Shown here: positions 1 to 64,000 of the stretch, piece by piece | Position numbering within the stretch: position 1 is the stretch's first letter | Layout: the number at the start of each line of letters is the position of its first letter | Assembly (NCBI RefSeq): GCF_914271545.1 | Contig: NZ_CAJZAH010000006.1 | Span: 62,001 to 126,000 of the forward strand | Source: Cupriavidus respiraculi | GTDB lineage: Bacteria; Pseudomonadota; Gammaproteobacteria; Burkholderiales; Burkholderiaceae | DNA: 64,000 nt | Direction of reading: 5' to 3' | The notes under the pieces: generated by a model | Told to the model about the DNA's origin: nothing | What the model saw: the letters and a program-made list of their open reading frames with translations, nothing else | The model's database searches: none | Program-made: the position numbers and the translations under genes

Positions 1-158
1 TGACCGTGGCCGCCGACAACGCGGCGATGATCCGCGATCCGCGTCTGGACGAATACCTGCGCGCGCATCGCGTTTCCGTGCCGAACAGTGCCGTCGTCCC
101 GACGATGCGCAATGTCGCCAACAGTGCCAGCTTCTCTCAGGACAATACGCAGGAATAA
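1..158 (+). CDS. rseA: RseA, sigma-E anti-sigma factor (C-terminal end only)
   Basis: The frame is open from the left edge and ends at TAA 156-158. The visible 51 residues contain ADNAAMIRDPRLDEYLRAHR, which resembles the periplasmic tail of RseA/MucA-type anti-sigma factors, where the protein is bound by RseB. The identity rests mainly on position: the stop overlaps the start of rseB (TAATG), and mucD and lepA follow in the order typical of the rpoE operon of Burkholderiaceae. In the family, RseA spans the inner membrane, holds sigma-E at the membrane, and is cleaved by DegS and RseP during envelope stress. The sigma-E binding and membrane segments lie outside the window, so they cannot be checked. 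Confidence 0.75.
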   Translation, partial: TVAADNAAMIRDPRLDEYLRAHRVSVPNSAVVPTMRNVANSASFSQDNTQE

Positions 159-1243
159 TGCCGGACATGCAAAAAGGATGGTCGCCCGCCTATGTAGCGG
201 GCGCACACGGAATAAGGGCCCTCAGGAGGTCCTTTTTTCTCGCCTTGTGTCTGACGGCAGCGGTTGCAACGGCGCAGACGCCGGACAATACGCTCGCTCG
301 CCGGGATGCCGCAGCGTGGCTGAACAAGATTCACCGTGCCGCCCAACGCGAGAACTATGTCGGGACACTGATCTATCAGCGTGGCAGCGTCATGCATGCC
401 TCGCGCATCCAGCACTACAGCGATCTCGTCAACAACGAGTACGAACGGCTCGAAACACTCGACGGCAAGCCGCGCGAGGTGCTGCGCCAGAACGATATCG
501 TGCACAGCCTGATTCCCGAGGCCAAGCTCGTGGTCGTCGAGAAGCAGGACGCGAAGGATCGTTTTCCGGCCCTGCTGGCGACCAACAAGAGCGATGTGCT
601 CGAGTTGTACGACATGCGCAAGCTGCCGTCCGAGCGGGTGGCGGGAATGGAGTGCGAAGTGTTCGCGCTCGAGCCGCACGACGCTTCGCGCTACGCGGTG
701 CGCCTGTGGGCCGAGAAGAATAGCGGCCTGCTGATGCGCGCGCAGACCGTGGGCGAGGGCGGCAAGGTGCTGGAGCAGGTCGCGTTTTCGCAGATCGAGA
801 TCGGCGTGCCTTCCGAGAAGCAGAAGATTCTCGGTGCGATCAAGAATGCCAGCGGGTGGAATCACTACGAGATCACCTACCAGCCGACCAACGTGATCGA
901 CGAGGGCTGGTCCATCGCGGTTCCCGTCAAGGGCTTCCACAAGATCCGCGAGGTGCGGCGGCCGCTGGGCGAAGTGCGTGCGCCCCAGGATGCGGGCAAG
1001 AAGGGTCAGGTCTTCGAGGTCCTGCAAGTCGTGTACAGCGATGGTCTGACCGGGCTGTCGGTGTTTATCGAGCCGGTATCCGACCAGCGCGTGCGCCGCG
1101 AGGGCGTTGCGTCGATGGGCGCGACGCAGGTCGTCGTGCGCAGGGTGGCAGATTTCTGGATCACGGTCGTCGGCGAGGTGCCCGCCAGCACGGTCAAGCA
1201 ATTCGCCGCGGCGGTCGATTACCGCTCGCCCAAGCCGCGTTAA
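158..1243 (+). CDS. rseB: RseB/MucB, periplasmic regulator of sigma-E
   Basis: 361 residues, similar to RseB/MucB (about 320-350). RseB binds the periplasmic part of RseA and blocks its proteolysis until mislocalised lipoproteins or LPS are sensed. The N-terminus has a basic stretch (RALRR) and a hydrophobic core (SFFLALCLTAAVATAQ) consistent with a signal peptide. It is followed by AAAWLNKIHRAAQRENYVGT and the MucB-type N-terminal lipid-binding domain (about residues 45-215), then the C-terminal domain (about 235-340, with the conserved GLTGLSVFIEP). The ATG overlaps the rseA stop, which implies translational coupling. The region before the signal core is longer than usual, and its DNA contains a terminator-like hairpin at 214-238. 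Confidence 0.92.
   Translation: MPDMQKGWSPAYVAGAHGIRALRRSFFLALCLTAAVATAQTPDNTLARRDAAAWLNKIHRAAQRENYVGTLIYQRGSVMHASRIQHYSDLVNNEYERLETLDGKPREVLRQNDIVHSLIPEAKLVVVEKQDAKDRFPALLATNKSDVLELYDMRKLPSERVAGMECEVFALEPHDASRYAVRLWAEKNSGLLMRAQTVGEGGKVLEQVAFSQIEIGVPSEKQKILGAIKNASGWNHYEITYQPTNVIDEGWSIAVPVKGFHKIREVRRPLGEVRAPQDAGKKGQVFEVLQVVYSDGLTGLSVFIEPVSDQRVRREGVASMGATQVVVRRVADFWITVVGEVPASTVKQFAAAVDYRSPKPR
214..238 (+). terminator. Terminator-like hairpin inside the start of rseB
   Basis: AAGGGCC (214-220) can pair with GGTCCTT (228-234, with one G-T wobble), and a run of T follows directly. This is the shape of an intrinsic terminator, but it lies inside the rseB signal-peptide coding region. It may damp expression of rseB and mucD relative to rseA, or it may simply be coding sequence. 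Confidence 0.25.
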
Positions 1244-1421
1244 GCTACAGGGTCCGGGCCGTGGTGGCGACATGCCCGGCGCGGCGTGCGACGGCGCGGC
1301 CGCCAGCGGGGCGCCACCCCGATCCGCAGGCGGCCGGGCGCGCCGGCTCACCGCCGTTTGCGCCTTCCGCGACGCGCCCACACATATACATTTCTGATTC
1401 GCCGAACACCGGGAGCCGATA

Positions 1422-2906
1422 ATGCCGTCTCGCTATCCTGCCTTGGTCAGGACCATGGTCATGGCCGCCATTCTGGCGGCCACCCCTTTCGTGGCGGAGC
1501 AAAGTCATGCGCAGGCCACGGCTTCCCACTACAACCTGCCGGACTTCACCGACCTGGTCGACAAGGCCGGCCCGGCGGTGGTCAACATCCGCACGACCGA
1601 ACGCGTCAAGCCGCGCGGTGCGCCGAGCACGGAAGAAGAGGAAATGGCCGAGTTCTTCCGCCGCTTCTTCGGCGTGCCGATGCCCGGCGCGCCGACGCCG
1701 CCGGGACGCCGCGGCCAGCCGCCGCAGGGCGAGGAGCAAAGCCGGGGCGTGGGCTCGGGCTTCATCATCAGCCAGGATGGCTACGTGATGACCAACGCGC
1801 ACGTGGTGGCGGACGCCGAGACCATCTACGTCACGCTTCCCGACAAGCGGGAATTCAAGGCCAAGCTGATCGGCTCGGACAAGCGCACCGACGTCGCGCT
1901 GATCAAGGTCGAGGCCACCAATCTGCCGAGCCTGCCGCTGGGCGACTCGGACAAGGTGCGGGCGGGTGAATGGGTGCTCGCCATCGGCTCGCCCTTCGGC
2001 CTGGACAACAGCGTCACGGCGGGCATCGTCTCGGCCAAGGGGCGCGATACCGGCGACTACCTGCCGTTCATCCAGACCGACGTCGCGGTCAACCCGGGCA
2101 ATTCGGGCGGCCCGCTGATCAATCTGCGCGGCGAGGTGATCGGCATCAACTCGCAGATATACAGCCGCAGCGGCGGCTACATGGGCATCTCGTTCGCCAT
2201 TCCGATCCATGACGCGTTGCGGGTCACGGACCAGCTGAAGGCGACCGGCAAGGTGACCCGCGGCCGCATCGCGGTGGCCATCGGGGACGTGACCAAGGAG
2301 GTCGCGGACTCGCTCGGCCTGGGCCGCGCCCGCGGCGCGCTGGTCGGCAGCGTGGAACCGGGCGGTCCGGCCGAGAAGGCCGGCATCGAGCCGGGCGACA
2401 TCATCCTGAAGTTCAATGGACGCGATATCGAGCGCGCGTCGGACCTGCCGCGCATGGTGGGCGACACCAAGCCGGGCGTGCGAGTGCCGATGCAGCTGTG
2501 GCGCAAGGGCGCGACGCGCGAGGTGACCATCACCGTGGCCGAGCTGGAAGCGGACGGCAAGCCGCGTGCCCGCGCCGGCAGCGTGCCGCGCGAGGAAAAT
2601 CCCGGCGTCGCGGCCAAGCCGAATGCACTGGGCCTGGTCGTCAGCGACCTGAGCGAGGCGCGCCAGAAGGAGCTCAAGATCAAGTCGGGCGTGGAAGTCG
2701 AGGCGGCGGAAGGGCCGGCTGCCCGCGCGGGTATCCGTCCCGGCGATGTCATCCTGCGCCTGGGCGATGCCGATATCACCGGCGCGCGCCAGTTCAACGA
2801 ACTGGTGCAGAAGCTGGACAAGAGCCGTATCGCCGCGGTGTTCGTGCGGCGTGGCGATGCGACCCAGGTGCTGACCATTCGCCCGAGCGGCAACGCCGGC
2901 CGCTGA
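1422..2906 (+). CDS. mucD: MucD/DegQ-type periplasmic serine protease (Do family)
   Basis: 494 residues, typical of DegP/DegQ/MucD. It degrades or refolds damaged periplasmic proteins and, as MucD, restrains the sigma-E response. A signal peptide (about residues 1-30, ending SHAQ) is followed by the trypsin-like domain with a full triad in this numbering: His127 in NAHVVAD, Asp157 in KRTDVALIKV and Ser228 in NPGNSGGPL. Two PDZ domains follow (about 285-375 with GGPAEKAGIEPGDIIL, and 400-490 with AARAGIRPGDVILRL). The start has a GGGAG-type ribosome site; Met12 is a possible alternative. A 178-base gap separates it from rseB, but the same-strand order is the conserved rpoE-rseA-rseB-mucD operon. 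Confidence 0.95.
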   Translation: MPSRYPALVRTMVMAAILAATPFVAEQSHAQATASHYNLPDFTDLVDKAGPAVVNIRTTERVKPRGAPSTEEEEMAEFFRRFFGVPMPGAPTPPGRRGQPPQGEEQSRGVGSGFIISQDGYVMTNAHVVADAETIYVTLPDKREFKAKLIGSDKRTDVALIKVEATNLPSLPLGDSDKVRAGEWVLAIGSPFGLDNSVTAGIVSAKGRDTGDYLPFIQTDVAVNPGNSGGPLINLRGEVIGINSQIYSRSGGYMGISFAIPIHDALRVTDQLKATGKVTRGRIAVAIGDVTKEVADSLGLGRARGALVGSVEPGGPAEKAGIEPGDIILKFNGRDIERASDLPRMVGDTKPGVRVPMQLWRKGATREVTITVAELEADGKPRARAGSVPREENPGVAAKPNALGLVVSDLSEARQKELKIKSGVEVEAAEGPAARAGIRPGDVILRLGDADITGARQFNELVQKLDKSRIAAVFVRRGDATQVLTIRPSGNAGR

Positions 2907-2934
2907 GACCCGCGGCCCGTCGGAACCGACGCCT

Positions 2935-2964
2935 GCCGGGAAGCGGTAACCGCCACTTCCCGGC
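2935..2964 (+). other. Perfect 9-bp stem-loop after mucD
   Basis: GCCGGGAAG (2935-2943) pairs perfectly with CTTCCCGGC (2956-2964). A nested CGG/CCG pairing (2944-2946 with 2950-2952) extends the stem. No T-tract follows, so a factor-independent terminator is unlikely. It could mark the mucD transcript end or protect the RNA. Confidence 0.4.
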
Positions 2965-3179
2965 CACCTTCCCGTGCGCCGTTCCCGCGGCGCCATTTCC
3001 CGGCGGTGCCCCCTGGAAATCCGGTAAAATCGCGGTTTGGCGCGAAAATTGCGCCACCGACCTGCGGCCGGAAGCGGGCACCCTCCGGGGCGCCGCTTCC
3101 TTCCCGTTCATGACCTGCTGTGCCGCTTCGGATTCGCCGCGAGTCCCGAGCCGATGCCCCGGCGCTCCCTGACCATCAG

Positions 3180-4973
3180 ATGGACCATATCCGTAACTTC
3201 TCGATCATCGCCCACATTGACCACGGGAAATCCACCCTGGCCGACCGCATCATCCAGCGTTGCGGCGGACTCTCCGACCGCGAGATGGAGGCTCAGGTTC
3301 TGGATTCGATGGATATCGAAAAGGAGCGCGGCATCACGATCAAGGCGCAGACCGCCGCGCTGCACTACAAGGCGCGCGACGGCAAGACCTATAACCTGAA
3401 TCTGATCGACACCCCCGGACACGTGGACTTCAGCTACGAAGTCAGCCGCTCGCTGTCCGCCTGCGAAGGCGCGCTGCTGGTGGTGGACGCTTCGCAGGGT
3501 GTCGAGGCGCAGACGGTGGCCAACTGCTACACCGCCATCGAGCTCGGCGTGGAAGTGGTGCCGGTGCTCAACAAGATCGATTTGCCGTCGGCCGATCCCG
3601 ACAACGCCATCCAGGAGATCGAGGACGTCATCGGCATCGACGCGCATGACGCCACGCATTGTTCCGCCAAGACGGGCCAGGGCGTGGAAGACGTCATCGA
3701 GGCGCTGATCGCCAAGGTGCCGCCGCCCGAGGGCGATCCCGACGCGCCGCTGCAGGCGCTGATCATCGACTCGTGGTTCGACAACTACGTTGGCGTCGTG
3801 ATGCTGGTGCGCGTGGTGAACGGCACGCTCAAGGCCAAGGACAAGATCCTGCTGATGGCCGCCGATGCCCAGCAACTGGTGGAGCAGGTGGGCGTGTTCT
3901 CGCCGAAGGCGCTGCAGCGCGACTCGCTGTTGGCCGGCCAGGTCGGCTTCGTGATCGCCGGCATCAAGGAACTGAAGGTGGCGAAGGTGGGCGACACGAT
4001 TACCACTGTCGCCCGCAAGGCCGCCGCGCCGCTGCCCGGCTTCAAGGAGGTCAAGCCGCAAGTGTTTGCCGGCCTGTATCCGGTCGAGGCCAATCAGTAC
4101 GAAGCGTTGCGCGAATCCCTGGAGAAACTGAAGCTCAACGACGCCTCGCTGCAGTTCGAGCCGGAAGTGTCGCAGGCACTGGGCTTCGGTTTCCGTTGCG
4201 GCTTCCTCGGCCTGCTGCACATGGAAATCGTGCAGGAGCGCCTGGAACGCGAATTCGACATGGATCTGATCACGACCGCGCCGACGGTGGTGTATCAGGT
4301 GCAAATGCGCGACGGCACGCTGGCGCAGGTGGAAAACCCCGCGAAAATGCCGGACCCCAGCCGGATCGAGGCGATTCTGGAGCCCATCGTCACGGTCAAT
4401 CTGTATATGCCGCAGGACTATGTGGGCTCGGTGATCACGCTGTGCACGCAGAAGCGCGGCACGCAGGTCAATATGAGCTACCACGGCAAGCAGGTGCAGC
4501 TGACCTATGAAATGCCGATGGCCGAAATCGTGCTCGATTTCTTCGACCGCCTGAAGTCGGTATCCCGCGGCTATGCGTCGATGGATTACGAGTTCAAGGA
4601 ATACCGGGCCTCCGACGTGGTCAAGGTGGACATCCTCATCAACAGCGACAAGGTCGATGCGCTGTCGGTGATCGTGCACCGTTCCAATTCGCAGTATCGC
4701 GGCCGCGAAGTCGCCGCCAAGATGCGCGAGATCATTCCGCGCCAGATGTACGACGTGGCGATCCAGGCGGCGATCGGCGCGAACATCATCGCGCGCGAGA
4801 ACGTCAAGGCCCTGCGCAAGAACGTGCTGGCCAAGTGTTATGGCGGCGATATTTCGCGCAAGAAGAAGCTGCTGGAAAAACAGAAGGCGGGCAAGAAGCG
4901 CATGAAGCAGGTCGGCACGGTGGAGATTCCGCAGGAAGCCTTCCTGGCCATTCTGCAGGTCGACGACAAGTAG
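3180..4973 (+). CDS. lepA: LepA / elongation factor 4, ribosome-associated GTPase
   Basis: 597 residues, the standard LepA length. LepA is a translational GTPase that acts on the ribosome during initiation and elongation stress. The G-domain starts at once with [14 protein letters not shown] (G1), then [10 protein letters not shown] (G2), DTPGHVDF (G3) and NKIDLP (G4). It is followed by the EF-G-like domains and the LepA-specific C-terminal domain rich in Lys/Arg ([19 protein letters not shown]). The start at 3180 (MDHIRNFS) matches the family N-terminus; the frame is open upstream to 3120 but that part has no family similarity. lepB follows 81 bases downstream, as in many proteobacteria. Confidence 0.97.
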
Positions 4974-5054
4974 GGCGACTGCGTAGTGGGCGCGCCCCTG
5001 CCAGCGGCAGTGGCGCGCGAATTCCAAGAAGATTCCGCAACATAATCAGCCGTC

Positions 5055-5957
5055 ATGAATTTCGCACTGATCCTCTTTGTGCTCGTCGTCATCACGGGCA
5101 TTGCCTGGCTGGCCGACAAACTGGTGTTCCAGAAACAGCGCCGGACGTCCGCGCAAGCCGCGCTCGCCGAATTCGATTCGCGCCTGGCGACCACGGGGCA
5201 GGGCGGCGCCGCCACGCCGGAAGTGGAAAGCTCGCGCACCCGGATCGCCGAGGAGAAGCTGCGCCAGCCATGGTGGCTGGAGTATTCCGCCAGTTTCTTT
5301 CCGGTCATCCTGGCGGTGTTCGTGCTGCGCTCGTTCGTGGTGGAGCCGTTCAAGATTCCGTCCGGCTCGATGATTCCGACCCTGGTGATCGGCGACTTTA
5401 TCCTGGTCAACAAGTTCGTCTACGGCATCCGCCTGCCGGTGGTGAACAAGAAGGTCGTCGCCATTGGCGAGCCGCAGCGGGGCGACGTGATGGTGTTCCG
5501 CTATCCGAAGGAGCCGTCGCTGGACTATATCAAGCGGGTGATCGGCGTTCCGGGCGACGTGGTGCGTTACGAAAACAAGCGGCTTACCATCAATGGCAAG
5601 CCGGCCGAATACCGTCCGCTGCCCGAATATCTCGACGAGGAGCGGCTGTCCTATTCCCAGCAGTTCCGCGAGACCCTGCCCGGCGCGGTGGACCACGGCA
5701 TTCTCAACGACGCCGACCGGCCTCCCTATATCTCGGGCCCGGACGCCGATTTCCCGTTCCGCGATAACTGCACTTACAATCAGCAGGGGCTGACCTGCAA
5801 GGTGCCCGCCGGTCACTATTTCGTGATGGGCGATAATCGCGACAACAGCCTGGATTCACGCTACTGGGGGTTTGTCCCGGATGAGAATATCGTCGGCAAG
5901 GCGTTCCTGATCTGGATGAACCTCGGCAATATCGGACGGGTGGGCGGTTTCAAATAA
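5055..5957 (+). CDS. lepB: Signal peptidase I
   Basis: 300 residues. It cleaves signal peptides from exported proteins at the outer face of the inner membrane. There are two N-terminal membrane segments (about 2-22 and 75-97), then the S26 catalytic region with Ser105 in PSGSMIPTL and the general-base Lys160 in YIKRVIGVPGD. Further conserved boxes are GDVMVFRYP and the C-terminal GDNRDNSLDSRYWG. A charged cytoplasmic loop lies between the two membrane segments. It sits between lepA and a DUF4845 gene, a conserved neighbourhood that continues into rnc-era-recO. Confidence 0.97.
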   Translation: MNFALILFVLVVITGIAWLADKLVFQKQRRTSAQAALAEFDSRLATTGQGGAATPEVESSRTRIAEEKLRQPWWLEYSASFFPVILAVFVLRSFVVEPFKIPSGSMIPTLVIGDFILVNKFVYGIRLPVVNKKVVAIGEPQRGDVMVFRYPKEPSLDYIKRVIGVPGDVVRYENKRLTINGKPAEYRPLPEYLDEERLSYSQQFRETLPGAVDHGILNDADRPPYISGPDADFPFRDNCTYNQQGLTCKVPAGHYFVMGDNRDNSLDSRYWGFVPDENIVGKAFLIWMNLGNIGRVGGFK

Positions 5958-6012
5958 AAAGGCCAGCCCGCCGGCGCAAAAAAACACGCGGACAAAGCGA
6001 GGCAAGCGCATC

Positions 6013-6408
6013 ATGGGTCGAACGGGTCGAAAGGGTCGAAGCGGGCGGACGGTTGGAGCCGGCCGCCGGCGGGCGGGCGGATTTTCGCTCGGCACATTGC
6101 TGGTGGCCATCGTGGTGGTGGGCGGCCTGGTGATTCCGGCGGTCCGCGCGCTTCCGAGCGTGCTGGAGTATTTCTCGGTCAAGCGCGCCGCCGGCTATGC
6201 CAAGCAGCGTGCCACCAACAAACGCGAAGTGGTCGATTATTTCGACAGGCAAGCCCAGATCGACCGGATTTCCGCCGTGCGCGGCGATGATTTGACTGTG
6301 CGTGAAGACGAAAACGGCGCGATCCGCGCGGTCGACTTCTCCTACCGGAGTGAAGTCCCGCTCTACGGTCCCTTGACCCTGTTGATCACCTATTCGGGAA
6401 CGCAGTAA
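6013..6408 (+). CDS. DUF4845 family small membrane protein
   Basis: 131 residues. The N-terminus is very basic (many Gly/Arg pairs in the first 25 residues), followed by one hydrophobic segment (about 28-48, LGTLLVAIVVVGGLVIPAV). A small soluble domain contains the family signature KRAAGYAKQ and a C-terminal beta-rich part ending in LLITYSGTQ. DUF4845 proteins are found almost always between lepB and rnc in betaproteobacteria; their function is unknown. The topology resembles a minor pseudopilin with an uncleaved N-terminal helix, but I see no prepilin cleavage site. The rnc start follows six bases after its stop, so they are co-transcribed. Confidence 0.88.
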   Translation: MGRTGRKGRSGRTVGAGRRRAGGFSLGTLLVAIVVVGGLVIPAVRALPSVLEYFSVKRAAGYAKQRATNKREVVDYFDRQAQIDRISAVRGDDLTVREDENGAIRAVDFSYRSEVPLYGPLTLLITYSGTQ

Positions 6409-6414
6409 AGACAT

Positions 6415-7185
6415 ATGAACCTCGAAGCCCTGCAGCAACGTCTCGGCTACCGTTTCAGCAAGCCCGAATTGCTGCAGCAGGCTTTGACGCACCGCAGCCA
6501 TAGCGCGCAGCACAACGAGCGCCTCGAATTCCTTGGCGACTCCGTGCTGAACTGCGCGGTGGCCGACATGCTGTACGGCATGTTCGGCAAGCTGGACGAA
6601 GGCGATCTGTCCCGCGTGCGCGCCAACCTGGTCAAGCAGCAGGCGCTGTACGAGATCGCCCAGATGCTGATGCTGTCCGAATCGCTGCGCCTGGGCGAGG
6701 GCGAACTCAAGAGCGGCGGTTTTCGCCGCCCTTCGATCCTGGCCGACGCGCTCGAAGCCATCGTCGGCGCAGTGTTCCTCGATGCCGGCTTCGAGGCCGC
6801 CCGCACGCTGATCCGCAAGCTCTATATCCCGATCCTGGAGCAGGTGGACCCGCGCACGCTGGGCAAGGACGCCAAGACGCTGCTCCAGGAATACCTGCAG
6901 GGACACAAGATCGCCCTGCCGCAGTACAACGTGATCGCGACCCATGGGGCCGCGCACAACCAGCAGTTTGAAGTCGAGTGCACGGTGCCTAAACTGGAAG
7001 TGCGCGTGTTCGGTACCGGGGCATCGCGCCGCGCGGCCGAACAGGCGGCCGCCAAGCTGGCCCTCGACGAAGTGCAGAAGCTCGTGCCGCAGCTGCTCAA
7101 ACGCAGCCGCGCCGAGCGCACCGGCAAGACGCGCAAGCAACCGCTCCCGCCGGATCCCCAGTTGTCTCTCAGGTTGAAGGAATGA
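6415..7185 (+). CDS. rnc: Ribonuclease III
   Basis: 256 residues. It cleaves double-stranded RNA in rRNA precursors, mRNAs and antisense pairs. The catalytic domain contains the signature [11 protein letters not shown] (about 38-48) with the acidic metal ligands, a second conserved block ([16 protein letters not shown]), and a C-terminal double-stranded RNA-binding domain (about 155-225, ending [15 protein letters not shown]). A basic tail of about 30 residues ([15 protein letters not shown]) follows, longer than in E. coli RNase III. Its stop overlaps the era start (ATGA), so the two are translationally coupled. Confidence 0.96.
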
Positions 7186-8123
7186 CCGAATCCAACGATC
7201 CGCGGCAGGACGCCGCGGATACTCCCTCCGCGGCGGCATTCCGCTGCGGCACCGTGGCCATCGTCGGTCGTCCCAACGTCGGCAAGTCCACGCTGGTCAA
7301 CGCCCTGGTCGGCCAGAAGATCAGCATCACGTCGCGCAAGGCGCAAACCACCCGCCACCGCATCGTCGGCATCCAGACCACCGACGACGCGCAGTATGTC
7401 TTCGTCGACACCCCCGGCTTCCAGACCCGGCACGCCAGCGCGCTGAACCGCTCGCTGAATCGCGCCGTCACCTCGACGCTGTCGTCGGTCGATCTGGTGC
7501 TGTTCGTCGTGGAGGCGGGATATTTCGGCGCCGACGACGAGAAGGTGCTGTCGCTGCTGCCCAGGAACACGCCGGTGCTGATGATCGCCAACAAGCTGGA
7601 CCGGCTCTCGGGCGATCAGCGCATCGAGGTGATGATGCCCTTCCTGGAGAAGATGGGGCAGCTGTTCCCGTTCCGCGAAGTGGTGCCGATGTCGGCCAAG
7701 ACGCACGACCATATCGAGCGCCTCTTTGCCGTGATCCGGCCCTATCTGCCCGAGGGCGAGCCGATGTACGACGCCGACGCGATGACCGACCGCAGCGAGC
7801 GTTTCCTCGCCTCGGAGATCATCCGCGAGAAGGTGTTCCGCTGGACCGGCGACGAATTGCCGTACACCAGCACGGTGATCATCGACAAGTTCGAGACGGA
7901 AGGGCGGCTGCGCCGCGTGTTCGCCACGATCCTGGTCGAGCGAGATTCGCACAAGGCGATGATCATCGGCAACAAGGGCAGCAAGCTCAAGCAGATTTCG
8001 ACCGAAGCCCGCATCGATATGGAAAAGCTGTTCGACGGCAAGGTCTACCTGGAGATGTGGATCAAGGTCAAGAGCGGCTGGGCGGACAACGAAGCCGGAT
8101 TGCGTGCCTACGGTTATGAGTGA
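7182..8123 (+). CDS. era: Era, ribosome-assembly GTPase
   Basis: 313 residues. Era binds the 3' end of 16S rRNA and helps mature the 30S subunit. It has GTPase motifs [10 protein letters not shown] (G1, about 27-36), DTPGFQT (G3) and NKLDRL (G4), then a C-terminal KH domain with the sequence [12 protein letters not shown]. The start codon overlaps the rnc stop, and the recO start lies inside its last codons. The N-terminal 20 residues are acidic and not conserved in the family. Confidence 0.96.
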
Positions 8124-9015
8124 GAAGGCGGGCGGGCCAGCGACCAGGGCCCGCCGCACCGCAGAACCGGCGCGCCGCGGCGACCCGGTGGCCGAGGAGG
8201 CCGCCGAGCTGCTGGACAGCCAGGCCGTGCCCGGCATGGCCGTGGCCGCCGAGCGCGCGATGATGGACCGCGCACTGCGCATCACCCCGGCCCGTACCGA
8301 GCTGCGGGTCTCGAACCAGCCCGGCTTCGTGCTCCATGCCTGGCCCTACCGCGAGACCAGCCTCATTCTCGATGTCTTCACGCGCGACCATGGCCGGATG
8401 GCGATGGTCGCCAAGGGCGCCAAGCGCCCGCACTCGGCCTTGCGTCCCGTGCTGCAGCACTTCCATCCCGTGTCGCTGTCATGGAGCGGGCGCGGCGAGG
8501 TCAAGACGCTGACGCGCGCCGAGTACGTCGGCGGCATGCCGCCGCTGGCCGGCGACGCGCTGCTCTCCGGCTTTTATCTGAACGAACTGCTGCTGCGATT
8601 CTGTCCGCGCGAGGACGGCCATCCGGCGCTGTTCCGCCACTACATGGCGACGCTGACCCGGCTGGGCCAGGGCGAGGCGGCGGCTCTGGTGCTGCGCGGT
8701 TTCGAGCGGGTGCTGTTGCAGGAGACCGGCTTCGCGGTGGCGTTCGATCGCTGCGCGGGTTCCGGCGAGCCGGTGCAGCCCGGGCTCGACTACGTGTACC
8801 AGCCCGAGCGGGGCGTGCGCCGCGCCCATGCCAGCGATCCGTCGTCGTGGCCGGTGGTCTCGGGGCAGACGCTGCTCGACATGTCCCGCGACGACTACGG
8901 CCGTGCGCAGACCGCCTCGCAAAGCCGCGCCCTGATGCGGTTCCTGCTGCATTATTATCTGCAGGGCATCCCGCTCAAGACCCGCCAGATTCTCATCGAT
9001 CTGCAATACCTATGA
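8116..9015 (+). CDS. recO: RecO, DNA repair protein of the RecFOR pathway
   Basis: About 299 residues. RecO loads RecA onto SSB-coated single-stranded DNA at gaps. The conserved OB-fold begins at [33 protein letters not shown] in pieces (about 75-105). It is preceded by a charged extension of some 70 residues that is longer than in E. coli RecO. The C-terminal helical region contains [15 protein letters not shown] and ends [15 protein letters not shown]. Two starts are possible: ATG at 8116, which overlaps the era stop and is preferred, or GTG at 8104. The stop overlaps the pdxJ start (ATGA). Confidence 0.93.
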
Positions 9016-9794
9016 TCTTCCACGCTCATCCCGGCGTCATCGACCTCGGCGTCAACATCGACCACGTGGCGACCCTGCGCAACGCGCGCGGCACGGTCTA
9101 TCCCGATCCGCTGCAGGCGGCGCTTCAGGCCGAGCAGGCCGGCGCGGACCTGATCACGCTGCATCTGCGCGAGGATCGCCGCCATATCCGCGATGCCGAC
9201 GTGCGGGCGCTTCGCCCCACGCTGTCCACGCGCATGAACCTCGAGTGCGCCATCACCCGCGAGATGCTCGACATCGCCTGCGAGATCGGACCGCAGGACG
9301 TGTGCCTCGTGCCCGAGCGGCGCGAGGAAGTGACGACGGAAGGCGGGCTCGACGTGGCCGGCCGCTTCGAACAGGTCAAGGCCGCCTGCCAGCAGCTGGC
9401 GCAGGCCGGCATCCGCGTGTCGCTGTTCATCGACGCGCAGGCCGACCAGATCGCCGCGGCAGCCGAGTGCGGCGCCCCGGTGATCGAACTCCATACCGGA
9501 CGCTATGCCGACGCCCATACGCCGGACGAACAATCCGCGGAATTCCGCCGTGTGGCCGAAGGCGTCGATGCGGGCCTGCGCCATGGTCTGGTGGTCAACG
9601 CCGGCCACGGCCTGCACTACACCAACGTGCAGCCCATTGCCGCGCTGCCGGGCATCACCGAACTCAATATCGGCCACGCGATCGTGGCGCATGCGGTATT
9701 CGTCGGCTGGCAGAACGCCGTGCGGGAGATGAAGGCCATCATGGTGGCCGCCCGCCTCGGCAGCAGCTACCCGGTCCCGGGGACGCCGGCGTGA
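9012..9794 (+). CDS. pdxJ: Pyridoxine 5'-phosphate synthase
   Basis: 260 residues. PdxJ condenses 1-deoxy-xylulose 5-phosphate with 3-amino-2-oxopropyl phosphate in DXP-dependent vitamin B6 synthesis. The N-terminal motif [16 protein letters not shown] is diagnostic. It is followed by [18 protein letters not shown], the [17 protein letters not shown] phosphate loop, and [11 protein letters not shown] near the end. All of these belong to the TIM-barrel active site. The ATG overlaps the recO stop, and the terminal TGA overlaps the GTG start of acpS, placing it inside a run of four coupled genes. Confidence 0.97.
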
Positions 9795-10222
9795 TCTACG
9801 GACTGGGCACCGACATCATCCAGATCGACCGCGTGCGCGGCGTGATGGAGCGCACCGGCGGCCGCTTCGCCGAGAAGGTGCTCGGCCCGCAGGAATTGCA
9901 GAAATACCACCAGCGCAAGGCCCGCTCGGAAAAGCGCGGGCTGGCCTTTCTCGCCACGCGCTTCGCGGCCAAGGAAGCCTTTTCGAAGGCGATCGGGCTG
10001 GGCATGCGCTGGCCGATGACATGGCGCGCGATGGAGCTGATGAACCTGCCTTCCGGCGAGCCGGTGGCGCAGTGCCACGGCGAACTCGCGCAGTGGCTGC
10101 AGCAGCGCGGCCTCGTCGTGCGGGTTTCCGTCAGCGACGAACACGAATATGCGGTCGCCTTCGCGATCGCCGAGCAGGCCCCGCAAGGCGGGCCGGATCA
10201 GAAACCTCGCAATCTCCCATGA
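9791..10222 (+). CDS. acpS: Holo-[acyl-carrier-protein] synthase
   Basis: 143 residues. AcpS transfers 4'-phosphopantetheine from CoA to apo-ACP. The N-terminus reads [14 protein letters not shown], with the Mg-binding Asp, and the second signature is [12 protein letters not shown] (about residue 60). The start is GTG at 9791, inside the pdxJ stop (GTGA). The stop overlaps the nagZ ATG. The pdxJ-acpS pair is conserved across proteobacteria. The C-terminal tail (after about residue 130) is not conserved. Confidence 0.96.
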
Positions 10223-11268
10223 CCAAAAAGAATTCTGGCAAGCGTCCGGGCCCTGTGGTGCTGGACGTCGAAGGCAAGCAGCTGAACGCCGACGATGCGC
10301 GTCGTATCGCCCATCCCCTGACCGGCGGCGTGATCCTGTTCGCGCGCAATTTCGAGTCGCGCGCGCAACTGCAGGCGCTGACCCGCGCCATTCGCGAAGT
10401 GCGCGACGACGTGCTGATCTGCATCGACCACGAAGGCGGCCGCGTGCAACGCTGCAAGACCGATGGCTTCACGCATCTGCCGGCGATGGCTCGCCTGGGC
10501 GAGCTGTGGGACAAGGATGTGCTGATGGCCACCAAGGCGGCGGTGAGCTGCGGCTATGTGCTGGCGGCCGAACTGCGTGCCTGCGATATCGACCTGAGCT
10601 TCACGCCGGTGCTCGATCTCGATTACGGCCGCAGTGCCGTGATCGGTGACCGCGCCTTCCACGCCGACCCGCGCGTCGCGACCATGCTGGCCAATCACCT
10701 GAACCACGGCCTGCTGCTCGCCGGCATGGCCAATTGCGGCAAGCACTTCCCCGGCCACGGCTACGTCGAGGCGGACTCGCACGTGGCGATCCCCGTGGAC
10801 GAGCGCGACCTCGACACCATCCTCGCGCAGGACGCACGGCCCTACGAATGGATGGGCACGACGCTCGCGTCGGTGATGCCGGCCCACGTGATCTATCCGA
10901 AGGTGGATCCCAATCCCGCCGGCTTCTCGCGCTTCTGGCTGCAGGACATTCTGCGTACGCAACTCGGGTTCGAGGGCGTGATCTTCAGCGACGACCTCAG
11001 CATGGAGGGCGCCAGCGTGGCCGGGACCGTGACGCAGGCCGCGACGGCCGCGCTGGATGCCGGCTGCGACATGGTGCTGATCTGTAACCATCCGCAGCGT
11101 GCCGACCAGTTGCTTGCCGAACTGCAGGCGCAGCCCGGCAAGGCCTCGCAGCGGCGCATCCGCAAGCTGTTCGCGCGGCGCAAGCCGATGGACTGGAACA
11201 AGCTGGAGCAGGAGCCGGAATACCGCGCGTCGCTGCGCACGCTGAAGGAACTCTCGCTGATCGCATAG
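10219..11268 (+). CDS. nagZ: Beta-N-acetylhexosaminidase NagZ (peptidoglycan recycling)
   Basis: 349 residues, GH3 family. It removes GlcNAc from 1,6-anhydro-muropeptides in the cytoplasm. Signature elements are [11 protein letters not shown], the flexible catalytic loop [14 protein letters not shown], and [10 protein letters not shown] carrying the nucleophile Asp. A downstream MVLICNHP region completes the barrel. The ATG overlaps the acpS stop. It is the last gene of the coupled series; about 200 bases of non-coding sequence follow. Confidence 0.95.
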
Positions 11269-11467
11269 CCGCGTCGCGGCGGCCCGGCCTTTCCGGGTCT
11301 CGTGTCTCTATGGCTTTTCGTCGTGGCTTTTCCATCCCCGACGCGCAGGCCGTTGCGTGCGCCCGAGGCACCTGCGCACCCCGCTTAGCATGAGGTCGCC
11401 GGCATCCGCGCTCCGCTGCGATGCCGGCACCAGTATGCCGACCAATGCGCGACCAACGGAGACACCT

Positions 11468-11842
11468 GTGTGGATCTTTCGAAAGTACCAAGCCATTCCC
11501 AGCGCACCACTGGCTGGACGCGCCCCCTCACCGTGGGACGATTCGGACGCGGCCGACGAAGTCAGACGAGGCCATGCGATCAATAGTCCGGCCGACGACC
11601 GCGGCCGGATCGCCCGACTGACGGACCGTTGCCACGAGGGTTTCAACAAGCATCGGAAGGTTTGCGCCGTCATGCTGTTTGCTCCCACTGCAGTGCTTGT
11701 CACCGTAGGCGGCCTGGCCGCGGCAGATGACCCGGGCGACGTGGCGACATACGGGGTGGCATTCGGAGGTGGCGCGATTCTGGCCGCTTTGACGGCGCTC
11801 GGCCTATGCGCCGCCCGCCGCCGCCCGCCGCGGTCCATATAG
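11468..11842 (+). CDS. Hypothetical small membrane protein
   Basis: 124 residues from a GTG start at 11468 with GGAGA a few bases upstream. The frame is open further upstream but without a better ribosome site. The N-terminal half is charged (DDSDAADEVRRGH), and two short hydrophobic helices lie at about 70-87 (VCAVMLFAPTAVLVTVGGLA) and 98-115 (VAFGGGAILAALTALGL). The end is arginine-rich. I recognise no family. The gene lies alone between nagZ and the efp terminator, pointing toward efp; it could also be non-coding. Confidence 0.4.
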   Translation: MWIFRKYQAIPSAPLAGRAPSPWDDSDAADEVRRGHAINSPADDRGRIARLTDRCHEGFNKHRKVCAVMLFAPTAVLVTVGGLAAADDPGDVATYGVAFGGGAILAALTALGLCAARRRPPRSI

Positions 11843-11867
11843 CGCCAACGGACACCGCAGGGCAATG

Positions 11868-11898
11868 AAAAAGGGCAGCCGCGCGGCTGCCCTTTTTT
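11868..11898 (-). terminator. Intrinsic terminator of efp
   Basis: AAGGGCAGCC (11871-11880) pairs with GGCTGCCCTT (11885-11894), with a run of A on one side and T on the other. It can therefore work in both directions, ending efp on the minus strand and the small gene on the plus strand. Confidence 0.85.
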
Positions 11899-11949
11899 CG
11901 ACTGCTTTCCATTGCCCGGCCGCTGCTCGCGGCAGTCGGCCAATGCGCC

Positions 11950-12510
11950 TTAGTTGGCGCGGCTGCGGTATTCGCCGGTACGCGTATCGATTTCGATCTT
12001 GTCGCCGATATTGCAGAACAGCGGCACCTGCAGTTCGAAACCGGTGTTGATCTTGGCGCTCTTGAGCACCTTGCCCGACGAAGTGTCGCCCTTGACGGCC
12101 GGCTCGGTGTAGATGATTTCGCGGACCAGCGTGGTCGGCATTTCGACCGAGATGGCCTTGTCGTTGTAGAACACGACCTCGACGTTCATGCCGTCCTCGA
12201 GGTAGTGCAGGGCGTCGCCCATGTTGTCGCTTTCGACTTCGTACTGGTTGTAGTCGGCGTCCATGAATACGTACATCGGATCGGCGAAGTACGAGTAGGT
12301 GCATTCACGGCGGTCGAGCACGACCACTTCGAACTTGTCGTCGGCCTTGAAGACCGATTCGCCCGGCGCGTCGGTCAGCAGGTTCTTGTACTTCATCTTC
12401 ACGACCGCGGAGTTGCGGCCGGACTTGTTGTACTCGGCCTTCTGCACGACCATCGGATCGCCGCCGATCATGAATACGTTGCCGACGCGGAGTTCTTGTG
12501 CGGTTTTCAT
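11950..12510 (-). CDS. efp: Elongation factor P, Arg32 type
   Basis: 186 residues. EF-P relieves ribosome stalling at polyproline. The start [11 protein letters not shown] matches the family; an upstream in-frame ATG at 12573 is not needed. In the modification loop the sequence is NKSGRN, with Arg at position 32, which is the form rhamnosylated by EarP rather than the lysine form used by EpmA. The earP gene lies next upstream on the same strand, which agrees. The KOW, OB and C-terminal domains are all present, and the length is standard. Confidence 0.97.
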
Positions 12511-12837
12511 CTGAACTGGTTTCCTGAAAAAGTGTCTCGGAATTCGGTATAGCGGAAGCGCGTTTGCTGGCATGGCGGCGACCCACGGCGCTCCGAGCCG
12601 CTCGCGCTGGCTGGCCGCTTCGCCGCGGCCGGCTCGCGCAGATCGTGTGCGTCGATATGCCTGTTATGCCTTGTTGTGCCTTGATGTGCCCTGGTGAACC
12701 CGAACCATCGTTCCGGGCCCGTGTGACTTCAGGCCGCGCTTCGCGATCCGTGCCAGTCCCGAGCGGGATTCCATATGGGACATCCGGCGCTGTGCCGGAA
12801 GGCCGTGGTCAGGCGCGGTCGCCATCAAAACAACCGG
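12511..12837. other. Intergenic region between earP and efp
   Basis: About 327 bases with no convincing gene. On the minus strand an AGGAAA ribosome site lies shortly before efp, and a TATACC hexamer around 12550 could be a -10 box, but no clear -35 box is visible. The region is long enough for efp to have its own promoter independent of earP. Confidence 0.4.
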
Positions 12838-14007
12838 CTATTCTACCCGATTCTCGCAAAACGCCACCAGGTTTGCGGCAAGGTCGCCGACGTGGGCCAT
12901 GGCGCCCTCCCAGCGTGCCGCGGCGCTCGCCAGGGTCTGCAGCGAGGCATGCAGCGGCCCCCACTGGGGTACGTCGCCGGCGCCGTTCCAGGCGTGCCAG
13001 AAGGCGGTCAATGCCGCGGCCGCGGCCTGGCCCGCATCGCCGCGCCGGCGCAGCGGCGTCGTGTAGGCGTCGAGAAAGGCGTCCAGCTTGACGCGGTGCG
13101 CGTCGTCGTCCTGCGGATAGATCTGCCACACGAAGGGCCGCAGCGCCCATTGGGCCCGCACGAAGGAATCCTCGCCGCGCACGAAGTTCACGTCGCACGC
13201 CCACAGCAGTTCGTCGTACTGCTCCTGCCGCAGGAAGGGCACGACATGCAGGCGCAGATTGCCGCAGGCGTACTCGGTGCCGACCGGGGCCGGCGCGCCG
13301 GTCCAGGCTTCGACCTGCCGGGCGGACAGGCCGCCGGCAACGATGCATTGCACGGGGCCGGCGCCATCGCGCCATTGCTCCAGCAGCGCCGGCATCGCGG
13401 CGTTGCCGTACGAGAACAGGCTGATGCGCAGCGCCCCCGGCTGCGGCGTTACGCCGAGGCGGTGCCACAGCCGCGCCTGCGCGGCCGGGGACGACAGGAA
13501 GGCGGCCCGCTGCGCGCCGAGCATGGACTCGCGCAGCACGCCGCCCGTGCCGGGCTCGAACCCCGGGAAGAAGAAATATTTCGTCAGCGGCAGTCGCGGG
13601 TGGGGCGATGCCATGCCATGGTGCTCGCGCACCCAGCCTTCGGCGCTCAGGTACTCCAGGTTGATCCAGGCCGGCGGGGTGGCGCGAGCGGCCATGCGGG
13701 CGAGGAAATCGTCGGGCAGGTCGCAGGCGAAAGCCTCGACCACCACGTCGTGCGGCACCACATCGTCGCCCATGGCGGCAGCGCGGCCGCCGGTCCAGTG
13801 GCGGATCTCGACGCCGGCCAGGCGCTGGCGCGCCGCACCCGCCTCGATCTCCGGCGCGAGCCGCGCGAAGCTGGCGAGATCGTCCACCCACAGGCGCACC
13901 GCGTGGCCATGCTCCTGCGCAAGCTGGCGCGCCAGACGCCAGCAGACGCCGATGTCGCCGAAGTTGTCGACGACGGTGCAGAAGACATCCCAGGAGCGGA
14001 CAGGCAT
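12838..14007 (-). CDS. earP: EarP, EF-P arginine-32 rhamnosyltransferase
   Basis: 389 residues. EarP transfers rhamnose from dTDP-rhamnose to Arg32 of EF-P (GT104 family). The N-terminus WDVFCTVVDNFGDIGVCWRLARQL is the family signature and holds the Asp of the nucleotide-sugar site. The C-terminal half has FVRGEDSFVRAQWALRPFVWQIYPQDD, the donor-binding block. The chosen start at 14007 (MPVRSWDVF) fits the family; the frame is open to 14118 but that part overlaps the promoter region of divergent uvrC. It is followed downstream by efp, its substrate. Confidence 0.95.
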   Translation of the reverse strand: MPVRSWDVFCTVVDNFGDIGVCWRLARQLAQEHGHAVRLWVDDLASFARLAPEIEAGAARQRLAGVEIRHWTGGRAAAMGDDVVPHDVVVEAFACDLPDDFLARMAARATPPAWINLEYLSAEGWVREHHGMASPHPRLPLTKYFFFPGFEPGTGGVLRESMLGAQRAAFLSSPAAQARLWHRLGVTPQPGALRISLFSYGNAAMPALLEQWRDGAGPVQCIVAGGLSARQVEAWTGAPAPVGTEYACGNLRLHVVPFLRQEQYDELLWACDVNFVRGEDSFVRAQWALRPFVWQIYPQDDDAHRVKLDAFLDAYTTPLRRRGDAGQAAAAALTAFWHAWNGAGDVPQWGPLHASLQTLASAAARWEGAMAHVGDLAANLVAFCENRVE

Positions 14008-14123
14008 GGCGGGGCGGGCGGCGCTTGGACCGAATTGCTCTAAACTTGCGATTCTAGAGCCGCGCCGCCCCTTGTCGCGCAGCCGGCGTCCAAAAGCATG
14101 CAATAGCGTTTCCCCCATCCGCG

Positions 14124-16190
14124 ATGTCCCAGCAGGAACCCGGTTCCCTTTCCCCCAGCGACGAGTCCACGCAGCCGGCCCCCGCCGAACAGGACGCCGT
14201 GGTGCCGTTCGATGCCAAGGCCGTGATCGCCGACCTGCCGGGCCTGCCCGGCGTGTACCGCTATCTCGATGCCAGCGGCGGGGTGCTGTACGTGGGCAAG
14301 GCGCGCGATCTGAAGAAGCGCGTCTCGAGCTATTTCAACAAGACGCTGCTGTCGCCGCGCATCGCGATGATGGTGGCCAAGATCGCCCGCATCGAGACCA
14401 CGGTGGTGCGCACCGAGGCCGAGGCGCTGCTGCTCGAGAACAACCTCATCAAGGCCCTGGCGCCGCGCTACAACATCCTGTTCCGCGACGACAAGTCCTA
14501 TCCCTTCGTCAAGCTGACGGGCCACCGCTTTCCGCGCATGGCCTACTACCGCGGCACCACCGACCGCAGGCACCAGTACTTCGGCCCGTTCCCGAGCGCG
14601 CATGCGGTGCGCGAAAGCATGCAGATCCTGCAGAAGGTGTTCCAGTTGCGCACGTGCGAGGACACGGTGTTCAACAACCGCACGCGGCCATGCCTGCTGC
14701 ACCAGATCCATCGTTGCACCGGTCCCTGCGTGGGCGCGATCTCCGAAGAGGACTATGCGCGCGACGTGTCCAATGCCGCGCGCTTTCTGCAGGGCCGGCA
14801 GAACGAAGTCCTCGCCGGCCTGCAGACGAAGATGGAAGAACATGCCGAGCGCCTGGAGTTCGAGCAGGCGGCGGCGGTGCGCGACCAGATCGGCGCGCTG
14901 TCGACGGTGCTCAAGCGCCAGGCCGTGGAGGAGGTCGGGCAAGCGCGCGATATCGATATCCTCGCCGTGGCGGTGCAGGGCGGACGCGCCTGCGTCAACC
15001 TCGCCATGGTCCGCGGCGGGCGCCACCTGGGCGACAAGGCCTACTTCCCGGCGCATGCCGACGAAGCGGCGATGATCGTCGAGGAGGAACTGGAAGAGAC
15101 CGCGGCGCCGGAATCCGCGGTCGCGCCGGAAGGCGCAAGCGGCGAAGCGGCCGCCGGCGAAGCCGCCGGGAACGGCCAGGCCGTCGACGGTGGCGTGCCG
15201 GCTCGGCAGCAGGCCATCAGCGTGGACCGCATCGCCGCCAATGTGCTGGCGGCCTTCATGGCCCAGCATTACCTGGACCAGCCGCCGCCGCCCATCGTCG
15301 TCGTCAGCCACGTGCCCGCGGACGCCGCGCTGCTGGAGGCGCTGGCGATGCAGGCGGGGCGCAAGGTGTCGCTGGTACGGCAACCGCAGGGGCAGCGGCG
15401 CGCCTGGCTGGAGATGGCGCAGCAGGGCGCCGATCTGGCGCTGGCCCGCCGGCTGGCCGAACAGGGCAGCCAGCAGGCGCGCACGCGGGCGCTCGCCGAA
15501 ACCATCGGTATCGAACTCGACGACCTGTCGCAGCTGCGCGTCGAGTGCTTCGACATCAGCCATACCGCCGGCGAGGCGACGCAGGCATCGTGCGTGGTAT
15601 TCCACCAGCACGCGATGCAGAACAGCGAGTACCGCCGCTACAACATCGAGGGCATCACGCCGGGGGACGACTACGCCGCGATGCGCCAGGTGCTCACGCG
15701 CCGCTACCAGAAGCTGGTGGAGCGGGCGCAGGAGAGCACGGCGCTGCTGCCGCACATCGTGCTGATCGACGGCGGCAAGGGGCAGGTGGAAGTCGCGCGG
15801 CAGGTGTTCGAGGAAGTGGGCCTGGACATCGGCCTGCTGGTCGGCGTGGCCAAGGGCGAGGGGCGCAAGGTCGGCCTGGAGACCCTGGTGTTCGCCGATG
15901 GCCGGCCGTCGCTGGAACTGGGGCAGGGCAGCGCCGCGCTGATGCTGGTGGCGCTGATCCGCGACGAGGCGCACCGCTTCGCCATCACCGGCATGCGCGC
16001 GCGGCGCGCGAAGACGCGGACGACGTCGCGGCTGGAGGAAATCGAAGGGGTCGGGGCGCGGCGCCGGCAGAAGTTGTTGACCCGCTTTGGCGGGATCCGC
16101 GGCGTCATGGCGGCAAGCATCGACGAGCTGTGCAGCGTGGAGGGAATCTCGCGCGGACTGGCCGAGGAAATCTACCGGCAACTGCATTGA
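14124..16190 (+). CDS. uvrC: UvrC, excinuclease ABC subunit C
   Basis: 688 residues, longer than E. coli UvrC (610). It makes both incisions in nucleotide excision repair. Domains in order: GIY-YIG nuclease (about 38-115, LPGVYRY and [11 protein letters not shown]), Cys-rich segment ([15 protein letters not shown], then HRCTGPC), UVR domain binding UvrB (about 235-270), RNase H-like nuclease (about 455-600, with FDISHTAGE and LIDGGKGQ), and a double helix-hairpin-helix at the end. An Ala/Glu/Gly-rich insert of about 40 residues (around 325-365, [19 protein letters not shown]) lies between the UVR and RNase H parts, and a 35-residue non-conserved N-terminal extension accounts for the rest of the extra length. 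Confidence 0.96.
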
Positions 16191-16307
16191 TCGGGGCGCT
16201 GCAGGGGCCGGGCCCGCGGTCCGGAAGCGCAAGAAATGATCGGTTCGTGTGGAAATAGGCGACAATCGCGGAATTGCTGGTCGTCGATGTCCGCCTCAAG
16301 ATCCCAC

Positions 16308-16907
16308 ATGCCGCTGAATATTCCGATCCTGCTGACCTGGTTGCGCGTCGCCATGATTCCCCTGGTGGTAGGTGTCTACTACCTGCCGGAAGCCTGGCTC
16401 CCCATGCATGCCAAGAACCTGACGGCGGCCGTGTTCTTCATCGTCGCGGCCGTGACCGACTGGCTCGATGGCTTTCTTGCGCGGCGCTGGAACCAGACCT
16501 CGTCGTTCGGCGCGTTCCTCGATCCGGTTGCCGACAAGCTGATGGTCACCGCCGCGCTGCTGTCGCTGCTCGCGCTGGACCGCGTGACCGACGTCATCGC
16601 GCTGATCATCATCGGCCGCGAGATCACCATTTCCGCGCTGCGCGAATGGATGGCGCAGATCGGCGCGTCCAGGAGCGTGGCCGTCAATTTTCTCGGCAAG
16701 CTCAAGACCTCCGTGCAGATGACCGCGATCCCGCTGCTGCTGTTCAACGACCGCCTGCTGGGCATCGACGCGGCGATGCTGGGATCGTGGCTGATCTACG
16801 TGGCCGCCGTGCTGACGCTGTGGTCGATGTTCTATTACATGAAGCTGGCGTGGCCGCAGATTCGCGAGCGCAGCGGCGTGTCGGGCAGGGCCTCCACGCA
16901 AAAGTGA
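16308..16907 (+). CDS. pgsA: CDP-diacylglycerol-glycerol-3-phosphate 3-phosphatidyltransferase
   Basis: 199 residues. PgsA makes phosphatidylglycerol phosphate in the inner membrane. The CDP-alcohol phosphotransferase motif D-x2-DG-x2-AR-x8-G-x3-D-x3-D is present in DWLDGFLARRW followed by GAFLDPVADK (about 45-70). Several hydrophobic segments are visible (NIPILLTWLRVAMIPLVVGVY and others). The start at 16308 (MPLNIPILLTWLR) matches the family; upstream ATGs lie in non-conserved sequence. It follows uvrC and precedes tRNA-Gly, as in Ralstonia and Cupriavidus. Confidence 0.95.
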   Translation: MPLNIPILLTWLRVAMIPLVVGVYYLPEAWLPMHAKNLTAAVFFIVAAVTDWLDGFLARRWNQTSSFGAFLDPVADKLMVTAALLSLLALDRVTDVIALIIIGREITISALREWMAQIGASRSVAVNFLGKLKTSVQMTAIPLLLFNDRLLGIDAAMLGSWLIYVAAVLTLWSMFYYMKLAWPQIRERSGVSGRASTQK

Positions 16908-16927
16908 GGGGCAATGCAAAAATATGC

Positions 16928-16957
16928 TTGACGCGTGTATTCGTTCTTTGCCATAAT
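16928..16957 (+). promoter_or_regulatory. Sigma-70 promoter of the tRNA-Gly genes
   Basis: TTGACG (16928-16933) and CATAAT (16952-16957) with an 18-base spacer lie about 90 bases before the first tRNA-Gly. The match to consensus is strong, and no other gene follows. Confidence 0.75.
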
Positions 16958-17047
16958 TTCGTTCTCGCTTCTGACGTAACAACGAAAACGAAGCGAGATC
17001 GCAGAGAATGCGGCACGTTGTAAGCCGTTCGATTGCGAGCGGTACAT

Positions 17048-17123
17048 GCGGGAGTAGCTCAGTTGGTAGAGCGCAACCTTGCCAAGGTTGAGGTCGCGAG
17101 TTCGAGACTCGTCTCCCGCTCCA
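17048..17123 (+). tRNA. glyT: tRNA-Gly (anticodon GCC), copy 1
   Basis: 76 bases with encoded CCA. The acceptor stem GCGGGAG/CTCCCGC, D arm GCTC/GAGC, anticodon stem CAACC/GGTTG with loop TTGCCAA, and T arm GCGAG-TTCGAGA-CTCGT all fold. The anticodon GCC reads GGC and GGT codons. Confidence 0.97.
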
Positions 17124-17211
17124 GGTTCTAGTCTGCCTGGTCTTGCATCACGATATGGCGCACCTTGCATCATGGCGTGATGGAATTGCCAGGCTGGCAT
17201 CAGCGGTTAAT

Positions 17212-17287
17212 GCGGGAGTAGCTCAGTTGGTAGAGCGCAACCTTGCCAAGGTTGAGGTCGCGAGTTCGAGACTCGTCTCCCGCTCCA
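17212..17287 (+). tRNA. glyT: tRNA-Gly (anticodon GCC), copy 2
   Basis: Identical in all 76 bases to the first copy 164 bases upstream, with no visible promoter of its own, so both probably come from one precursor. The spacer between them shows no other gene. A strong terminator follows at once. Confidence 0.97.
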
Positions 17288-17291
17288 GTCC

Positions 17292-17317
17292 AAAAGGGAA
17301 GCTGCGCTTCCCTTTTT
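17292..17317 (+). terminator. Intrinsic terminator after tRNA-Gly copy 2
   Basis: AAAGGGAAGC / GCTTCCCTTT stem with a short loop (TGC region) and five T. It should end the tRNA-Gly precursor before tRNA-Cys. Confidence 0.85.
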
Positions 17318-17419
17318 GCTTGTAGCTGCGGTGGTCTGTCGCTACGCTGTCGCCAGCATGCTGTTGATGCGACGATACCGAGCGCGGTGGCAGACAGCAG
17401 TACAATTAGCAGGTCACCC

Positions 17420-17493
17420 GGCGGGGTGGCAGAGTGGTCATGCAGCGGCCTGCAAAGCCGTGTACGCCGGTTCGATTCCGACCCCCGCCTCCA
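17420..17493 (+). tRNA. cysT: tRNA-Cys (anticodon GCA)
   Basis: 74 bases with encoded CCA. Acceptor GGCGGGG/CCCCGCC, T arm GCCGG-TTCGATT-CCGAC region, and anticodon loop CTGCAAA with GCA, which reads TGC and TGT. It is separated from tRNA-Gly by a terminator, so it likely has its own promoter. Confidence 0.96.
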
Positions 17494-17498
17494 ATACC

Positions 17499-17531
17499 GA
17501 CAACGGCGCTCATCGAGCGCCGTTGTCTTTT
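17499..17531 (+). terminator. Intrinsic terminator after tRNA-Cys
   Basis: ACAACGGCGCT / AGCGCCGTTGT form an 11-bp stem with loop CATCG, followed by CTTTT. Confidence 0.85.
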
Positions 17532-17959
17532 CCGGCGCGTGTTGCAAGCGTCGTGTCGCGACCCTCGGTCCGGCATGCGCGGCGCGGGTATCACCACCGC
17601 TTTGCGGCTGCCATTTCCCCTATTTGAAGCGCTTTCCGGGCGGTGTTCGGATTCGTCGCGGGTGGCGGCCGTGTTACATTAATCGAATCGCAGCTCCCGT
17701 CGCATGGCGGCCGTGTTCCGGCAGTCACCGTGGCGTCATGGCAGCGCACGTCGTCGGCGGACCATCGCCGGTCATCGCGTGCGTGGGCCAGGCTGGTTGC
17801 GAACTTCCCTTTGTCCCAATTCGATACGGTCGTCCGTCCCCGGACATGCCGCCAGGCAGTCGGCTTGCCCTGGCGATGCGTTCGCCGGGATACGCGACGG
17901 CGTCGAACGGGGCCCTGTGTCCGCCGGCTCGCCGGCTCATCGAAAGGAACCGACCACGC
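17532..17959. other. Intergenic region before the CPA2 antiporter gene
   Basis: About 430 bases without a convincing gene. Frames here read through but carry no recognisable protein, and base composition is typical of the genome. I see no clear promoter pair or repeat; regulation of the antiporter must start here. Confidence 0.4.
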
Positions 17960-19222
17960 ATGCACCATGCAACCCCGTTAATCAGCACCATCGTCGGCGG
18001 CATCGTCCTGGCATTCGTTCTCGGCGCCGTGGCCGGACGCCTGAAGTTGCCGCCGCTGATCGGCTATCTGTGCGCGGGGATCGTGGTGGGTCCGCATACG
18101 CCCGGCTATACGGCCGACCAGGCACTGGCTCCCGAACTCGCTGAGCTGGGCGTGATCCTGCTGATGTTCGGCGTGGGCCTGCACTTCTCGATCAAGGACT
18201 TGATGGCGGTCAAGAAGATCGCCATTCCGGGGGCGGTGGTGCAGATCGGTCTGGCCACCCTGCTGGGCATGGGAGTCGCGCTGGGGTTCGGCTGGTCATG
18301 GGGGCAGGGCTTCGTCTACGGGCTGGCGCTGTCGGTGGCAAGCACCGTGGTGCTGCTCAAGGCCCTGCAGGATCGCGACCTGGTGGAATCGCCGCAAGGC
18401 CGCATCGCCGTGGGCTGGCTGGTGGTCGAGGACCTCGCGATGGTGCTGGCGCTAGTGCTGCTGCCGCCGCTGGCCGGGCTGCTCGCCCCGACGGGGGCGG
18501 CCGCTGCGGTCGGCGCGGACGTGCTGCCCGAAGCCGGTCCCGGCGCCGCCGATATCGCCTTGGCGGTCTGCTACACGCTCGGCAAGGTGGCGGCCTTCGT
18601 GGCGGTGATGCTGATCATCGGACGCCGGTTCATTCCCTGGATGCTGGAGCGCATCGTCTGGAGCGGCAGCCGCGAACTGTTCCGGCTCGGCGTGCTGGCC
18701 ACCGCGCTGGGCGTGGCCTTTGGCGCCTATTCGCTGTTCGGCGTGTCGTTCGCGCTGGGCGCCTTCTTTGCCGGCATGGTGCTGGCCGAATCCGAATTCA
18801 GCCATCGCGCCGCCGAGGAGTCGCTGCCGCTGCGCGACGCGTTCGCGGTGCTGTTCTTCGTATCGGTGGGCATGCTGTTCGATCCGAAGGTGCTGATCAA
18901 CGACCCCTGGGGCGTGCTGGCGACGGTGTTCATCATCGTGGTGGGCAAGTCGGTCGCTGCCCTGGCCATCGTGCGTGCCTTCGGGCATTCGAAGGGCACC
19001 GGCTGGACCATCGCGGTCAGCCTGGCGCAGATCGGCGAGTTCTCGTTCATCCTCGCCAGCCTCGGCGTGTACCTGAATATCCTGCCCGAGCGCGGACAGG
19101 CGCTGATCCTGGCTGGTGCCTTGCTTTCCATCGTCATCAATCCGCTGCTGTTCCGGCTGCTGGACCGCTATGTCGCGCGCACGAACGCGATGGCCGCGAA
19201 GACGGAGACGGCCGCGGCCTGA
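17960..19222 (+). CDS. CPA2-family monovalent cation:proton antiporter, transmembrane part only (YbaL/Kef-like)
   Basis: 420 residues with about 12 membrane segments, beginning TIVGGIVLAFVLGAVAGRLKLPPLIGYLCAGIVVGPHTPGY, a block typical of YbaL/KefB/KefC. Other family elements are LGVILLMFGVGLHFS and ALGAFFAGMVLAESEFSHR. E. coli YbaL is about 558 residues and has a cytoplasmic TrkA-N (RCK) domain at the C-terminus. Here the protein ends soon after the last membrane helix (FRLLDRYVARTNAMAAKTE), so that regulatory domain is absent. The gene stands alone and converges on a LysR gene three bases after its stop. It may exchange K+ or Na+ for protons; the ion is unknown. Confidence 0.88.
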   Translation: MHHATPLISTIVGGIVLAFVLGAVAGRLKLPPLIGYLCAGIVVGPHTPGYTADQALAPELAELGVILLMFGVGLHFSIKDLMAVKKIAIPGAVVQIGLATLLGMGVALGFGWSWGQGFVYGLALSVASTVVLLKALQDRDLVESPQGRIAVGWLVVEDLAMVLALVLLPPLAGLLAPTGAAAAVGADVLPEAGPGAADIALAVCYTLGKVAAFVAVMLIIGRRFIPWMLERIVWSGSRELFRLGVLATALGVAFGAYSLFGVSFALGAFFAGMVLAESEFSHRAAEESLPLRDAFAVLFFVSVGMLFDPKVLINDPWGVLATVFIIVVGKSVAALAIVRAFGHSKGTGWTIAVSLAQIGEFSFILASLGVYLNILPERGQALILAGALLSIVINPLLFRLLDRYVARTNAMAAKTETAAA

Positions 19223-19224
19223 CG

Positions 19225-20130
19225 TCAGTCCGCGACCGCCGGGGCCTTTTCCCGCAAGTACTCGGTGAAGGCCAGCAGGCCCTGCGTCGGGTACTTGTCC
19301 TGGTGCACCACCAGCTGGAACGGGCGGACCCATCGTGGCAGGCCGGCGCGCAGGGCGACCAGTTCGCCGCGTGCGAGCTCGTCCGCGACCACATGCAGTG
19401 ACAGGCAGCTCACGCCGAAGCCGCTCATCACCGCGCGCTTGACGGCCTCGGCATTGCCCAGTTCGAGCGCAAAACGCAGTTGCCCCAGCAGTGGGGCCAG
19501 CCGCTGCTCGATGATCTCGCGGGTGCCGGAGCCGCGCTCGCGCACAACCCAGTCCGCATCGCGCAGCGCCTCCATGTCGCCGGCCCGCTGCGCCAGCGGG
19601 TGGCCCGCGCCGGCCACTACCACCATCTCATCGTCCCCCCAGTGCACCGCCCGCAGTTCCGGTTCGTGGCAGGTGCCTTCTATCAGTCCGATATCGACAT
19701 CGAGCCGCAGCAGGGCTTGCAGCACGTCCTGGGTATTGCCGATGCGCAGGTCCAGCGTGCAGGGCGCCGTCTGGGCGTGGCGAAAGCCGGTCAGCAGGGT
19801 CGGCAGCAGATAGCTGCCGATGGTGTTGCTCGCCGCGATGCGCAGTTCCACGCCGCCTTGTGCGGCGAACCGTTCGAGTTCGTGGGCCTGGTCGAGCAGA
19901 GACAATGCGCGCGGAAAGAATTGCCGTCCGGTTTCGTTGATGCTCAGGCGCCGCGCGATCCGGTCGAACAGCGGCCGTTGCAGGGCGCGCTCCAGATCGG
20001 CGAGCGCCGCGCTGACGGCCGATTGCGACATGGCAAGCCCATCGGCCGCGGCGATGGTGCTGCCGTGCCGGGCCACGGCGACGAACACGGACAACTGGCG
20101 CAGCGTGAGCCGCAGGGGTGGCTGGTCCAT
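19225..20130 (-). CDS. LysR-family regulator (YeiE-like), divergent from yeiH
   Basis: 301 residues. The N-terminal winged helix (about 5-65) reads LRQLSVFVAVARHGSTIAAADGLAMSQSAVSAALADLE, and the C-terminal substrate-binding domain starts near residue 92 (VELRIAASNTIGSYLLP). This N-terminal subdomain resembles YeiE/CbbR-type regulators. It is transcribed away from the YeiH-type transporter gene, and a 46-base span with an inverted repeat lies between them, the standard layout for a LysR protein that regulates itself and its neighbour. The inducing molecule is unknown. Confidence 0.9.
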   Translation of the reverse strand: MDQPPLRLTLRQLSVFVAVARHGSTIAAADGLAMSQSAVSAALADLERALQRPLFDRIARRLSINETGRQFFPRALSLLDQAHELERFAAQGGVELRIAASNTIGSYLLPTLLTGFRHAQTAPCTLDLRIGNTQDVLQALLRLDVDIGLIEGTCHEPELRAVHWGDDEMVVVAGAGHPLAQRAGDMEALRDADWVVRERGSGTREIIEQRLAPLLGQLRFALELGNAEAVKRAVMSGFGVSCLSLHVVADELARGELVALRAGLPRWVRPFQLVVHQDKYPTQGLLAFTEYLREKAPAVAD

Positions 20131-20176
20131 ATCTGAAAATCCGGTAAAGGTAAGAAATATAACCCGTTTTACAGAT
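20131..20176. promoter_or_regulatory. Candidate LysR operator between lysR and yeiH
   Basis: ATCTGAAAA at 20131-20139 mirrors TTTTACAGAT at 20167-20176 (reverse complement ATCTGTAAAA). The repeat begins directly at the lysR start codon and fills most of the 78-base divergent region. The spacing is wide, which suits a LysR tetramer that covers two sites. Confidence 0.55.
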
Positions 20177-20208
20177 TGAACGCCCGGCGGTAGCCTCGCG
20201 GTACTTTC

Positions 20209-21351
20209 ATGTCACTCGAAGGACGTCCGTCCATGTCCACCGTGCCCACTACGCCAACTGTCGCCGCTTTGCCGCCCACATGGTCGCAACGCCTGTTGAC
20301 CGTGATTCCGCTGGGCGGCGTGGCCTGGCTCGCCTCGGTGCTGGCCGCGCATCCCGCCATCTCGCATCTTGGTATCAGCCCGCTGATGCTGGCGATGTGC
20401 GCCGGCATGGTGGCGTGCAACACCATGCCCAGGCACTGGCTGGCGCCGCTGGGCCCAGGCATGCAGTTCGCCCGCCACCATATGCTGCGCGTGGGCGTTG
20501 CGCTATATGGGCTGCGGCTCACGTTCGGCTCGATGGCAGCGCTCGGCGCGGCCGGCGTACTGGTGCCGCTCGCCATGCTCGTCGCCACGCTGGTGGTCGG
20601 TACCTGGATCGGCACGAGATGGCTGGGCCTGACACGGCGCGAAGCCATCGTGGTCAGCGCGGGCAGCGCGGTGTGCGGCGCGGCGGCGGCGATCGCAATG
20701 GCCTCGGTCGTGCGCACCGACGATCGCCAGACGGCGGTCGCCGTTGCCACCGTGGTGCTGTTCGGCACCGCCGGGATGTTTCTCTATCCCTCTCTGTTCG
20801 AGCTGGCGACTGCGCAGTGGCACTGGGCCGTGAGCCAGCGCGCGTTCGGCATCTATACCGGCGCCACGTTGCACGAGGTGGCGCAGGTCATCGCGGCGGG
20901 CAAGATGATCGGCGATCCCGCGGCCGACGCCGCGGTGCTGGCAAAGATGGTGCGCGTGCTCGCGCTGGGCCCGCTGCTGCTGGTGATGGCCATGTGGCCG
21001 GGCATCGGCGAGGATGCGGACACGCGGGCCGGGAAGCATCGCGGCGCGGCGCAAGCGGTGCCGGCTGCCAGCCGCAGCCATCTGCGTTCGCTGCTCAAAT
21101 CGGTGCCCTGGTTCGCGGTCGGCTTCGTCGCCGTGATGGCGATCAATTCGGCGGGTCTGGTGCCTTCGTCGTGGCAGCCGGGTCTGGTGGCGCTGGACAA
21201 CTGGTTGCTGGCATGCGCGATGCTGGCGATCGGGCTGCATACGCGCATCGCGGATCTGCTGCGCGCCGGACGCAAGCCGCTGGTGTTGGCAGCACTGCTG
21301 TTCGGGTTCCTGATGGTGGCCGGTGCGCTGCTGTGCGCAGCCACGCTGTGA
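20209..21351 (+). CDS. yeiH: YeiH-family transporter (UPF0324, putative sulfate exporter)
   Basis: 380 residues with about ten membrane segments. The family block LRVGVALYGLRLTFGSMAALG, the middle GSAVCGAAAAIAM motif, and GIYTGATLHEVAQVIAAG are all present and conserved in the UPF0324 group. Members are proposed to export sulfate or sulfite-type anions, but the substrate is not settled. Two starts are possible: ATG 20209 or ATG 20233; the second has an AAGGA upstream and gives 372 residues. The adjacent YeiE-like regulator supports functional pairing. Confidence 0.9.
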   Translation: MSLEGRPSMSTVPTTPTVAALPPTWSQRLLTVIPLGGVAWLASVLAAHPAISHLGISPLMLAMCAGMVACNTMPRHWLAPLGPGMQFARHHMLRVGVALYGLRLTFGSMAALGAAGVLVPLAMLVATLVVGTWIGTRWLGLTRREAIVVSAGSAVCGAAAAIAMASVVRTDDRQTAVAVATVVLFGTAGMFLYPSLFELATAQWHWAVSQRAFGIYTGATLHEVAQVIAAGKMIGDPAADAAVLAKMVRVLALGPLLLVMAMWPGIGEDADTRAGKHRGAAQAVPAASRSHLRSLLKSVPWFAVGFVAVMAINSAGLVPSSWQPGLVALDNWLLACAMLAIGLHTRIADLLRAGRKPLVLAALLFGFLMVAGALLCAATL

Positions 21352-21386
21352 AGCCGCGTGTCGCGCGGTGAGGGGTGCGGTGGCGC

Positions 21387-21472
21387 TGGTGCGGCCGACG
21401 GGACTCGAACCCGTAAGCCTGGAAGGCGGCAGATTTTAAGTCTGCTGAGTCTACCGATTTCTCCACGGCCGC
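21387..21472 (-). tRNA. leuZ: tRNA-Leu (anticodon TAA)
   Basis: 86 bases on the minus strand with encoded CCA. The acceptor stem GCGGCCG/CGGCCGC, a long variable arm (class II) and the anticodon loop CTTAAAA with TAA are present. It reads TTA and TTG leucine codons, which are rare in this GC-rich DNA. Confidence 0.95.
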
Positions 21473-21486
21473 ACGGCAAGCCCGGT

Positions 21487-21515
21487 ATTGTGTGCGGTCG
21501 CAGACCGGGGCGCAA
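21487..21515 (-). promoter_or_regulatory. Promoter of tRNA-Leu
   Basis: On the minus strand TTGCGC (21515-21510) and CACAAT (21492-21487) are separated by 17 bases and lie about 14 bases before the tRNA start, a position expected for a tRNA promoter. Confidence 0.6.
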
Positions 21516-21703
21516 GTTCTTCTCCCGGAATGACGATATCCTCTATGACGGCGTGAAACTCGGGTCGCAAAGCGCCGCGCTGGATGCGTGACGTGTGGGC
21601 GTTACTGCTCGTAACAATGTAGAACCTGCCGTTTCACCTGCGTATCCGGTTGCACCTAAAATATGAATTATCAAAAACCTATCCTTTAAGCGAGGAAACG
21701 ATC

Positions 21704-22051
21704 ATGAAACGCTGGATGCTTGCGGGGCTTGGAGTGGTGGCCGCATTGGCGTCCGGGGTCGCGATGGCACGTGTGGATGTCGGCATTGCCATCGGCGTTC
21801 CGGGTGTGGTCGTCGGCGGTCCGGCCTACTACCCACCGCCGGCCTATGTCGCGCCGCCCCCGGTCTACTATGGTCCGCCGCCCGTCGTGGTGCATCCGCG
21901 TCCGTACTATGCGCCGCCGCCGCGTTATTACGGCGGTCCGGTCTACTATGGACCGCCGCGCGGACACTGGCACGGCCATCGGCATGGTTACCGTGGGCAC
22001 GGTCATGGACATGGTCATGGCCGCGGACACGGACACGGCCATCGGCACTGA
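21704..22051 (+). CDS. Small secreted Pro/Tyr-rich and His/Gly-rich protein, possible metal binder
   Basis: 115 residues from ATG 21704, with GAGGA nine bases upstream. A clear signal peptide (MKRWMLAGLGVVAALASGVAMA) leads to a middle part made of YYxPPP and VxxGPP repeats (about 40-85), then a tail dominated by His, Gly and Arg (HGHGHG blocks, about 87-115). The tail is the kind that binds Ni, Zn or Cu, and the repetitive middle suggests an extended periplasmic or surface peptide. Similar short proteins are common in Cupriavidus and Burkholderia; their role is unknown. A strong terminator follows directly, so it is monocistronic. Confidence 0.75.
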   Translation: MKRWMLAGLGVVAALASGVAMARVDVGIAIGVPGVVVGGPAYYPPPAYVAPPPVYYGPPPVVVHPRPYYAPPPRYYGGPVYYGPPRGHWHGHRHGYRGHGHGHGHGRGHGHGHRH

Positions 22052-22064
22052 CGTTGCCGAACAC

Positions 22065-22095
22065 AAAAAAGGGCTCCTTGTCGGAGCCCTTTTTC
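22065..22095 (+). terminator. Intrinsic terminator after the His-rich protein gene
   Basis: AAAAAAGGGCTCC / GGAGCCCTTTTT with loop TTGTC; a strong stem with a T-run. Confidence 0.9.
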
Positions 22096-22203
22096 ATTGG
22101 TGCCGGCGGCCGTAGGCGCGTGCCGGGCGGCCGCTATCGTGGTCACCATGTGGTCGCGGCGCTATACTGCCGGCACCCATTCGATTAGATAGAGGAGAAG
22201 GGA

Positions 22204-22611
22204 ATGCAGCAAAAGACCGTACTGACTGCGGATGATGTGAAGAAGGTGTTGGCCGCAGCGGAAACCGAGGCCAGGAATCACCACTGGGCAGTGTCGATCG
22301 CCATCGTGGATGACGGCGGCCATTTGCTGGCACTGCAACGCCTCGACGGCGCCGCGCCGATCTCGGCCTATATCGCTACCGAAAAGAGCCGCACCTCGGC
22401 GCTGGGTCGTCGTGAATCGAAGGTGTACGAGGACATGATCAACAACGGCCGCCACTCGTTCCTGTCGGCGCCGGTGCTGCACGGCATGCTCGAGGGCGGC
22501 GTGCCCATCGTCGTGAACGACCAGGTGGTCGGCGCCGTTGGCGTGTCGGGCGTCAAGTCGACCGAGGACGCGCAGATCGCGCGCGCCGGCATCGCGGCCC
22601 TGGGTCTGTAA
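22204..22611 (+). CDS. GlcG/HbpS family protein (DUF336)
   Basis: 135 residues, a one-domain protein of the Haem_degrading/GlcG fold. Typical features are the early AAETEARNHHWAVSIAIVDDGGHLLALQRLDGA block and the C-terminal GGVPIVVNDQVVGAVGVSG stretch. Some members (HbpS) bind haem or sense redox state; others (GlcG, PduO-C) have unproven roles. There is no signal peptide, unlike extracellular HbpS. A GAGAAGGG ribosome site precedes the ATG. It converges on hemP, which is of interest because both may relate to haem, but no shared promoter is visible. Confidence 0.88.
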   Translation: MQQKTVLTADDVKKVLAAAETEARNHHWAVSIAIVDDGGHLLALQRLDGAAPISAYIATEKSRTSALGRRESKVYEDMINNGRHSFLSAPVLHGMLEGGVPIVVNDQVVGAVGVSGVKSTEDAQIARAGIAALGL

Positions 22612-22724
22612 AGACGTCGCGGCAGGCGGCCGATCGCGCGCCGCCTGCGTCCCCCTCAGCGGGCTGCCATGGCGCCCGTCCCGTCCGTTCAGTTTTCCTT
22701 TCTGCCCGGCAAACTCGCCAATCG

Positions 22725-23066
22725 TTACTTGGTGAGAATCAGCTTGCCGTAGCGCGTTTTCCGCAGGATATACACCTCGCCGTTATGCAGGATCGGCAGC
22801 GTCGTCGCGCCGTGCATCAGCACGTCCAGCGGCACCGCGTCGGCGGCCGCCACATTGCTGGCCGGCTTGCTGTCGCGCACCAGCGCTTCCAGCCGCGCGG
22901 GCAGGGAAGCCACGGCGGAACGCACGGTGTCCATGGCGGAGGGCGCCGGCTGCTCCCGTTCGCGCCGGGTCGGCTCGGCGGGCGCGGCCACCACGACACG
23001 GCGCAGCGACAGGCGGCGGCGGGACACTTCGCGGGGTTGGGACATCGGCAAGGTAAGCGTGCTCAT
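22725..23066 (-). CDS. hemP: HemP-family hemin uptake protein with long N-terminal extension
   Basis: 113 residues from ATG 23066. Only the last 40 or so residues match HemP: LMHGATTLPILHNGEVYILRK in pieces, ending TRYGKLILTK, the diagnostic tail. HemP proteins are usually about 60-80 residues and are needed for haem uptake in some Burkholderiaceae, perhaps as a regulator of the haem receptor. The first 70 residues here are basic and Ala/Ser/Arg-rich (SRRRLSLRRVVV), without known similarity. A perfect 9-1-9 Fur-type palindrome lies 66 bases upstream, so iron control is very likely. No haem receptor gene is in the window. Confidence 0.88.
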   Translation of the reverse strand: MSTLTLPMSQPREVSRRRLSLRRVVVAAPAEPTRREREQPAPSAMDTVRSAVASLPARLEALVRDSKPASNVAAADAVPLDVLMHGATTLPILHNGEVYILRKTRYGKLILTK

Positions 23067-23131
23067 GTGGGCTCCAGGCTGTGGTTGGCAACGCGCGGAC
23101 AACGCGTCCTGTGTGGAATGGGTAGATCATA

Positions 23132-23150
23132 AATGAGAACAGTTCTCATT
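23132..23150 (-). promoter_or_regulatory. Fur box upstream of hemP
   Basis: AATGAGAACAGTTCTCATT is a perfect 9-1-9 inverted repeat of 19 bases with the AATGA half-site motif of Fur boxes. It lies between hemP and the exbD terminator, oriented to control hemP. Confidence 0.85.
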
Positions 23151-23213
23151 ACAACATGCGCTGGACGTTATTTTGCCCGGCGTGCGCCGAAACGCAAAAA
23201 CGCCCGCCCAAAA

Positions 23214-23240
23214 GCAAAACCCCACCGCAAGGGTGGGGTC
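23214..23240 (-). terminator. Intrinsic terminator after exbD
   Basis: On the minus strand CCCCACC / GGTGGGG stem with loop CTTGC, followed by TTTTG. It ends the tonB-exbB-exbD transcript before hemP. Confidence 0.8.
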
Positions 23241-23262
23241 GTTGCCGCGATCACGAAGCCGT

Positions 23263-23679
23263 CTACTGCTGCTTCGGCTCGGTGATAAAGCCGATCTTGC
23301 CGAGGCCGCCCTGCTGGGCGGCGGCCATGACTTCCGCCACGCGCTCGTAGCGGACTTCGCGGTCGGCGCGCAGATGCAGCTCCGGCTGCGGCTCGTGCTT
23401 CGCCGCTTCGGCGATGTTCGTCTGCAGCGTGGCCGGGTCGACTTCCGCCTGGTTCCAGTAGACCTTGCCGTCCGCATCGATCGATACGTTGATGTTCTGC
23501 GGCTTGGTGTCGTTCGGCTGGTTGCTGGCGCGCGGCAGGTCGATCTTTACCGCGTGATTGATCACGGGGATGGTGATGATGAAGATGATCAGCAGCACGA
23601 GCATGACGTCGACGAGCGGCGTCATGTTGATCTCGCTCATGACTGCGTCATCATCGTCGTCGAGGGTTCCGAATGCCAT
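23263..23679 (-). CDS. exbD: ExbD, TonB-complex proton-channel subunit
   Basis: 138 residues with one N-terminal membrane helix containing the functional Asp: MSEINMTPLVDVMLVLLIIFI. A periplasmic domain follows (NQPNDTKPQNINVSIDADGKVYWN). ExbD with ExbB converts proton motive force into movement of TonB. It is the last gene of the tonB-exbB-exbD operon; the exbB stop lies about 20 bases upstream of its start. Downstream is a terminator and then the hemP region. Confidence 0.95.
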   Translation of the reverse strand: MAFGTLDDDDDAVMSEINMTPLVDVMLVLLIIFIITIPVINHAVKIDLPRASNQPNDTKPQNINVSIDADGKVYWNQAEVDPATLQTNIAEAAKHEPQPELHLRADREVRYERVAEVMAAAQQGGLGKIGFITEPKQQ

Positions 23680-23699
23680 GATGACTTCCTGGTGAGCGT

Positions 23700-24428
23700 T
23701 CAGTTCTTGACGGCGAGGCGCACGGCGTTGTCGTCGGCGGTGCGGGCGTTGGTCGGGCGCACACGGGCGCCGGTCACGAAGTACGCGTGCAGGTCGTGGG
23801 CGAAGCGGTTCAGCTTCGAGATCACCGACTTGTTGCCGCGCGTCAGCGCGTTGTAGCCGAGCACCGCGGGGATGGCCACCGCCAGGCCGAAGGCCGTCAT
23901 GATGAGCGCTTCGCCCACCGGGCCGGCGACCTTGTCGATCGTCGGCACGCCCGAGGCGCCGATGCCGATCAGTGCATGGTAGATGCCCCACACCGTGCCG
24001 AACAGGCCGACGAACGGCGCGGTGGAACCGACCGAGGCCAGCACGGCCAGGCCGGATTGCATGCGGGCCACGGCTTCGTCGATGGCGCTCTTGAGCGAGC
24101 GGGTCAACCAGTCCGAGATGTCCATCACGTCGTGCAGCTGCGGCTGGCTGGCGCGGTGGTGCTGGGCCGCTTCCTTGCCGGTCAGGGCCAGCGTGCGGAA
24201 CGGGTTGGCGTCATTGCTGCCGAGCGTTTCGAGCGCGTGGTCGAAATCGTCCGAGTGCCAGAAGCGCTTTTCCGCGCCGTGGGCCATTTTCTTGAGGCGG
24301 AACAGATCCCACGTCTTGGTGAGAATCACGATCCACGACGCCAGCGACATGACGAGCAGAATGATGGCGGTCGCACGCATGACGAAATCGCCTTGCGCCC
24401 ACAGATGGCTGAGTCCGAGGTCCTGCAT
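23700..24428 (-). CDS. exbB: ExbB, TonB-complex proton-channel subunit
   Basis: 242 residues, MotA/TolQ/ExbB family. There are three membrane segments: about 17-37 (RATAIILLVMSLASWIVIL), about 125-148 (LASVGSTAPFVGLFGTVWGIYHAL) and about 170-190 (ALIMTAFGLAVAIPAVLGYNAL). The GTVWGI and GLAVAIPA boxes are family hallmarks. The start is ATG 24428, giving MQDLGLSHLWAQGD, typical of the short ExbB type without a signal peptide. It lies 29 bases after tonB and before exbD. Confidence 0.95.
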   Translation of the reverse strand: MQDLGLSHLWAQGDFVMRATAIILLVMSLASWIVILTKTWDLFRLKKMAHGAEKRFWHSDDFDHALETLGSNDANPFRTLALTGKEAAQHHRASQPQLHDVMDISDWLTRSLKSAIDEAVARMQSGLAVLASVGSTAPFVGLFGTVWGIYHALIGIGASGVPTIDKVAGPVGEALIMTAFGLAVAIPAVLGYNALTRGNKSVISKLNRFAHDLHAYFVTGARVRPTNARTADDNAVRLAVKN

Positions 24429-24457
24429 GATGGTTCCTGGTGAGTCCGTATTGAGGT

Positions 24458-25123
24458 TCAGTTGAGTTCGAAGGCAATCGGTTGCTGCGCCGTGACGGCG
24501 ATGGCGCGGCCGTTGTCCACATAAGGCTTGCACCGCATGCGCTGCACGGCGTCCACGGCGGCCTGGTCCAGGCGCGACGAGCCGCTGGAGCTCACCACGC
24601 TGGCCTTGACGACCTTGCCGGTATCGTCCGTCGTCAGTCTTACCACGGCCTTGCCGGTCTCGCCCATCCGGCGCGCCTGCGAAGGATAGGTCGGCTGCGG
24701 CGTCGAGCACTGGATTTCGCCGATGCCGACCGCGCGGGGCGCGGCGGAAACCGGAGGAGGCGGCGGCTCGGGTGCCGGGGCGGGCGGAGCGGGCGGCTCC
24801 GGCGGAGCCGGCGGCACTTCGATGGCGGTCGGGGTCGGCGGCAGCGTCGGCACGGGCTCCGGCGTCGGCTGACGCTTGGGCGGTTGCGGCTTCGGCGTGG
24901 TGACCTTGACCTGCTTGGGCGGCGTTTCTTCCTTCGGCTTGGGTTTGGGGATTTCGGGCGCCGGTTTCTGCGGCGGTTCCAGCGGGATGATTCGGGCGAC
25001 GATCTCCGGCGCGATCACGGCTTCCGTGAGTTTGCGCGCGAGGCCGCTCTGGATCAGGTACAGCAATCCCGCATGGAACAGGACCACGGCGAGCGTGATC
25101 TTGATGAAGCGTTGATCAAACAT
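24458..25123 (-). CDS. tonB: TonB, energy transducer for outer-membrane receptors
   Basis: 221 residues. An N-terminal membrane anchor (RFIKITLAVVLFHAGLLYLI, with the His used in ExbBD coupling) is followed by a long Pro-rich spacer with Lys-Pro and Glu-Pro stretches (about 45-135), then the globular TonB C-terminal domain (about 140-221, YPSQARRMGETGKAVVRLTTDD). It spans the periplasm to drive siderophore and haem receptors. The start at 25123 is preferred to an ATG 36 bases upstream. A Fur-like site lies about 190 bases upstream. Confidence 0.95.
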   Translation of the reverse strand: MFDQRFIKITLAVVLFHAGLLYLIQSGLARKLTEAVIAPEIVARIIPLEPPQKPAPEIPKPKPKEETPPKQVKVTTPKPQPPKRQPTPEPVPTLPPTPTAIEVPPAPPEPPAPPAPAPEPPPPPVSAAPRAVGIGEIQCSTPQPTYPSQARRMGETGKAVVRLTTDDTGKVVKASVVSSSGSSRLDQAAVDAVQRMRCKPYVDNGRAIAVTAQQPIAFELN

Positions 25124-25174
25124 GTGAGAACGACAGGTATCCGCAAACTGGCTGAGCAAAGCACGCCGCAGGGG

Positions 25175-25240
25175 TCATTTGCGAGAGAAGAGGACCAACG
25201 AGATGCCGAAACCGACCAGCAGGCTAATCAGCAATTCCAT
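25175..25240 (-). CDS. 21-residue hydrophobic peptide upstream of tonB
   Basis: ATG 25240 to stop at 25175 encodes a peptide that is almost wholly one membrane helix: MELLISLLVGFGISLVLFSR followed by one Lys, with a positively charged C-terminus. It lies between the Fur-like site and tonB, in the same direction, with 51 bases before the tonB start, so it would be transcribed with tonB under iron limitation. Its size is too small to be sure it is translated; GGAG-type pairing upstream of the ATG is weak. It might be a small regulator of TonB or ExbBD, a leader peptide, or chance. Confidence 0.5.
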   Translation of the reverse strand: MELLISLLVGFGISLVLFSRK

Positions 25241-25310
25241 GTTAAACGCTCCATCAACGGGTAAGCCGGGGGGAGCGCTACTCTCTGGCAGCGTGTCAGG
25301 CGGTGAGTAT

Positions 25311-25332
25311 AAACGATAATGATTCTTATTTG
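25311..25332 (-). promoter_or_regulatory. Candidate Fur box upstream of tonB operon
   Basis: GATAATGATTCTTATTTG at 25315-25332 resembles the 19-base Fur consensus GATAATGATAATCATTATC, with the first nine or ten bases identical. It lies in the region between the tonB side (minus strand) and the AAA+ ATPase gene (plus strand), so it could affect both. Confidence 0.7.
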
Positions 25333-25529
25333 TTGAGCTTTTTACTCCACTTTTTCGCCGGATGGGCTTGCCAGGTGATTTGCGGGGCGCTGGCGGCCCG
25401 AATCGATCCGGGGCGGGCTGCGGCCTGGGGCGCGCCCACAATGGCCGATTCGCCATAATTCGCGCTAGCATACAAAAAAGCAGGGGCTTGCCGCGCCGCT
25501 CCGGCGCACCTGTGCGAGGGGACCAGCCC

Positions 25530-27830
25530 ATGGACTTCAGCCGTTCCGCCGACGATGACCGCTCCACCGTCATCCGTCCCAATGCCGGCGTGGCCGCCAC
25601 GTCCGCGCTCGACTGGATGTGCGCGCAATTCGCGCTGCGGGTGGTGTGCGCGCTCGGCCCGCGCTTCAATCTGCGCAGCAATATCAATGACGTGCTGGCC
25701 GTCAGCGCCCAGGAAATGGTCTGGCCGTATGGCGTGGTGCTGCGCGTGCAGCGTTTCCTGTCGGCCCGCTGTGCCGACATGCCGGCCTGGAAGGGCGCTT
25801 CCCGCCTGACCCCGGAGGAATTCCTCGAGCGCCATGGCCAGTGGAACAGCGCGTTCGACGAAAGCGCGCTGTTCTATTACCTCGACGAATACGTCAAGCA
25901 CCATGCCAAGGACATGTTCGCGGTCTTCGACGTGTCCGCCGCAGCGCTGGCCGCCAGGCTGGATGGGGAACGCGTGCTGCTCGTGCGCAATATCGACATG
26001 CTCAGCCATGTGCTTGGCCTGCCCGAGCACGAGCGCAAGCTGCTGCTGTACGCCGCCCTCGCCAAATACAAGCGCGACCTGCGCGCGGTGATGGTGGACT
26101 GCAAGGTCGCGCACAGCCAGGAGGCGTTCCAGATCCTGGCCGGGCTGACCGGCGCCACGCCGGGCGAGGTGGCCGCCTCGCTGCGCCCGGGGTCGCGGCT
26201 GGAGACGCTGAACCTGATCGAGCAGCCGCTGCCGGAGAACAGCGTCACGGACCTCGGCGATCTCATGCGCCTGTCCGACCGCCTGTTGCACGTGCTGCTG
26301 GGCAACTACGCCAACGAGGCGGAGATGATGGCGGTGTTCACCCGTCCCGCCGCGCCGCCGACGCTGGGCACCAGCGACTATCCCCACGTCGAGGACGACG
26401 CGCGCTACCTGACGGCGCTGCTGTCCAACGCGACCCGGCAGCATGCCGAGGGCGTCAACGTGCTGATCTACGGCCCGCCGGGCACCGGCAAGACGGAATT
26501 CGCCAGGCTGCTGGCGCGCGAGGCCGGCTGCGAGCTGTACGAAGTCGATTGCCTGGACCGCGACGGCAACAGCCTCTCGGGCAAGGACCGCTACCGCTCG
26601 CTGCAGGTCTCGCAAGCGTTCCTGCGCGGCCGCCCGCGCACCGCGCTGCTGTTCGACGAGGTGGAGGACGTCTTTCCCGGCAGCGCGCGCGAGTTGATGA
26701 GCCTGTTCGGCCAGGAGGACGCGCGCGCGTCCGTCAACGGCAAGGCGTGGGTCAACCAGACGCTGGAGCGCAATCCGGTGCCGGTGATCTGGATCTCCAA
26801 CTCGATCCGGCAGATCGACCCGGCCTACCTGCGCCGCTTTCAGTTCCACCTCGAACTGAAGATTCCGCCGCCGCTGGTGCGCGAGAACATCATCCGCAAG
26901 CATCTGGGCGCGCTGGACGTCAGCACGGAGTTCATCGCCGCGCTGGCCGCGCGCAAGAGCCTGACGCCGGCGCAGGTGCAATCGGCGGCGCGCTTCGTGC
27001 AACTGGCGCAGCCGGATGTACCGGAGCCGGTCGAATCGCTGATCCTGCGCCAGCTCGATCACGCGGACCGCGCCATGGGTTTGCGGCAGGAAGCCGAAGC
27101 ACGTCCGGTGGTGACGCGCTACCGGCTCGACCATCTGAACCTGGAGACGAAGTACCGCGTCGACCGCATCATCGGCGCGCTCAAGGAGCGCCAGCGCGGC
27201 ACCATGTGCTTCTACGGCCCGCCCGGTTCGGGCAAGACCGCGCTGGCCGAGCATATCGCCGCGGCGCTGGACCTGCCGCTGATGATCCGCCGCGCGTCCG
27301 ACCTGATGAGCAAGTACGTGGGCGAGACGGAGCAGCAGATCGCGGCGATGTTCGCGCGCGCCGAGGAGGACGGGGCGGTGCTGCTGCTGGACGAGGCCGA
27401 CAGCTTCATGCAGAGCCGCCAGCAGGCGGTGCGCAACTACGAGGTGTCCGAGGTCAACGAGATGCTCCAGGGCATGGAGCGCTTCAACGGCATCTTCATC
27501 TGCACCACGAATCTGTTCGACCGTCTCGACGAAGCGGCGCTGCGCCGCTTCTCGTTCAAGATCCGCTTCCTGCCGCTGCTGCCGGCGCAGCGAGAGTCGA
27601 TGTTCGTGGACGAGGCGCTGGAGGGCGATGCCACGCGGCTGGATGCCGCCATGCGCGGGGAGCTGGCGGCGCTGGACGGGCTGACGCCAGGCGACTTCGC
27701 CACGGTCAAGCGCCAGAGCGTGCTGCTGGGCGACGTGCTGTCGCCCGACGAATTCCTTGCGCAACTGCGCCAGGAGCATGCGGTCAAGCCGGAGGTGCGG
27801 CAGCGACGGCCGGTCGGCTTCGTGCGCTAG
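25530..27830 (+). CDS. Tandem AAA+ ATPase of unknown role
   Basis: 766 residues with a helical N-terminal region (about 1-280) of no recognised family, then two AAA+ modules. Module 1 has Walker A GPPGTGKT at about 315-322 and Walker B ALLFDEVED; module 2 has Walker A GPPGSGKT at about 563-570, Walker B LLLDEADSFM near 619, sensor-type TTNLFDRLDEAALRRF, and the substrate pore-like segment KYVGETE. Both ATP sites look intact. The second module resembles the FtsH/Cdc48-like core used for protein remodelling. No protease domain or signal peptide is present. The start is ATG 25530 with GAGGGG upstream. It converges on murI with 19 bases between stops. Function unknown. Confidence 0.85.
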   Translation: MDFSRSADDDRSTVIRPNAGVAATSALDWMCAQFALRVVCALGPRFNLRSNINDVLAVSAQEMVWPYGVVLRVQRFLSARCADMPAWKGASRLTPEEFLERHGQWNSAFDESALFYYLDEYVKHHAKDMFAVFDVSAAALAARLDGERVLLVRNIDMLSHVLGLPEHERKLLLYAALAKYKRDLRAVMVDCKVAHSQEAFQILAGLTGATPGEVAASLRPGSRLETLNLIEQPLPENSVTDLGDLMRLSDRLLHVLLGNYANEAEMMAVFTRPAAPPTLGTSDYPHVEDDARYLTALLSNATRQHAEGVNVLIYGPPGTGKTEFARLLAREAGCELYEVDCLDRDGNSLSGKDRYRSLQVSQAFLRGRPRTALLFDEVEDVFPGSARELMSLFGQEDARASVNGKAWVNQTLERNPVPVIWISNSIRQIDPAYLRRFQFHLELKIPPPLVRENIIRKHLGALDVSTEFIAALAARKSLTPAQVQSAARFVQLAQPDVPEPVESLILRQLDHADRAMGLRQEAEARPVVTRYRLDHLNLETKYRVDRIIGALKERQRGTMCFYGPPGSGKTALAEHIAAALDLPLMIRRASDLMSKYVGETEQQIAAMFARAEEDGAVLLLDEADSFMQSRQQAVRNYEVSEVNEMLQGMERFNGIFICTTNLFDRLDEAALRRFSFKIRFLPLLPAQRESMFVDEALEGDATRLDAAMRGELAALDGLTPGDFATVKRQSVLLGDVLSPDEFLAQLRQEHAVKPEVRQRRPVGFVR

Positions 27831-27849
27831 GCCGGTGGGCCGCGGACGC

Positions 27850-28707
27850 TCAGGCGAGCGCGGGGGCGGGCTCGATCACCACCGTTTCGGCCGTGGCGTC
27901 CACGCCGAGCAATGCGGCCGCCATCGCGCGCAGATGCGCCGCCTCCATGGTCGTGCAGTAGCGATCCGCCGGTAGCGCCGTCCCATCGGCGGCGACATCG
28001 GCGGCCAGCCCATGTTCGATCAGCCGGCGCTGCAACTGGCGGGCCACCGCGACGCCGGTGTCGATCAGCGTCAACCGGTCGCCCACCATGTCGCGGATCG
28101 TGTCGGAGAGAAAGGGGTAGTGCGTGCAGCCGAGCACGAGCGTGTCTGCGCCGGCGTCCAGCATGGGCTCCAGATACCCGCGCAGCTTGTCCCGCACGGC
28201 CGGGCCCGACACGTCGCCCTGCTCGATCAGCGGCACGAGGCCGACGCCGCCCTGGCATACGAAGCGGCTGTCGCCCGACAGGGCTTCCAGCAACCGCGCG
28301 AACTTCGCGCTGCGCAGCGTGCTCGCCGTGGCCAGCACGCCGACGACCTTGCTGCGGCTGGCGGCCGCGGCCGGCTTCAGGCCGGGCTCCACGCCGACGA
28401 TGGGCAGCGCCAGCCGTTCGCGCAGCGCCTGGATGCCATGCGCGGTGGCCGTGTTGCACGCGACCACCAGCGCCTTGCAGCCCTGGTCCGCCAGCCAGCC
28501 GCACACCTGGCCCGTGCGCGCCGCGACGAACGCTTCGGGCTTTTCGCCATAGGGCGCATAGCGCGAATCGGCCAGGTAAAGCAGCGATTCGCCGGGCAGC
28601 AGTGCACGGATTTCGCGCAGCACCGACAGGCCGCCGAGGCCGGAATCGTAGATGCCGATCGGGGCGCTGCGGGCGGCGCGGGGCGAAGGTGGGGAGTCGG
28701 ACATCAT
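27850..28707 (-). CDS. murI: Glutamate racemase
   Basis: 285 residues. MurI makes D-glutamate for peptidoglycan. It carries the two catalytic cysteines: Cys84 in VVACNTATAHG and the one in LGCTHYPFL, plus the N-terminal IGIYDSGLGGLSVLREI substrate block with the catalytic Asp. Two adjacent ATG codons (28707 and 28704) are possible starts; the frame is open further upstream across the fumarase terminator, which is not part of the gene. It follows the fumarase on the same strand but is separated by a terminator. Confidence 0.95.
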   Translation of the reverse strand: MMSDSPPSPRAARSAPIGIYDSGLGGLSVLREIRALLPGESLLYLADSRYAPYGEKPEAFVAARTGQVCGWLADQGCKALVVACNTATAHGIQALRERLALPIVGVEPGLKPAAAASRSKVVGVLATASTLRSAKFARLLEALSGDSRFVCQGGVGLVPLIEQGDVSGPAVRDKLRGYLEPMLDAGADTLVLGCTHYPFLSDTIRDMVGDRLTLIDTGVAVARQLQRRLIEHGLAADVAADGTALPADRYCTTMEAAHLRAMAAALLGVDATAETVVIEPAPALA

Positions 28708-28720
28708 CGCAGTGGGCAAC

Positions 28721-28748
28721 AAAAAGGCCGGGCCATGTGGCCCGGCCA
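28721..28748 (-). terminator. Intrinsic terminator after fumarase
   Basis: On the minus strand GGCCGGGCCA / TGGCCCGGCC stem with a short loop, followed by TTTTT. It ends the fumarase transcript before murI. Confidence 0.85.
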
Positions 28749-28780
28749 GCGGACTTGCCGTGTTGGCGATTCCGTCGGGA

Positions 28781-30304
28781 TCAGGCCGTGGCAACCGGGA
28801 TCTTGCCGATCTTCGCCTGCCATTCGGCGGGGCCGGTCTTGTGCACCGAGGTGCCCGAGCTGTCCACCGCCACCGTGACCGGCATGTCCTTCACGTCGAA
28901 CTCGTAGATGGCTTCCATGCCGAGGTCTTCGAAGGCCAGCACCTTGGCGCCGCGGATTGCCTTGGAGACCAGGTAGGCGGCGCCGCCCACGGCCATCAGG
29001 TAGGCCGACTTGTGCTTCTGGATCGATTCGATCGCCACCGGGCCGCGCTCGGCCTTGCCGATCATGGCGATCAGGCCCGTCTGCGCCAGCATGGTCTCGG
29101 TGAACTTGTCCATCCGCGTCGCGGTGGTGGGGCCGGCCGGGCCGACCACCTCGTCGCGCACCGGATCGACCGGCCCCACGTAGTAGATCACGCGGTTGGT
29201 GAAGTCGATCGGCAGCTTTTCGCCCTTGGCCAGCATGTCGGCGATGCGCTTGTGCGCGGCGTCGCGGCCGGTCAGCATCTTGCCGTTGAGCAGCAGGGTC
29301 TGGCCCGGCTTCCACGAGGCCACTTCCTCGGGCGTGAGGGTGTTCAGGTCGACGCGCTTGGACGTCTCGGTGTTGGGCGCCCATTCCACCTTCGGCCATT
29401 GCGACAGGTCCGGCGCTTCGAGCTTGGCCGGGCCGCTGCCGTCCAGCGTGAAATGCACGTGACGGGTGGCCGCGCAGTTCGGGATCATCGCGACCGGCTT
29501 GGACGCCGCATGCGTCGGGCAGGCCATGATCTTGACGTCCAGCACGGTGGCCAGGCCGCCCAGGCCCTGCGCGCCGATGCCCAGCGCATTGACCTTCTCG
29601 TACAGCTCGACGCGCATTTCCTCGATCCAGTCGCGCGGACCGCGGGCGATGATGTCCTGGATGTCGATGGACTCCATCAGCGATTCCTTGGCCATGACCA
29701 TGGCCTTTTCCGCGGTGCCGCCGATGCCGATGCCCAGCATGCCGGGCGGGCACCAGCCGGCGCCCATCGTGGGCACGGTCTTCAGTACCCAGTCGACGAT
29801 GGAGTCGGACGGGTTCAGCATCACGAACTTGGACTTGTTCTCCGAGCCGCCGCCCTTGGCCGCCACCTGGATATCCACCGTATTGCCGGGAACCACTTCG
29901 TAGTGGATCACGGCCGGGGTGTTGTCCTTGGTGTTCTTGCGGCCGCCTTCGGGCGGGCTGACGATCGAGGCGCGCAGCACGTTGTCCGGATGCGTATAGC
30001 CCCGGCGCACGCCCTCGTTGATCATGTCGGTCAGGCCCATGGTGGCGCCGTCCCAGCGCACGTCCATGCCCACCTTGACGAAGACCGTCACGATGCCGGT
30101 GTCCTGGCACAGCGGGCGCTTGCCTTCGGCGCACATGCGGCTGTTGGTCAGGATCTGCGCGATCGCATCCTTCGCGGCCGGGCTCTGCTCCAGCTCGTAG
30201 GCACGGCCCAGGCTGGTGATGTAGTCCATCGGGTGGTAATAGCTGATGTACTGCAGCGAGTCGGCGACGCTCTGAATGAGGTCTTCCTGCTTGATGACGG
30301 TCAT
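28781..30304 (-). CDS. fumA: Fumarate hydratase, class I (iron-sulfur)
   Basis: 507 residues, single-chain class I fumarase. It hydrates fumarate to malate in the TCA cycle. The [4Fe-4S] cysteines are recognisable: RPLCQDTG (N-terminal domain), IMACPTHAASKP, and IPNCAATRH. The C-terminal beta-domain has GPAGPTTATRMDKFTE and AVDSSGTSVHKTGPAEW, matching the FumA/FumB C-terminal swivel domain. The start MTVIKQEDLIQ at 30304 fits the family; a longer reading to 30469 is not conserved. Class I enzymes are sensitive to oxygen and superoxide. Confidence 0.95.
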   Translation of the reverse strand: MTVIKQEDLIQSVADSLQYISYYHPMDYITSLGRAYELEQSPAAKDAIAQILTNSRMCAEGKRPLCQDTGIVTVFVKVGMDVRWDGATMGLTDMINEGVRRGYTHPDNVLRASIVSPPEGGRKNTKDNTPAVIHYEVVPGNTVDIQVAAKGGGSENKSKFVMLNPSDSIVDWVLKTVPTMGAGWCPPGMLGIGIGGTAEKAMVMAKESLMESIDIQDIIARGPRDWIEEMRVELYEKVNALGIGAQGLGGLATVLDVKIMACPTHAASKPVAMIPNCAATRHVHFTLDGSGPAKLEAPDLSQWPKVEWAPNTETSKRVDLNTLTPEEVASWKPGQTLLLNGKMLTGRDAAHKRIADMLAKGEKLPIDFTNRVIYYVGPVDPVRDEVVGPAGPTTATRMDKFTETMLAQTGLIAMIGKAERGPVAIESIQKHKSAYLMAVGGAAYLVSKAIRGAKVLAFEDLGMEAIYEFDVKDMPVTVAVDSSGTSVHKTGPAEWQAKIGKIPVATA

Positions 30305-30454
30305 TTTCTTGTGGGGAGGCAGTCGGGAAAATTCAGCCCGTGATGATACACCGACCGCTGGGCCGCTGTCCGGGCGCCCGACACCCGGACAGCGGCCCAA
30401 GTGACGCCCCCGGCGCGGACTGTCGCGCCCCCGCCGCGCCGGCTTGCGCCCATG

Positions 30455-30482
30455 AAAAAACCGCGGCACGGGCCGCGGTTTC
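30455..30482 (-). terminator. Intrinsic terminator after the UPF0114 gene
   Basis: On the minus strand AAACCGCGGCCC / GTGCCGCGGTTTTTT: CCGCGG-type stem with loop and T-run. It separates the UPF0114 gene from fumarase. Confidence 0.8.
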
Positions 30483-30508
30483 GGGGGCGGGGTGGCAGCG
30501 CCCGCGGT

Positions 30509-31069
30509 TCAGTGCTGGACCGCGTGGCCGTCGCGGCGGGCCGCCGGGGCGCCATGCGTGATCATCCGGTCCACGTAGGCCATGGCCACGGCCGACAGCA
30601 GGAAGGCCAGGTGGATGATCACTTGCCACATGATCGTGTGCGTGTCGCGCTGCGGCGCGTCGATGAAGGTCTTGAGCAGGTGGATCGAGGAGATGCCGAT
30701 CAGCGCCATCGACAGCTTGACCTTGAGCACGCCGGCGTTGACGTGGTCCAGCCATTCCGGCTCGTCCGGATGCTCCTTGATGCCGAGCCGCGACACGAAG
30801 GTCTCGTAGCCGCCCACGATCACCATGATCAGCAGGTTGGAGATCATGACCACGTCGATCAGGCCCAGCACCACCAGCATGATCTTGTTCTCGTCGTACT
30901 CGGTGACGTGCGAGAGCAGGTGGAAGACCTCGATCAGGAAGTGGTACACGTAGACGCCCTGGGCCACGATCAGGCCCAGGTACAGCGGCAGCTGGAGCCA
31001 GCGCGAGGCGAAGATCAGGCGGGGAATCGGACGCAGCGGCGGCGGTGACGGCGGAAGGGTCGATGCCAT
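30509..31069 (-). CDS. UPF0114 (YqhA) family integral membrane protein
   Basis: 186 residues with four predicted membrane helices (for example [47 protein letters not shown], and [17 protein letters not shown]). The family block [19 protein letters not shown] and the [21 protein letters not shown] stretch are diagnostic. The start at 31069 gives [12 protein letters not shown]; the frame is open to 31162 but that part is not conserved. Function is not known. It is divergent from acs with about 285 bases between, probably containing both promoters. Confidence 0.92.
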
Positions 31070-31354
31070 GGAGTCGGGAAAAAGTGGACGAACGGAAACC
31101 GCCGGATTGTACATTGCCGGCTTTTCGCTTCTGTCGGCGGGCGCGCACTGGAGGGCTGGCATCGTGCGGCGGCTGTGCTAGCCTAATGGAGTACGCTGCA
31201 CATGCGGGCCGCCCTGGCCCGGTACGATCCGCGCGGCCCCAGCCGGCCGCCGATGCGCGCGGCCCTCGCGCCGCGGCGCCCTGCGTCAGGTATGCGTAAG
31301 GACGCCGGGGTACTTTTGCAGCAAAGCAAACAAGCCACATCAGGAGACCAGGCC

Positions 31355-33337
31355 ATGTCCGCCATCGAATCGGTGATGCAGGAGCATCGTGTATTCAACC
31401 CGCCCGAGTCGTTCGCCAGGACCGCCGCCATTCCCAGCATGGATGCGTACCGCGCGCTGTGCGACGAGGCCGCGCGCGACTACGAGGGTTTCTGGGCGCG
31501 GCATGCCCGCGAGCAGCTGCTGTGGGCCAAGCCTTTCACCAAGGTCCTGAACGAAAGCCAGCCGCCTTTCTACAAGTGGTTCGAGGACGGCCAGCTCAAC
31601 GCGTCGTACAACTGCCTGGAGCGCAATCTCGACAATGGCAACGCCGACAAGGCGGCCATCGTGTTCGAGGCCGACGATGGCGCGATCACGCGCGTGACCT
31701 ACCGCGAGCTGCACGCCCGCGTGTGCCAGTTCGCCAACGGGCTGAAGTCGCTCGGCATCGAGAAGGGCGACCGCGTCGTCATCTATATGCCGATGTCGAT
31801 CGAGGGCGTGGTGGCGATGCAGGCGTGCGCGCGCATCGGCGCAACGCATTCGGTGGTGTTCGGCGGCTTCTCGGCCAAGTCGCTGCAGGAGCGGCTGGTT
31901 GACGTGGGCGCGGTGGCGCTCATTACCGCCGACGAGCAGATGCGCGGCGGCAAGGCGCTGCCGCTGAAGGCCATCGCCGACGAGGCGCTGGCGCTGGGCG
32001 GCTGCGAGGCCGTCAAGCACGTGGTGGTGTATCGCCGCACCGGCGGCCAGGTCAACTGGACCGAGGGGCGCGACCGCTGGATGCAGGAGCTGTGCGCGGG
32101 CCAGCCCGAGACCTGCGAGCCCGAACCGGTCGACGCGGAGCATCCGCTGTTCGTGCTCTACACCTCCGGCTCCACCGGCAAGCCCAAGGGCGTGCAGCAC
32201 AGCACCGCCGGCTATCTGCTGTGGGCGCTGATGACGATGAAATGGACCTTCGACATCAAGCCCGACGACCTGTTCTGGTGTACCGCCGACATCGGCTGGG
32301 TCACCGGCCACACCTATATCGCCTATGGGCCGCTGGCCGCTGGCGCGACGCAGGTGATGTTCGAGGGCATTCCGACCTATCCGAACGCGGGCCGCTTCTG
32401 GGACATGATCGCCCGCCACAAGGTCAGCATCTTCTACACCGCGCCGACGGCGATCCGCTCGCTGATCAAGGCGGCCGAGGCGGACGAGAAGGTCCACCCG
32501 AAGCAGTACGACCTGTCGAGCCTGCGCCTGCTGGGCACCGTGGGCGAGCCCATCAATCCCGAAGCGTGGATGTGGTACTACCGCAATATCGGCAACGAGC
32601 GCTGCCCGATCGTCGACACCTTCTGGCAGACCGAGACCGGCGGCCACGTGATCACGCCGCTGCCGGGCGCCACGCCGCTGGTGCCGGGCTCGTGCACGTT
32701 GCCGCTGCCGGGCATCATGGCGGCCATCGTGGACGAGACCGGGCAGGACGTGCCCAACGGCAGCGGCGGCATCCTGGTGATCAAGCGGCCGTGGCCCGCC
32801 ATGATCCGCACCATCTGGGGCGATCCCGAGCGCTTCAAGAAGAGCTACTTCCCCGCGGAACTGGGCGGCACGCTGTATCTGGCGGGCGACGGCTCCATCC
32901 GGGACAAGGACACCGGCTACTTCACCATCATGGGCCGCATCGACGACGTGCTGAACGTCTCCGGCCACCGCATGGGCACGATGGAAATCGAATCGGCGCT
33001 GGTGGCCAACCCCATCGTGGCCGAAGCCGCGGTCGTGGGCCGGCCCGACGACACCACCGGCGAGGCCATCTGCGCCTTCGTGGTGCTCAAGCGCGCGCGC
33101 CCGACCGGCGACGAGGCCGTGCAGATCGCCAACGAGCTGCGCACGTGGGTGGGCAAGGAGATCGGCCCGATCGCCAAGCCAAAGGACATCCGCTTCGGAG
33201 ACAACCTGCCCAAGACCCGCTCGGGCAAGATCATGCGCCGCCTGCTGCGATCGCTCGCCAAGAACGAGGAGATCACGCAGGACACCTCCACGCTCGAAAA
33301 CCCCGCCATCCTGGAACAGCTCAAGCAGGCCCAGTAA
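31355..33337 (+). CDS. acs: Acetyl-CoA synthetase (acetate-CoA ligase)
   Basis: 660 residues, standard Acs length. It activates acetate to acetyl-AMP and then acetyl-CoA. Motifs: [12 protein letters not shown] (ATP loop, about 270), [14 protein letters not shown] with the Trp that limits the acyl pocket to acetate, [26 protein letters not shown] (hinge), and near the C-terminus [12 protein letters not shown], where the Lys is the acetylation target in other bacteria. A GGAGA ribosome site lies nine bases before ATG 31355. A symporter gene follows 69 bases downstream, suggesting a shared acetate-uptake operon. Confidence 0.95.
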
Positions 33338-33406
33338 GGCCGGTCGGCCGGCGGCCCGCCTCCCGGCGGGCGCCGGCCTGTCGCGCCGGCGCCCGCCTGC
33401 CCATCC

Positions 33407-35458
33407 ATGCCCGAGACCCAGTCGCGCTTTCGCCGCCGGCTGGCGCTGTACTACAGCGTCTTCACCCTGAGCCTGTTCGGCTTCATCGGCATGATGGGGC
33501 TGCTGGAGCGCTCCAACTCGGACGCGCTCTGGCTCGGCTACGTCTTCCTCTTCGTCACCATCGCGATCTATGCCTGCATCGGGCTGATCTGCCGTACCTC
33601 GGACCTGAACGAGTACTACGTGGCGGGGCGGCGCGTGCCGGCGCTGTACAACGGCATGGCGATCGCGGCCGACTGGATGAGCGCCGCCTCGTTCATCGGC
33701 CTGGCCGGCATCCTGTTCGCCTCCGGACACGAGGGCCTGGCCTACGTCATGGGCTGGACCGGCGGCTATTGCCTGGTCGCCTTCCTGCTCGCGCCGTATC
33801 TGCGCAAGTACGGCGGCTACACGATCCCCGATTTCCTCGCCGCCCGCTATGGCAACGGCAAGCCGGGCGGCAACCTGCCGGTGCGGGCTATCGCGGTGCT
33901 GGCCGCCTCGCTGTGCTCGTTCGTCTATCTGGTCGCGCAGATCCAGGGCGTGGGGCTGGTGGTCACGCGCTTTATCGGCGTGGAGTTCGCCGTGGGCGTG
34001 TTCTTCGGGCTCGCGGGCATCCTGGTCTGCTCCTTCCTCGGCGGCATGCGCGCCGTCACGTGGACCCAGGTGGCGCAGTACATCATGATGATCGTGGCCT
34101 TCCTGGTCACGGTGTCGATGATCGCGTGGAAGCATCACGGCGATCCCCTTCCGCAGGTTGGCTACGGCTCGATGCTCGCGCGCATCGAGGCGCGCGAGCA
34201 CGAACTGCGTAACGATCCTGCGGAGCAGGCCGTGCGCGCCTCGTACCGCCAGCAGGCCATCGACCTGCAGGACCGCATCGCGCGGCTACCGGCGTCGTTC
34301 GAGCAGGAGCGGGCCGAGATCGCCGAGCGCCTGCAGGAGCTGCGGGCGCGCAACGCGCCGCTGCGCGAGATCAAGGCGCTGGAGCGCGAGCGCGCCGAGT
34401 ATCCCGCCGACGTGGCCGCCGCGCAGTTGCAGTGGAACCAGATGCGCGAGGAGGCGCTGGCGCGCAGCCGTCCGGCGGTGTCGTCCACCGAGCCGTTCCC
34501 GGCGGCGTCCGCGGAAGAGCGCAAGACGCAGCGGCTGAACTTCGTGCTGCTGGTGTTCTGCCTGATGCTGGGCACCGCCAGCCTGCCGCACATCCTGACC
34601 CGGCTCTACACCACGCCCTCGGTCAAGGAGACGCGCAAGTCCGTGGCCTGGGCGCTGTTCTTCATCGCGCTGCTGTACGTGTCGGCCCCCACGCTGGCGG
34701 CGCTCGTGAAGTACGAATTCTTCGAGCACGTGGTCGGCATGCCGTTCGCGGACCTGCCGCAATGGGTCAACCAATGGCGCAAGGTCGATCCACCGGTGTT
34801 CGGCATACGGGACGTCAATGGCGACGGCATCGTGCAATGGGCCGAGATCCTGATCCAGCCCGACATGATCGTGCTGGCCGCGCCGGAAATCGCCGGTCTG
34901 CCCTACGTGATCTCGGGGCTGGTTGCCGCCGGCGCGCTGGCCGCCGCGCTGTCGACGGCGGACGGCCTGCTGCTGACCATCGCCAACGCGCTGTCGCACG
35001 ACGTCTTCTATCACATGGTCGACCGCACCGCGAGCCACCAGCGGCGCGTCACCACGGCCAAGATCGTGCTGCTCGGCGTGGCCCTGTTCGCGTCGTACGT
35101 GACCTCGCTGCGGCCCGGCAACATCCTGTTCCTGGTGGGAGCGGCGTTCTCGCTCGCCGCCTCCAGCTTCTTCCCGGTGCTGGTGCTGGCCATCTTCTGG
35201 AAGCGCACCACCGCGGCCGGCGCCTTCGCCGGCATGGTCGCCGGGTTGGGCGTCGCGGTGTACTACATCTTCGTCAACTACCCGTTCTTCACCCGCATCA
35301 CCGGCATCTTCGGCAACCGCTGGTTCGGCGTGGATCCCATCGCCTCGGGCGCCTTCGGCGTCCCGGCCGGGTTTGCCGTGGCCATCGTCGTCAGCCTGCT
35401 GACACCACGCAACGCGCCGGTGATCGACCGGCTGGTGACGTATCTGCGCAAAGGTTAG
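33407..35458 (+). CDS. Sodium:solute symporter (ActP-like, VC_2705 subfamily)
   Basis: 683 residues with about 13 membrane helices. The SSS-family signature is seen in NEYYVAGRRVPALYNGMAIAADWMSAASFIGLAG. This subfamily carries a long cytoplasmic coiled insert; here it lies at about 255-365 and is rich in Glu/Arg/Ala (FEQERAEIAERLQELRAR). Its place after acs, with 69 bases between, suggests it brings acetate or another short organic acid. No partner DUF485 or DUF4212 small protein is visible before it, unlike yjcH-actP pairs, so it is not a canonical ActP operon. Substrate remains inferred. Confidence 0.88.
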   Translation: MPETQSRFRRRLALYYSVFTLSLFGFIGMMGLLERSNSDALWLGYVFLFVTIAIYACIGLICRTSDLNEYYVAGRRVPALYNGMAIAADWMSAASFIGLAGILFASGHEGLAYVMGWTGGYCLVAFLLAPYLRKYGGYTIPDFLAARYGNGKPGGNLPVRAIAVLAASLCSFVYLVAQIQGVGLVVTRFIGVEFAVGVFFGLAGILVCSFLGGMRAVTWTQVAQYIMMIVAFLVTVSMIAWKHHGDPLPQVGYGSMLARIEAREHELRNDPAEQAVRASYRQQAIDLQDRIARLPASFEQERAEIAERLQELRARNAPLREIKALERERAEYPADVAAAQLQWNQMREEALARSRPAVSSTEPFPAASAEERKTQRLNFVLLVFCLMLGTASLPHILTRLYTTPSVKETRKSVAWALFFIALLYVSAPTLAALVKYEFFEHVVGMPFADLPQWVNQWRKVDPPVFGIRDVNGDGIVQWAEILIQPDMIVLAAPEIAGLPYVISGLVAAGALAAALSTADGLLLTIANALSHDVFYHMVDRTASHQRRVTTAKIVLLGVALFASYVTSLRPGNILFLVGAAFSLAASSFFPVLVLAIFWKRTTAAGAFAGMVAGLGVAVYYIFVNYPFFTRITGIFGNRWFGVDPIASGAFGVPAGFAVAIVVSLLTPRNAPVIDRLVTYLRKG

Positions 35459-35489
35459 GGCGGGGCACGGCCGGATCGCGCCGAAACGC

Positions 35490-35517
35490 TTGAGTGCAAA
35501 ACCAACTCTGCTATAAT
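35490..35517 (+). promoter_or_regulatory. Sigma-70 promoter of tRNA-Ser
   Basis: TTGAGT (35490-35495) and a perfect TATAAT (35512-35517) with a 16-base spacer, 12 bases before the tRNA. Confidence 0.85.
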
Positions 35518-35529
35518 CGCCGACTTCCC

Positions 35530-35620
35530 GGAGAGATGGATGAGTGGTTTAAGTCGCACGCCTGGAAAGCGTGTATGGGTTAATAGCCCATCGGGGGTTC
35601 GAATCCCCCTCTCTCCGCCA
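35530..35620 (+). tRNA. serW: tRNA-Ser (anticodon GGA)
   Basis: 91 bases with encoded CCA. Acceptor stem GGAGAGA/TCTCTCC, a class II long variable arm (ATGGGTTAATAGCCCAT), T arm GGGGG-TTCGAAT-CCCCC and anticodon loop TGGAAA region with GGA. It reads TCC and TCT codons. Its last 21 bases recur 144 bases downstream. Confidence 0.96.
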
Positions 35621-35656
35621 GATTCGAATGCCCGCGCAAGCGGGCATTCTCGTTTC
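35600..35656 (+). repeat. 57-bp direct repeat, copy 1 (tRNA-Ser 3' end plus hairpin)
   Basis: Identical to 35744-35800. It spans the last 21 bases of tRNA-Ser and the following hairpin (GAATGCCCGC / GCGGGCATTC) with CTCGTTTC, which serves as the tRNA terminator. Confidence 0.95.
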
Positions 35657-35701
35657 GGAGAGAAGCAAGCCAATAGTTTGGCTTGCGTGGGGGATTCGAA
35701 G

Positions 35702-35723
35702 GGATTCGCTTGCAAGCGAATCC
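35702..35723. repeat. 22-bp perfect palindrome between the two repeat copies
   Basis: GGATTCGCTTG at 35702-35712 is followed directly by its reverse complement (to 35723). It lies within the 87 bases between the two 57-bp repeats, together with a smaller inverted repeat (AAGCCA / TGGCTT near 35668-35686). Confidence 0.85.
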
Positions 35724-35743
35724 GCGGCCTGCGCCGGTGTAGG

Positions 35744-35800
35744 CGAATCCCCCTCTCTCCGCCAGATTCGAATGCCCGCGCAAGCGGGCATTCTCGTTTC
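35744..35800 (+). repeat. 57-bp direct repeat, copy 2
   Basis: Perfect second copy of 35600-35656. It contains only the 3' end of the tRNA-Ser sequence, so it is not a second tRNA gene. A short GCCTGCGCAGGC palindrome follows. Confidence 0.95.
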
Positions 35801-36021
35801 TGCCTGCGCAGGCGGATCCCCCTCCGATTCCGCCCCCCGGATGCGTTCCGCACTCCCGCTTCCCCGCCGCTTTCGTATCCTGTTATAGAAATGAGCTTTA
35901 GACTGCCTGAATGCCGACATGGCGCAGCCCGGCACGTCTGCGCGTTCATCGAGCCCGGCCTGTGCCGGCTCGACATGGCGCACACCGGTCGAACTGGCGG
36001 AATTCGCGAAGGAGGAAGCAA
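35801..36021. other. Intergenic region before the histidine kinase
   Basis: About 220 bases after the second repeat copy without a gene. A frame reads through but has no family similarity. The strong AAGGAGG ribosome site at its end serves the kinase gene. Confidence 0.5.
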
Positions 36022-37152
36022 ATGACCCTGTCCGACTTTATCGAAGCGAACCTGGATGGATTGATCGATGAGTGGAGCGATTACGCCAGAACGATCTGCC
36101 GGAGCGAGCCAGATCTGTCGGAAGCGCAGCTGCGCAATTCGGCCCGGGAACTGCTGACTGGCATTGCCGGCGATATGCGGAAAGCACAGACGGCGACGCA
36201 GCAACATGCCAAGTCAGTGGGAAACCGGCCGCACCCGCAATCGGACTTCAACGCGACGGCGCACCGGCACGCGGACGACCGTCTGGCGCATGGCTTCGAA
36301 ATCAATGGGCTGGTGGCCGAGTATCGCGCTCTGCGGGCGAGCGTGCTACGGAGGTGGCAGGCGGCTCGTCAGCTGGACGACGCCGCGATCCAGGAAATGA
36401 TCCGCTTCAATGAAGCGATCGACCAGATGCTGGCCGAATCGGTCCGGCAGTATGCCCAACGCACCGAGCGCATCCGCGATCTGTTCGCCGCCGTCCTGGC
36501 GCACGACCTGCGCTCGCCGGTCGGGGCGATCCTGAATTCGACGGCGGTGTTGCTGCAGGACGAGAATCTTGGCGCCACCAGCGTGCGGGCGGGCGCGAAC
36601 CTGCAGCGCAGCGCCATGCGCATGAAGCTGCTGATCGATGACCTGTTCATCTTTACCCGCACGCGATTGGGCGACGTGCTGCCGGTGGAACCCACGAAGC
36701 AGGATCTGGGACGCATCTGCGAGGGCGCGGTGGAGGAAGTGCGCGCATTGTTTCCCGACGCGCGTATGCATCTGCAACTGGCGGGCGACCTGGCTGGCGT
36801 ATGGGATGGCGGCCGGATCAGCCAGCTGCTCGTGAACCTGCTGTCGAATGCCGTGCAGCACGGCAGCGGCCGTATCACGCTGGCGGTCCGGGAGGACGGC
36901 GGCGACGTCGCGGTCTCCGTCTCCAATGAGGGCCCCCGGATTCCGGCCGATGCGCTTCCCACGCTGTTCGATCCGCTGACCCGTGTCACGCCCTTGCCGG
37001 CCGAGAGACGGACGGCGCCCGGCATGGGTCTGGGACTGTACATCTGCCGGTGTATCGCACACGCGCACCGGGGCTCCATCGCCGTGACATCGACTGAGGG
37101 CCAGACCGTCTTCACGGTCCGGATGCCGCGTAGTCCGTCGTTGCCCGCCTGA
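36022..37152 (+). CDS. RsbRD-domain sensor histidine kinase, orphan
   Basis: 376 residues, soluble, no membrane helices. The N-terminal RsbRD-type domain (about 10-150, LDGLIDEWSDYARTI and AHGFEINGLVAEYRALRASVLRRW) is a helical sensor module shared with stressosome proteins. It is followed by HisKA with the phosphoacceptor His161 in AAVLAHDLRSPVGAI, and HATPase_c with LLVNLLSNAVQHG (N box) and GMGLGLYICRCIAHAH (G box). The ATG has an excellent AGGAGG ribosome site. No response regulator is adjacent; it lies about 280 bases before the two-partner secretion genes, same strand, so it might influence them, but that is inference. Confidence 0.9.
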   Translation: MTLSDFIEANLDGLIDEWSDYARTICRSEPDLSEAQLRNSARELLTGIAGDMRKAQTATQQHAKSVGNRPHPQSDFNATAHRHADDRLAHGFEINGLVAEYRALRASVLRRWQAARQLDDAAIQEMIRFNEAIDQMLAESVRQYAQRTERIRDLFAAVLAHDLRSPVGAILNSTAVLLQDENLGATSVRAGANLQRSAMRMKLLIDDLFIFTRTRLGDVLPVEPTKQDLGRICEGAVEEVRALFPDARMHLQLAGDLAGVWDGGRISQLLVNLLSNAVQHGSGRITLAVREDGGDVAVSVSNEGPRIPADALPTLFDPLTRVTPLPAERRTAPGMGLGLYICRCIAHAHRGSIAVTSTEGQTVFTVRMPRSPSLPA

Positions 37153-37431
37153 GAGGGCGACAGGGGCATGTCCGGAACACCGGCTTCCGCCACAGGGAGC
37201 CAGCGCAGTAGCCCGGCTCGCGACGGCGCGACCCATCGTCCTGGCTCTTGCCGGGCATTTCAGAGCCTTCCCATTCGTGGGGGCGAACCTCCTCGCTAAG
37301 TTTGCACTGTGGCTGCGTGACACGACGGGCGCAGCCGGGAGTGCGGCGAGCCATGGTGGCGGGGGCAGGCGTGAGCCCCGGTTCCTTCGTGTTCGCAGCA
37401 CCTGTTGCCACCTTGCGATGGGGGAGCGGGC

Positions 37432-39627
37432 ATGCGGTCAGCGGGAACATGGCCTGCCACGGACGGTGGCAGCTTGCAGCGAACGCCGGCGCGCATGGGC
37501 CGCATCGCCGCGGCGGCCCTCGTGTCGGTCGCGGGTTGCGCCATGGCGTCGGTGGTGCCGGACGGTGGATCGGCCACGGTGGTGGCGACGGGCGCCGACG
37601 GGCGGGTCACGGTCGGCATCGCCGGCACCGTCGGCGGCGTCTCCGTCAACACGTATCGGCAGTTCCATGTACTGCGAGCCGGTGTCGATCTGGACAACCG
37701 CGGCGTGGGCGCGCGCACGATACTCAACCAGGTCACCGGCACCGACCGTTCTCTGCTGGCGGGACCATTGGGCGTGCTGGGGCCGCGCGCGAACGTGGTC
37801 ATCGCCAATCCCAATGGCATCAGCGTCAACGGCATGGTGCTCCGCAATGCCGGCAATCTGGCGCTGACCACCGGCCAGGTGACGTTCCGCGATTTCGCCA
37901 CCGGCAATGGCGGCGTGCAGCGCAACCTCGTGCTCGATACGAGCGACGGCGCGATCGAGATCGGCGCAGAGGGACTGGCCGGCTCGCTGCTCAACCTCGA
38001 GCTGGCCGCCAGGTGGATCCGGGTCGACGGCCACGTCGAGAACCGCTACAGCGACCCCAATGCGCGCATTCGCGCGGTGGTGGGCAATAGCCGCGCCCAG
38101 ATCGATACCAGCATCTCGCCCACCGATAACCTGTCGCCCTGGATCCGGTACGTGGCGCCCTCGGTGGCTGCCGGCAAGCCGGTTGCGCTGGATATCACCG
38201 CGGCGGGCGGCCTGACCGCGGGGCGCATCGAACTGCTGATCACGGACCGCGGCGCGGGCGTGCGGCATGCGGGCAACGCGCTGGCGACGGCGGGCGACTT
38301 CGTGCTTTCCACTACGGGCGATGTGCATCTGGGAGCGGGAACTGTTCGCGCCAATGGTGCAGTTCACGTGCGCGGGGCATCGGCGACGCTGGATGCCACC
38401 GCGATCGATGGCGTCGCGGGCACCGCGCTGACCGCCAACCGCATCGCCATGCAACGTGCCACCGTGCGGTCGTCCGGCGGGGCGGTGACGCTGACCGCGG
38501 CGGACGACTACGTGCAACGGGACAGCGATGTGCTGGCCGCCGCCGGTATCGCGCTGCGCGCCGGCACGGTGACGCTGGAGTCGGTGCAACGGCAGGCGAC
38601 GATGATCGCGGACGGGGCAGGCGTGCTGGTGCAGTCGCGGGATGCACTGACGAACCGCGGCGCACTGGTCCAGGGCCGGTCCCGGCTCGCCGGCGAAGCC
38701 GCCTCCCGCGGTGCCGTCACGTTGCGGGCCGGCGGGACCGTCGTCAACGAATCCACGCCGCGGCATCTGGGCATCGTGTTCGGCCTGGCGGACGACATCG
38801 TCGTCGAGGCGGGAGGCGACGTGGTCAACCGCCATGCGCGCATGCTGTCGAACGGCTTCCTGAACGTGATGGCCGCCGGGGACGTTCGCAACGAGGTCAC
38901 CGCCGCGCCGGCGCCGCATGGCGGGCAGCCGGTCTCCTTCCGCGACGCCGGGCGTCGCTGGCTGTGGCTGTCGAAACGCACCGCGGGCTTCGACGTGGAC
39001 TACGGCGCGCTGGAGCGGCCCGGGCAGACCGCCTATTTGCTGTCCGGGAAGGGCACCACGCTGCGCGGCCGCGATGTCGTCAACCGGGGCGGCGAGATCT
39101 ACGCCAATGGCGGTGACATTACCGTCCGCGCGGAGCGGTCGTTCCGCACCGAAGGCATCGCCGTGGGCAGCGCGCACTATGCCCGCCGCTGCATGATCGT
39201 GTGCCGCATGTCGGCATCGTCCACCACGGCCGTCGCGGGCGGCTTGCTGTCCGCGGGCGGAAACATCGATATCCGTGCCGGCGACAGCGCCGCCAATGTC
39301 GGCGGGCGCGTACTGGCGCTGGGCAACCTGCTCGTCGTCGCGCCGCTCACCTATGCCGTTGGACTGGCGAACTACACGCCGCTCGCGCGCGATCGCGGCT
39401 TCAAGGCCTTCTTCGGCGACACCTGGGCGCGCCTGTACGCGGCCGATGTCGGCGGCAACTGGATCGCGGTGGGCCGCGGGCGTATCGACGGCGACGCCGT
39501 CATCGAAGGCGGCAGCGTCGATGGCGACGTCGAGATCGCAGGCGACACGGCGGTCGTCCGGCCGCGGCTGCGTACGCCCGTCACCGTGGAAAACCATCTG
39601 GGCATGACGTCATGGCTGTGGCGATGA
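37432..39627 (+). CDS. Short TpsA exoprotein with filamentous-haemagglutinin TPS domain
   Basis: 731 residues. A signal peptide (GRIAAAALVSVAGCAMA, after a 21-residue lead) precedes the TPS domain (about 45-270) that directs secretion through a TpsB pore. It has the conserved NQVTG box and the canonical VVIANPNGISVNG motif with NPNG at 126-129. A beta-helical part follows with repeats of the GGxVxxxGxLxAGGxV kind (about 290-690). A single close cysteine pair lies in ARRCMIVCRMS. At 731 residues it is short for a haemagglutinin and has no toxin-like or DUF637 end. The ATG at 37432 has GGGGGAG upstream. The stop overlaps the tpsB start region, so they are coupled. Confidence 0.85.
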   Translation: MRSAGTWPATDGGSLQRTPARMGRIAAAALVSVAGCAMASVVPDGGSATVVATGADGRVTVGIAGTVGGVSVNTYRQFHVLRAGVDLDNRGVGARTILNQVTGTDRSLLAGPLGVLGPRANVVIANPNGISVNGMVLRNAGNLALTTGQVTFRDFATGNGGVQRNLVLDTSDGAIEIGAEGLAGSLLNLELAARWIRVDGHVENRYSDPNARIRAVVGNSRAQIDTSISPTDNLSPWIRYVAPSVAAGKPVALDITAAGGLTAGRIELLITDRGAGVRHAGNALATAGDFVLSTTGDVHLGAGTVRANGAVHVRGASATLDATAIDGVAGTALTANRIAMQRATVRSSGGAVTLTAADDYVQRDSDVLAAAGIALRAGTVTLESVQRQATMIADGAGVLVQSRDALTNRGALVQGRSRLAGEAASRGAVTLRAGGTVVNESTPRHLGIVFGLADDIVVEAGGDVVNRHARMLSNGFLNVMAAGDVRNEVTAAPAPHGGQPVSFRDAGRRWLWLSKRTAGFDVDYGALERPGQTAYLLSGKGTTLRGRDVVNRGGEIYANGGDITVRAERSFRTEGIAVGSAHYARRCMIVCRMSASSTTAVAGGLLSAGGNIDIRAGDSAANVGGRVLALGNLLVVAPLTYAVGLANYTPLARDRGFKAFFGDTWARLYAADVGGNWIAVGRGRIDGDAVIEGGSVDGDVEIAGDTAVVRPRLRTPVTVENHLGMTSWLWR

Positions 39628-41366
39628 ACCTGCGTATCGCCGCGTGCGGGCGGCGCCTTCCCTGGCTCGCCATGCTGGCGGTGCCGCAGGCCCTTGCTCA
39701 ATTGCCGCCCGTGCCGCCGGAAGACCCGGCGCAGCGCCTGCTGCGCGAGCAGCGGCAGCGTGATATCGAGCGGGAGGCGTCGCAGAGGGGCCCGCGGATC
39801 GATCGGCGGCAGGCGCATCCGCCGGACGTCCAAGCGGACGCTTCCGGCGAGCCAGCGGTGACCTTCGCCATCGACACCATCGAAGTGCGGGGCAATACCG
39901 TGCTGCCGGAAGACACCATTGCCGCCATGACGGCGCCGTTCCTGCACAAGCGGCTGGGCAGCCGCGACATCGACCTGCTGCTGCGCCGCTTCACCGAAGC
40001 GTTCGTCGCCGCGGGCTATATCACGACCCGCGCCTACGTTGCGGCGCAGAGCCTCGCCGGCGGCCGCCTGATCGTCACCGTCGTGCCGGGCAAGGTGGAA
40101 GCCATCCGCCTGAACGACCGCAGCATCCGCCCGGACCAGGGCGGATGGTTCGATACCGTGGGCGGTGGCTGGCTGACCGATGCCGGCACCGCGTGGCAGC
40201 TGCCCGCGCCCGGGGACACGCTGCAACTGCAGGCGCTGGAGCAAGGGGTCGATCAGATCAACCGGCTGCGCCGCAACCGGGCCGAACTGCGGATATTGCC
40301 CGGGCAGAGCCCGGGTGGCTCCGTGGTGGCGCTGTCCAATCCGTATGGCGACCGCTTCCGTTTGCATCTCGGAGCGGACAACCACGGCAGCCGCGCCACG
40401 GGCATCTCCCGCACGCGGCTGGGCATCGACGCCGACAACGCGCTGGGGTTGCAGGAAGCCATATCGGGAACCTACATCGGTACGGTGGACAGCCATGCCG
40501 CCGTGATCTCCGCCGCGGTGCCGCTCGGCTTCCATACCTTCAGCTATACCGCCTCCGTGTCGGAGTACCAGGACACCATCGGCGATACCGCCTTGCTGTA
40601 CGGGCGCAGCAGCGGCCATACCCTCGGCTGGAACCGGGTGGTCTCGCGCGGCCAGCGCGGGCGGCAGGCGCTGGACCTGACGCTGTCGTACCGCAGGAGC
40701 GAGCGTGACATCAACAACATGGCGCTCGAACCCCAGCGGCTGGCCGTGCTGCGCGGCGCATGGAGCTGGCTGCGCCGCTTCGCGATGGGCGGGCAGCCGG
40801 GCTACGCGACGGCGGAAGCCGGCATCTCGCGCGGCCTGACGGCGGTGGCGGCGACACGGGATCCGTCCGACATCCGACGGGACGAAGCGCATGCGCAATT
40901 CACCAAGTTCGATGCCAACGCCGCCATGCAACTGCCATTGCCCGCGTTCGGCCCGATTCGCTGGGCCTGGCGCGCGCAAGGCGCCGGTCAGTGGGCCAAC
41001 GTCGCGCTGTTCGGATCGGAACAGCTGTTTGCCGGCGGGGCCAGCACGGTGCGCGGCTTTCGCGAAGGCGCGATCGCCGGCGACCGTGGCGCCTATCTGC
41101 GCAACGAGATGGTGTGGGCCAACGTGCCGGCCGCCGCGGCCCTGCGGCTGGAGCCGTATCTGTTTCTCGACGGCGGCCTGACCGGCTATGTGGCGACGCG
41201 CCGCTGGCAGGCCGTGGCCGGCGCGGGCGCCGGCGTGCGCATCGCCGCGCAGTGGGCGCAGCAGATGCTGTCCGGCGAGTTGCTGCTGGGTACGCCGCTG
41301 GCGCAGCCCGGCTATCTGCCCGCGGCCAGGGCGCTGCTGCTCGCCACCATTCACTGGACCTATTGA
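39612..41366 (+). CDS. TpsB outer-membrane transporter (ShlB/FhaC family)
   Basis: 584 residues. The signal peptide (PWLAMLAVPQALAQ) is followed by a charged linker helix (DPAQRLLREQRQRDIEREASQ), POTRA_2 (about 78-155, FAIDTIEVRGNTVLPEDTI), a second POTRA-like segment and a 16-strand barrel. The family box STVRGFREGAIAGDRG sits at about 478-493 on loop L6, with Arg at 481. Starts are ATG 39612 or ATG 39624 (the latter overlaps the tpsA stop as ATGA). It secretes TpsA proteins; being the only TpsB here, it is likely to serve both TpsA neighbours. Confidence 0.93.
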   Translation: MAVAMNLRIAACGRRLPWLAMLAVPQALAQLPPVPPEDPAQRLLREQRQRDIEREASQRGPRIDRRQAHPPDVQADASGEPAVTFAIDTIEVRGNTVLPEDTIAAMTAPFLHKRLGSRDIDLLLRRFTEAFVAAGYITTRAYVAAQSLAGGRLIVTVVPGKVEAIRLNDRSIRPDQGGWFDTVGGGWLTDAGTAWQLPAPGDTLQLQALEQGVDQINRLRRNRAELRILPGQSPGGSVVALSNPYGDRFRLHLGADNHGSRATGISRTRLGIDADNALGLQEAISGTYIGTVDSHAAVISAAVPLGFHTFSYTASVSEYQDTIGDTALLYGRSSGHTLGWNRVVSRGQRGRQALDLTLSYRRSERDINNMALEPQRLAVLRGAWSWLRRFAMGGQPGYATAEAGISRGLTAVAATRDPSDIRRDEAHAQFTKFDANAAMQLPLPAFGPIRWAWRAQGAGQWANVALFGSEQLFAGGASTVRGFREGAIAGDRGAYLRNEMVWANVPAAAALRLEPYLFLDGGLTGYVATRRWQAVAGAGAGVRIAAQWAQQMLSGELLLGTPLAQPGYLPAARALLLATIHWTY

Positions 41367-41391
41367 AGCATCGACCCGACAAGGACCCATC

Positions 41392-42195
41392 ATGCCAATC
41401 CGCATTCGCACGCTGATCGCTTCCGCCCTGATGCTTAGCGTGCACGGCGCGCACGGCGCCACCGTCAACGGCGTCGCGATTTCGGAGGAGCAGGTGTCGC
41501 AGGCCATGGCGCAGGCGCGGCTGCCGGACTCGCCGCAGGCGCGCGCCGCGGTCAGGCAGCAGTTGATCGCCCAGGAACTGTTCCGCCAGGAGGCGGCCCG
41601 CGACAAGACACTGGAGACACGCGGCGACGTGCAGCAGGCCCTGCGCGAGGCCCGGACGCAGATACTGACCCAGGCCTGGCTCAAGGACCGCATCGAGCCG
41701 GAACCCGTCACAGAGGCGCAGGTGCGCGAGCGCTATGACGCCATCGTCGGCTCGCTTGGCGAGAAGGAATACAAGGCGCGCCTGATCGAGGTCGCGGACA
41801 ACGCCACCGCGGCCGCCGCGCTTGCACGGATCGAGGGCGGGGAAGACTTCGGCAAGGTGGCGCGCGACGTGAGCCTGGCGCCGACCAAGGCTAGCGGAGG
41901 CGCGATGGACTGGGTCAGCTTCCCGGTGCCGCCGCGGGAAGGCCGCACCCAGAACCTGCCGCTTCCGCTCGCCGAGGCCATCGCCAGCCTGCCGGCCGGT
42001 GCGGCGACCACCGCTCCGATTGCGTGGAACAACCGCAGCTATCTGGTCCGCGTCGATGAGGTACGGACGACGCAGGTGCCGACCTACGACCAGGCCCGGC
42101 CCGCCATCGAGCAGGTCCTGCGCGCGCAGGCCCTGGAGCGCGCGACCGCCGCGCTGGTGGTGGAGTTGCTGGGCAAGGCCAGGATCACCCAGTAA
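41392..42195 (+). CDS. Parvulin-type peptidyl-prolyl isomerase in the TPS cluster
   Basis: 267 residues with signal peptide (LIASALMLSVHGAHG), a SurA-like N-terminal helical part (VRQQLIAQELFRQEAARD) and a parvulin (PpiC) domain at about 125-220, with ARLIEVADN, GGEDFGKVARDVSLAP and GGAMDWVSF. It is periplasmic and probably a chaperone rather than mainly an isomerase. It lies 25 bases after tpsB and 61 before the large tpsA. In Bordetella pertussis the parvulin Par27 assists the TPS substrate FhaB, but that gene is not in the fha operon; here the parvulin is inside the cluster. AAGGA lies upstream of ATG 41392. Confidence 0.92.
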   Translation: MPIRIRTLIASALMLSVHGAHGATVNGVAISEEQVSQAMAQARLPDSPQARAAVRQQLIAQELFRQEAARDKTLETRGDVQQALREARTQILTQAWLKDRIEPEPVTEAQVRERYDAIVGSLGEKEYKARLIEVADNATAAAALARIEGGEDFGKVARDVSLAPTKASGGAMDWVSFPVPPREGRTQNLPLPLAEAIASLPAGAATTAPIAWNNRSYLVRVDEVRTTQVPTYDQARPAIEQVLRAQALERATAALVVELLGKARITQ

Positions 42196-42256
42196 CCGAA
42201 CGCCGGCGCGCGACGACCGCGAACGACACCCGCACCACCATCGCCAGGACCACACT

Positions 42257-45200
42257 ATGACCCGTGTACCGCAGGGCAGGTCTTGCCTTGATATCGACAC
42301 GGCTGGCGCGCCGCCGCCATGCATGTCGCTGGCGGATCGCGGGCGGCGCAGCGTGCCGGCCCGGATGCTGGCGGGCTTCGTCGCCGCGACGATATGGGCG
42401 GGTCCACCCGCGGCCCACGCGGCACCTATCGCCGACCCGGCCGCGCCGGTGCGCTTCGCGCCCACGATGACGGCGACCACGGGTGCGGCGGCGCCCGCCG
42501 GCGGCGTCCCCGTGGTCAATATCGCCACGCCGAACGCGCAGGGCATCTCGCTCAACCAGTACCGCAGCTTCGTGGTCGATCCCGTTGGCCTGATCCTGAA
42601 CAACAGCAATATCGGCGGAGGCAGTTTCCTGGGCGGGCAGGTGCGGGCGAACCCGCACCTGTCGCGCTCGGGGCCCGCGGGTCTTATCGTCAATCAGGTC
42701 AGCGGTCAGGCGCCGGCGCGGCTCAACGGGACGGTGGAGGTCTATGGCGGCGCGGCGGGCGTGGTGATCGCCGCGCCGGGCGGCGTGTACACGCAGGGTG
42801 CCGGCTTCACCAATACGAAGGACGTCACGCTGACGACCGGTACGCCGCAATGGCTGACCGCCTCGGGCACGGCAACGGGCTTCGACGCGGCCGCAGCCGC
42901 GGGCTTTCTCGTCGAGGGCGGGCGCCTGCAGATCGGCAACGCGTACCCTGGCAATCCGGGGGCCGCGGGCATCGAGGGCACGGTCGCCAACATGCATCTG
43001 ATCGCCGAACATATCGGCATCGATGCCGCCTTGTACGCGGGGGAGCGGATCGACGTCATTGCGGGACGGCAACGCGTCACGCCGGCCCCGGACGGATTCT
43101 CCGTGTCGCCGCCGATGGCCGTCGGAGCCGCGAGCACGCCGGCACCTGCGGCTCTTGCCATCGACGCGACGGCGTTCGGTGCCATGACGGCGGGACAGAT
43201 CCGGCTCGTGAGCACGGCGGTGGGTTTCGGCGTGCGTGCCGACGGCGGCCTTGCGGCATCGGCGGGCAGGCTGGCCATCGACGCCGCCGGCAACGTGAAG
43301 GTGGGAAGCACCTATGCGAAGGACACGGTGCGTATCGACGCCGCGGGCGACGTGGCCACGGTGGGCGCTGGCCTGGGCGAAGGCGGCTACGCGATCCGCG
43401 CCGGCAAGGACGCACGGATCGATGGCGCGCTGGAGTCCGGCAGCGGCGTAGCGGTGTCCGCCGAAGGCGCTATCGCCGGGGGCGGCAAGGTGAAAGCCAG
43501 GGAAGCGGTGGCTCTTGCGGCGGGCGGCAGCGTCGATGTGGCCGGAGCGCTTGGCGGCGCGGCGATCCGCATCTCGGCGGCGGGCCGCGATGGCGCAGGC
43601 GATATCCGCCTCGGTGGCGACGTCGGCGCACCGGGTGCCATCGCGCTCAACGCCGCGCGCGATACCACGATCGATGGCAGCGTCGTGTCGGCAACCGGTC
43701 TCCGCCTGGCGACGCCGCGCAACCTTGCGGTTCACGGCACCGCGGGCAGCAGTGGCGACGAGGTTGCGTTGACCGGGGTGCGCGGCGACGTCGTCACTAC
43801 CGGCCATGTGGTTTCTCCGCACGCGGTCACCGTGACGGCGGGCCGGGACGCCATGCTGGGCGGCAAGGTCGTCGCCAACGGGCCCGTCAGCGTCGCGGCA
43901 AGCGGGGGCAGCATCGTCGGCAGCGCGGACATCGCCACCAATGGCGACCTGACGTTGAGGGCGGGGCGGCAGGTGAACGTCGGCGGCGCGGCGCGGAGCC
44001 TGGGGACGATCGCGATCGAAGCGCGCGCCGGCTCGGCTTCGATCGCGGGCACGCTCGTCGCCGACGGCGCTGTGGCGGTCATGGCGGCGCGGGATGTTGC
44101 CATGAACGGAAGTATCGCCAGCGGCGGCGGCACCACGATCATCGCGACTGGCGGTACGGCGGCTATCGGTGGCGCGCTGGGCAGCATGGCGGATGCGACA
44201 GTGAAGGCGGGGCGCGACGTGCTGCTCGCCGGCAGCCTCACCACCGGCCGCAATGTGTCGGCGAGCGCCGGCGGCAAGCTGGCCGTGGGCGATCTGACCT
44301 GGATCGGCGGCGACGCGATGCTCGATGGCGGCGACGTTCGCATCGGCTCGGCGCCGGGCAGGGCCAACGTCGTCAACGGCAGCCTGTTTGCCACCGCCCG
44401 CGGTGGCGTCGCGCTCGGCGGCGACACGCAGGCAGACGATATCGCGTTGCTCGGCAAGGCGGTCGCCAACGAGGGCACCACCGTGGCGGCGGGGCGGATG
44501 ACCGTCGGCGGCGCGCGCCTCGAGAACACAGGCATGCTGGCCGGCGAGCGGGTCGATGTCGCGACGGGCGATCTGGTCAATCGCGGCACGCTCGGCGGCC
44601 AGGACGTTGGCATTGCCGTGACGGGCGCCTTGGACAACGCGCAGGGTCTGCTGGCCGGCGCAAGGACGCTCGACGTCACGGTCGGCGCGCTGGCCGGCAA
44701 CCGGGACGGGACGCTGTTCGCCGGCGACCTGACCGGCAAGGACCCCACGGTGGGCGATCTTTCGCTGGTCATCACCGGCGCCGAGGGAGGCTTCGACAAT
44801 GCCGGCGGGCAGGTCGTTGCCGGCAATGACCTGACGGTCCACGCGCACAACCTGGCCTTCGATCCATTGGCCACCGACACCGGCAAGCTGGACGCCAACG
44901 GCACGCTGACGCTGGCCGTGCGCGCCATCCGCAACAGCGGCACCTGGCAGGTCGCGGGCGGCAATGCCGTGCTGCATGCCGACGAAGGCATCGCCAACAC
45001 CGGCACGATGCTGAAGGCTGGCGATCTGGCGCTGCATGCGGGTGGGCAGCTCGACAACAGCGGCCAGATCATCGGCACGGGCAGCCTGTCGCTGTCCGGC
45101 TCCGCTATGGTCAACACCGGCATCGCGCACGCCAACCGCGATCTCCGGCTCGGCGGCACCGTGATCAACCGGGGCACGGCGGAGGCGCTGGGCGACATGG

Positions 45201-48200
45201 CGATCACGGGCGGCGGCTACGACAACCGCGGCGGCATCACGCAGGCCGGCCGCGATCTGTCGATCGACGCCTCGGGAACCGTCGACAACATCGGCAGTGT
45301 CATCGGCGCCAACGGCGACATGCATATCGCGGCGGCGGCGATCGTCAACGACAGAACGGCACCGGTCGAGGCCGGCAGCACGACAACGAAGGCGGTCAAC
45401 GAAGGTCTCGTGGCGAGCACCGTCATCGGCAGTTACCGGCCATGGCTCGATGGCGGCAGCTGCGACGGGTGCACGGGCCCGGTGGAAGGGCCGCCGCAGT
45501 CGATCACACTGGCCGACCTGATGCGTGGTCCGGACGGTAGCATCAGGATGGTGATGGGGACCGAGCGCGTCTATGTCGGCGTCGAACAATCCGCGGCCGA
45601 CGGCTACTTCTGGCACCTGATTCCGGCCACGGCAAGTCCGCTGGCCGTCCCCTCGGCGCACGGCGTCGGCGGCGTGCCGACGGTGGACCGGACGGTGACG
45701 AGGCAGTCGGACGGTGTCGCCGGGCAGATCGTCACCGACGGCAGTCTCGACATCGTGGCGGCAACGCTGTCCAACGTGGGCGGCGTCCTGTCGGCGGGCC
45801 GCGACGTCACGCTGGACGTGGGCCGTCTCGACAATGGCCGGTCCGCGACGCTGGCCGGTAGCGTGACCGACTCTGTGAACCGGGACGAATTCGCGGCCCT
45901 GTTGGCGACGCTGGCTTCCTACGTGAATCAGCGCTATGCCAGCACGGTCACCGGCCCGCTGGTCTATGGCGTGCCTTCGCCGCGGGGCGACTGCGACGCC
46001 TGCACGGGTCCGCCGCCGTGGTCGCCCATCGCGCTCGGGGTGGCGGGCGACGGGGCGCCGGCCTCGGCGCCGACCCTGTCCTCCGTCAGTTATCAGTTGG
46101 GCAAGGCGGGGCAGATTTTGGCGGGTGGCGATCTGCGTCTCCGCGGACGCGGCGATCTCGCCAACGACGGCGATTTCGCCGCGGCGGGCGGCATCTCGAT
46201 CATGACGCCGGGCACGTTCACCAACCGCGGTGTCTACGAGAGCAGGCTGACCGCCACGCCAGGCTGCATGGCGGGTGCGCCGGATTGCCCGGACGATTCC
46301 AGTCCGCATGTGGAGAGGCTGGCGTGGCAGCAGACGCCGGCCACGGTGGCCGCGGGCCGGTCGCTGGACATTCAGGCGGCCAATATCCAGAACCTGAACG
46401 CGACCCTGGCGGCGCAGGGCAATGTCAGCCTCGGCGCCGGCGGCAGCGTGATCAACGCGTCGGGCGCCGTGCAATCGTTGCTGGGCGACGTGGCCCTCGA
46501 CGCGCCGGCCTTGGTCAACAAGGCCATGGACCCGGCGAGGGTTCACAAGAGCTATGGCGGCATGAACCCGCCCTATGCGGGCGGCTGCAATCCGGCCGGG
46601 ACCCATGGCAATAGCCAATGCGCCGCGGAGGAAGACACGGCGGCCGGACCCGCCGGCATCATCGCCGCCGCTCGTGACGTAAAGCTGGCCGGGACTACGC
46701 TGTCCAACCGCGGCGCGCTGATCGCCGGCGGCCGCGACGTCACGGTCGACATGGTGGACGGCGTGGACAACGCCAGCATCGCGCTGAATGCCGACTGGAT
46801 CGGGCGCTGGCAAGAGAGGCGTGCCGGCGGAGACCGCTGGCACGACACCGGCGGCCGATCCGCCATTGGCAGCCTCGAGTCGGCCATCCAGGCAGGCGGC
46901 TCGCTGTCGGTCAGTGCGGGCGGCCGGATCCTCAATACCGGCAATCTGCTCGGCGGCGCGGTCGACGTCACCGGCGCCGCGCTGATCAACGGCTTCACGA
47001 GTCCGGCCCAACCGACGCCGCCGGCCACTGCCGTGCGGCAGGTGATCCCACTGGGACCGGTAGCGGCGCCGGAGGGCGCCGTGGCGGCCGCCAAGCCCGT
47101 GCGCGATCCCACGCGGCCCTGGCACTTCGCGCCCGCCGTCGTGGCGACGCCGGTTTCCCCGACGGTGGGAGGTCCCGCCACCGTGGAATGGCACTTCCAT
47201 GCGGCGCTGCCCGGTGACCGTGTCTCGCCGCCCGAAGGCCGCGCGCAGTACGTTGGCCTGAGCGCCGCCCAGGCGGTCCTCGCCGGCATCACGCCAGACA
47301 GCCTGCTCGCGCAGTTGCCGGCCGAACTGCGGGGCGGCGGCGTGGCCTTCTACTACGACCCGTACACGGAAGGACTGAGACTGCAGCAGGCCGCGCTGCA
47401 ACACTCCGGGCAATCGACCTTTCTCGATGGGCTGGCATGGGACAGCCAGACCCGCCTGTCCATCGCCGACCAGGAAAAGCTGGTTCTCTACCGCAACGCC
47501 GCCGAATACGCGAAGGCGCACCACATTGCGCTCGGGCAGGCGCTAACGGCCGAACAGGTTGCCGCGCTCGATGCGCCGATGCTCTGGTACGTCGAGCAGG
47601 CCGTTCCGGATCCGGACTGCGATGCGGTGGCCGGCAACGCCTGTCCGCTGGTCCATGCGCTGGTGCCGCAGGTCTACCTGCCGGCGGGACACGCACGGGC
47701 CCTGACCAAGGCTACCGGCGGCAATATCGCGGGCGGAAACGTCACGCTCGATATCCAGGGACAGCTGCGCAACAGTGGCAGGGTGCTCGCCACGGACAGC
47801 CTGTCCGTGCGGGCAGGCAGCATCGAGGCGGCGCCGAATGTCGTCAGCATCGGCACCTCCGCATACCGGACGAAGGGCGGGTGGAACGAGGTCACGGGCA
47901 CGGCGGTGCAGCCCGGCGGCGTCATGAGCGCGATGCGGATGCAGATCGACGCCGGGGCCCTCCACGCGGTCAATGACGCCTTCCTGATCCGCGGGGCCGA
48001 CGGGTCTGTCGACGAAGCCGCAACGCTGCGGCTGCTGGACCAACTGAAGGCGAACCTCGGGCTCGACTACACCGAGGGCACGGTCGCCGACGACATCCAT
48101 ACGCGCTTCATCAAGGAAAGAACCGGGGTGGGGCCGATCGGCCAGATCGCGATGATGGTGGCGGCCGTCGCGGTGGCCGTGGTCACCTCGGGTGCGGCAT

Positions 48201-49207
48201 CTGCGGCGCTCGCCTCGGCACAGGCGGCAGCCGCCGAGTCGGGAATGACGACGTTGATCGCGACCGGTTCCGTGGTCGAAGCGTCGGCCGCCGGAGGCGT
48301 GATGGCAAGTTCGGCCTTTGCCGCGGGCGGCATCGGGAATCTCGCCATTGCCGGCGCGCTGGGCGGGATGGCGTCGAGCGCCGCCATGCAACTGGGCATG
48401 ACAGGCAAGCTCGACCTGAAGCAACTGGCGACGGCGGGCGTCGCGGGGGCGGTGACGGGCGGCGTGACCGGGTATTACGGTCCCTCCTATGGCGTCGAGC
48501 GCCTGCTCGCCTCTGCCGGCACCGGTTGCGCGACCGCCGCGATACAAGGGGACGATTGCGGCGCCGGTGCCATCGCGGGCTTCGGGACCGCGGTGGTGGC
48601 ATGGGCCGCCGACGCGATGCGGCAGGACCAGATCGAATCGTCGCGGCGGTTCAAGGGCATCGTCGATGCCGGCAAGGCGGGGCCGCCCGAACTGGTGTCG
48701 AACGCCACCGGCAAGAGTGTCGGCGTCAACGGGGACCGGTTCAAGCTCGCCGGTACGCGGGTCAGCGTGGATGACCTGCGCAAGTATGGGACGGTCGAGC
48801 CGCTAACCGATGGTGTGCTGGCGTTCCGGGGTGTGGCGCTGAACCCGAAGACTAAAAAGACATGGACGCTCGCCGAGGCGCTGGCAAAGGACGGCGGCTT
48901 TACCGGCGGATTCCAGGGAGGTGACGGCACGTTCGGGGGCGAGCCATATTCCCCCGGATCGTTCGCGGACAAGCTGATGGAGTCGTTCGCCGGCCCGCAC
49001 GATTACCTGGGGAGTTTCGCGGGCTATGACCCACTGGGAAATCTGAGGGGAGGCATGACCACGTTTGAGCGGGCGATGTTCGAAATCCAGACCGTTATCG
49101 ACATCCCGCTCGCAGCACCATTCGCAGGCGTGACGCTGCTCGAACAATACGGAATGGATTGGTCTGCGTTTCATCATCAGAACGAGCGATCGAGGAGGAA
49201 CAATTGA
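42257..49207 (+). CDS. Large TpsA, filamentous-haemagglutinin-like exoprotein with polymorphic-toxin-like C-terminus
   Basis: 2316 residues. Long signal region with core MLAGFVAATIWAGPPAAHA; TPS domain about 75-310 (SLNQYRSFVVDPVGLILNN, LIVNQVSG). Where relatives have NPNGI, this protein has APGGV at about 173-177. A very long beta-helix (about 320-1900) is built from Gly/Ala-rich repeats with AGRDV and LDNxG motifs. Two CDxCTGP motifs lie at 1069 and 1246, and further paired cysteines occur nearby. A hydrophobic Ala/Gly-rich pretoxin region (about 1966-2120, DUF637-like) precedes a 187-residue C-terminal domain (from about 2130) with ELVSNATGKSVGVNG and ESFAGPHDYLGSFAGYD. That last part resembles variable toxin-tip regions, activity unknown. 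The stop overlaps the following gene's TTG start. Confidence 0.9.
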   Translation: MTRVPQGRSCLDIDTAGAPPPCMSLADRGRRSVPARMLAGFVAATIWAGPPAAHAAPIADPAAPVRFAPTMTATTGAAAPAGGVPVVNIATPNAQGISLNQYRSFVVDPVGLILNNSNIGGGSFLGGQVRANPHLSRSGPAGLIVNQVSGQAPARLNGTVEVYGGAAGVVIAAPGGVYTQGAGFTNTKDVTLTTGTPQWLTASGTATGFDAAAAAGFLVEGGRLQIGNAYPGNPGAAGIEGTVANMHLIAEHIGIDAALYAGERIDVIAGRQRVTPAPDGFSVSPPMAVGAASTPAPAALAIDATAFGAMTAGQIRLVSTAVGFGVRADGGLAASAGRLAIDAAGNVKVGSTYAKDTVRIDAAGDVATVGAGLGEGGYAIRAGKDARIDGALESGSGVAVSAEGAIAGGGKVKAREAVALAAGGSVDVAGALGGAAIRISAAGRDGAGDIRLGGDVGAPGAIALNAARDTTIDGSVVSATGLRLATPRNLAVHGTAGSSGDEVALTGVRGDVVTTGHVVSPHAVTVTAGRDAMLGGKVVANGPVSVAASGGSIVGSADIATNGDLTLRAGRQVNVGGAARSLGTIAIEARAGSASIAGTLVADGAVAVMAARDVAMNGSIASGGGTTIIATGGTAAIGGALGSMADATVKAGRDVLLAGSLTTGRNVSASAGGKLAVGDLTWIGGDAMLDGGDVRIGSAPGRANVVNGSLFATARGGVALGGDTQADDIALLGKAVANEGTTVAAGRMTVGGARLENTGMLAGERVDVATGDLVNRGTLGGQDVGIAVTGALDNAQGLLAGARTLDVTVGALAGNRDGTLFAGDLTGKDPTVGDLSLVITGAEGGFDNAGGQVVAGNDLTVHAHNLAFDPLATDTGKLDANGTLTLAVRAIRNSGTWQVAGGNAVLHADEGIANTGTMLKAGDLALHAGGQLDNSGQIIGTGSLSLSGSAMVNTGIAHANRDLRLGGTVINRGTAEALGDMAITGGGYDNRGGITQAGRDLSIDASGTVDNIGSVIGANGDMHIAAAAIVNDRTAPVEAGSTTTKAVNEGLVASTVIGSYRPWLDGGSCDGCTGPVEGPPQSITLADLMRGPDGSIRMVMGTERVYVGVEQSAADGYFWHLIPATASPLAVPSAHGVGGVPTVDRTVTRQSDGVAGQIVTDGSLDIVAATLSNVGGVLSAGRDVTLDVGRLDNGRSATLAGSVTDSVNRDEFAALLATLASYVNQRYASTVTGPLVYGVPSPRGDCDACTGPPPWSPIALGVAGDGAPASAPTLSSVSYQLGKAGQILAGGDLRLRGRGDLANDGDFAAAGGISIMTPGTFTNRGVYESRLTATPGCMAGAPDCPDDSSPHVERLAWQQTPATVAAGRSLDIQAANIQNLNATLAAQGNVSLGAGGSVINASGAVQSLLGDVALDAPALVNKAMDPARVHKSYGGMNPPYAGGCNPAGTHGNSQCAAEEDTAAGPAGIIAAARDVKLAGTTLSNRGALIAGGRDVTVDMVDGVDNASIALNADWIGRWQERRAGGDRWHDTGGRSAIGSLESAIQAGGSLSVSAGGRILNTGNLLGGAVDVTGAALINGFTSPAQPTPPATAVRQVIPLGPVAAPEGAVAAAKPVRDPTRPWHFAPAVVATPVSPTVGGPATVEWHFHAALPGDRVSPPEGRAQYVGLSAAQAVLAGITPDSLLAQLPAELRGGGVAFYYDPYTEGLRLQQAALQHSGQSTFLDGLAWDSQTRLSIADQEKLVLYRNAAEYAKAHHIALGQALTAEQVAALDAPMLWYVEQAVPDPDCDAVAGNACPLVHALVPQVYLPAGHARALTKATGGNIAGGNVTLDIQGQLRNSGRVLATDSLSVRAGSIEAAPNVVSIGTSAYRTKGGWNEVTGTAVQPGGVMSAMRMQIDAGALHAVNDAFLIRGADGSVDEAATLRLLDQLKANLGLDYTEGTVADDIHTRFIKERTGVGPIGQIAMMVAAVAVAVVTSGAASAALASAQAAAAESGMTTLIATGSVVEASAAGGVMASSAFAAGGIGNLAIAGALGGMASSAAMQLGMTGKLDLKQLATAGVAGAVTGGVTGYYGPSYGVERLLASAGTGCATAAIQGDDCGAGAIAGFGTAVVAWAADAMRQDQIESSRRFKGIVDAGKAGPPELVSNATGKSVGVNGDRFKLAGTRVSVDDLRKYGTVEPLTDGVLAFRGVALNPKTKKTWTLAEALAKDGGFTGGFQGGDGTFGGEPYSPGSFADKLMESFAGPHDYLGSFAGYDPLGNLRGGMTTFERAMFEIQTVIDIPLAAPFAGVTLLEQYGMDWSAFHHQNERSRRNN

Positions 49208-49854
49208 GAACGACAGCCTGGGGTTACTGGATACTGGTCGGTGCCGCGTGCGGTGGATGCCTTCATTCCCCGGCGAACTACCCTGGTGCCGGGGGCAGCA
49301 ACATCGACCCGGACCAGTACATGAACGCGGCATGCCCGGACCTGAGCGGCAGGTATGCGGGACGGGGAGACCTTCTCGAAGGAGACCCGAATACGCAGCG
49401 ATGGAGCAAGACGATGCCCATTGACTATGCCTTTCCGTTCGCCAGCAACGCCGAGCAGATTGCGTTCTACAAGCCGTCCGAGTCGGACGGGCCAACCAAG
49501 GGCAGGTCCTATCCCAAGGTCGGCGAACTGCGAAAGGAGGGAAGCCGTTCCTTCCACTTCAGTGTCGACTACGCAAACGGGAAGTCTTCCTCCTACGTCG
49601 TCTCGTTCGAGAACAAGGGCGGATTCGTCTGTACCGGCGCCGATGGCAAGATCGTCTGGGGCGGCGCCAGCAAGGGGGGACGCTCCGAGTTCGGACCGAA
49701 CACTTCCGATGCGATGGTCATGCTGTATCTGGACGAGCAAGGCAATCTTATTTCCGAGGAGACAACGCAGGTCCACATGAGCATGCTGTTCGGCCTGATC
49801 CCGACCGGCACCGCCAGATACTTCTCCAAATACCGCTTCCAGCGGATCAGATAG
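49204..49854 (+). CDS. Putative lipoprotein, candidate immunity protein of the TpsA
   Basis: 216 residues from a TTG start at 49204, with GAGGAGGAAC directly before it. The TTG overlaps the TpsA stop (TTGA), which shows tight coupling. The N-terminus has a basic residue, a hydrophobic run ([11 protein letters not shown]) and lipobox-like cysteines, so the protein is probably lipidated in the periplasm. The mature part begins near [15 protein letters not shown], a beginning seen in small envelope lipoproteins, and is otherwise beta-rich ([25 protein letters not shown]). I recognise no family. Its place after a toxin-like TpsA tip suggests an immunity role. It could instead be an accessory envelope protein. 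Confidence 0.7.
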
Positions 49855-50235
49855 CCCGCATAAACCGCGCGCATCGACAGTGATACACTCGCGCCTGCCC
49901 GTCGGGGCGGGCGCCCGCAACCAGGCGGGCCGGCACCGTCACCGACACGATCTCCGTTTCCCCGTACGCTCCCCACGCCAATGTAAGTCCCCGCGCCTCC
50001 ACCATCGTTTTCGCTTTTCACGGGCTGGAGGCCGGAACTGGTCACAGGCACACGCGCACGCGCGTGGCCGGCGTCTCCCTTCGCGTTGCCGCGCCCGCGG
50101 CCGCCATGTAGGGTCGCCTCTGCGATATCCCCAATCGCCGGCACGCGTCGCGCGCCGGGATGGCCGACCAGGGCTCGCCTCCATGCGCATCGCGTGCGCC
50201 ATCGCCGTTCGCCGTACGCGCCACTGGAGTCATTG
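49855..50235. other. Intergenic region before the SulP transporter gene
   Basis: About 380 bases without a convincing gene. It is GC-rich with short inverted repeats (GCCCGTCGGGGCGGGC near 49895), but I recognise no riboswitch or clear promoter. No terminator with a T-run follows the putative immunity gene. Confidence 0.4.
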
Positions 50236-51717
50236 ATGATCTCGAACAAATACCGCCAGGAATGGCTATCCAATATCCGCGGCGACTGCCTGTCCGGCAT
50301 CGTCGTCGCGCTGGCCCTCATTCCCGAGGCGCTCGCCTTTTCCATCATCGCGGGCGTCGAGCCCAAGGTCGGCCTCTATGCCGCCTTCGCCATCGCGGTG
50401 GTCACGGCCATCGCGGGTGGCCGTCCCGGCATGATCTCCGCCGCCACCGGCGCGGTGGCGCTGCTGATCACCTCGCTGGTGAAGGATCATGGCGTGCAGT
50501 ATGTGTTCGCCGCCGCGGTGCTGGCAGGCCTGCTGCAGATCGGCGCCGGTGTGCTGAAGCTCGGCGCGCTGATGCGCTTCGTCTCGCGGTCGGTGGTCAC
50601 GGGCTTCGTCAATGCGCTGGCCATCCTGATCTTCCTGGCGCAGCTGCCCGAACTGATCGGCGCGCCGATGGCGGTCTATGCGCTGACCGCGGGCGGACTG
50701 GCCATCATCTACCTGTTCCCGCGCCTGACGCGCGCGGTTCCTTCGCCGCTGGTCTGCATCGTCGTGCTGACCGCCATTGCGGTCACGCTGGACCTGCCGG
50801 TACGCACGGTCGGCGATATGGGCGCCTTCCCCGACCAGTTGCCAGATTTTGCGTTGCCCGCGGTGCCGCTGACGCTCGATACGCTGCGCATCATCTTTCC
50901 CTATGCCGTCGCGATCGCGGTGGTGGGGCTGCTCGAATCGTTGATGACCGCCGCCATCGTGGACGACTTCACCGATACGTCCAGCGACAAGAACCGCGAA
51001 TGCCGGGGGCAGGGCCTTGCCAACATCGTCGCGGGCTTTCTCGGCGGCATGCCGGGCTGCGCGATGATCGGCCAGTCGATCATCAACGTGAAGTCGGGCG
51101 GCCGCGGCCGGCTGTCGAGCTTCGTGGCCGGCGCCTTGCTGCTGGTGCTGGTCGTGTTCCTCGGACCCTGGGTCAAGCAGATTCCGATGGCGGCGCTGGT
51201 CGCCGTGATGATCATGGTGTCGATCAGCACGTTCAGCTGGCGCTCGCTGCTGAATCTGCGGACCCATCCGCGCAGTTCGTCCGTGGTCATGCTCGCGACG
51301 GTGGCCGTGGTGGTGTTCACGCACAACCTTGCGATCGGCGTGCTGGTGGGCGTGCTGCTCAGCGCGCTGTTCTTCGCCTCCACGGTTCGCAGCGTGCTGA
51401 AGGTGGAATCGGTGCTGGAGAACGGCGGCCAGCGCCGCCGGTATCTGGTGCGCGGCCAGGTGTTCTTCGCCTCGTCCGAGGCGCTGGTTGCCGAATTCGA
51501 CTTCAAGGAGCCCGTCGCGCACGTGACGCTGGACCTGTCGCATGCTCACTTCTGGGACATCACCGCGGTCGACGCGCTCGATCGGATCGTCCACAAGTTC
51601 CGCCGCAACGGCATCGCGGTCGAGGTCTGCGGCCTGAATCGCGCCAGCGTGACGATGGTGGAGCGCTTCGGCACGCACGACAAGGCGCAAGCCGGTCCGG
51701 CCGGCCACGGTCATTGA
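50236..51717 (+). CDS. SulP-family inorganic anion transporter with STAS domain
   Basis: 493 residues. It starts with [32 protein letters not shown], the SulP family block, followed by 10-12 membrane segments (for example [18 protein letters not shown]). A cytoplasmic STAS domain (about 390-485, [27 protein letters not shown]) is at the C-terminus, with the DxxxVxALD-type loop. Members carry sulfate, bicarbonate or other anions; the substrate is unknown, and no carbonic anhydrase gene is adjacent. The frame reads upstream to 50086, but ATG 50236 with TGGAG upstream fits the family. It converges on a membrane-protein gene 19 bases after its stop. Confidence 0.93.
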
Positions 51718-51736
51718 TCGTGCCCCGAGCCTCCGT

Positions 51737-53701
51737 TCATTGCCAGCCGGTGAGGTACTTCGCGTTGGCGACGAACTGGGACAGCAGGCTGGTCTTCGGA
51801 TGGAGGACGGGCGTCAGCGCATACACCAGCACGACCGCCAGCGCGACGCCGCGGACCACGCGGTGGCGGGCCGACAGGATGCCCATCAGCGCGAAGGCCA
51901 TCACCGCATAGAACCCCCCTTCGACCAGCCGCGTGCGCAGCGCGAACTGCTGGGCGTAGTCCCATGACATGGCGGGAAAGTCCGTGTGGATGCGGATGAA
52001 GTCCATGCAGAACAGGCCCGTTACCAGAAAGGCCATGCCGACGAAGGCGCCGTCGGCCACGCGGCTCTCCCGCAGCCGGCTGCCCAAGACCAGCGCGGCG
52101 AGCACCATCGCCAGTACGAAGGGCACGCCATAGCGCTTGGCGAAGTTGGCAAAGTCGTACTGGTGTCCCACGGGCCAACGGTCCAGTGCAAAGATGCCGG
52201 CGCCCAGCCATTCGGCGCCGGTTCCGAGGAAGGCGCTTTGCGGCAGCAGTACGCCGTGCTGCGCGAGCAGGGGGATCCGCGCGCCCGTGAGCAGCACCGG
52301 AAAATTGCCGACGCACAATCCCAGCACCACACCGATCACCAGCAGCCCGGCCCAGCGATGCCACGAGCGCGCCGGTGGCACCGCACCGCGCCGCATGGCG
52401 AGCTCGCCCGCGCAGGCCGCCGCCACGAGGACGATGGCGCCGGCGAGCAGGGGGCCGCCCCAGCTCCCATAACTGGCGAACGAGCGGTATGTGAGGGGCA
52501 GCACGAGCGCGCAGACGCCCACCGCCGCGAAGAACGACAGGGGGAGGCTGTCTCGGCCGCGCAGATGGCGCAATACGATGCCGAACGTGATGAGCGCGAC
52601 CACGCCCAGCGGCACGTTCAGGGTCACGGTGGACAGGCCGACGCCTAGCAGCAGCGTGGCGGGCACCCCGATGCGCGGGTCCAGCGCCCACCCGCCGGGC
52701 CGGCGTTCCAAGGCGGCCAGTGCCGCTAGCGTCCATACGACGTACAGCCCGCTGACCAGCCGGCCCGGGTGCATGACGTAGAACGCCGGATTGGCCGAAT
52801 CGAACAGGTAGGCCCGGGCCGTGGGATCGAAGGTATGTGCGCCGAAGAACAGCAGCGCCGCGATGGCGGCCGCGCCCGCGCGCGGCGTCTTGAAGACGCG
52901 CGCGCTGAAGTACGTCAGCGCCAAGGCGCTGCATTTGGCCAGCGTCTGCATGCCCCAGATGCCGGCGAGCAACTCCACCGGGTCGGGCAGCCCCGTGCGC
53001 GAATAGAGCGCCGGCAGCAGGAAGGCCAGCTCGTCGTAGTGGTAGGCGACCAGCGGGAAGTGCGCGCGGGCCCCGAGACGGTACGGACCGGCGAGGACCG
53101 CGGCGTGCAGCTCGCGGATGGTCGCGTCGCCGGTGACGAAGGTAAAGCCGTACTGGACCGACAGGACGGCCGCCACGCCAAGCAACGCGGCACCGGCGAG
53201 CCATGCGGCCTTGTCGCGGTCCCGCCGCCTCGCCCCGCGCAGCGCGATCCCCAGCGCCGCGGCGAGCGTCAGCGACAGGGACAACAGCGCCGCCGCCTTG
53301 GCCGGCATGGCCAGGGATACGATGCGGTTGAATCCGCACAGCATCAGGTAGACGGGAAGAAAGCCCGCGAACGCCAGCAGCGCGCGCTCGGCCGACCGCA
53401 GCGACGGGAGCCACGGCTGCGCGAGCGTGCGCGCCAGCCGCGCGCCAAGGTAGAACGCGGCGCCGAGATACAGCGCGAACAGCACCAGCCGTCCCGGCGA
53501 ATAGTCGATCTCCAGCGCGGAGCGCCGCCACCAGACGGCGCGCCAGTCGCCCTCCAGCCAGTTGGCATGGGGCGGCTGGGTGACCGCGTACATGTAGGTG
53601 TCGTAGACGTGTACCGGTACGCCGGCGCCGTGCCATATCCACCAGGCGACGGCCGCCAGCAGCGCGGCCAGTCCCGCGATGCGGACGGTGCGCCGCGGCA
53701 T
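51737..53701 (-). CDS. Large polytopic membrane protein of unknown role
   Basis: 654 residues with roughly 14-16 hydrophobic segments. The N-terminus is a clear membrane segment (VRIAGLAALLAAVAWWIWHGAGVPV), then periplasmic residues YDTYMYAVTQPPHANWLEGDWRAVW, a pattern seen in glycosyltransferase-like or O-antigen-type membrane proteins, but no motif is decisive. Long periplasmic loops (for example FASYGSWGG and FANFAKRYGV) are present. The ATG (53701) overlaps the TGA of the upstream DUF1264 gene when that gene is read in its proper frame (TGATG), which indicates coupling. Function not known. Confidence 0.85.
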   Translation of the reverse strand: MPRRTVRIAGLAALLAAVAWWIWHGAGVPVHVYDTYMYAVTQPPHANWLEGDWRAVWWRRSALEIDYSPGRLVLFALYLGAAFYLGARLARTLAQPWLPSLRSAERALLAFAGFLPVYLMLCGFNRIVSLAMPAKAAALLSLSLTLAAALGIALRGARRRDRDKAAWLAGAALLGVAAVLSVQYGFTFVTGDATIRELHAAVLAGPYRLGARAHFPLVAYHYDELAFLLPALYSRTGLPDPVELLAGIWGMQTLAKCSALALTYFSARVFKTPRAGAAAIAALLFFGAHTFDPTARAYLFDSANPAFYVMHPGRLVSGLYVVWTLAALAALERRPGGWALDPRIGVPATLLLGVGLSTVTLNVPLGVVALITFGIVLRHLRGRDSLPLSFFAAVGVCALVLPLTYRSFASYGSWGGPLLAGAIVLVAAACAGELAMRRGAVPPARSWHRWAGLLVIGVVLGLCVGNFPVLLTGARIPLLAQHGVLLPQSAFLGTGAEWLGAGIFALDRWPVGHQYDFANFAKRYGVPFVLAMVLAALVLGSRLRESRVADGAFVGMAFLVTGLFCMDFIRIHTDFPAMSWDYAQQFALRTRLVEGGFYAVMAFALMGILSARHRVVRGVALAVVLVYALTPVLHPKTSLLSQFVANAKYLTGWQ

Positions 53702-54508
53702 CAGCGTGCCGGTGCCGAAGCTCCCGCGGGCGGTGCCGAAGCCGGGCCGGCCTGCGCACCGCGCGGGTGCTGGTGCTCGATGCCGGTGGGATCGGTGAGC
53801 TGCACCACCCGTCCCTTCTGCCAGGCATCGGCGCCGGGGTCGATCGGGGGGGGCGGCGATGCCCTCACGCTGCTTTTTCTTTTCCGCGCTATCGATCCCC
53901 AGGCGCTTGTCGCGCTCTGCGATCATCGCCGGATCGGCCTGGCCGTCCGCGGTGAAGCCCATCATCAACTGCGGCACGCCCAGCGGCAGCTCCTTGTGCA
54001 GGTCGGTGTGCCACGTATGCCAGGTCTTGCCATAGGTGCCGACCAGCTTCTTCATCAGCTCGTGCTCCGCCGCCTGCGGAATCCCGGGCGCTACCAGGGT
54101 GCCCGACTTGACCTCGTGCACATGGCTGTGCCACAGGGCCTTTTCGGCGTCGGGCAAGGTCTTGAAAATCCGCTCGCTGACGATGTACTCGACACCCATC
54201 AGCTTGGCCGACTTGACGTTGCCGTCGTAGATCGCGCACTGGATGACGTCCTCGTTCAGCACAGCGCAGTAGTGATGCGCCTCCATCTGTCCTTGCATGC
54301 GGCCGTTGTAAAAATGAAAGCCGTCGAGATAGGCGTTCAGGGCTTCCAGCGGCGGCTTGTCCTGCAGCGCGGCGGCGCCCGCTTCCAGCACCTTGGTCTT
54401 GACTGACGGATCCTCGCCGGGGGCCTTGACGTTGGAGGGCGTGTTCTCGCCACCGCAGGCGGCCACGGCGCAGGCGAAGGCCAGCAAGACAGGGGAGAGG
54501 GCGCGCAT
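53701..54508 (-). pseudogene. DUF1264 (OBAP-like) lipoprotein gene with one-base frameshift
   Basis: The N-terminus is a lipoprotein signal (SPVLLAFACAVAACGGE, lipobox VAAC), followed by the DUF1264/oil-body-associated-protein domain (FHFYNGRMQGQMEAHHYC, KLMGVEYIVSERIFKTLP, HSHVHEVKSGTLVAPGIP, KTWHTWHTDLHKELPLG). After KKQREGIAAPP the frame shifts at a run of eight G (53846-53853). With seven, translation would continue IDPGADAWQKGRVVQLTD, then PTGIEHQHPRGAQAG, the family C-terminus, and end at TGA 53701-53703 overlapping the next start. As given, the frame runs on and fuses with the downstream membrane protein into an artificial 993-residue reading. It is either a sequencing indel or a real or phase-variable mutation. 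About 240 residues are otherwise intact. Confidence 0.8.
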
Positions 54509-54703
54509 GGGACATCCTTGCAAGGTCGTGAACCTGTCGACATAAGCAAGGGGGATGCCCGCGCCGGCGCACGGCATCCGGCGGATGGGCGCGGACCGCT
54601 GGAGGGAGTAGAGTGATCCCACGCGGCTGGACAAGGGGCCGATCGGCGCGTCTTGTTCCCGTCCGGCCTTCCCACCACTGCTGCACGTCCGCCAGAGGCC
54701 CGC

Positions 54704-55558
54704 ATGACCCGGATGCACTACTCGGTAAAGCTGTCATACCAGGTACTCGACCGCACGGCCGATTTCCTGCTCAACATTGAAGCGGCGCAGACTTTGCGCC
54801 AGCGCATCGTGTCGGAAAGCCTGGTGCTGCCGCCGGCCGTCCAGCTGAGCCGCTACACCGACCCCGTGCTGTGCAACCGGTTGATCCGCCTGCGCGCCGC
54901 TACCGGGCCGGTGGAGATCCGCTACGACGCGGTCGTGGACATCGACCATCGCTTCGACGATCCCGCCTCGCTGTCTGAGATGCCCATCTCGGAACTGCCG
55001 TTCGAGGTGCTGCCCTACCTGACGCCAAGCCGCTATTGCGAGTCGGACCGGCTGATGGAGTTCGCCATGCGCGAGTTCGGCGCGCTGCCGTGGGGCTATT
55101 CGCGCGTGGTGACGATCAAGGAATGGGTGCGCAATCACGTGCGCTTCGTCTCGCAGTCCACCAGCGAGCGCACCTCGGCGTGCGATACCGTGCTCGAGCG
55201 CAAGGGCGTCTGCCGGGACTTCGCGCATCTGATGATCGCGCTGTGCCGCGCGCTGAGCATTCCCGCCCGCATTTCGAGCAGCCTGGACTATGGCGCCGAT
55301 CCGGCCATGGGCCCGCCCGACTTCCATGCGTTCGTCGAGGTGTTCCTGTCCGGAAACTGGTATCTGATCGACCCGTCCGGCGTGGCGGTGCCCACCGGGC
55401 TGCTGCGCATCGGCACCGGCCGCGACGCCGGCGAGATACCGTTCGCGGCCATCTTCGGCGCCGTCGTCTCGGAGCCGCCGCTGGTGGTCATCGAGCCGGT
55501 GACGGACCCGGCGGGGGGCCTGCCGGTGTCGACCGACCGCGCCATTTCGACGTGGTGA
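54704..55558 (+). CDS. Transglutaminase-like cysteine peptidase family protein
   Basis: 284 residues from ATG 54704 (ATG 54713 also possible). The transglutaminase-core triad is present: Cys in KGVCRDFAHLMIALCRA, His in PDFHAFVEVFL and Asp in WYLIDPSGVA. The N-terminal domain (about 1-110, HYSVKLSYQVLDRTADFLLNIEA) is the family's beta-rich extension. No signal peptide is seen, so it is probably cytoplasmic. Such proteins act as peptidases or amidases on proteins or peptide-like polymers; often they lie with alpha-E or circularly permuted ATP-grasp genes, which are absent here. Confidence 0.88.
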   Translation: MTRMHYSVKLSYQVLDRTADFLLNIEAAQTLRQRIVSESLVLPPAVQLSRYTDPVLCNRLIRLRAATGPVEIRYDAVVDIDHRFDDPASLSEMPISELPFEVLPYLTPSRYCESDRLMEFAMREFGALPWGYSRVVTIKEWVRNHVRFVSQSTSERTSACDTVLERKGVCRDFAHLMIALCRALSIPARISSSLDYGADPAMGPPDFHAFVEVFLSGNWYLIDPSGVAVPTGLLRIGTGRDAGEIPFAAIFGAVVSEPPLVVIEPVTDPAGGLPVSTDRAISTW

Positions 55559-55616
55559 GGGCGCGGCACGGGCGGGCGTTATCGCGCGCCGCTATCGCAG
55601 GCGGCTATTGCGAAAT

Positions 55617-56999
55617 TCATGGCGCCGGCTTGAGGTCCCCAAGCACCGTGGGAATCAGCTCCGAAACCGTGGGGTGGATCGGCACCGCCCATTGCAGCAC
55701 GGGCCACGGCTGGTCGGCGTGCATCATGTCAAGGATGCCGTGGATGGCTTCGTCGCCGCCGGTGCCGAGGATGGCCGCGCCGAGGATGCGCTGGCTGTCC
55801 GCATCGGCGACGATCTTGATGAAGCCGCGCGTCTCGCCTTTCTCGACGGCGCGTCCGACGCGCGTCATCGGCCGCTTGGAGACGAGCACGGCTTTGCCGG
55901 AGGCGCGCGCCTGCGCTTCGGTCAGGCCCACGCGGCCGAGCGGCGGATCGACGTACAGCGCGTAGCCGGAGACACGGTCCGAGACCCTGCGGCTTGCGCC
56001 ATCGAGCAGGTTGGCCGCGATGATCTCGTAGTCGTTGTAGGCCGTGTGGGTAAAGGCGCCGCGCCCGTTGCAGTCGCCCATGGCCCAGATGCCCGGGACA
56101 TTGGTGGCAAGTCCTTCGTCGACGCGGATGTAGCCTCGTTCGTCCGTGTCGACGCCGGCCTTGTCCAGCCCGAGGTCGTCGGTGTTGGGGCGGCGGCCAA
56201 CCGCCAGCAGGACGTGCGAGCCGACCGTTTCCTGCGGGCTCGGTTCACACTGCATGTGCACGGTCACCTGGCCGTCCGCGTGCGGCGCGAAGCTGATGCA
56301 CTCGGAGCCGGTACGCACCGCGATGCCCTCGGCTTCGAGGATCTCGCGGACGGCCTCCGAGACATCCTCGTCTTCGCGCGAGACCAGGCGCGGACCTTTT
56401 TCGACCACGGTCACGTCCGCGCCCAGGCGCCGGAAGATCTGCGCGAATTCCAAGCCGATGTAGCTGCCGCCGATCACCACCAGATGGCGGGGCAGCGTGT
56501 CGAGCGCCAGGATCGTGCTGTTGGTGAGGTGCGGCACGTCGCCTACGCCGGGCATGTCGGGCACCAGGGCCCGTCCCCCCACGTTCAGGAAGATGCGCGG
56601 GGCGGTGAGCACGGTATCGCCCACGCGCAGCGTGGACGGCCCTTCGAAGCGCGCGTGGCCACGTATCACGGTCACGCCTTGCATGCGTTCCAGCCACGAT
56701 TCGACGCCGGCGCGCGCGTTGCGCGTGACCGTGCGCGCCCGCTCCATGACCCTGGCGAAGTCGATGCGCACGCCGCCGTCGATCATCACTCCGAAGTCGG
56801 CGCCCCGGCGCGCGAGATGCGCGGCGTAGGCGCTGGCCACCAGCGCCTTGGTGGGCATGCAGCCGGTATTGACGCAGGTGCCGCCCATCAGATGGCGCTC
56901 GACCAGTGCAACCTTCATGCCGTTGCCTGCCAGCCGCGCCGCCAGCGAAGGGCCGGCCTGGCCGGCGCCGACCACGATGGCATCGTAGCGGGCGGTCAT
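55617..56999 (-). CDS. FAD-dependent pyridine nucleotide-disulfide oxidoreductase (mercuric reductase-like)
   Basis: 460 residues. FAD site AIVVGAGQAGPSLAARLAG; redox-active disulfide in GGTCVNTGCMPTKALVAS; NAD(P) site VVIGGSYIGLEFAQIFRRLG; second FAD contact IWAMGDCNG; and the dimerisation domain with the base-like His in AVPIHPTVSELIPT. It resembles the MerA/lipoamide dehydrogenase group. It lacks the N-terminal heavy-metal domain and the C-terminal Cys pair of true mercuric reductases (it ends GDLKPAP), so mercury reduction is unlikely. Its ATG overlaps the stop of the preceding DUF4126 gene (ATGA). Natural substrate unknown. Confidence 0.9.
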   Translation of the reverse strand: MTARYDAIVVGAGQAGPSLAARLAGNGMKVALVERHLMGGTCVNTGCMPTKALVASAYAAHLARRGADFGVMIDGGVRIDFARVMERARTVTRNARAGVESWLERMQGVTVIRGHARFEGPSTLRVGDTVLTAPRIFLNVGGRALVPDMPGVGDVPHLTNSTILALDTLPRHLVVIGGSYIGLEFAQIFRRLGADVTVVEKGPRLVSREDEDVSEAVREILEAEGIAVRTGSECISFAPHADGQVTVHMQCEPSPQETVGSHVLLAVGRRPNTDDLGLDKAGVDTDERGYIRVDEGLATNVPGIWAMGDCNGRGAFTHTAYNDYEIIAANLLDGASRRVSDRVSGYALYVDPPLGRVGLTEAQARASGKAVLVSKRPMTRVGRAVEKGETRGFIKIVADADSQRILGAAILGTGGDEAIHGILDMMHADQPWPVLQWAVPIHPTVSELIPTVLGDLKPAP

Positions 57000-57460
57000 G
57001 GCAGCACCGCCACGATCAGTACCGCGCCGAGGATGGCCACGGCGTCCTCGATCAGTGCGGCCGGCAGGTCGCGGCGGAAGGCGGCCGCCAGCCGCGCACG
57101 CGCGGCCGCGCCACCGAGCGTGCCGATCACCGCGCCGATCGCGCCCAGTACCGCCCCGATCATCCACATGCCGCCCGCCGCGCCGAGCGTGGCGCCGGCC
57201 AGCCCGCCCGCCACGACACGCGCGCCGAACTGATGCGGCACCTTGCGGCTGGGCGTGGCGGGCAGCTTGTCGACGAGGAGCTCGGCGGCGGCCATCACGG
57301 ACAGGACCCATGGGGTATAACGCCAGCCCATGAACTCGAGCGGGGTGCCGGAGGCGTCGATCATCCCGAGATGGACGGCCCAGCTGGCGGCGGCCGGCGC
57401 GGTCATGGTACGCAGGCCGGCGATGACGCCGATCAGCAATGCGAGCAGGGGAATCGTCAT
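56996..57460 (-). CDS. DUF4126 small membrane protein
   Basis: 154 residues with four or so hydrophobic segments (LLALLIGVIAGLRTMTAPAAASWAV, VVAGGLAGATLGAAGGMWMIGAVLGAIGAVIGTLGG, LIEDAVAILGAVLIVAVL). The start GLRTMTAPAAASWA and the internal PSRKVPHQFGARVVAGGLAGA are DUF4126 signatures. It overlaps the oxidoreductase gene by four bases, so the two are made together. A link to membrane-bound redox chemistry is possible but not shown. Confidence 0.85.
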   Translation of the reverse strand: MTIPLLALLIGVIAGLRTMTAPAAASWAVHLGMIDASGTPLEFMGWRYTPWVLSVMAAAELLVDKLPATPSRKVPHQFGARVVAGGLAGATLGAAGGMWMIGAVLGAIGAVIGTLGGAAARARLAAAFRRDLPAALIEDAVAILGAVLIVAVLP

Positions 57461-57673
57461 GCCGGCTGGTCTCCGTGTCGGCGCGCGGCCGGGTCGGTGG
57501 GAGAAGCGCCCGGCGTTTGCGGGCGCGGTGTGCTGCGGCAAGCATAGTGCAAGCCACGCCGTATTCCCAGTTGCGCCGCGGAGGAGGCCCCGGGGCGGTC
57601 GTAGGCCGGAAGCCGACGCCGGCGCGCCGGACTTGGGTGTAATCTTCCCGAAGCCCGTTCCCAAGGAGTTGCC

Positions 57674-58585
57674 ATGGCCGCGCGCTCGATTGCCTCCCTC
57701 TCGCTCAGTTTCGGACTGGTGTCGATTCCCGTGAAGGTGTTCTCCGCCACCGAAAGCAAATCCTCCGTCGGCTTCAACCTGCTGCACAAGGGCTGCGGCT
57801 CGCGGCTCAAGCAGCAGTACATCTGCCAGCGCGAAGGCGTGGTGGTCGAGCGCGCCGACATGGTCAAGGGCTACGAATTCGAGAAGGACCGCTATGTGGT
57901 CTTCGAGCCGGACGAGCTGGAGGCGCTCGAAACTACCGCGCAGCACACGGTCGATATCGTCGCCTTCATGCCGGCCGGCGCCATCGACCCGCTCTATTTC
58001 GACAAGGCGTACTACCTGGGACCGGACCGCCGCGGCACCAAGCCGTACAACCTGCTGGCCGAGGCCATGCGCAAGACCGGCACCTGCGCGCTCGCGCGCT
58101 GGGTGTGGAAGGGAAAGCAGTACATGGTGCAGGTGCGGGCCATCGACGAAGGGCTCGTGCTGCAGCAACTGCTGTACGCGGACGAGGTGCGCTCGATGGC
58201 GGACCTGGGCGTGGAGCGCGTGGACATCCAGCCGGCGGAACTGGCGCTGGCCGAGCAGCTGATCGACCAGAACGCCGTGGACGGCTACGACCCGTCGGCC
58301 TACAAGGACGAGGAGAAGCAGCGCATCCTCGAGGAGATCGACCGCAAGATCGCCGGCAAGAAGATCACCGTGGCGGATACGCCCGAGCCTTCGGCCGGCG
58401 CCGAGGTCATCGACCTGATGGAGGCGCTCAAGGCAAGCCTGTCCAAGAGCAAGCGCGGGGCCGCGGCGGCGGACGACGGGGCCGCGCCGGCCAAGCGCGC
58501 CGCGCCGGTCGAACGCAAGGGCGCCAAACGCGCCGCCGCTCCGGCCGCGGCACCGGCGCCGGCGCGGCGAGCGGCCAAGAAATGA
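57674..58585 (+). CDS. ku: Ku protein, non-homologous end joining
   Basis: 303 residues, typical bacterial Ku. It binds DNA double-strand ends as a dimer and recruits LigD. The N-terminus has SIASLSLSFGLVSIPVKVFSATE, the conserved Ku barrel; then VKGYEFEKDRYVVFEPDELEAL, and the bridge region FMPAGAIDPLYFDKAYYLGPD. A C-terminal Lys/Ala/Arg-rich tail (about 250-303) is the kind that aids DNA sliding. No LigD is visible here. A MerR-TPR protein starts 47 bases after the stop on the same strand. Confidence 0.95.
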   Translation: MAARSIASLSLSFGLVSIPVKVFSATESKSSVGFNLLHKGCGSRLKQQYICQREGVVVERADMVKGYEFEKDRYVVFEPDELEALETTAQHTVDIVAFMPAGAIDPLYFDKAYYLGPDRRGTKPYNLLAEAMRKTGTCALARWVWKGKQYMVQVRAIDEGLVLQQLLYADEVRSMADLGVERVDIQPAELALAEQLIDQNAVDGYDPSAYKDEEKQRILEEIDRKIAGKKITVADTPEPSAGAEVIDLMEALKASLSKSKRGAAAADDGAAPAKRAAPVERKGAKRAAAPAAAPAPARRAAKK

Positions 58586-58632
58586 CGGCGCCTGCCACGC
58601 ACTGACCGCTTCCGACACCAACTCCGCCACGC

Positions 58633-59466
58633 ATGGGCACCTACACGCTGCGCGATATCCAGGGCATGTTCGGCATCTCGCGGGCCGTCGTCAGCAGCCT
58701 CGTCGCCGCGGGCCTGGTGTCTCCCACGCGCGGGCCGCGAGGCGAATACCGGTTCTCCTTCCAGGATGTGGTGATGCTGCGCACCGCCCATTCGCTGCAT
58801 GCGTCGCGGGTACAGCGCCAGCGCATCATCCAGTCGCTCAAGGGCCTGCGGGAGGCGCAGTCGGCGGATCAGCCGCTGACCGGACTGCGTATCTGCGCGG
58901 TGGGCAAGGATGTCGCCGTCAAGGGACGCGACGGCCGCTGGCAGGCGGTGACCGGGCAGTTGCTGATCGATTTCGACGCGCAGGCCGATGCACGCTCCGG
59001 CACCGGCACCGTCCACGCGCTGCGGCCCGCGCGCGGCGCGCAAGGCGGCAGCGCGCACGACTGGTTCGCGCTCGGCTGCCAGAGCGAGGGCGGGGACGAT
59101 CACGATGGCGAGGCCGAGGCCGCCTACCGGCGCGCGCTGGCGCTGGATCCCGACTATCTCGATCCCTACCTGAACCTCGGTTGCCTGTTGTGCGATGCGG
59201 GAAGGTACGAGGAAGCGGTGGCGCTGTACCGCGAGGCGCTGCGCCACTTCGCCGACGAGGCGCTGATTCATTTCAACCTGGCGGTGGCGCTGGAAGACCT
59301 GGGCCAGAGCGAGGCCGCGCTCGCCAGCTACGATGCCTGCATCGCGCTGTCCCCGGATTTTGCCGATGCCCATTTCAACGTGGCGCGGCTGCACCAGGTG
59401 CTCGGCGACAAGCGGCGGGCGATCCGCCATTTCAACCACTACCGCAAGCTGCAGACGCGCTCCTAG
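58633..59466 (+). CDS. MerR-like DNA-binding domain fused to TPR repeats
   Basis: 277 residues. The N-terminal part (about 1-70, YTLRDIQGMFGISRAVVSSLVAAGLVSP, then GEYRFSFQDVVMLRTAHSL) is a MerR-type winged helix. It is followed by a linker with GLRICAVGKDVAVKGRDGRW, then at least three tetratricopeptide repeats (about 155-270, AEAAYRRALALDPDYLDPYLNLGCLL; ALIHFNLAVALEDLG; ADAHFNVARLHQVLG). It lacks the MerR dimer helix and metal-binding cysteines. Its close position after ku suggests a regulator or partner of end joining. The ATG has only a weak ribosome site. Confidence 0.85.
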   Translation: MGTYTLRDIQGMFGISRAVVSSLVAAGLVSPTRGPRGEYRFSFQDVVMLRTAHSLHASRVQRQRIIQSLKGLREAQSADQPLTGLRICAVGKDVAVKGRDGRWQAVTGQLLIDFDAQADARSGTGTVHALRPARGAQGGSAHDWFALGCQSEGGDDHDGEAEAAYRRALALDPDYLDPYLNLGCLLCDAGRYEEAVALYREALRHFADEALIHFNLAVALEDLGQSEAALASYDACIALSPDFADAHFNVARLHQVLGDKRRAIRHFNHYRKLQTRS

Positions 59467-59875
59467 CGGGAGCCGCCTGTGCGGCCGGCAAGGGTGCGCA
59501 GCGAGAAAAGCAGGTTTCACTTTCTTATCGCCGCGAGGTTTCATATTCTCGTCGGGATGCCCGCGGCAAACGCGGTGATGTGTTCGCTACATGGCCGCGG
59601 CGTCGCGGCGGCGAGCGGGCGTGGCAACAAGGGGAGCGCAGGGGAGGGCCGGCACAGGACAGGGCGCGCTGCAAGCCGCACGTGTCCACGGCGCCGGCGG
59701 CCGGTGCAAAAAAAATGGGCGGGAACATCACGCCCATCGACCGGTCGACCTTAAACACGCAGGCGGAAAGCCGTTTCGGCGACCCGCCTGCTATGGTGAA
59801 GGCAATCGCCCGGCTTGCGTCGCCAATGGGCGGCGGGGCCGTTTTTTCCCTTGGTTCACACTCGCGGAGACCGAC
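59467..59875. other. Intergenic region before the copper-protein gene
   Basis: About 410 bases without a convincing gene. AGGTTTCA occurs twice (near 59512 and 59550), which could be a binding site pair. The region is GC-rich elsewhere and no terminator is clear. Confidence 0.4.
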
Positions 59876-60226
59876 ATGATCCGACCCACCGTCCAGGAAA
59901 ACGCCCAGCGCTACGCCGAATGTATCGCCGCCTGCCGCACCTGCGCCGCCGCCTGCCTGCAATGCGCGGCGTCCTGCCTGGAGGACCAGGATGTACGCAA
60001 GATGACACGCTGCATCGCCCTAGACCTGGACTGCGCGGGCATCTGCGAACTGGCTGCGTCGTACATGCTGCGCAACAGCGAATTCGCGCCGCTGGTGTGC
60101 GAGGACTGCGCCGAAGTGTGCAAGTGGTGCAAGGAGGAGTGCGAGCGTCACGGTGCCCAGCACTGCCAGGACTGCGCCAAGGCCTGCGCCGAATGCATGG
60201 AGCTGTGCCTGAAGATGACGGCCTGA
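59876..60226 (+). CDS. Four-helix-bundle copper-binding protein, Cys-rich
   Basis: 116 residues with 19 cysteines, nearly all in CxxC or CxxxC spacing along helices: YAECIAACRTCAAACLQCAA, DLDCAGICELA, CEDCAEVCKWCKEEC and CQDCAKACAECMELC. This is the Csp type (four-helix cysteine-rich copper protein), which stores many Cu(I) ions inside the bundle. There is no signal peptide, so it is of the cytosolic Csp3-like kind or similar. No copper regulator is adjacent. The start ATG 59876 is preceded by CGGAGA. Confidence 0.92.
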   Translation: MIRPTVQENAQRYAECIAACRTCAAACLQCAASCLEDQDVRKMTRCIALDLDCAGICELAASYMLRNSEFAPLVCEDCAEVCKWCKEECERHGAQHCQDCAKACAECMELCLKMTA

Positions 60227-60275
60227 TGGCGTTCCTCCCTTCTCCCGTGGCGGGAGAGGGGAGGAACAGGGCGCC

Positions 60276-61550
60276 TCAGCGGGTCATCGCCGCATACACC
60301 TCGTTCCTGAACCAGGCCCGGTAGTACTCGCGCTGACCCGGGGCCTGCATCATCCAGATCGCTACCGTGTTCTCCTGCGGATCGATCCAGAAATACGTGC
60401 CACCCACGCCGCCCCAGTAGTGATCGCCGATGGAGCCCGGCACCGCCGCTTCGCCGGTGGCGACGCGGGTGCCGAAGCCCAGGCCGAAGCCATAGCCCGG
60501 TCCCGGCAGATAGGCGAGGCCGCGCGCCTGCGAGCGCTGGCGCATGATACCCAGGTGATCGGCGGTCATATAGCTGACGGTCTTGGGCGACAGCAGCCGG
60601 ACGCCGTCGAGCTCGCCACCATTGAGCAGCATCTGCGCGAAGCGCAGATAGTCGGCGGCCGTGGACACCAGCCCGCCGCCGCCGGATTCCAGCTTCGGCG
60701 GCTTGCGTACGTCGATCAGCCGCACCGGCGTTCCGGTCGCGGGATCCAGCGGGAATGGCTCGGCAATGCGCGCCTGCTGGGCCGGCGGCACCCAGAAGCC
60801 CGTGTCCTGCATCTTCAGCGGCGTGAAGATACGCTGCGACAGATGCTCCGCCAGGGTCTGGCCGGACACGCGCTCGAGCAGGGCGCCCAACACATCGGTG
60901 GAGCGGCTGTATTCCCACACGGTGCCCGGCTGGAACTGCAGGGGCACGGTGGCGAGCTTGCCGATGAATTCGCGATTGGTCTGGTCCGTGCTGTCCACGC
61001 CGGCGCGCTTGTACTCGTCCTTGACCAGCGAGTTGCCGAACACGCCGTAGGTCAGCCCGGAGGTATGGCGCAGCAGATCCTGGATGGTCATCTCGCGCGC
61101 CGCGGGCACGCGCTCGAGCTGCGGCTTGCCATCGGGGCCGGGCTTCTCGACGCCCACCTGCAGGCCCTTGAGCTCGGGCAGGTAGCGCGAGACCGGCTCG
61201 TTCAGCTGCAGGCGCCCGTCCTCGACCATCATCATTACCGCCGTCGACACGATCGGCTTGGTCATCGAGTAGATGCGGAAGATCGAATCCGCGCGCATCG
61301 GCACCTTGCGCTCCGGGTCCTGCCAGCCGATGGCCTGCTGCTGCACGACCTTGCCGTCGCGCGCCAGCAGGAAGACCGCGCCGGGAATCCGCTGCGCGGC
61401 GACGTCGTCGCGTACGCGCGCGGACATGGCCTCGAGGCGGGGCGCGGCAAAGCCGGACGACTGCGGCGCGGTATGGTGCGAAGACGGGGGTGCGGCGCAG
61501 CCCGCGAGTGCGGCCGCGATGCATGCGGCCGAGGTGGCAAGTCGGATCAT
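60276..61550 (-). CDS. Serine hydrolase of the beta-lactamase class C family, lipoprotein
   Basis: 424 residues. Lipoprotein signal ATSAACIAAALAGC (lipobox LAGC). The SxxK motif is Ser95-Met-Thr-Lys98 in FRIYSMTKPIVS; the Tyr motif is YSR in VWEYSRSTDVLG, so the usual YxN Asn is replaced; and the C-terminal KTG-like region is HYWGGVGGTYFWIDP. This is the family of class C beta-lactamases, esterases (EstB) and D-aminopeptidases. Without the normal Asn, a true cephalosporinase is unlikely; esterase or peptidase activity is more probable. The frame continues to 62009, but the ATG at 61550 with the lipoprotein signal is preferred. Confidence 0.9.
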   Translation of the reverse strand: MIRLATSAACIAAALAGCAAPPSSHHTAPQSSGFAAPRLEAMSARVRDDVAAQRIPGAVFLLARDGKVVQQQAIGWQDPERKVPMRADSIFRIYSMTKPIVSTAVMMMVEDGRLQLNEPVSRYLPELKGLQVGVEKPGPDGKPQLERVPAAREMTIQDLLRHTSGLTYGVFGNSLVKDEYKRAGVDSTDQTNREFIGKLATVPLQFQPGTVWEYSRSTDVLGALLERVSGQTLAEHLSQRIFTPLKMQDTGFWVPPAQQARIAEPFPLDPATGTPVRLIDVRKPPKLESGGGGLVSTAADYLRFAQMLLNGGELDGVRLLSPKTVSYMTADHLGIMRQRSQARGLAYLPGPGYGFGLGFGTRVATGEAAVPGSIGDHYWGGVGGTYFWIDPQENTVAIWMMQAPGQREYYRAWFRNEVYAAMTR

Positions 61551-61778
61551 GTCGAAGTCTCCTGTCTGATGCTCTTGTCGCCGGCTCCGTTCGTTCCGCG
61601 CCGGTCGGAGCCGGTCGTATGCGGCCCGGCGGCGATCATCGCACGATTGCGCGGTTCGCATTCGGACGCGCCTGCGGCAATGCAGTCGATGCGAGGGGGC
61701 GGGCCGAGGGGCCGTATGCCACGCCGCCATGCTAGGATCGACCGGCATGGACAGGAACGCAGACAGGAGACGACGCCG

Positions 61779-62000
61779 ATGCCCAAGCCAGTGTTTTCCC
61801 GCGCGCAGTATCTGAACATCCTGAACGAGAGCCTGCGCAACCATCCGGGCTGGCGTCCCGGCATGGCCTTCGTCTTCCTGCCGCCTGGCGCCGACGAACA
61901 CAGCGCGACGGGCGTGGGCTGCACCGGTCCCGACGAGGCGATGCCGGTCTACGAGGACATCGAGGCGGTGGCGTCGCGGCTCGTGCGCGTGAAGCTCTGA
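61779..62000 (+). CDS. Small conserved hypothetical protein
   Basis: 73 residues from ATG 61779 with AGGAGA ten bases upstream. It begins KPVFSRAQYLNILNESLRNHPGWRPGMAF, then FLPPGADEHSATGVGC and ends VASRLVRVKL. It is soluble, with no known motif. I recognise no family by name, but a good ribosome site and coherent composition support a real gene. It is divergent from the serine hydrolase. Confidence 0.65.
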   Translation: MPKPVFSRAQYLNILNESLRNHPGWRPGMAFVFLPPGADEHSATGVGCTGPDEAMPVYEDIEAVASRLVRVKL

Positions 62001-62102
62001 GGCCCGCACCGGCCGCTCGTGCGCGGGCGCCGCGGTCGAACTGCGTACAATGCCGGTTTAGACCGAACCAAGGAAACGCCCGGACAAGCCGGCGGCACGC
62101 TC

Positions 62103-62384
62103 GTGAAGAAAACCGATCTCGAAAAGAACAAGGGGCTCAAGCTCACCAACAGCATGAAGCAGGCCAGCACGCGCTTCGGCAAGGACGCCGGCGCGGCCAC
62201 GCTGGACCGCCGCGAGCAGCGCAAGCTCGATCAGCAGATGGGCCTCGTGCCCTTCGCGTGCAAGCTCAACGGGGATCTGGTCAAGCGCCTGCAGGCGCAG
62301 GCCGCCAACCACCCCGGCGGCATGACCGGCCTGCTGCAGGAAGCGCTGGAGCGGGGCCTGCCCGCGCAAGAGCAGGCCGGCTGA
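62103..62384 (+). CDS. Small conserved hypothetical protein, basic
   Basis: 93 residues if it starts at GTG 62103; an ATG at 62019 would add 28 non-conserved residues. The sequence is Lys-rich at the start (KKTDLEKNKGLKLTNSMKQ) and ends with a helix containing DLVKRLQAQAANHPGGMTGLLQEALERGL. The tail resembles the C-terminal helices of ribbon-helix-helix-like or toxin-antitoxin antitoxins, but no match is certain. A strong terminator follows at 62411. Confidence 0.65.
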   Translation: MKKTDLEKNKGLKLTNSMKQASTRFGKDAGAATLDRREQRKLDQQMGLVPFACKLNGDLVKRLQAQAANHPGGMTGLLQEALERGLPAQEQAG

Positions 62385-62410
62385 ACCGACACGCTCCTCA
62401 CTGCCGAACG

Positions 62411-62444
62411 AAAAACGCCCGCTGCATCACAGCGGGCGTTTTTC
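62411..62444 (+). terminator. Intrinsic terminator after the 93-residue gene
   Basis: AAAAACGCCCGCT / AGCGGGCGTTTTT stem with loop GCATCAC and T-runs on both sides; probably bidirectional. Confidence 0.9.
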
Positions 62445-62508
62445 ATCGTGCCGCCATGCCGCCGGCGCGGGCCGGCGAGGCGGCAGGGGGAGGGACGGGA
62501 CCGGCGCC

Positions 62509-62583
62509 TCAGCGTGCGAAGAACCAGATCAGAATCAGCACGAAGGCCGGGACACCAAGCAGCCAGGCGAGGATATAAGGCAT
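62509..62583 (-). CDS. 24-residue membrane peptide
   Basis: ATG 62583 to stop at 62509 gives MPYILAWLLGVPAFVLILIW followed by FFAR, a single hydrophobic helix with an Arg end. An AAGGAG ribosome site lies nine bases upstream, which strongly supports translation. Near-identical short peptides occur in related Burkholderiaceae as far as I recall; function is unknown. A palindromic site lies directly upstream. Confidence 0.7.
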   Translation of the reverse strand: MPYILAWLLGVPAFVLILIWFFAR

Positions 62584-62598
62584 GTCGTTGCTCCTTTC

Positions 62599-62622
62599 CG
62601 TATAGCGTGAGTTCACTATACG
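62599..62622 (-). promoter_or_regulatory. 24-bp imperfect palindrome upstream of the membrane peptide
   Basis: CGTATAGCGTGA (62599-62610) and GTTCACTATACG (62611-62622) are nearly inverted repeats. On the minus strand a TATAGT hexamer inside it could be a -10 box. It lies 16 bases before the peptide start, so a bound repressor could cover the promoter or ribosome site. Confidence 0.5.
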
Positions 62623-62707
62623 CACCGGGCTTCGACGGGACTGTCGGGGCGGCTCCGCTTGCCTTGTAGGACCCGGCCGACGAAGTGTCGGCCTACCGTC
62701 CCGGGGC

Positions 62708-63094
62708 TCAATCCTCCTCGTCGTCCTCCGCGTCGAGGAAGTCGCGCCGCATCATCCAGTTCTGGATCGCCTCGTCGCACACCTTCTTCAGCTTCTCGCG
62801 GTCCGGCAGCTTGTCGAACAGCTCGAAGTTGACCAGCGCCATGCCGGCGTCGGTGATGTAGAACAGCCGGCTCGGCTCGTCATAGTGGACGATGCGTCCA
62901 TCGATGCCGGATTCCTCGCTGTCCGCGGGCATGTCCTCCAGCTCGACCACCCGGCAGGTGAAGCGGGGGCTGCGGGTGTGGGTCAGGTATTCGAACTCGT
63001 CGTGCATTACTTCGCCGCCTTTGGTGGTGGCGATGGCGAAGCCCCAGATGAAGCGGGGCATCGGCAGATCGGACAGATCGTCTATCTCGTCCAT
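62708..63094 (-). CDS. Conserved hypothetical acidic protein
   Basis: 128 residues from ATG 63094. Very acidic at both ends (MDEIDDLSD and LDAEDDEED). A middle part has RFIWGFAIATTKGGEVMHDEFEYL and a central IVHYDEPSRLFYITDAGMALVNFELFD. No motif is known to me. It looks like a small soluble protein found in Cupriavidus and Ralstonia. The frame is open to 63151, but ATG 63094 gives the consistent start. Confidence 0.7.
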   Translation of the reverse strand: MDEIDDLSDLPMPRFIWGFAIATTKGGEVMHDEFEYLTHTRSPRFTCRVVELEDMPADSEESGIDGRIVHYDEPSRLFYITDAGMALVNFELFDKLPDREKLKKVCDEAIQNWMMRRDFLDAEDDEED

Positions 63095-63172
63095 GGTGTT
63101 CTCCGTCAATCGACAAGCCGCATTATCGCCCGGACCGGCGCGCCCGCTCAAATCCCTCGGGCGAAAAGCACA

Positions 63173-63538
63173 TCATTTGGTCGCGCGGCAGTTCTGGTAC
63201 GGCGCCGGGCCGTTGGGGTCCTGCGTGATGTCCTCGAGCCTGCCCTCGTCGCCCTTGGTGATCCACAGGTGCCGCCCGTGCGCGTAGCGCGCGCCCGAGC
63301 CGCTCAGCACGGCGACGAACAGCACCGGCCTGCCGTCCAGCCGCATCGCCGCGAGCTGGGTGTCCGGGCTGTTGAAGTACCGCACGGTCAGCGCCTTGTC
63401 GTCGTCGCAGCGATAGCGCACCGTGATGGGCTTGTCGAACTGGATGCCCGCGGTGGGCTGCTGCGCGAGGGCCGGCGTCGCCAGCAGGCCCGGCAGCAGC
63501 GCCGGAAAAAAGCGGTTGAGCCAGTGTAGCGAACGCAT
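63173..63538 (-). CDS. MliC-like periplasmic lysozyme inhibitor
   Basis: 121 residues. The signal peptide (HWLNRFFPALLPGLLATPALAQ) leads to a small beta-barrel part with VRYRCDDDKALTVRYFNS, DGRPVLFVAVLSGSGARYAHGRHLWITKGDEG and a terminal Cys (NCRATK) that can pair with the Cys in YRCDDD. This matches the MliC/PliC family, which inhibits C-type lysozyme. There is no lipobox, so it is a soluble periplasmic form. It lies next to glpD, probably unrelated. Confidence 0.8.
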   Translation of the reverse strand: MRSLHWLNRFFPALLPGLLATPALAQQPTAGIQFDKPITVRYRCDDDKALTVRYFNSPDTQLAAMRLDGRPVLFVAVLSGSGARYAHGRHLWITKGDEGRLEDITQDPNGPAPYQNCRATK

Positions 63539-63616
63539 GCGGCCTCCTGTAGGGATAGCGTGGCTGGCGGGGCGCGGCGGCGGGCATGCGCTGCGGGGGG
63601 CCGCCGCGCCGCGGCA

Positions 63617-64000
63617 TCAGTTCAGCATATAACCGGCCGCCAGCGCGCGGAAGCTCTGCACCTCCGCGTCCTGCCACGCGGCATCGTGCCCCAGTTCCTC
63701 GGCGAGGATGGCGGCGACCTGGGGCGCCGCCGCGCTCGCGGCGCGCGCATCGAGGAAGAGCGCGCGATTGCGCCGGGCCAGCACGTCCTCCACGCGCCGC
63801 GCCAGTTCGTGGCGGGCGGCGTAGCGCACGTGCGCGGCAGTCAGGCCCGCCTCGGGGACCAGCATCGTGTCGGCGCCCGCGAGCGCGCGCACCGCCGGCA
63901 GGTCGCTGCCGTAGTAGCGCTCCGGCGAGCCGCTGCCGGCCGCGGGCAGATCCGCCGGCATGCCGGTCGCGCCGTGCAGCGGCAGGTCGGCGGTCACGCA
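63617..64000 (-). CDS. glpD: Glycerol-3-phosphate dehydrogenase, C-terminal part
   Basis: The frame is open at the right edge, so only the last 128 residues or so are visible. The sequence LTAAHVRYAARHELARRVEDVLARRNRALFLDARAA is the GlpD C-terminal domain, followed by VAAILAEELGHDAAWQDAEVQSFRALAAGYMLN. GlpD oxidises glycerol 3-phosphate at the membrane with FAD. The FAD-binding domain lies beyond the window. Confidence 0.9.
   Translation of the reverse strand, partial: CVTADLPLHGATGMPADLPAAGSGSPERYYGSDLPAVRALAGADTMLVPEAGLTAAHVRYAARHELARRVEDVLARRNRALFLDARAASAAAPQVAAILAEELGHDAAWQDAEVQSFRALAAGYMLN

Follow-up and report, generated by a model that had tools for sequence, protein, structure and literature searches.

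Can a cluster of five closely packed genes, with one TpsB transporter and two TpsA proteins, work as a system of contact-dependent inhibition (CDI), and do its genes form a single unit? This question is raised by a locus of Cupriavidus respiraculi, present in the window, the 64,000-nucleotide stretch of DNA that was analysed. All five open reading frames lie on the plus strand between positions 37432 and 49854, in the order A1, TpsB, parvulin-type prolyl isomerase, A2 and lipoprotein (Table 1). As the locus holds a TPS-domain substrate together with a POTRA/barrel transporter, it belongs to two-partner secretion (TPS). The open reading frames, family matches and junctions agree with the initial annotation that these are five real genes, so ordered and packed. 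A1 and TpsB overlap as ATGA; gaps of 25 and 61 nt precede the parvulin gene and A2, respectively; and A2 overlaps the lipoprotein gene as TTGA, with a TTG start placed over the A2 stop. The one gene call to be moved is the start of the lipoprotein gene, which is most likely TTG 49204, not 49159, since AGGAGG stands five bases before it.

Table 1. Features of the cluster, with positions in the window.
Feature	Positions	Strand	Basis
A1, short TpsA, 731 aa	37432..39627	+	TPS domain PF05860, E=1.8e-29
TpsB transporter, 580 aa	39624..41366	+	POTRA_2, POTRA_3, ShlB PF03865, E=8.8e-68
Parvulin-type prolyl isomerase (PPI), 267 aa	41392..42195	+	Rotamase_2, E=9.5e-14
A2, large CdiA-like TpsA, 2316 aa	42257..49207	+	TPS, E=5e-27; Fil_haemagg repeats, E=2.3e-6
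TPS domain of A2, residues 79-349	42491..43303	+	Family search; NPNG position inspected
Putative toxin tip of A2, residues 2121-2316	48617..49204	+	Alignment of relatives; GC drop
AGGAGG, likely ribosome-binding site of lipoprotein gene, within A2 end	49193..49198	+	Sequence
Predicted lipoprotein, candidate immunity protein, 216 aa	49204..49854	+	Relatives behind related tips; GC 60.2%

In a consensus scan of positions 36900 to 50500, no sigma-70-type promoter was found, and the two terminator-like sites, both intragenic, are fewer than in shuffled sequence. Anti-phage defence was rejected by the absence of PADLOC matches up to E=1. Family searches of the genome that holds the window gave one TpsB only and two TPS domains only, those of A1 and A2, in keeping with the proposal of a single TpsB for two TpsAs.

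On comparison with other loci, the cluster appears to be made of three parts: a triad of A1, TpsB and parvulin, the large A2, and an exchanged tip with its lipoprotein. The idea of five genes as one conserved unit had to be given up, as A2 lies either upstream or downstream of the triad, and the lipoprotein was rejected as a conserved component, since a search of 299 further genomes from the order gave nothing for it at E <= 0.001. Unlinked homologous loci, to which the initial annotation had looked for contrary evidence, do exist for the lipoprotein, because it goes with the toxin tip.

The triad was traced through its parvulin, whose presence in the cluster is confirmed by the Rotamase_2 match. 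Parvulin matches were drawn from 249 genomes of the family, and the 75 places compared are those obtained with flanks from the 83 strongest matches, with the window's own excluded and weaker matches outside the comparison. Among the matches listed, 29 of the 75 places have no TpsB; in all 46 TpsB-linked places, A1, TpsB and parvulin follow each other in this fixed order. Two of the eight strong matches outside the 75 (L029 and L031) also show TpsB before parvulin. By hand count, the triad occurs in at least 43 of the 249 genomes besides the window's. Judged by these genomes, the triad is common within the family, and the gene set, at least in its core, is not the rarity it was first taken for. 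The large TpsA follows the triad in 33 of the 46 listed places, precedes it in nine and was not seen in four. In the available text of the CDI and TPS literature searched, no description was found of the triad or the tip family, and none in which a TPS or CDI locus includes a parvulin or an additional short TpsA. The triad TpsBs form a clade of their own (support 100/100), distinct from ten TpsBs taken from other loci with the same tip family, in a tree that holds no characterised CdiB. The signal-like N-terminus of the parvulin, judged by eye, suggests a periplasmic protein.

A1 is built of a TPS domain, a variable middle and a conserved C-terminal half with C-x3-C, and it carries no toxin tip. 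Its 43 relatives, in an alignment of 44 sequences, share 37-61% identity with it, and the Cys pair is invariant in a 9-row alignment of the C-terminal half. Among 300 genomes sampled from the order, three others contain this half, and a sample of 349 from the phylum adds one more (limits 1e-20 and 1e-15). A1 could be an independent adhesin or a decoy that merely shares the transporter. One TpsB is known to serve several TpsAs in the case of Bordetella FhaC and meningococcal TpsB2, according to the available text of PMC10449530, and the four triads with no large TpsA nearby fit an A1 that works alone. Against this stands its strong conservation, A1 being absent from none of the triads listed. 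Such independence is possible, though we lean away from it, and a decoy, as first suggested, is unlikely.

In A2, a large TpsA with a TPS domain and FHA repeats stands beside a TpsB, as in CDI. The usual NPNG of the TPS domain is replaced by APGG, as it is in three same-genus relatives. Against the same-genus loci L035-L037, A2 mostly keeps 40-80% identity per 60-residue bin up to about residue 1980 and then falls. Identity and GC both shift near the tip boundary: the GC of the tip (62.1%, backbone 71.0%) is lower than in any of 36 equally long backbone segments. When 12 A2 ends, including the window's, were compared, no pair matched by BLAST over the last 100, 120 or 160 residues; the tip varies between alleles on a conserved backbone. 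A scan of ten triad A2 ends gave matches to known toxin families for two of them, one being an EC869-type CDI toxin (PF21111, E=8.1e-49) and the other EndoU (PF14436, E=1.8e-12). Tail pieces of A2 lie downstream in L035 and L036. The VENN-like motif N-E-[AT]-[LIQ]-N-N occurs 165-395 residues before the end in 11 of 11 complete A2s from the first 20 other loci, partly by construction, as the pattern was devised after the triad tips had been viewed. A VENN-like pretoxin motif is usual, though not universal, in CDI proteins; none was found in the C-terminal 616 residues of the window's A2, nor was Nx(E/Q)LYN before its tip. The locus is therefore said to work like a CDI locus and not to be a typical one. 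It is on account of the exchanged tip, and of the other tips on other triad A2s, two of them in known toxin families, that it would work in this manner, and the comparison strongly supports the CDI-like role first put forward as an inference.

The tip of the window's A2, used alone as a query, gave no matches in a scan of genome contigs; a profile scan gave 78 tip loci (from the best 80 of 90 matches), some of them, L074 included, matching only in part. By these matches the tip family is widespread on TpsA proteins of many proteobacteria. Q100, D118, E122, G126, H128-D129, Y137 and G141 (tip numbering) are invariant in 48 aligned members, and the tip closes with hydrophobic residues that include a nearly invariant Pro. 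The D, E, H-D and Y, by eye, suggest an enzyme. The 48 members have no match in Pfam (best 0.015, one member) or NCBIfam (best 0.024, one member), and the family has none among PDB profiles (best 0.39). G..HD resembles phospholipase A2 motifs; the Pfam, NCBIfam and PDB profile searches gave no sequence match to that enzyme, and the prokaryotic phospholipase A2 family is present in one of 150 genomes. Tips on other backbones, and tip fragments lacking a TPS domain, also occur with the lipoprotein gene behind them. In Cupriavidus basilensis (L072), a broken tip of the window's type with a lipoprotein gene lies behind another A2.

The fifth open reading frame had no family match up to E=1 and weak matches only among PDB profiles. 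Its lipoprotein-like nature, as first noted, is upheld by aligned relatives, which point to the second of two Cys in a stretch of 12 residues as the probable lipid-bearing one. In Dyella sedimenti (L070) and Cupriavidus numazuensis (L074), relatives sit directly 3' of tips that are themselves related, and a remote one lies behind the tip of L056, one of the 299 genomes of the order. The gene shares the low GC of the tip (60.2%, A2 backbone 71.0%). A lipobox open reading frame was found behind 59 of 72 tips of the family (from the best 80 of 90 matches) by a home-made rule, relaxed once after its misses were inspected, the stricter version having given 43 of 78. These 59 are the 60 found by the rule minus L084, whose next open reading frame is TpsB, and six early-stop tip loci (L072, L105, L114, L119, L134 and L143) stand outside the count. 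The corresponding figures are 0 of 13 after other tips (Fisher p 1e-8), where nine controls are informative and the other four, two of which lie near the end of the sequence stretch, have no open reading frame of 80 aa nearby, and 13 of 286 among other open reading frames (Fisher p 1e-41). Seven of the 13 family tips without a lipobox partner have no open reading frame of 80 aa nearby; the remaining six are L084 and five followed by another open reading frame, four of these exported-looking by eye.

The partners fall into several families unlinked by BLAST, in step with the tip subtypes. In 49 of 64 cases, a tip and its closest relative among the tips have partners from one family (shuffled mean 22.8, maximum 38 in 1000 shuffles), and of the other 15, eight are single-member families, unable to match. 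Some partner families are akin, which was counted, with the looser tally of VENN-like motifs, against the broader reading of a third CDI architecture given below. By position and co-variation, a small partner gene lies directly 3' of the TpsA gene, as in CDI. Judged from sequence, tip and lipoprotein are a horizontally exchanged pair, and the lipoprotein is likely the immunity protein for the tip.

Two features suggest that the toxin acts in the periplasm: its partner is a lipoprotein, and a VENN-like motif is missing from most tips. The strict motif is present in one of 42 tips, and with the looser pattern ([AVIL][DE]NN as well, within 300 residues) the number rises to five (L077, L091, L100, L115 and L124), leaving 37 of 42 without even the loose form. 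The tip might instead enter the cytoplasm or inner membrane as CDI ionophores do, with the lipoprotein only blocking periplasmic passage. Ionophore toxins are known in CDI (available text of PMC11630599), and the hydrophobic tip end with its Pro, together with the tetrapeptide, loose in four tips and strict in one, would suit such a route. However, the partners resemble lipoproteins, not membrane or cytosolic proteins, the motif is absent from most tips, and the invariant D, E and H-D look catalytic by eye; this route is unlikely.

Alternatively, the lipoprotein might have a structural role, helping to export or anchor A2. In the available text of PMC3415462, Burkholderia CDI loci require BcpO, a predicted lipoprotein of the outer membrane, for full activity, and in that of PMC3482391, MafA is a lipobox protein adjoining MafB toxins. 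Here, other triad A2s with complete ends have no lipoprotein behind them, the lipoprotein tracks the tip even behind TPS-less pieces and on other backbones, and the partner families vary with tip subtypes, as is the case for immunity proteins, which makes an accessory improbable. Weaker still is a filamentous haemagglutinin-type adhesin cluster with the A2 tail as prodomain or anchor: A1 and A2 are FHA-like, many TpsAs are adhesins and the tail is widespread without a match to a known enzyme, but a tail that is exchangeable, differs in GC from the backbone, is replaced by known toxin families in two other triad A2s and mostly has a partner gene behind makes this improbable as well.

Among the known systems, E. 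coli-type CDI (cdiBAI) likewise has TpsB before the large TpsA, a polymorphic tip, a partner gene directly 3' and tail pieces downstream, the last seen here in relatives. Unlike it, the window's locus adds a short TpsA and a parvulin in a fixed triad, its A2 has no VENN-like motif, its partner is a lipoprotein and its TpsB falls in the separate clade. Burkholderia-type CDI (bcpAIOB), presumably of the same bacterial family, also has a lipoprotein gene in the locus, and its allelic tips follow Nx(E/Q)LYN, a motif similar to the N-E-x-L-N-N found at other triad loci. The gene order A-I-O-B is not found here, however, and the window's lipoprotein goes with the tip and occupies the immunity position; the word 'isomerase' occurs nowhere in the available text of the main bcpAIOB paper (PMC3415462). 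In Bordetella, the periplasmic parvulin Par27 was identified as an interactor of the TpsA protein FHA, and a par27 mutant still secretes FHA (available text of PMC8151025); the window's parvulin differs in that its gene lies between those for TpsB and the large TpsA. Tox-JAB-1 and Imm65 offer a polymorphic toxin with a lipoprotein immunity protein, stated in 2012 to be the sole lipoprotein in that collection, with another toxin fold and listed for Bacteroidetes and T2SS (available text of PMC3482391), whereas the window's tip family sits on TpsA proteins of many proteobacteria.

A CDI-like locus of distinct architecture, with tip and lipoprotein as periplasmic toxin and immunity protein and with A1 and parvulin as export partners, is in our judgement the probable explanation. 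TpsB would export A2 to the cell surface, with the parvulin, judging by its family, keeping unfolded TpsA chains export-competent in the periplasm. A1 would regularly use the same TpsB as a small second substrate and, from its conservation, would probably be a surface partner needed by A2, which is the weakest step. On contact, A2 would deliver its C-terminal tip into the neighbour, as in CDI. The tip, most likely a toxin, would act on the target's membranes or within its periplasm; in the producer's periplasm, the lipoprotein would neutralise it. The broader proposal is that of a third CDI architecture, chiefly in Burkholderiaceae, with a small TpsA and a dedicated parvulin as obligatory export partners, and of a large tip family without existing models, borne here and on other TPS backbones across proteobacteria, whose members would for the most part bypass the pretoxin or entry step and attack from the target's periplasm, countered by several families of lipoprotein immunity proteins. 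It is tentative, and we incline slightly towards doubting it.

CDI has been described with two main locus organisations, plus variants, and its toxins, once set free in the target periplasm, move on to the cytosol or inner membrane (available text of PMC9086364 and PMC11630599). A tip family confined to the periplasm, if true, would widen this scheme, and the lipoprotein partners make it testable. The question of a dedicated TpsA helper was left open when the par27 mutant still secreted FHA (available text of PMC8151025). The fixed triad makes it testable whether TpsA export can use dedicated periplasmic helpers.

The locus is built from a fixed triad, comprising a short TpsA (A1), a TpsB and a parvulin, and from a large TpsA (A2, 2316 residues) whose C-terminal tip is exchangeable and linked to a lipoprotein gene. 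The initial annotation had placed these five open reading frames on a single strand with short gaps and two overlapping junctions, and the sequence bears out position, strand, gaps and overlaps alike. The fifth gene has no match in the domain scans. Family searches of the genome (5.59 Mb, 18 contigs) found no further TpsB or TPS domain outside the cluster.

Features of the cluster, its surroundings and related loci (window positions unless a locus or residues are named)
Feature	Position	Remarks
Sensor histidine kinase	35911-37152	RsbRD-type N-terminal domain; immediately 5' of the cluster; possible regulator
Five-gene cluster	37432-49854	plus strand
A1		TPS domain
TpsB		POTRA and ShlB domains
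Parvulin (third gene)		PPIC-type isomerase domain
A2		TPS domain and haemagglutinin repeats
A2 TPS domain	42491-43303	APGG in place of NPNG, as in the same-genus loci L035-L037
A2 tip	residues 2121-2316	candidate toxin; no family match
Lipoprotein gene, start	49204	should be this TTG, just 3' of AGGAGG; TTGA common to the start and the A2 stop
Sulfate permease family protein	50236-51717	STAS domain; 3' of the cluster
Broken tip and lipoprotein relative	L072 8001-9230	Cupriavidus basilensis
Orphan lipoprotein relatives	L067 and L068 14001-14627	Paraburkholderia replicons

With the parvulin as query against 249 genomes of the family, the matches listed separated into weak ones, with E above 1e-32 and 29-42% identity, and strong ones, with E up to 5.5e-35 and 35-66% identity. 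We examined 75 of the 83 strong places, the window's own excluded; TpsB adjoins the parvulin in 46 of them. The order A1-TpsB-parvulin is kept in all 46, the A1 or TpsB frame being in pieces in three fetched loci (L050, L154, L183) and A1 being cut by the contig end in L180. No TpsB was found in the fetched surroundings of the other 29 (e.g. L150, L159, L182, L190, L196), whose parvulins are closely related to that of the triad. A tree built from 24 triad TpsBs plus ten from other tip-family loci places the triad proteins together on one side of a 100/100 branch. The best NCBIfam relative of the window parvulin is EpsD, far below the cut-off.

The large TpsA lies 3' of the parvulin in 33 of the 46 triads and 5' of A1 in nine (L039, L040, L044, L053, L152, L153, L156, L198, L204). 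It also precedes A1 on the plasmids pBMC401 of Burkholderia ambifaria (L148) and pBPHY02 of Paraburkholderia phymatum (L149), on both of which a small gene of its own comes after the large TpsA; the one in L149 bears the annotation 'immunity 8 family protein'. In the remaining four triads (L042, L154, L158, L171) no large TpsA was seen near by, an absence that would be compatible as well with A1 acting on its own. The A1 family is uniform: most of its 44 sequences have 680-780 aa, a few being read as longer ORFs, and 43 relatives share 37-61% identity with the window A1. In the alignments the C-terminal half, which contains a C-x3-C pair, is conserved, and so is the NPNG motif of the TPS domain. 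This C-terminal half is rare elsewhere (three other genomes of 300 drawn from the order, one further among 349 from the phylum), and TpsB adjoins it in all five loci from these searches.

Judged from its sequence, A2 is a predicted polymorphic effector. Compared in 60-residue bins with the A2s of three same-genus loci and of C. basilensis, its backbone shows mostly 40-80% identity up to about residue 1980 (22-40% in some bins). Identity falls to 24-48% between there and residue 2100, and past that point it does not exceed 27%; C. basilensis has an A2 backbone that is 61% identical across residues 718-2071. GC content is 70.7-72.1% across A1, TpsB, parvulin and A2 as far as residue 2120. It drops to 62.1% for the tip, below all 36 backbone windows of that size (minimum 67.9%), and to 60.2% for the lipoprotein gene. 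Among the first 20 other triad loci, N-E-[AT]-[LIQ]-N-N occurs in all 11 complete A2s, 165-395 residues from the end. When the last 100, 120 or 160 residues of twelve A2 ends, the window's among them, were compared by BLAST, no pair matched at E 1e-3. A scan of ten ends recognised an EC869-type CDI toxin (E=8.1e-49), an EndoU nuclease (E=1.8e-12) and DUF6883 (E=7.5e-13) in one end each; a fourth end had a match below the cut-off and six had none. Tail-only pieces lie 3' of A2 in L035 and L036, placed as orphan CDI modules are. NPNG is kept in the TPS domains of the eight other complete A2s aligned.

A profile search of genome contigs from 84,980 species found at least 78 loci with the tip among the best 80 of 90 matches; they come from beta- and gammaproteobacteria and from a handful of further groups. 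Among the matches listed, the two tips of highest identity are one from C. basilensis (65%) and one from C. numazuensis (69%, over a partial match). TpsB stands 5' of TpsA in these loci (E. coli-type order) or 3' of it (L080, L084), and some tips sit on tail-only pieces. Every one of 48 members keeps Q, D, E, G, H-D, Y and G, and the Pfam and NCBIfam scans gave no match above chance level for any of them. The VENN-like pretoxin motif, though usual in CDI proteins, is absent from the window A2 in both strict and loose form; among the 42 tip proteins for which 200 or more upstream residues were read, one has the strict and five the loose form. In L072, an A2 bearing a different tip has behind it a broken window-type tip and then a relative of the lipoprotein (48%).

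A lipobox ORF follows the tip in 59 of the 72 loci whose frame reaches its own stop (60 by a home-made rule, relaxed once, minus L084, whose ORF is TpsB); seven have no ORF of 80 aa behind the tip and five have another ORF. As controls, 13 other tips from triads or plasmids were checked, nine of them with an ORF to judge and four without, and none has such an ORF behind it; the rule holds for 13 of 286 other ORFs of at least 200 aa on the same loci and at 94 of 2160 random positions. By BLAST the partners form families of 37, 7, 6 and 6 members and eight singles (one being the L084 TpsB). In 49 of 64 cases a tip and its nearest tip neighbour have partners of one family; shuffling gave 22.8 on average and 38 at most. 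The window lipoprotein belongs to the family of 7. Since its C-P-x-L-S-G-x-Y-like motif recurs in four members of one family of 6 and in three singles, these may be distant kin; the motif occurs in none of the family of 37 or the other family of 6. Orphan relatives are present in Paraburkholderia caribensis and P. caledonica, with no recognisable tip in the stretch fetched for two of the three records.

From the protein families, TpsB would export both A1 and A2, and the parvulin would assist folding in the periplasm. Par27 offers a precedent for such a helper, yet a par27 mutant still secretes FHA, according to the relevant part of PMC8151025. The partner's likely location and the mostly absent VENN-like motif suggest that the site of toxin action is the periplasm or the periplasmic face of a membrane, and that the lipoprotein would guard the producer there.

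A TpsB that serves more than one TpsA, tip polymorphism, orphan modules and a Burkholderia CDI lipoprotein are already described in sections of PMC10449530, PMC5422565 and PMC3415462. Relative to the open-licence literature, the new elements are the fixed triad unit and the tip family together with its lipoprotein partners. In the pertinent passages of PMC9086364 and PMC11630599, current models have CDI toxins freed in the target periplasm and then passing to the cytosol or inner membrane, and in those of the 2012 polymorphic-toxin survey (PMC3482391) a single immunity family is a lipoprotein. A periplasm-acting tip with a lipoprotein guard would thus, if confirmed, be a new mode.
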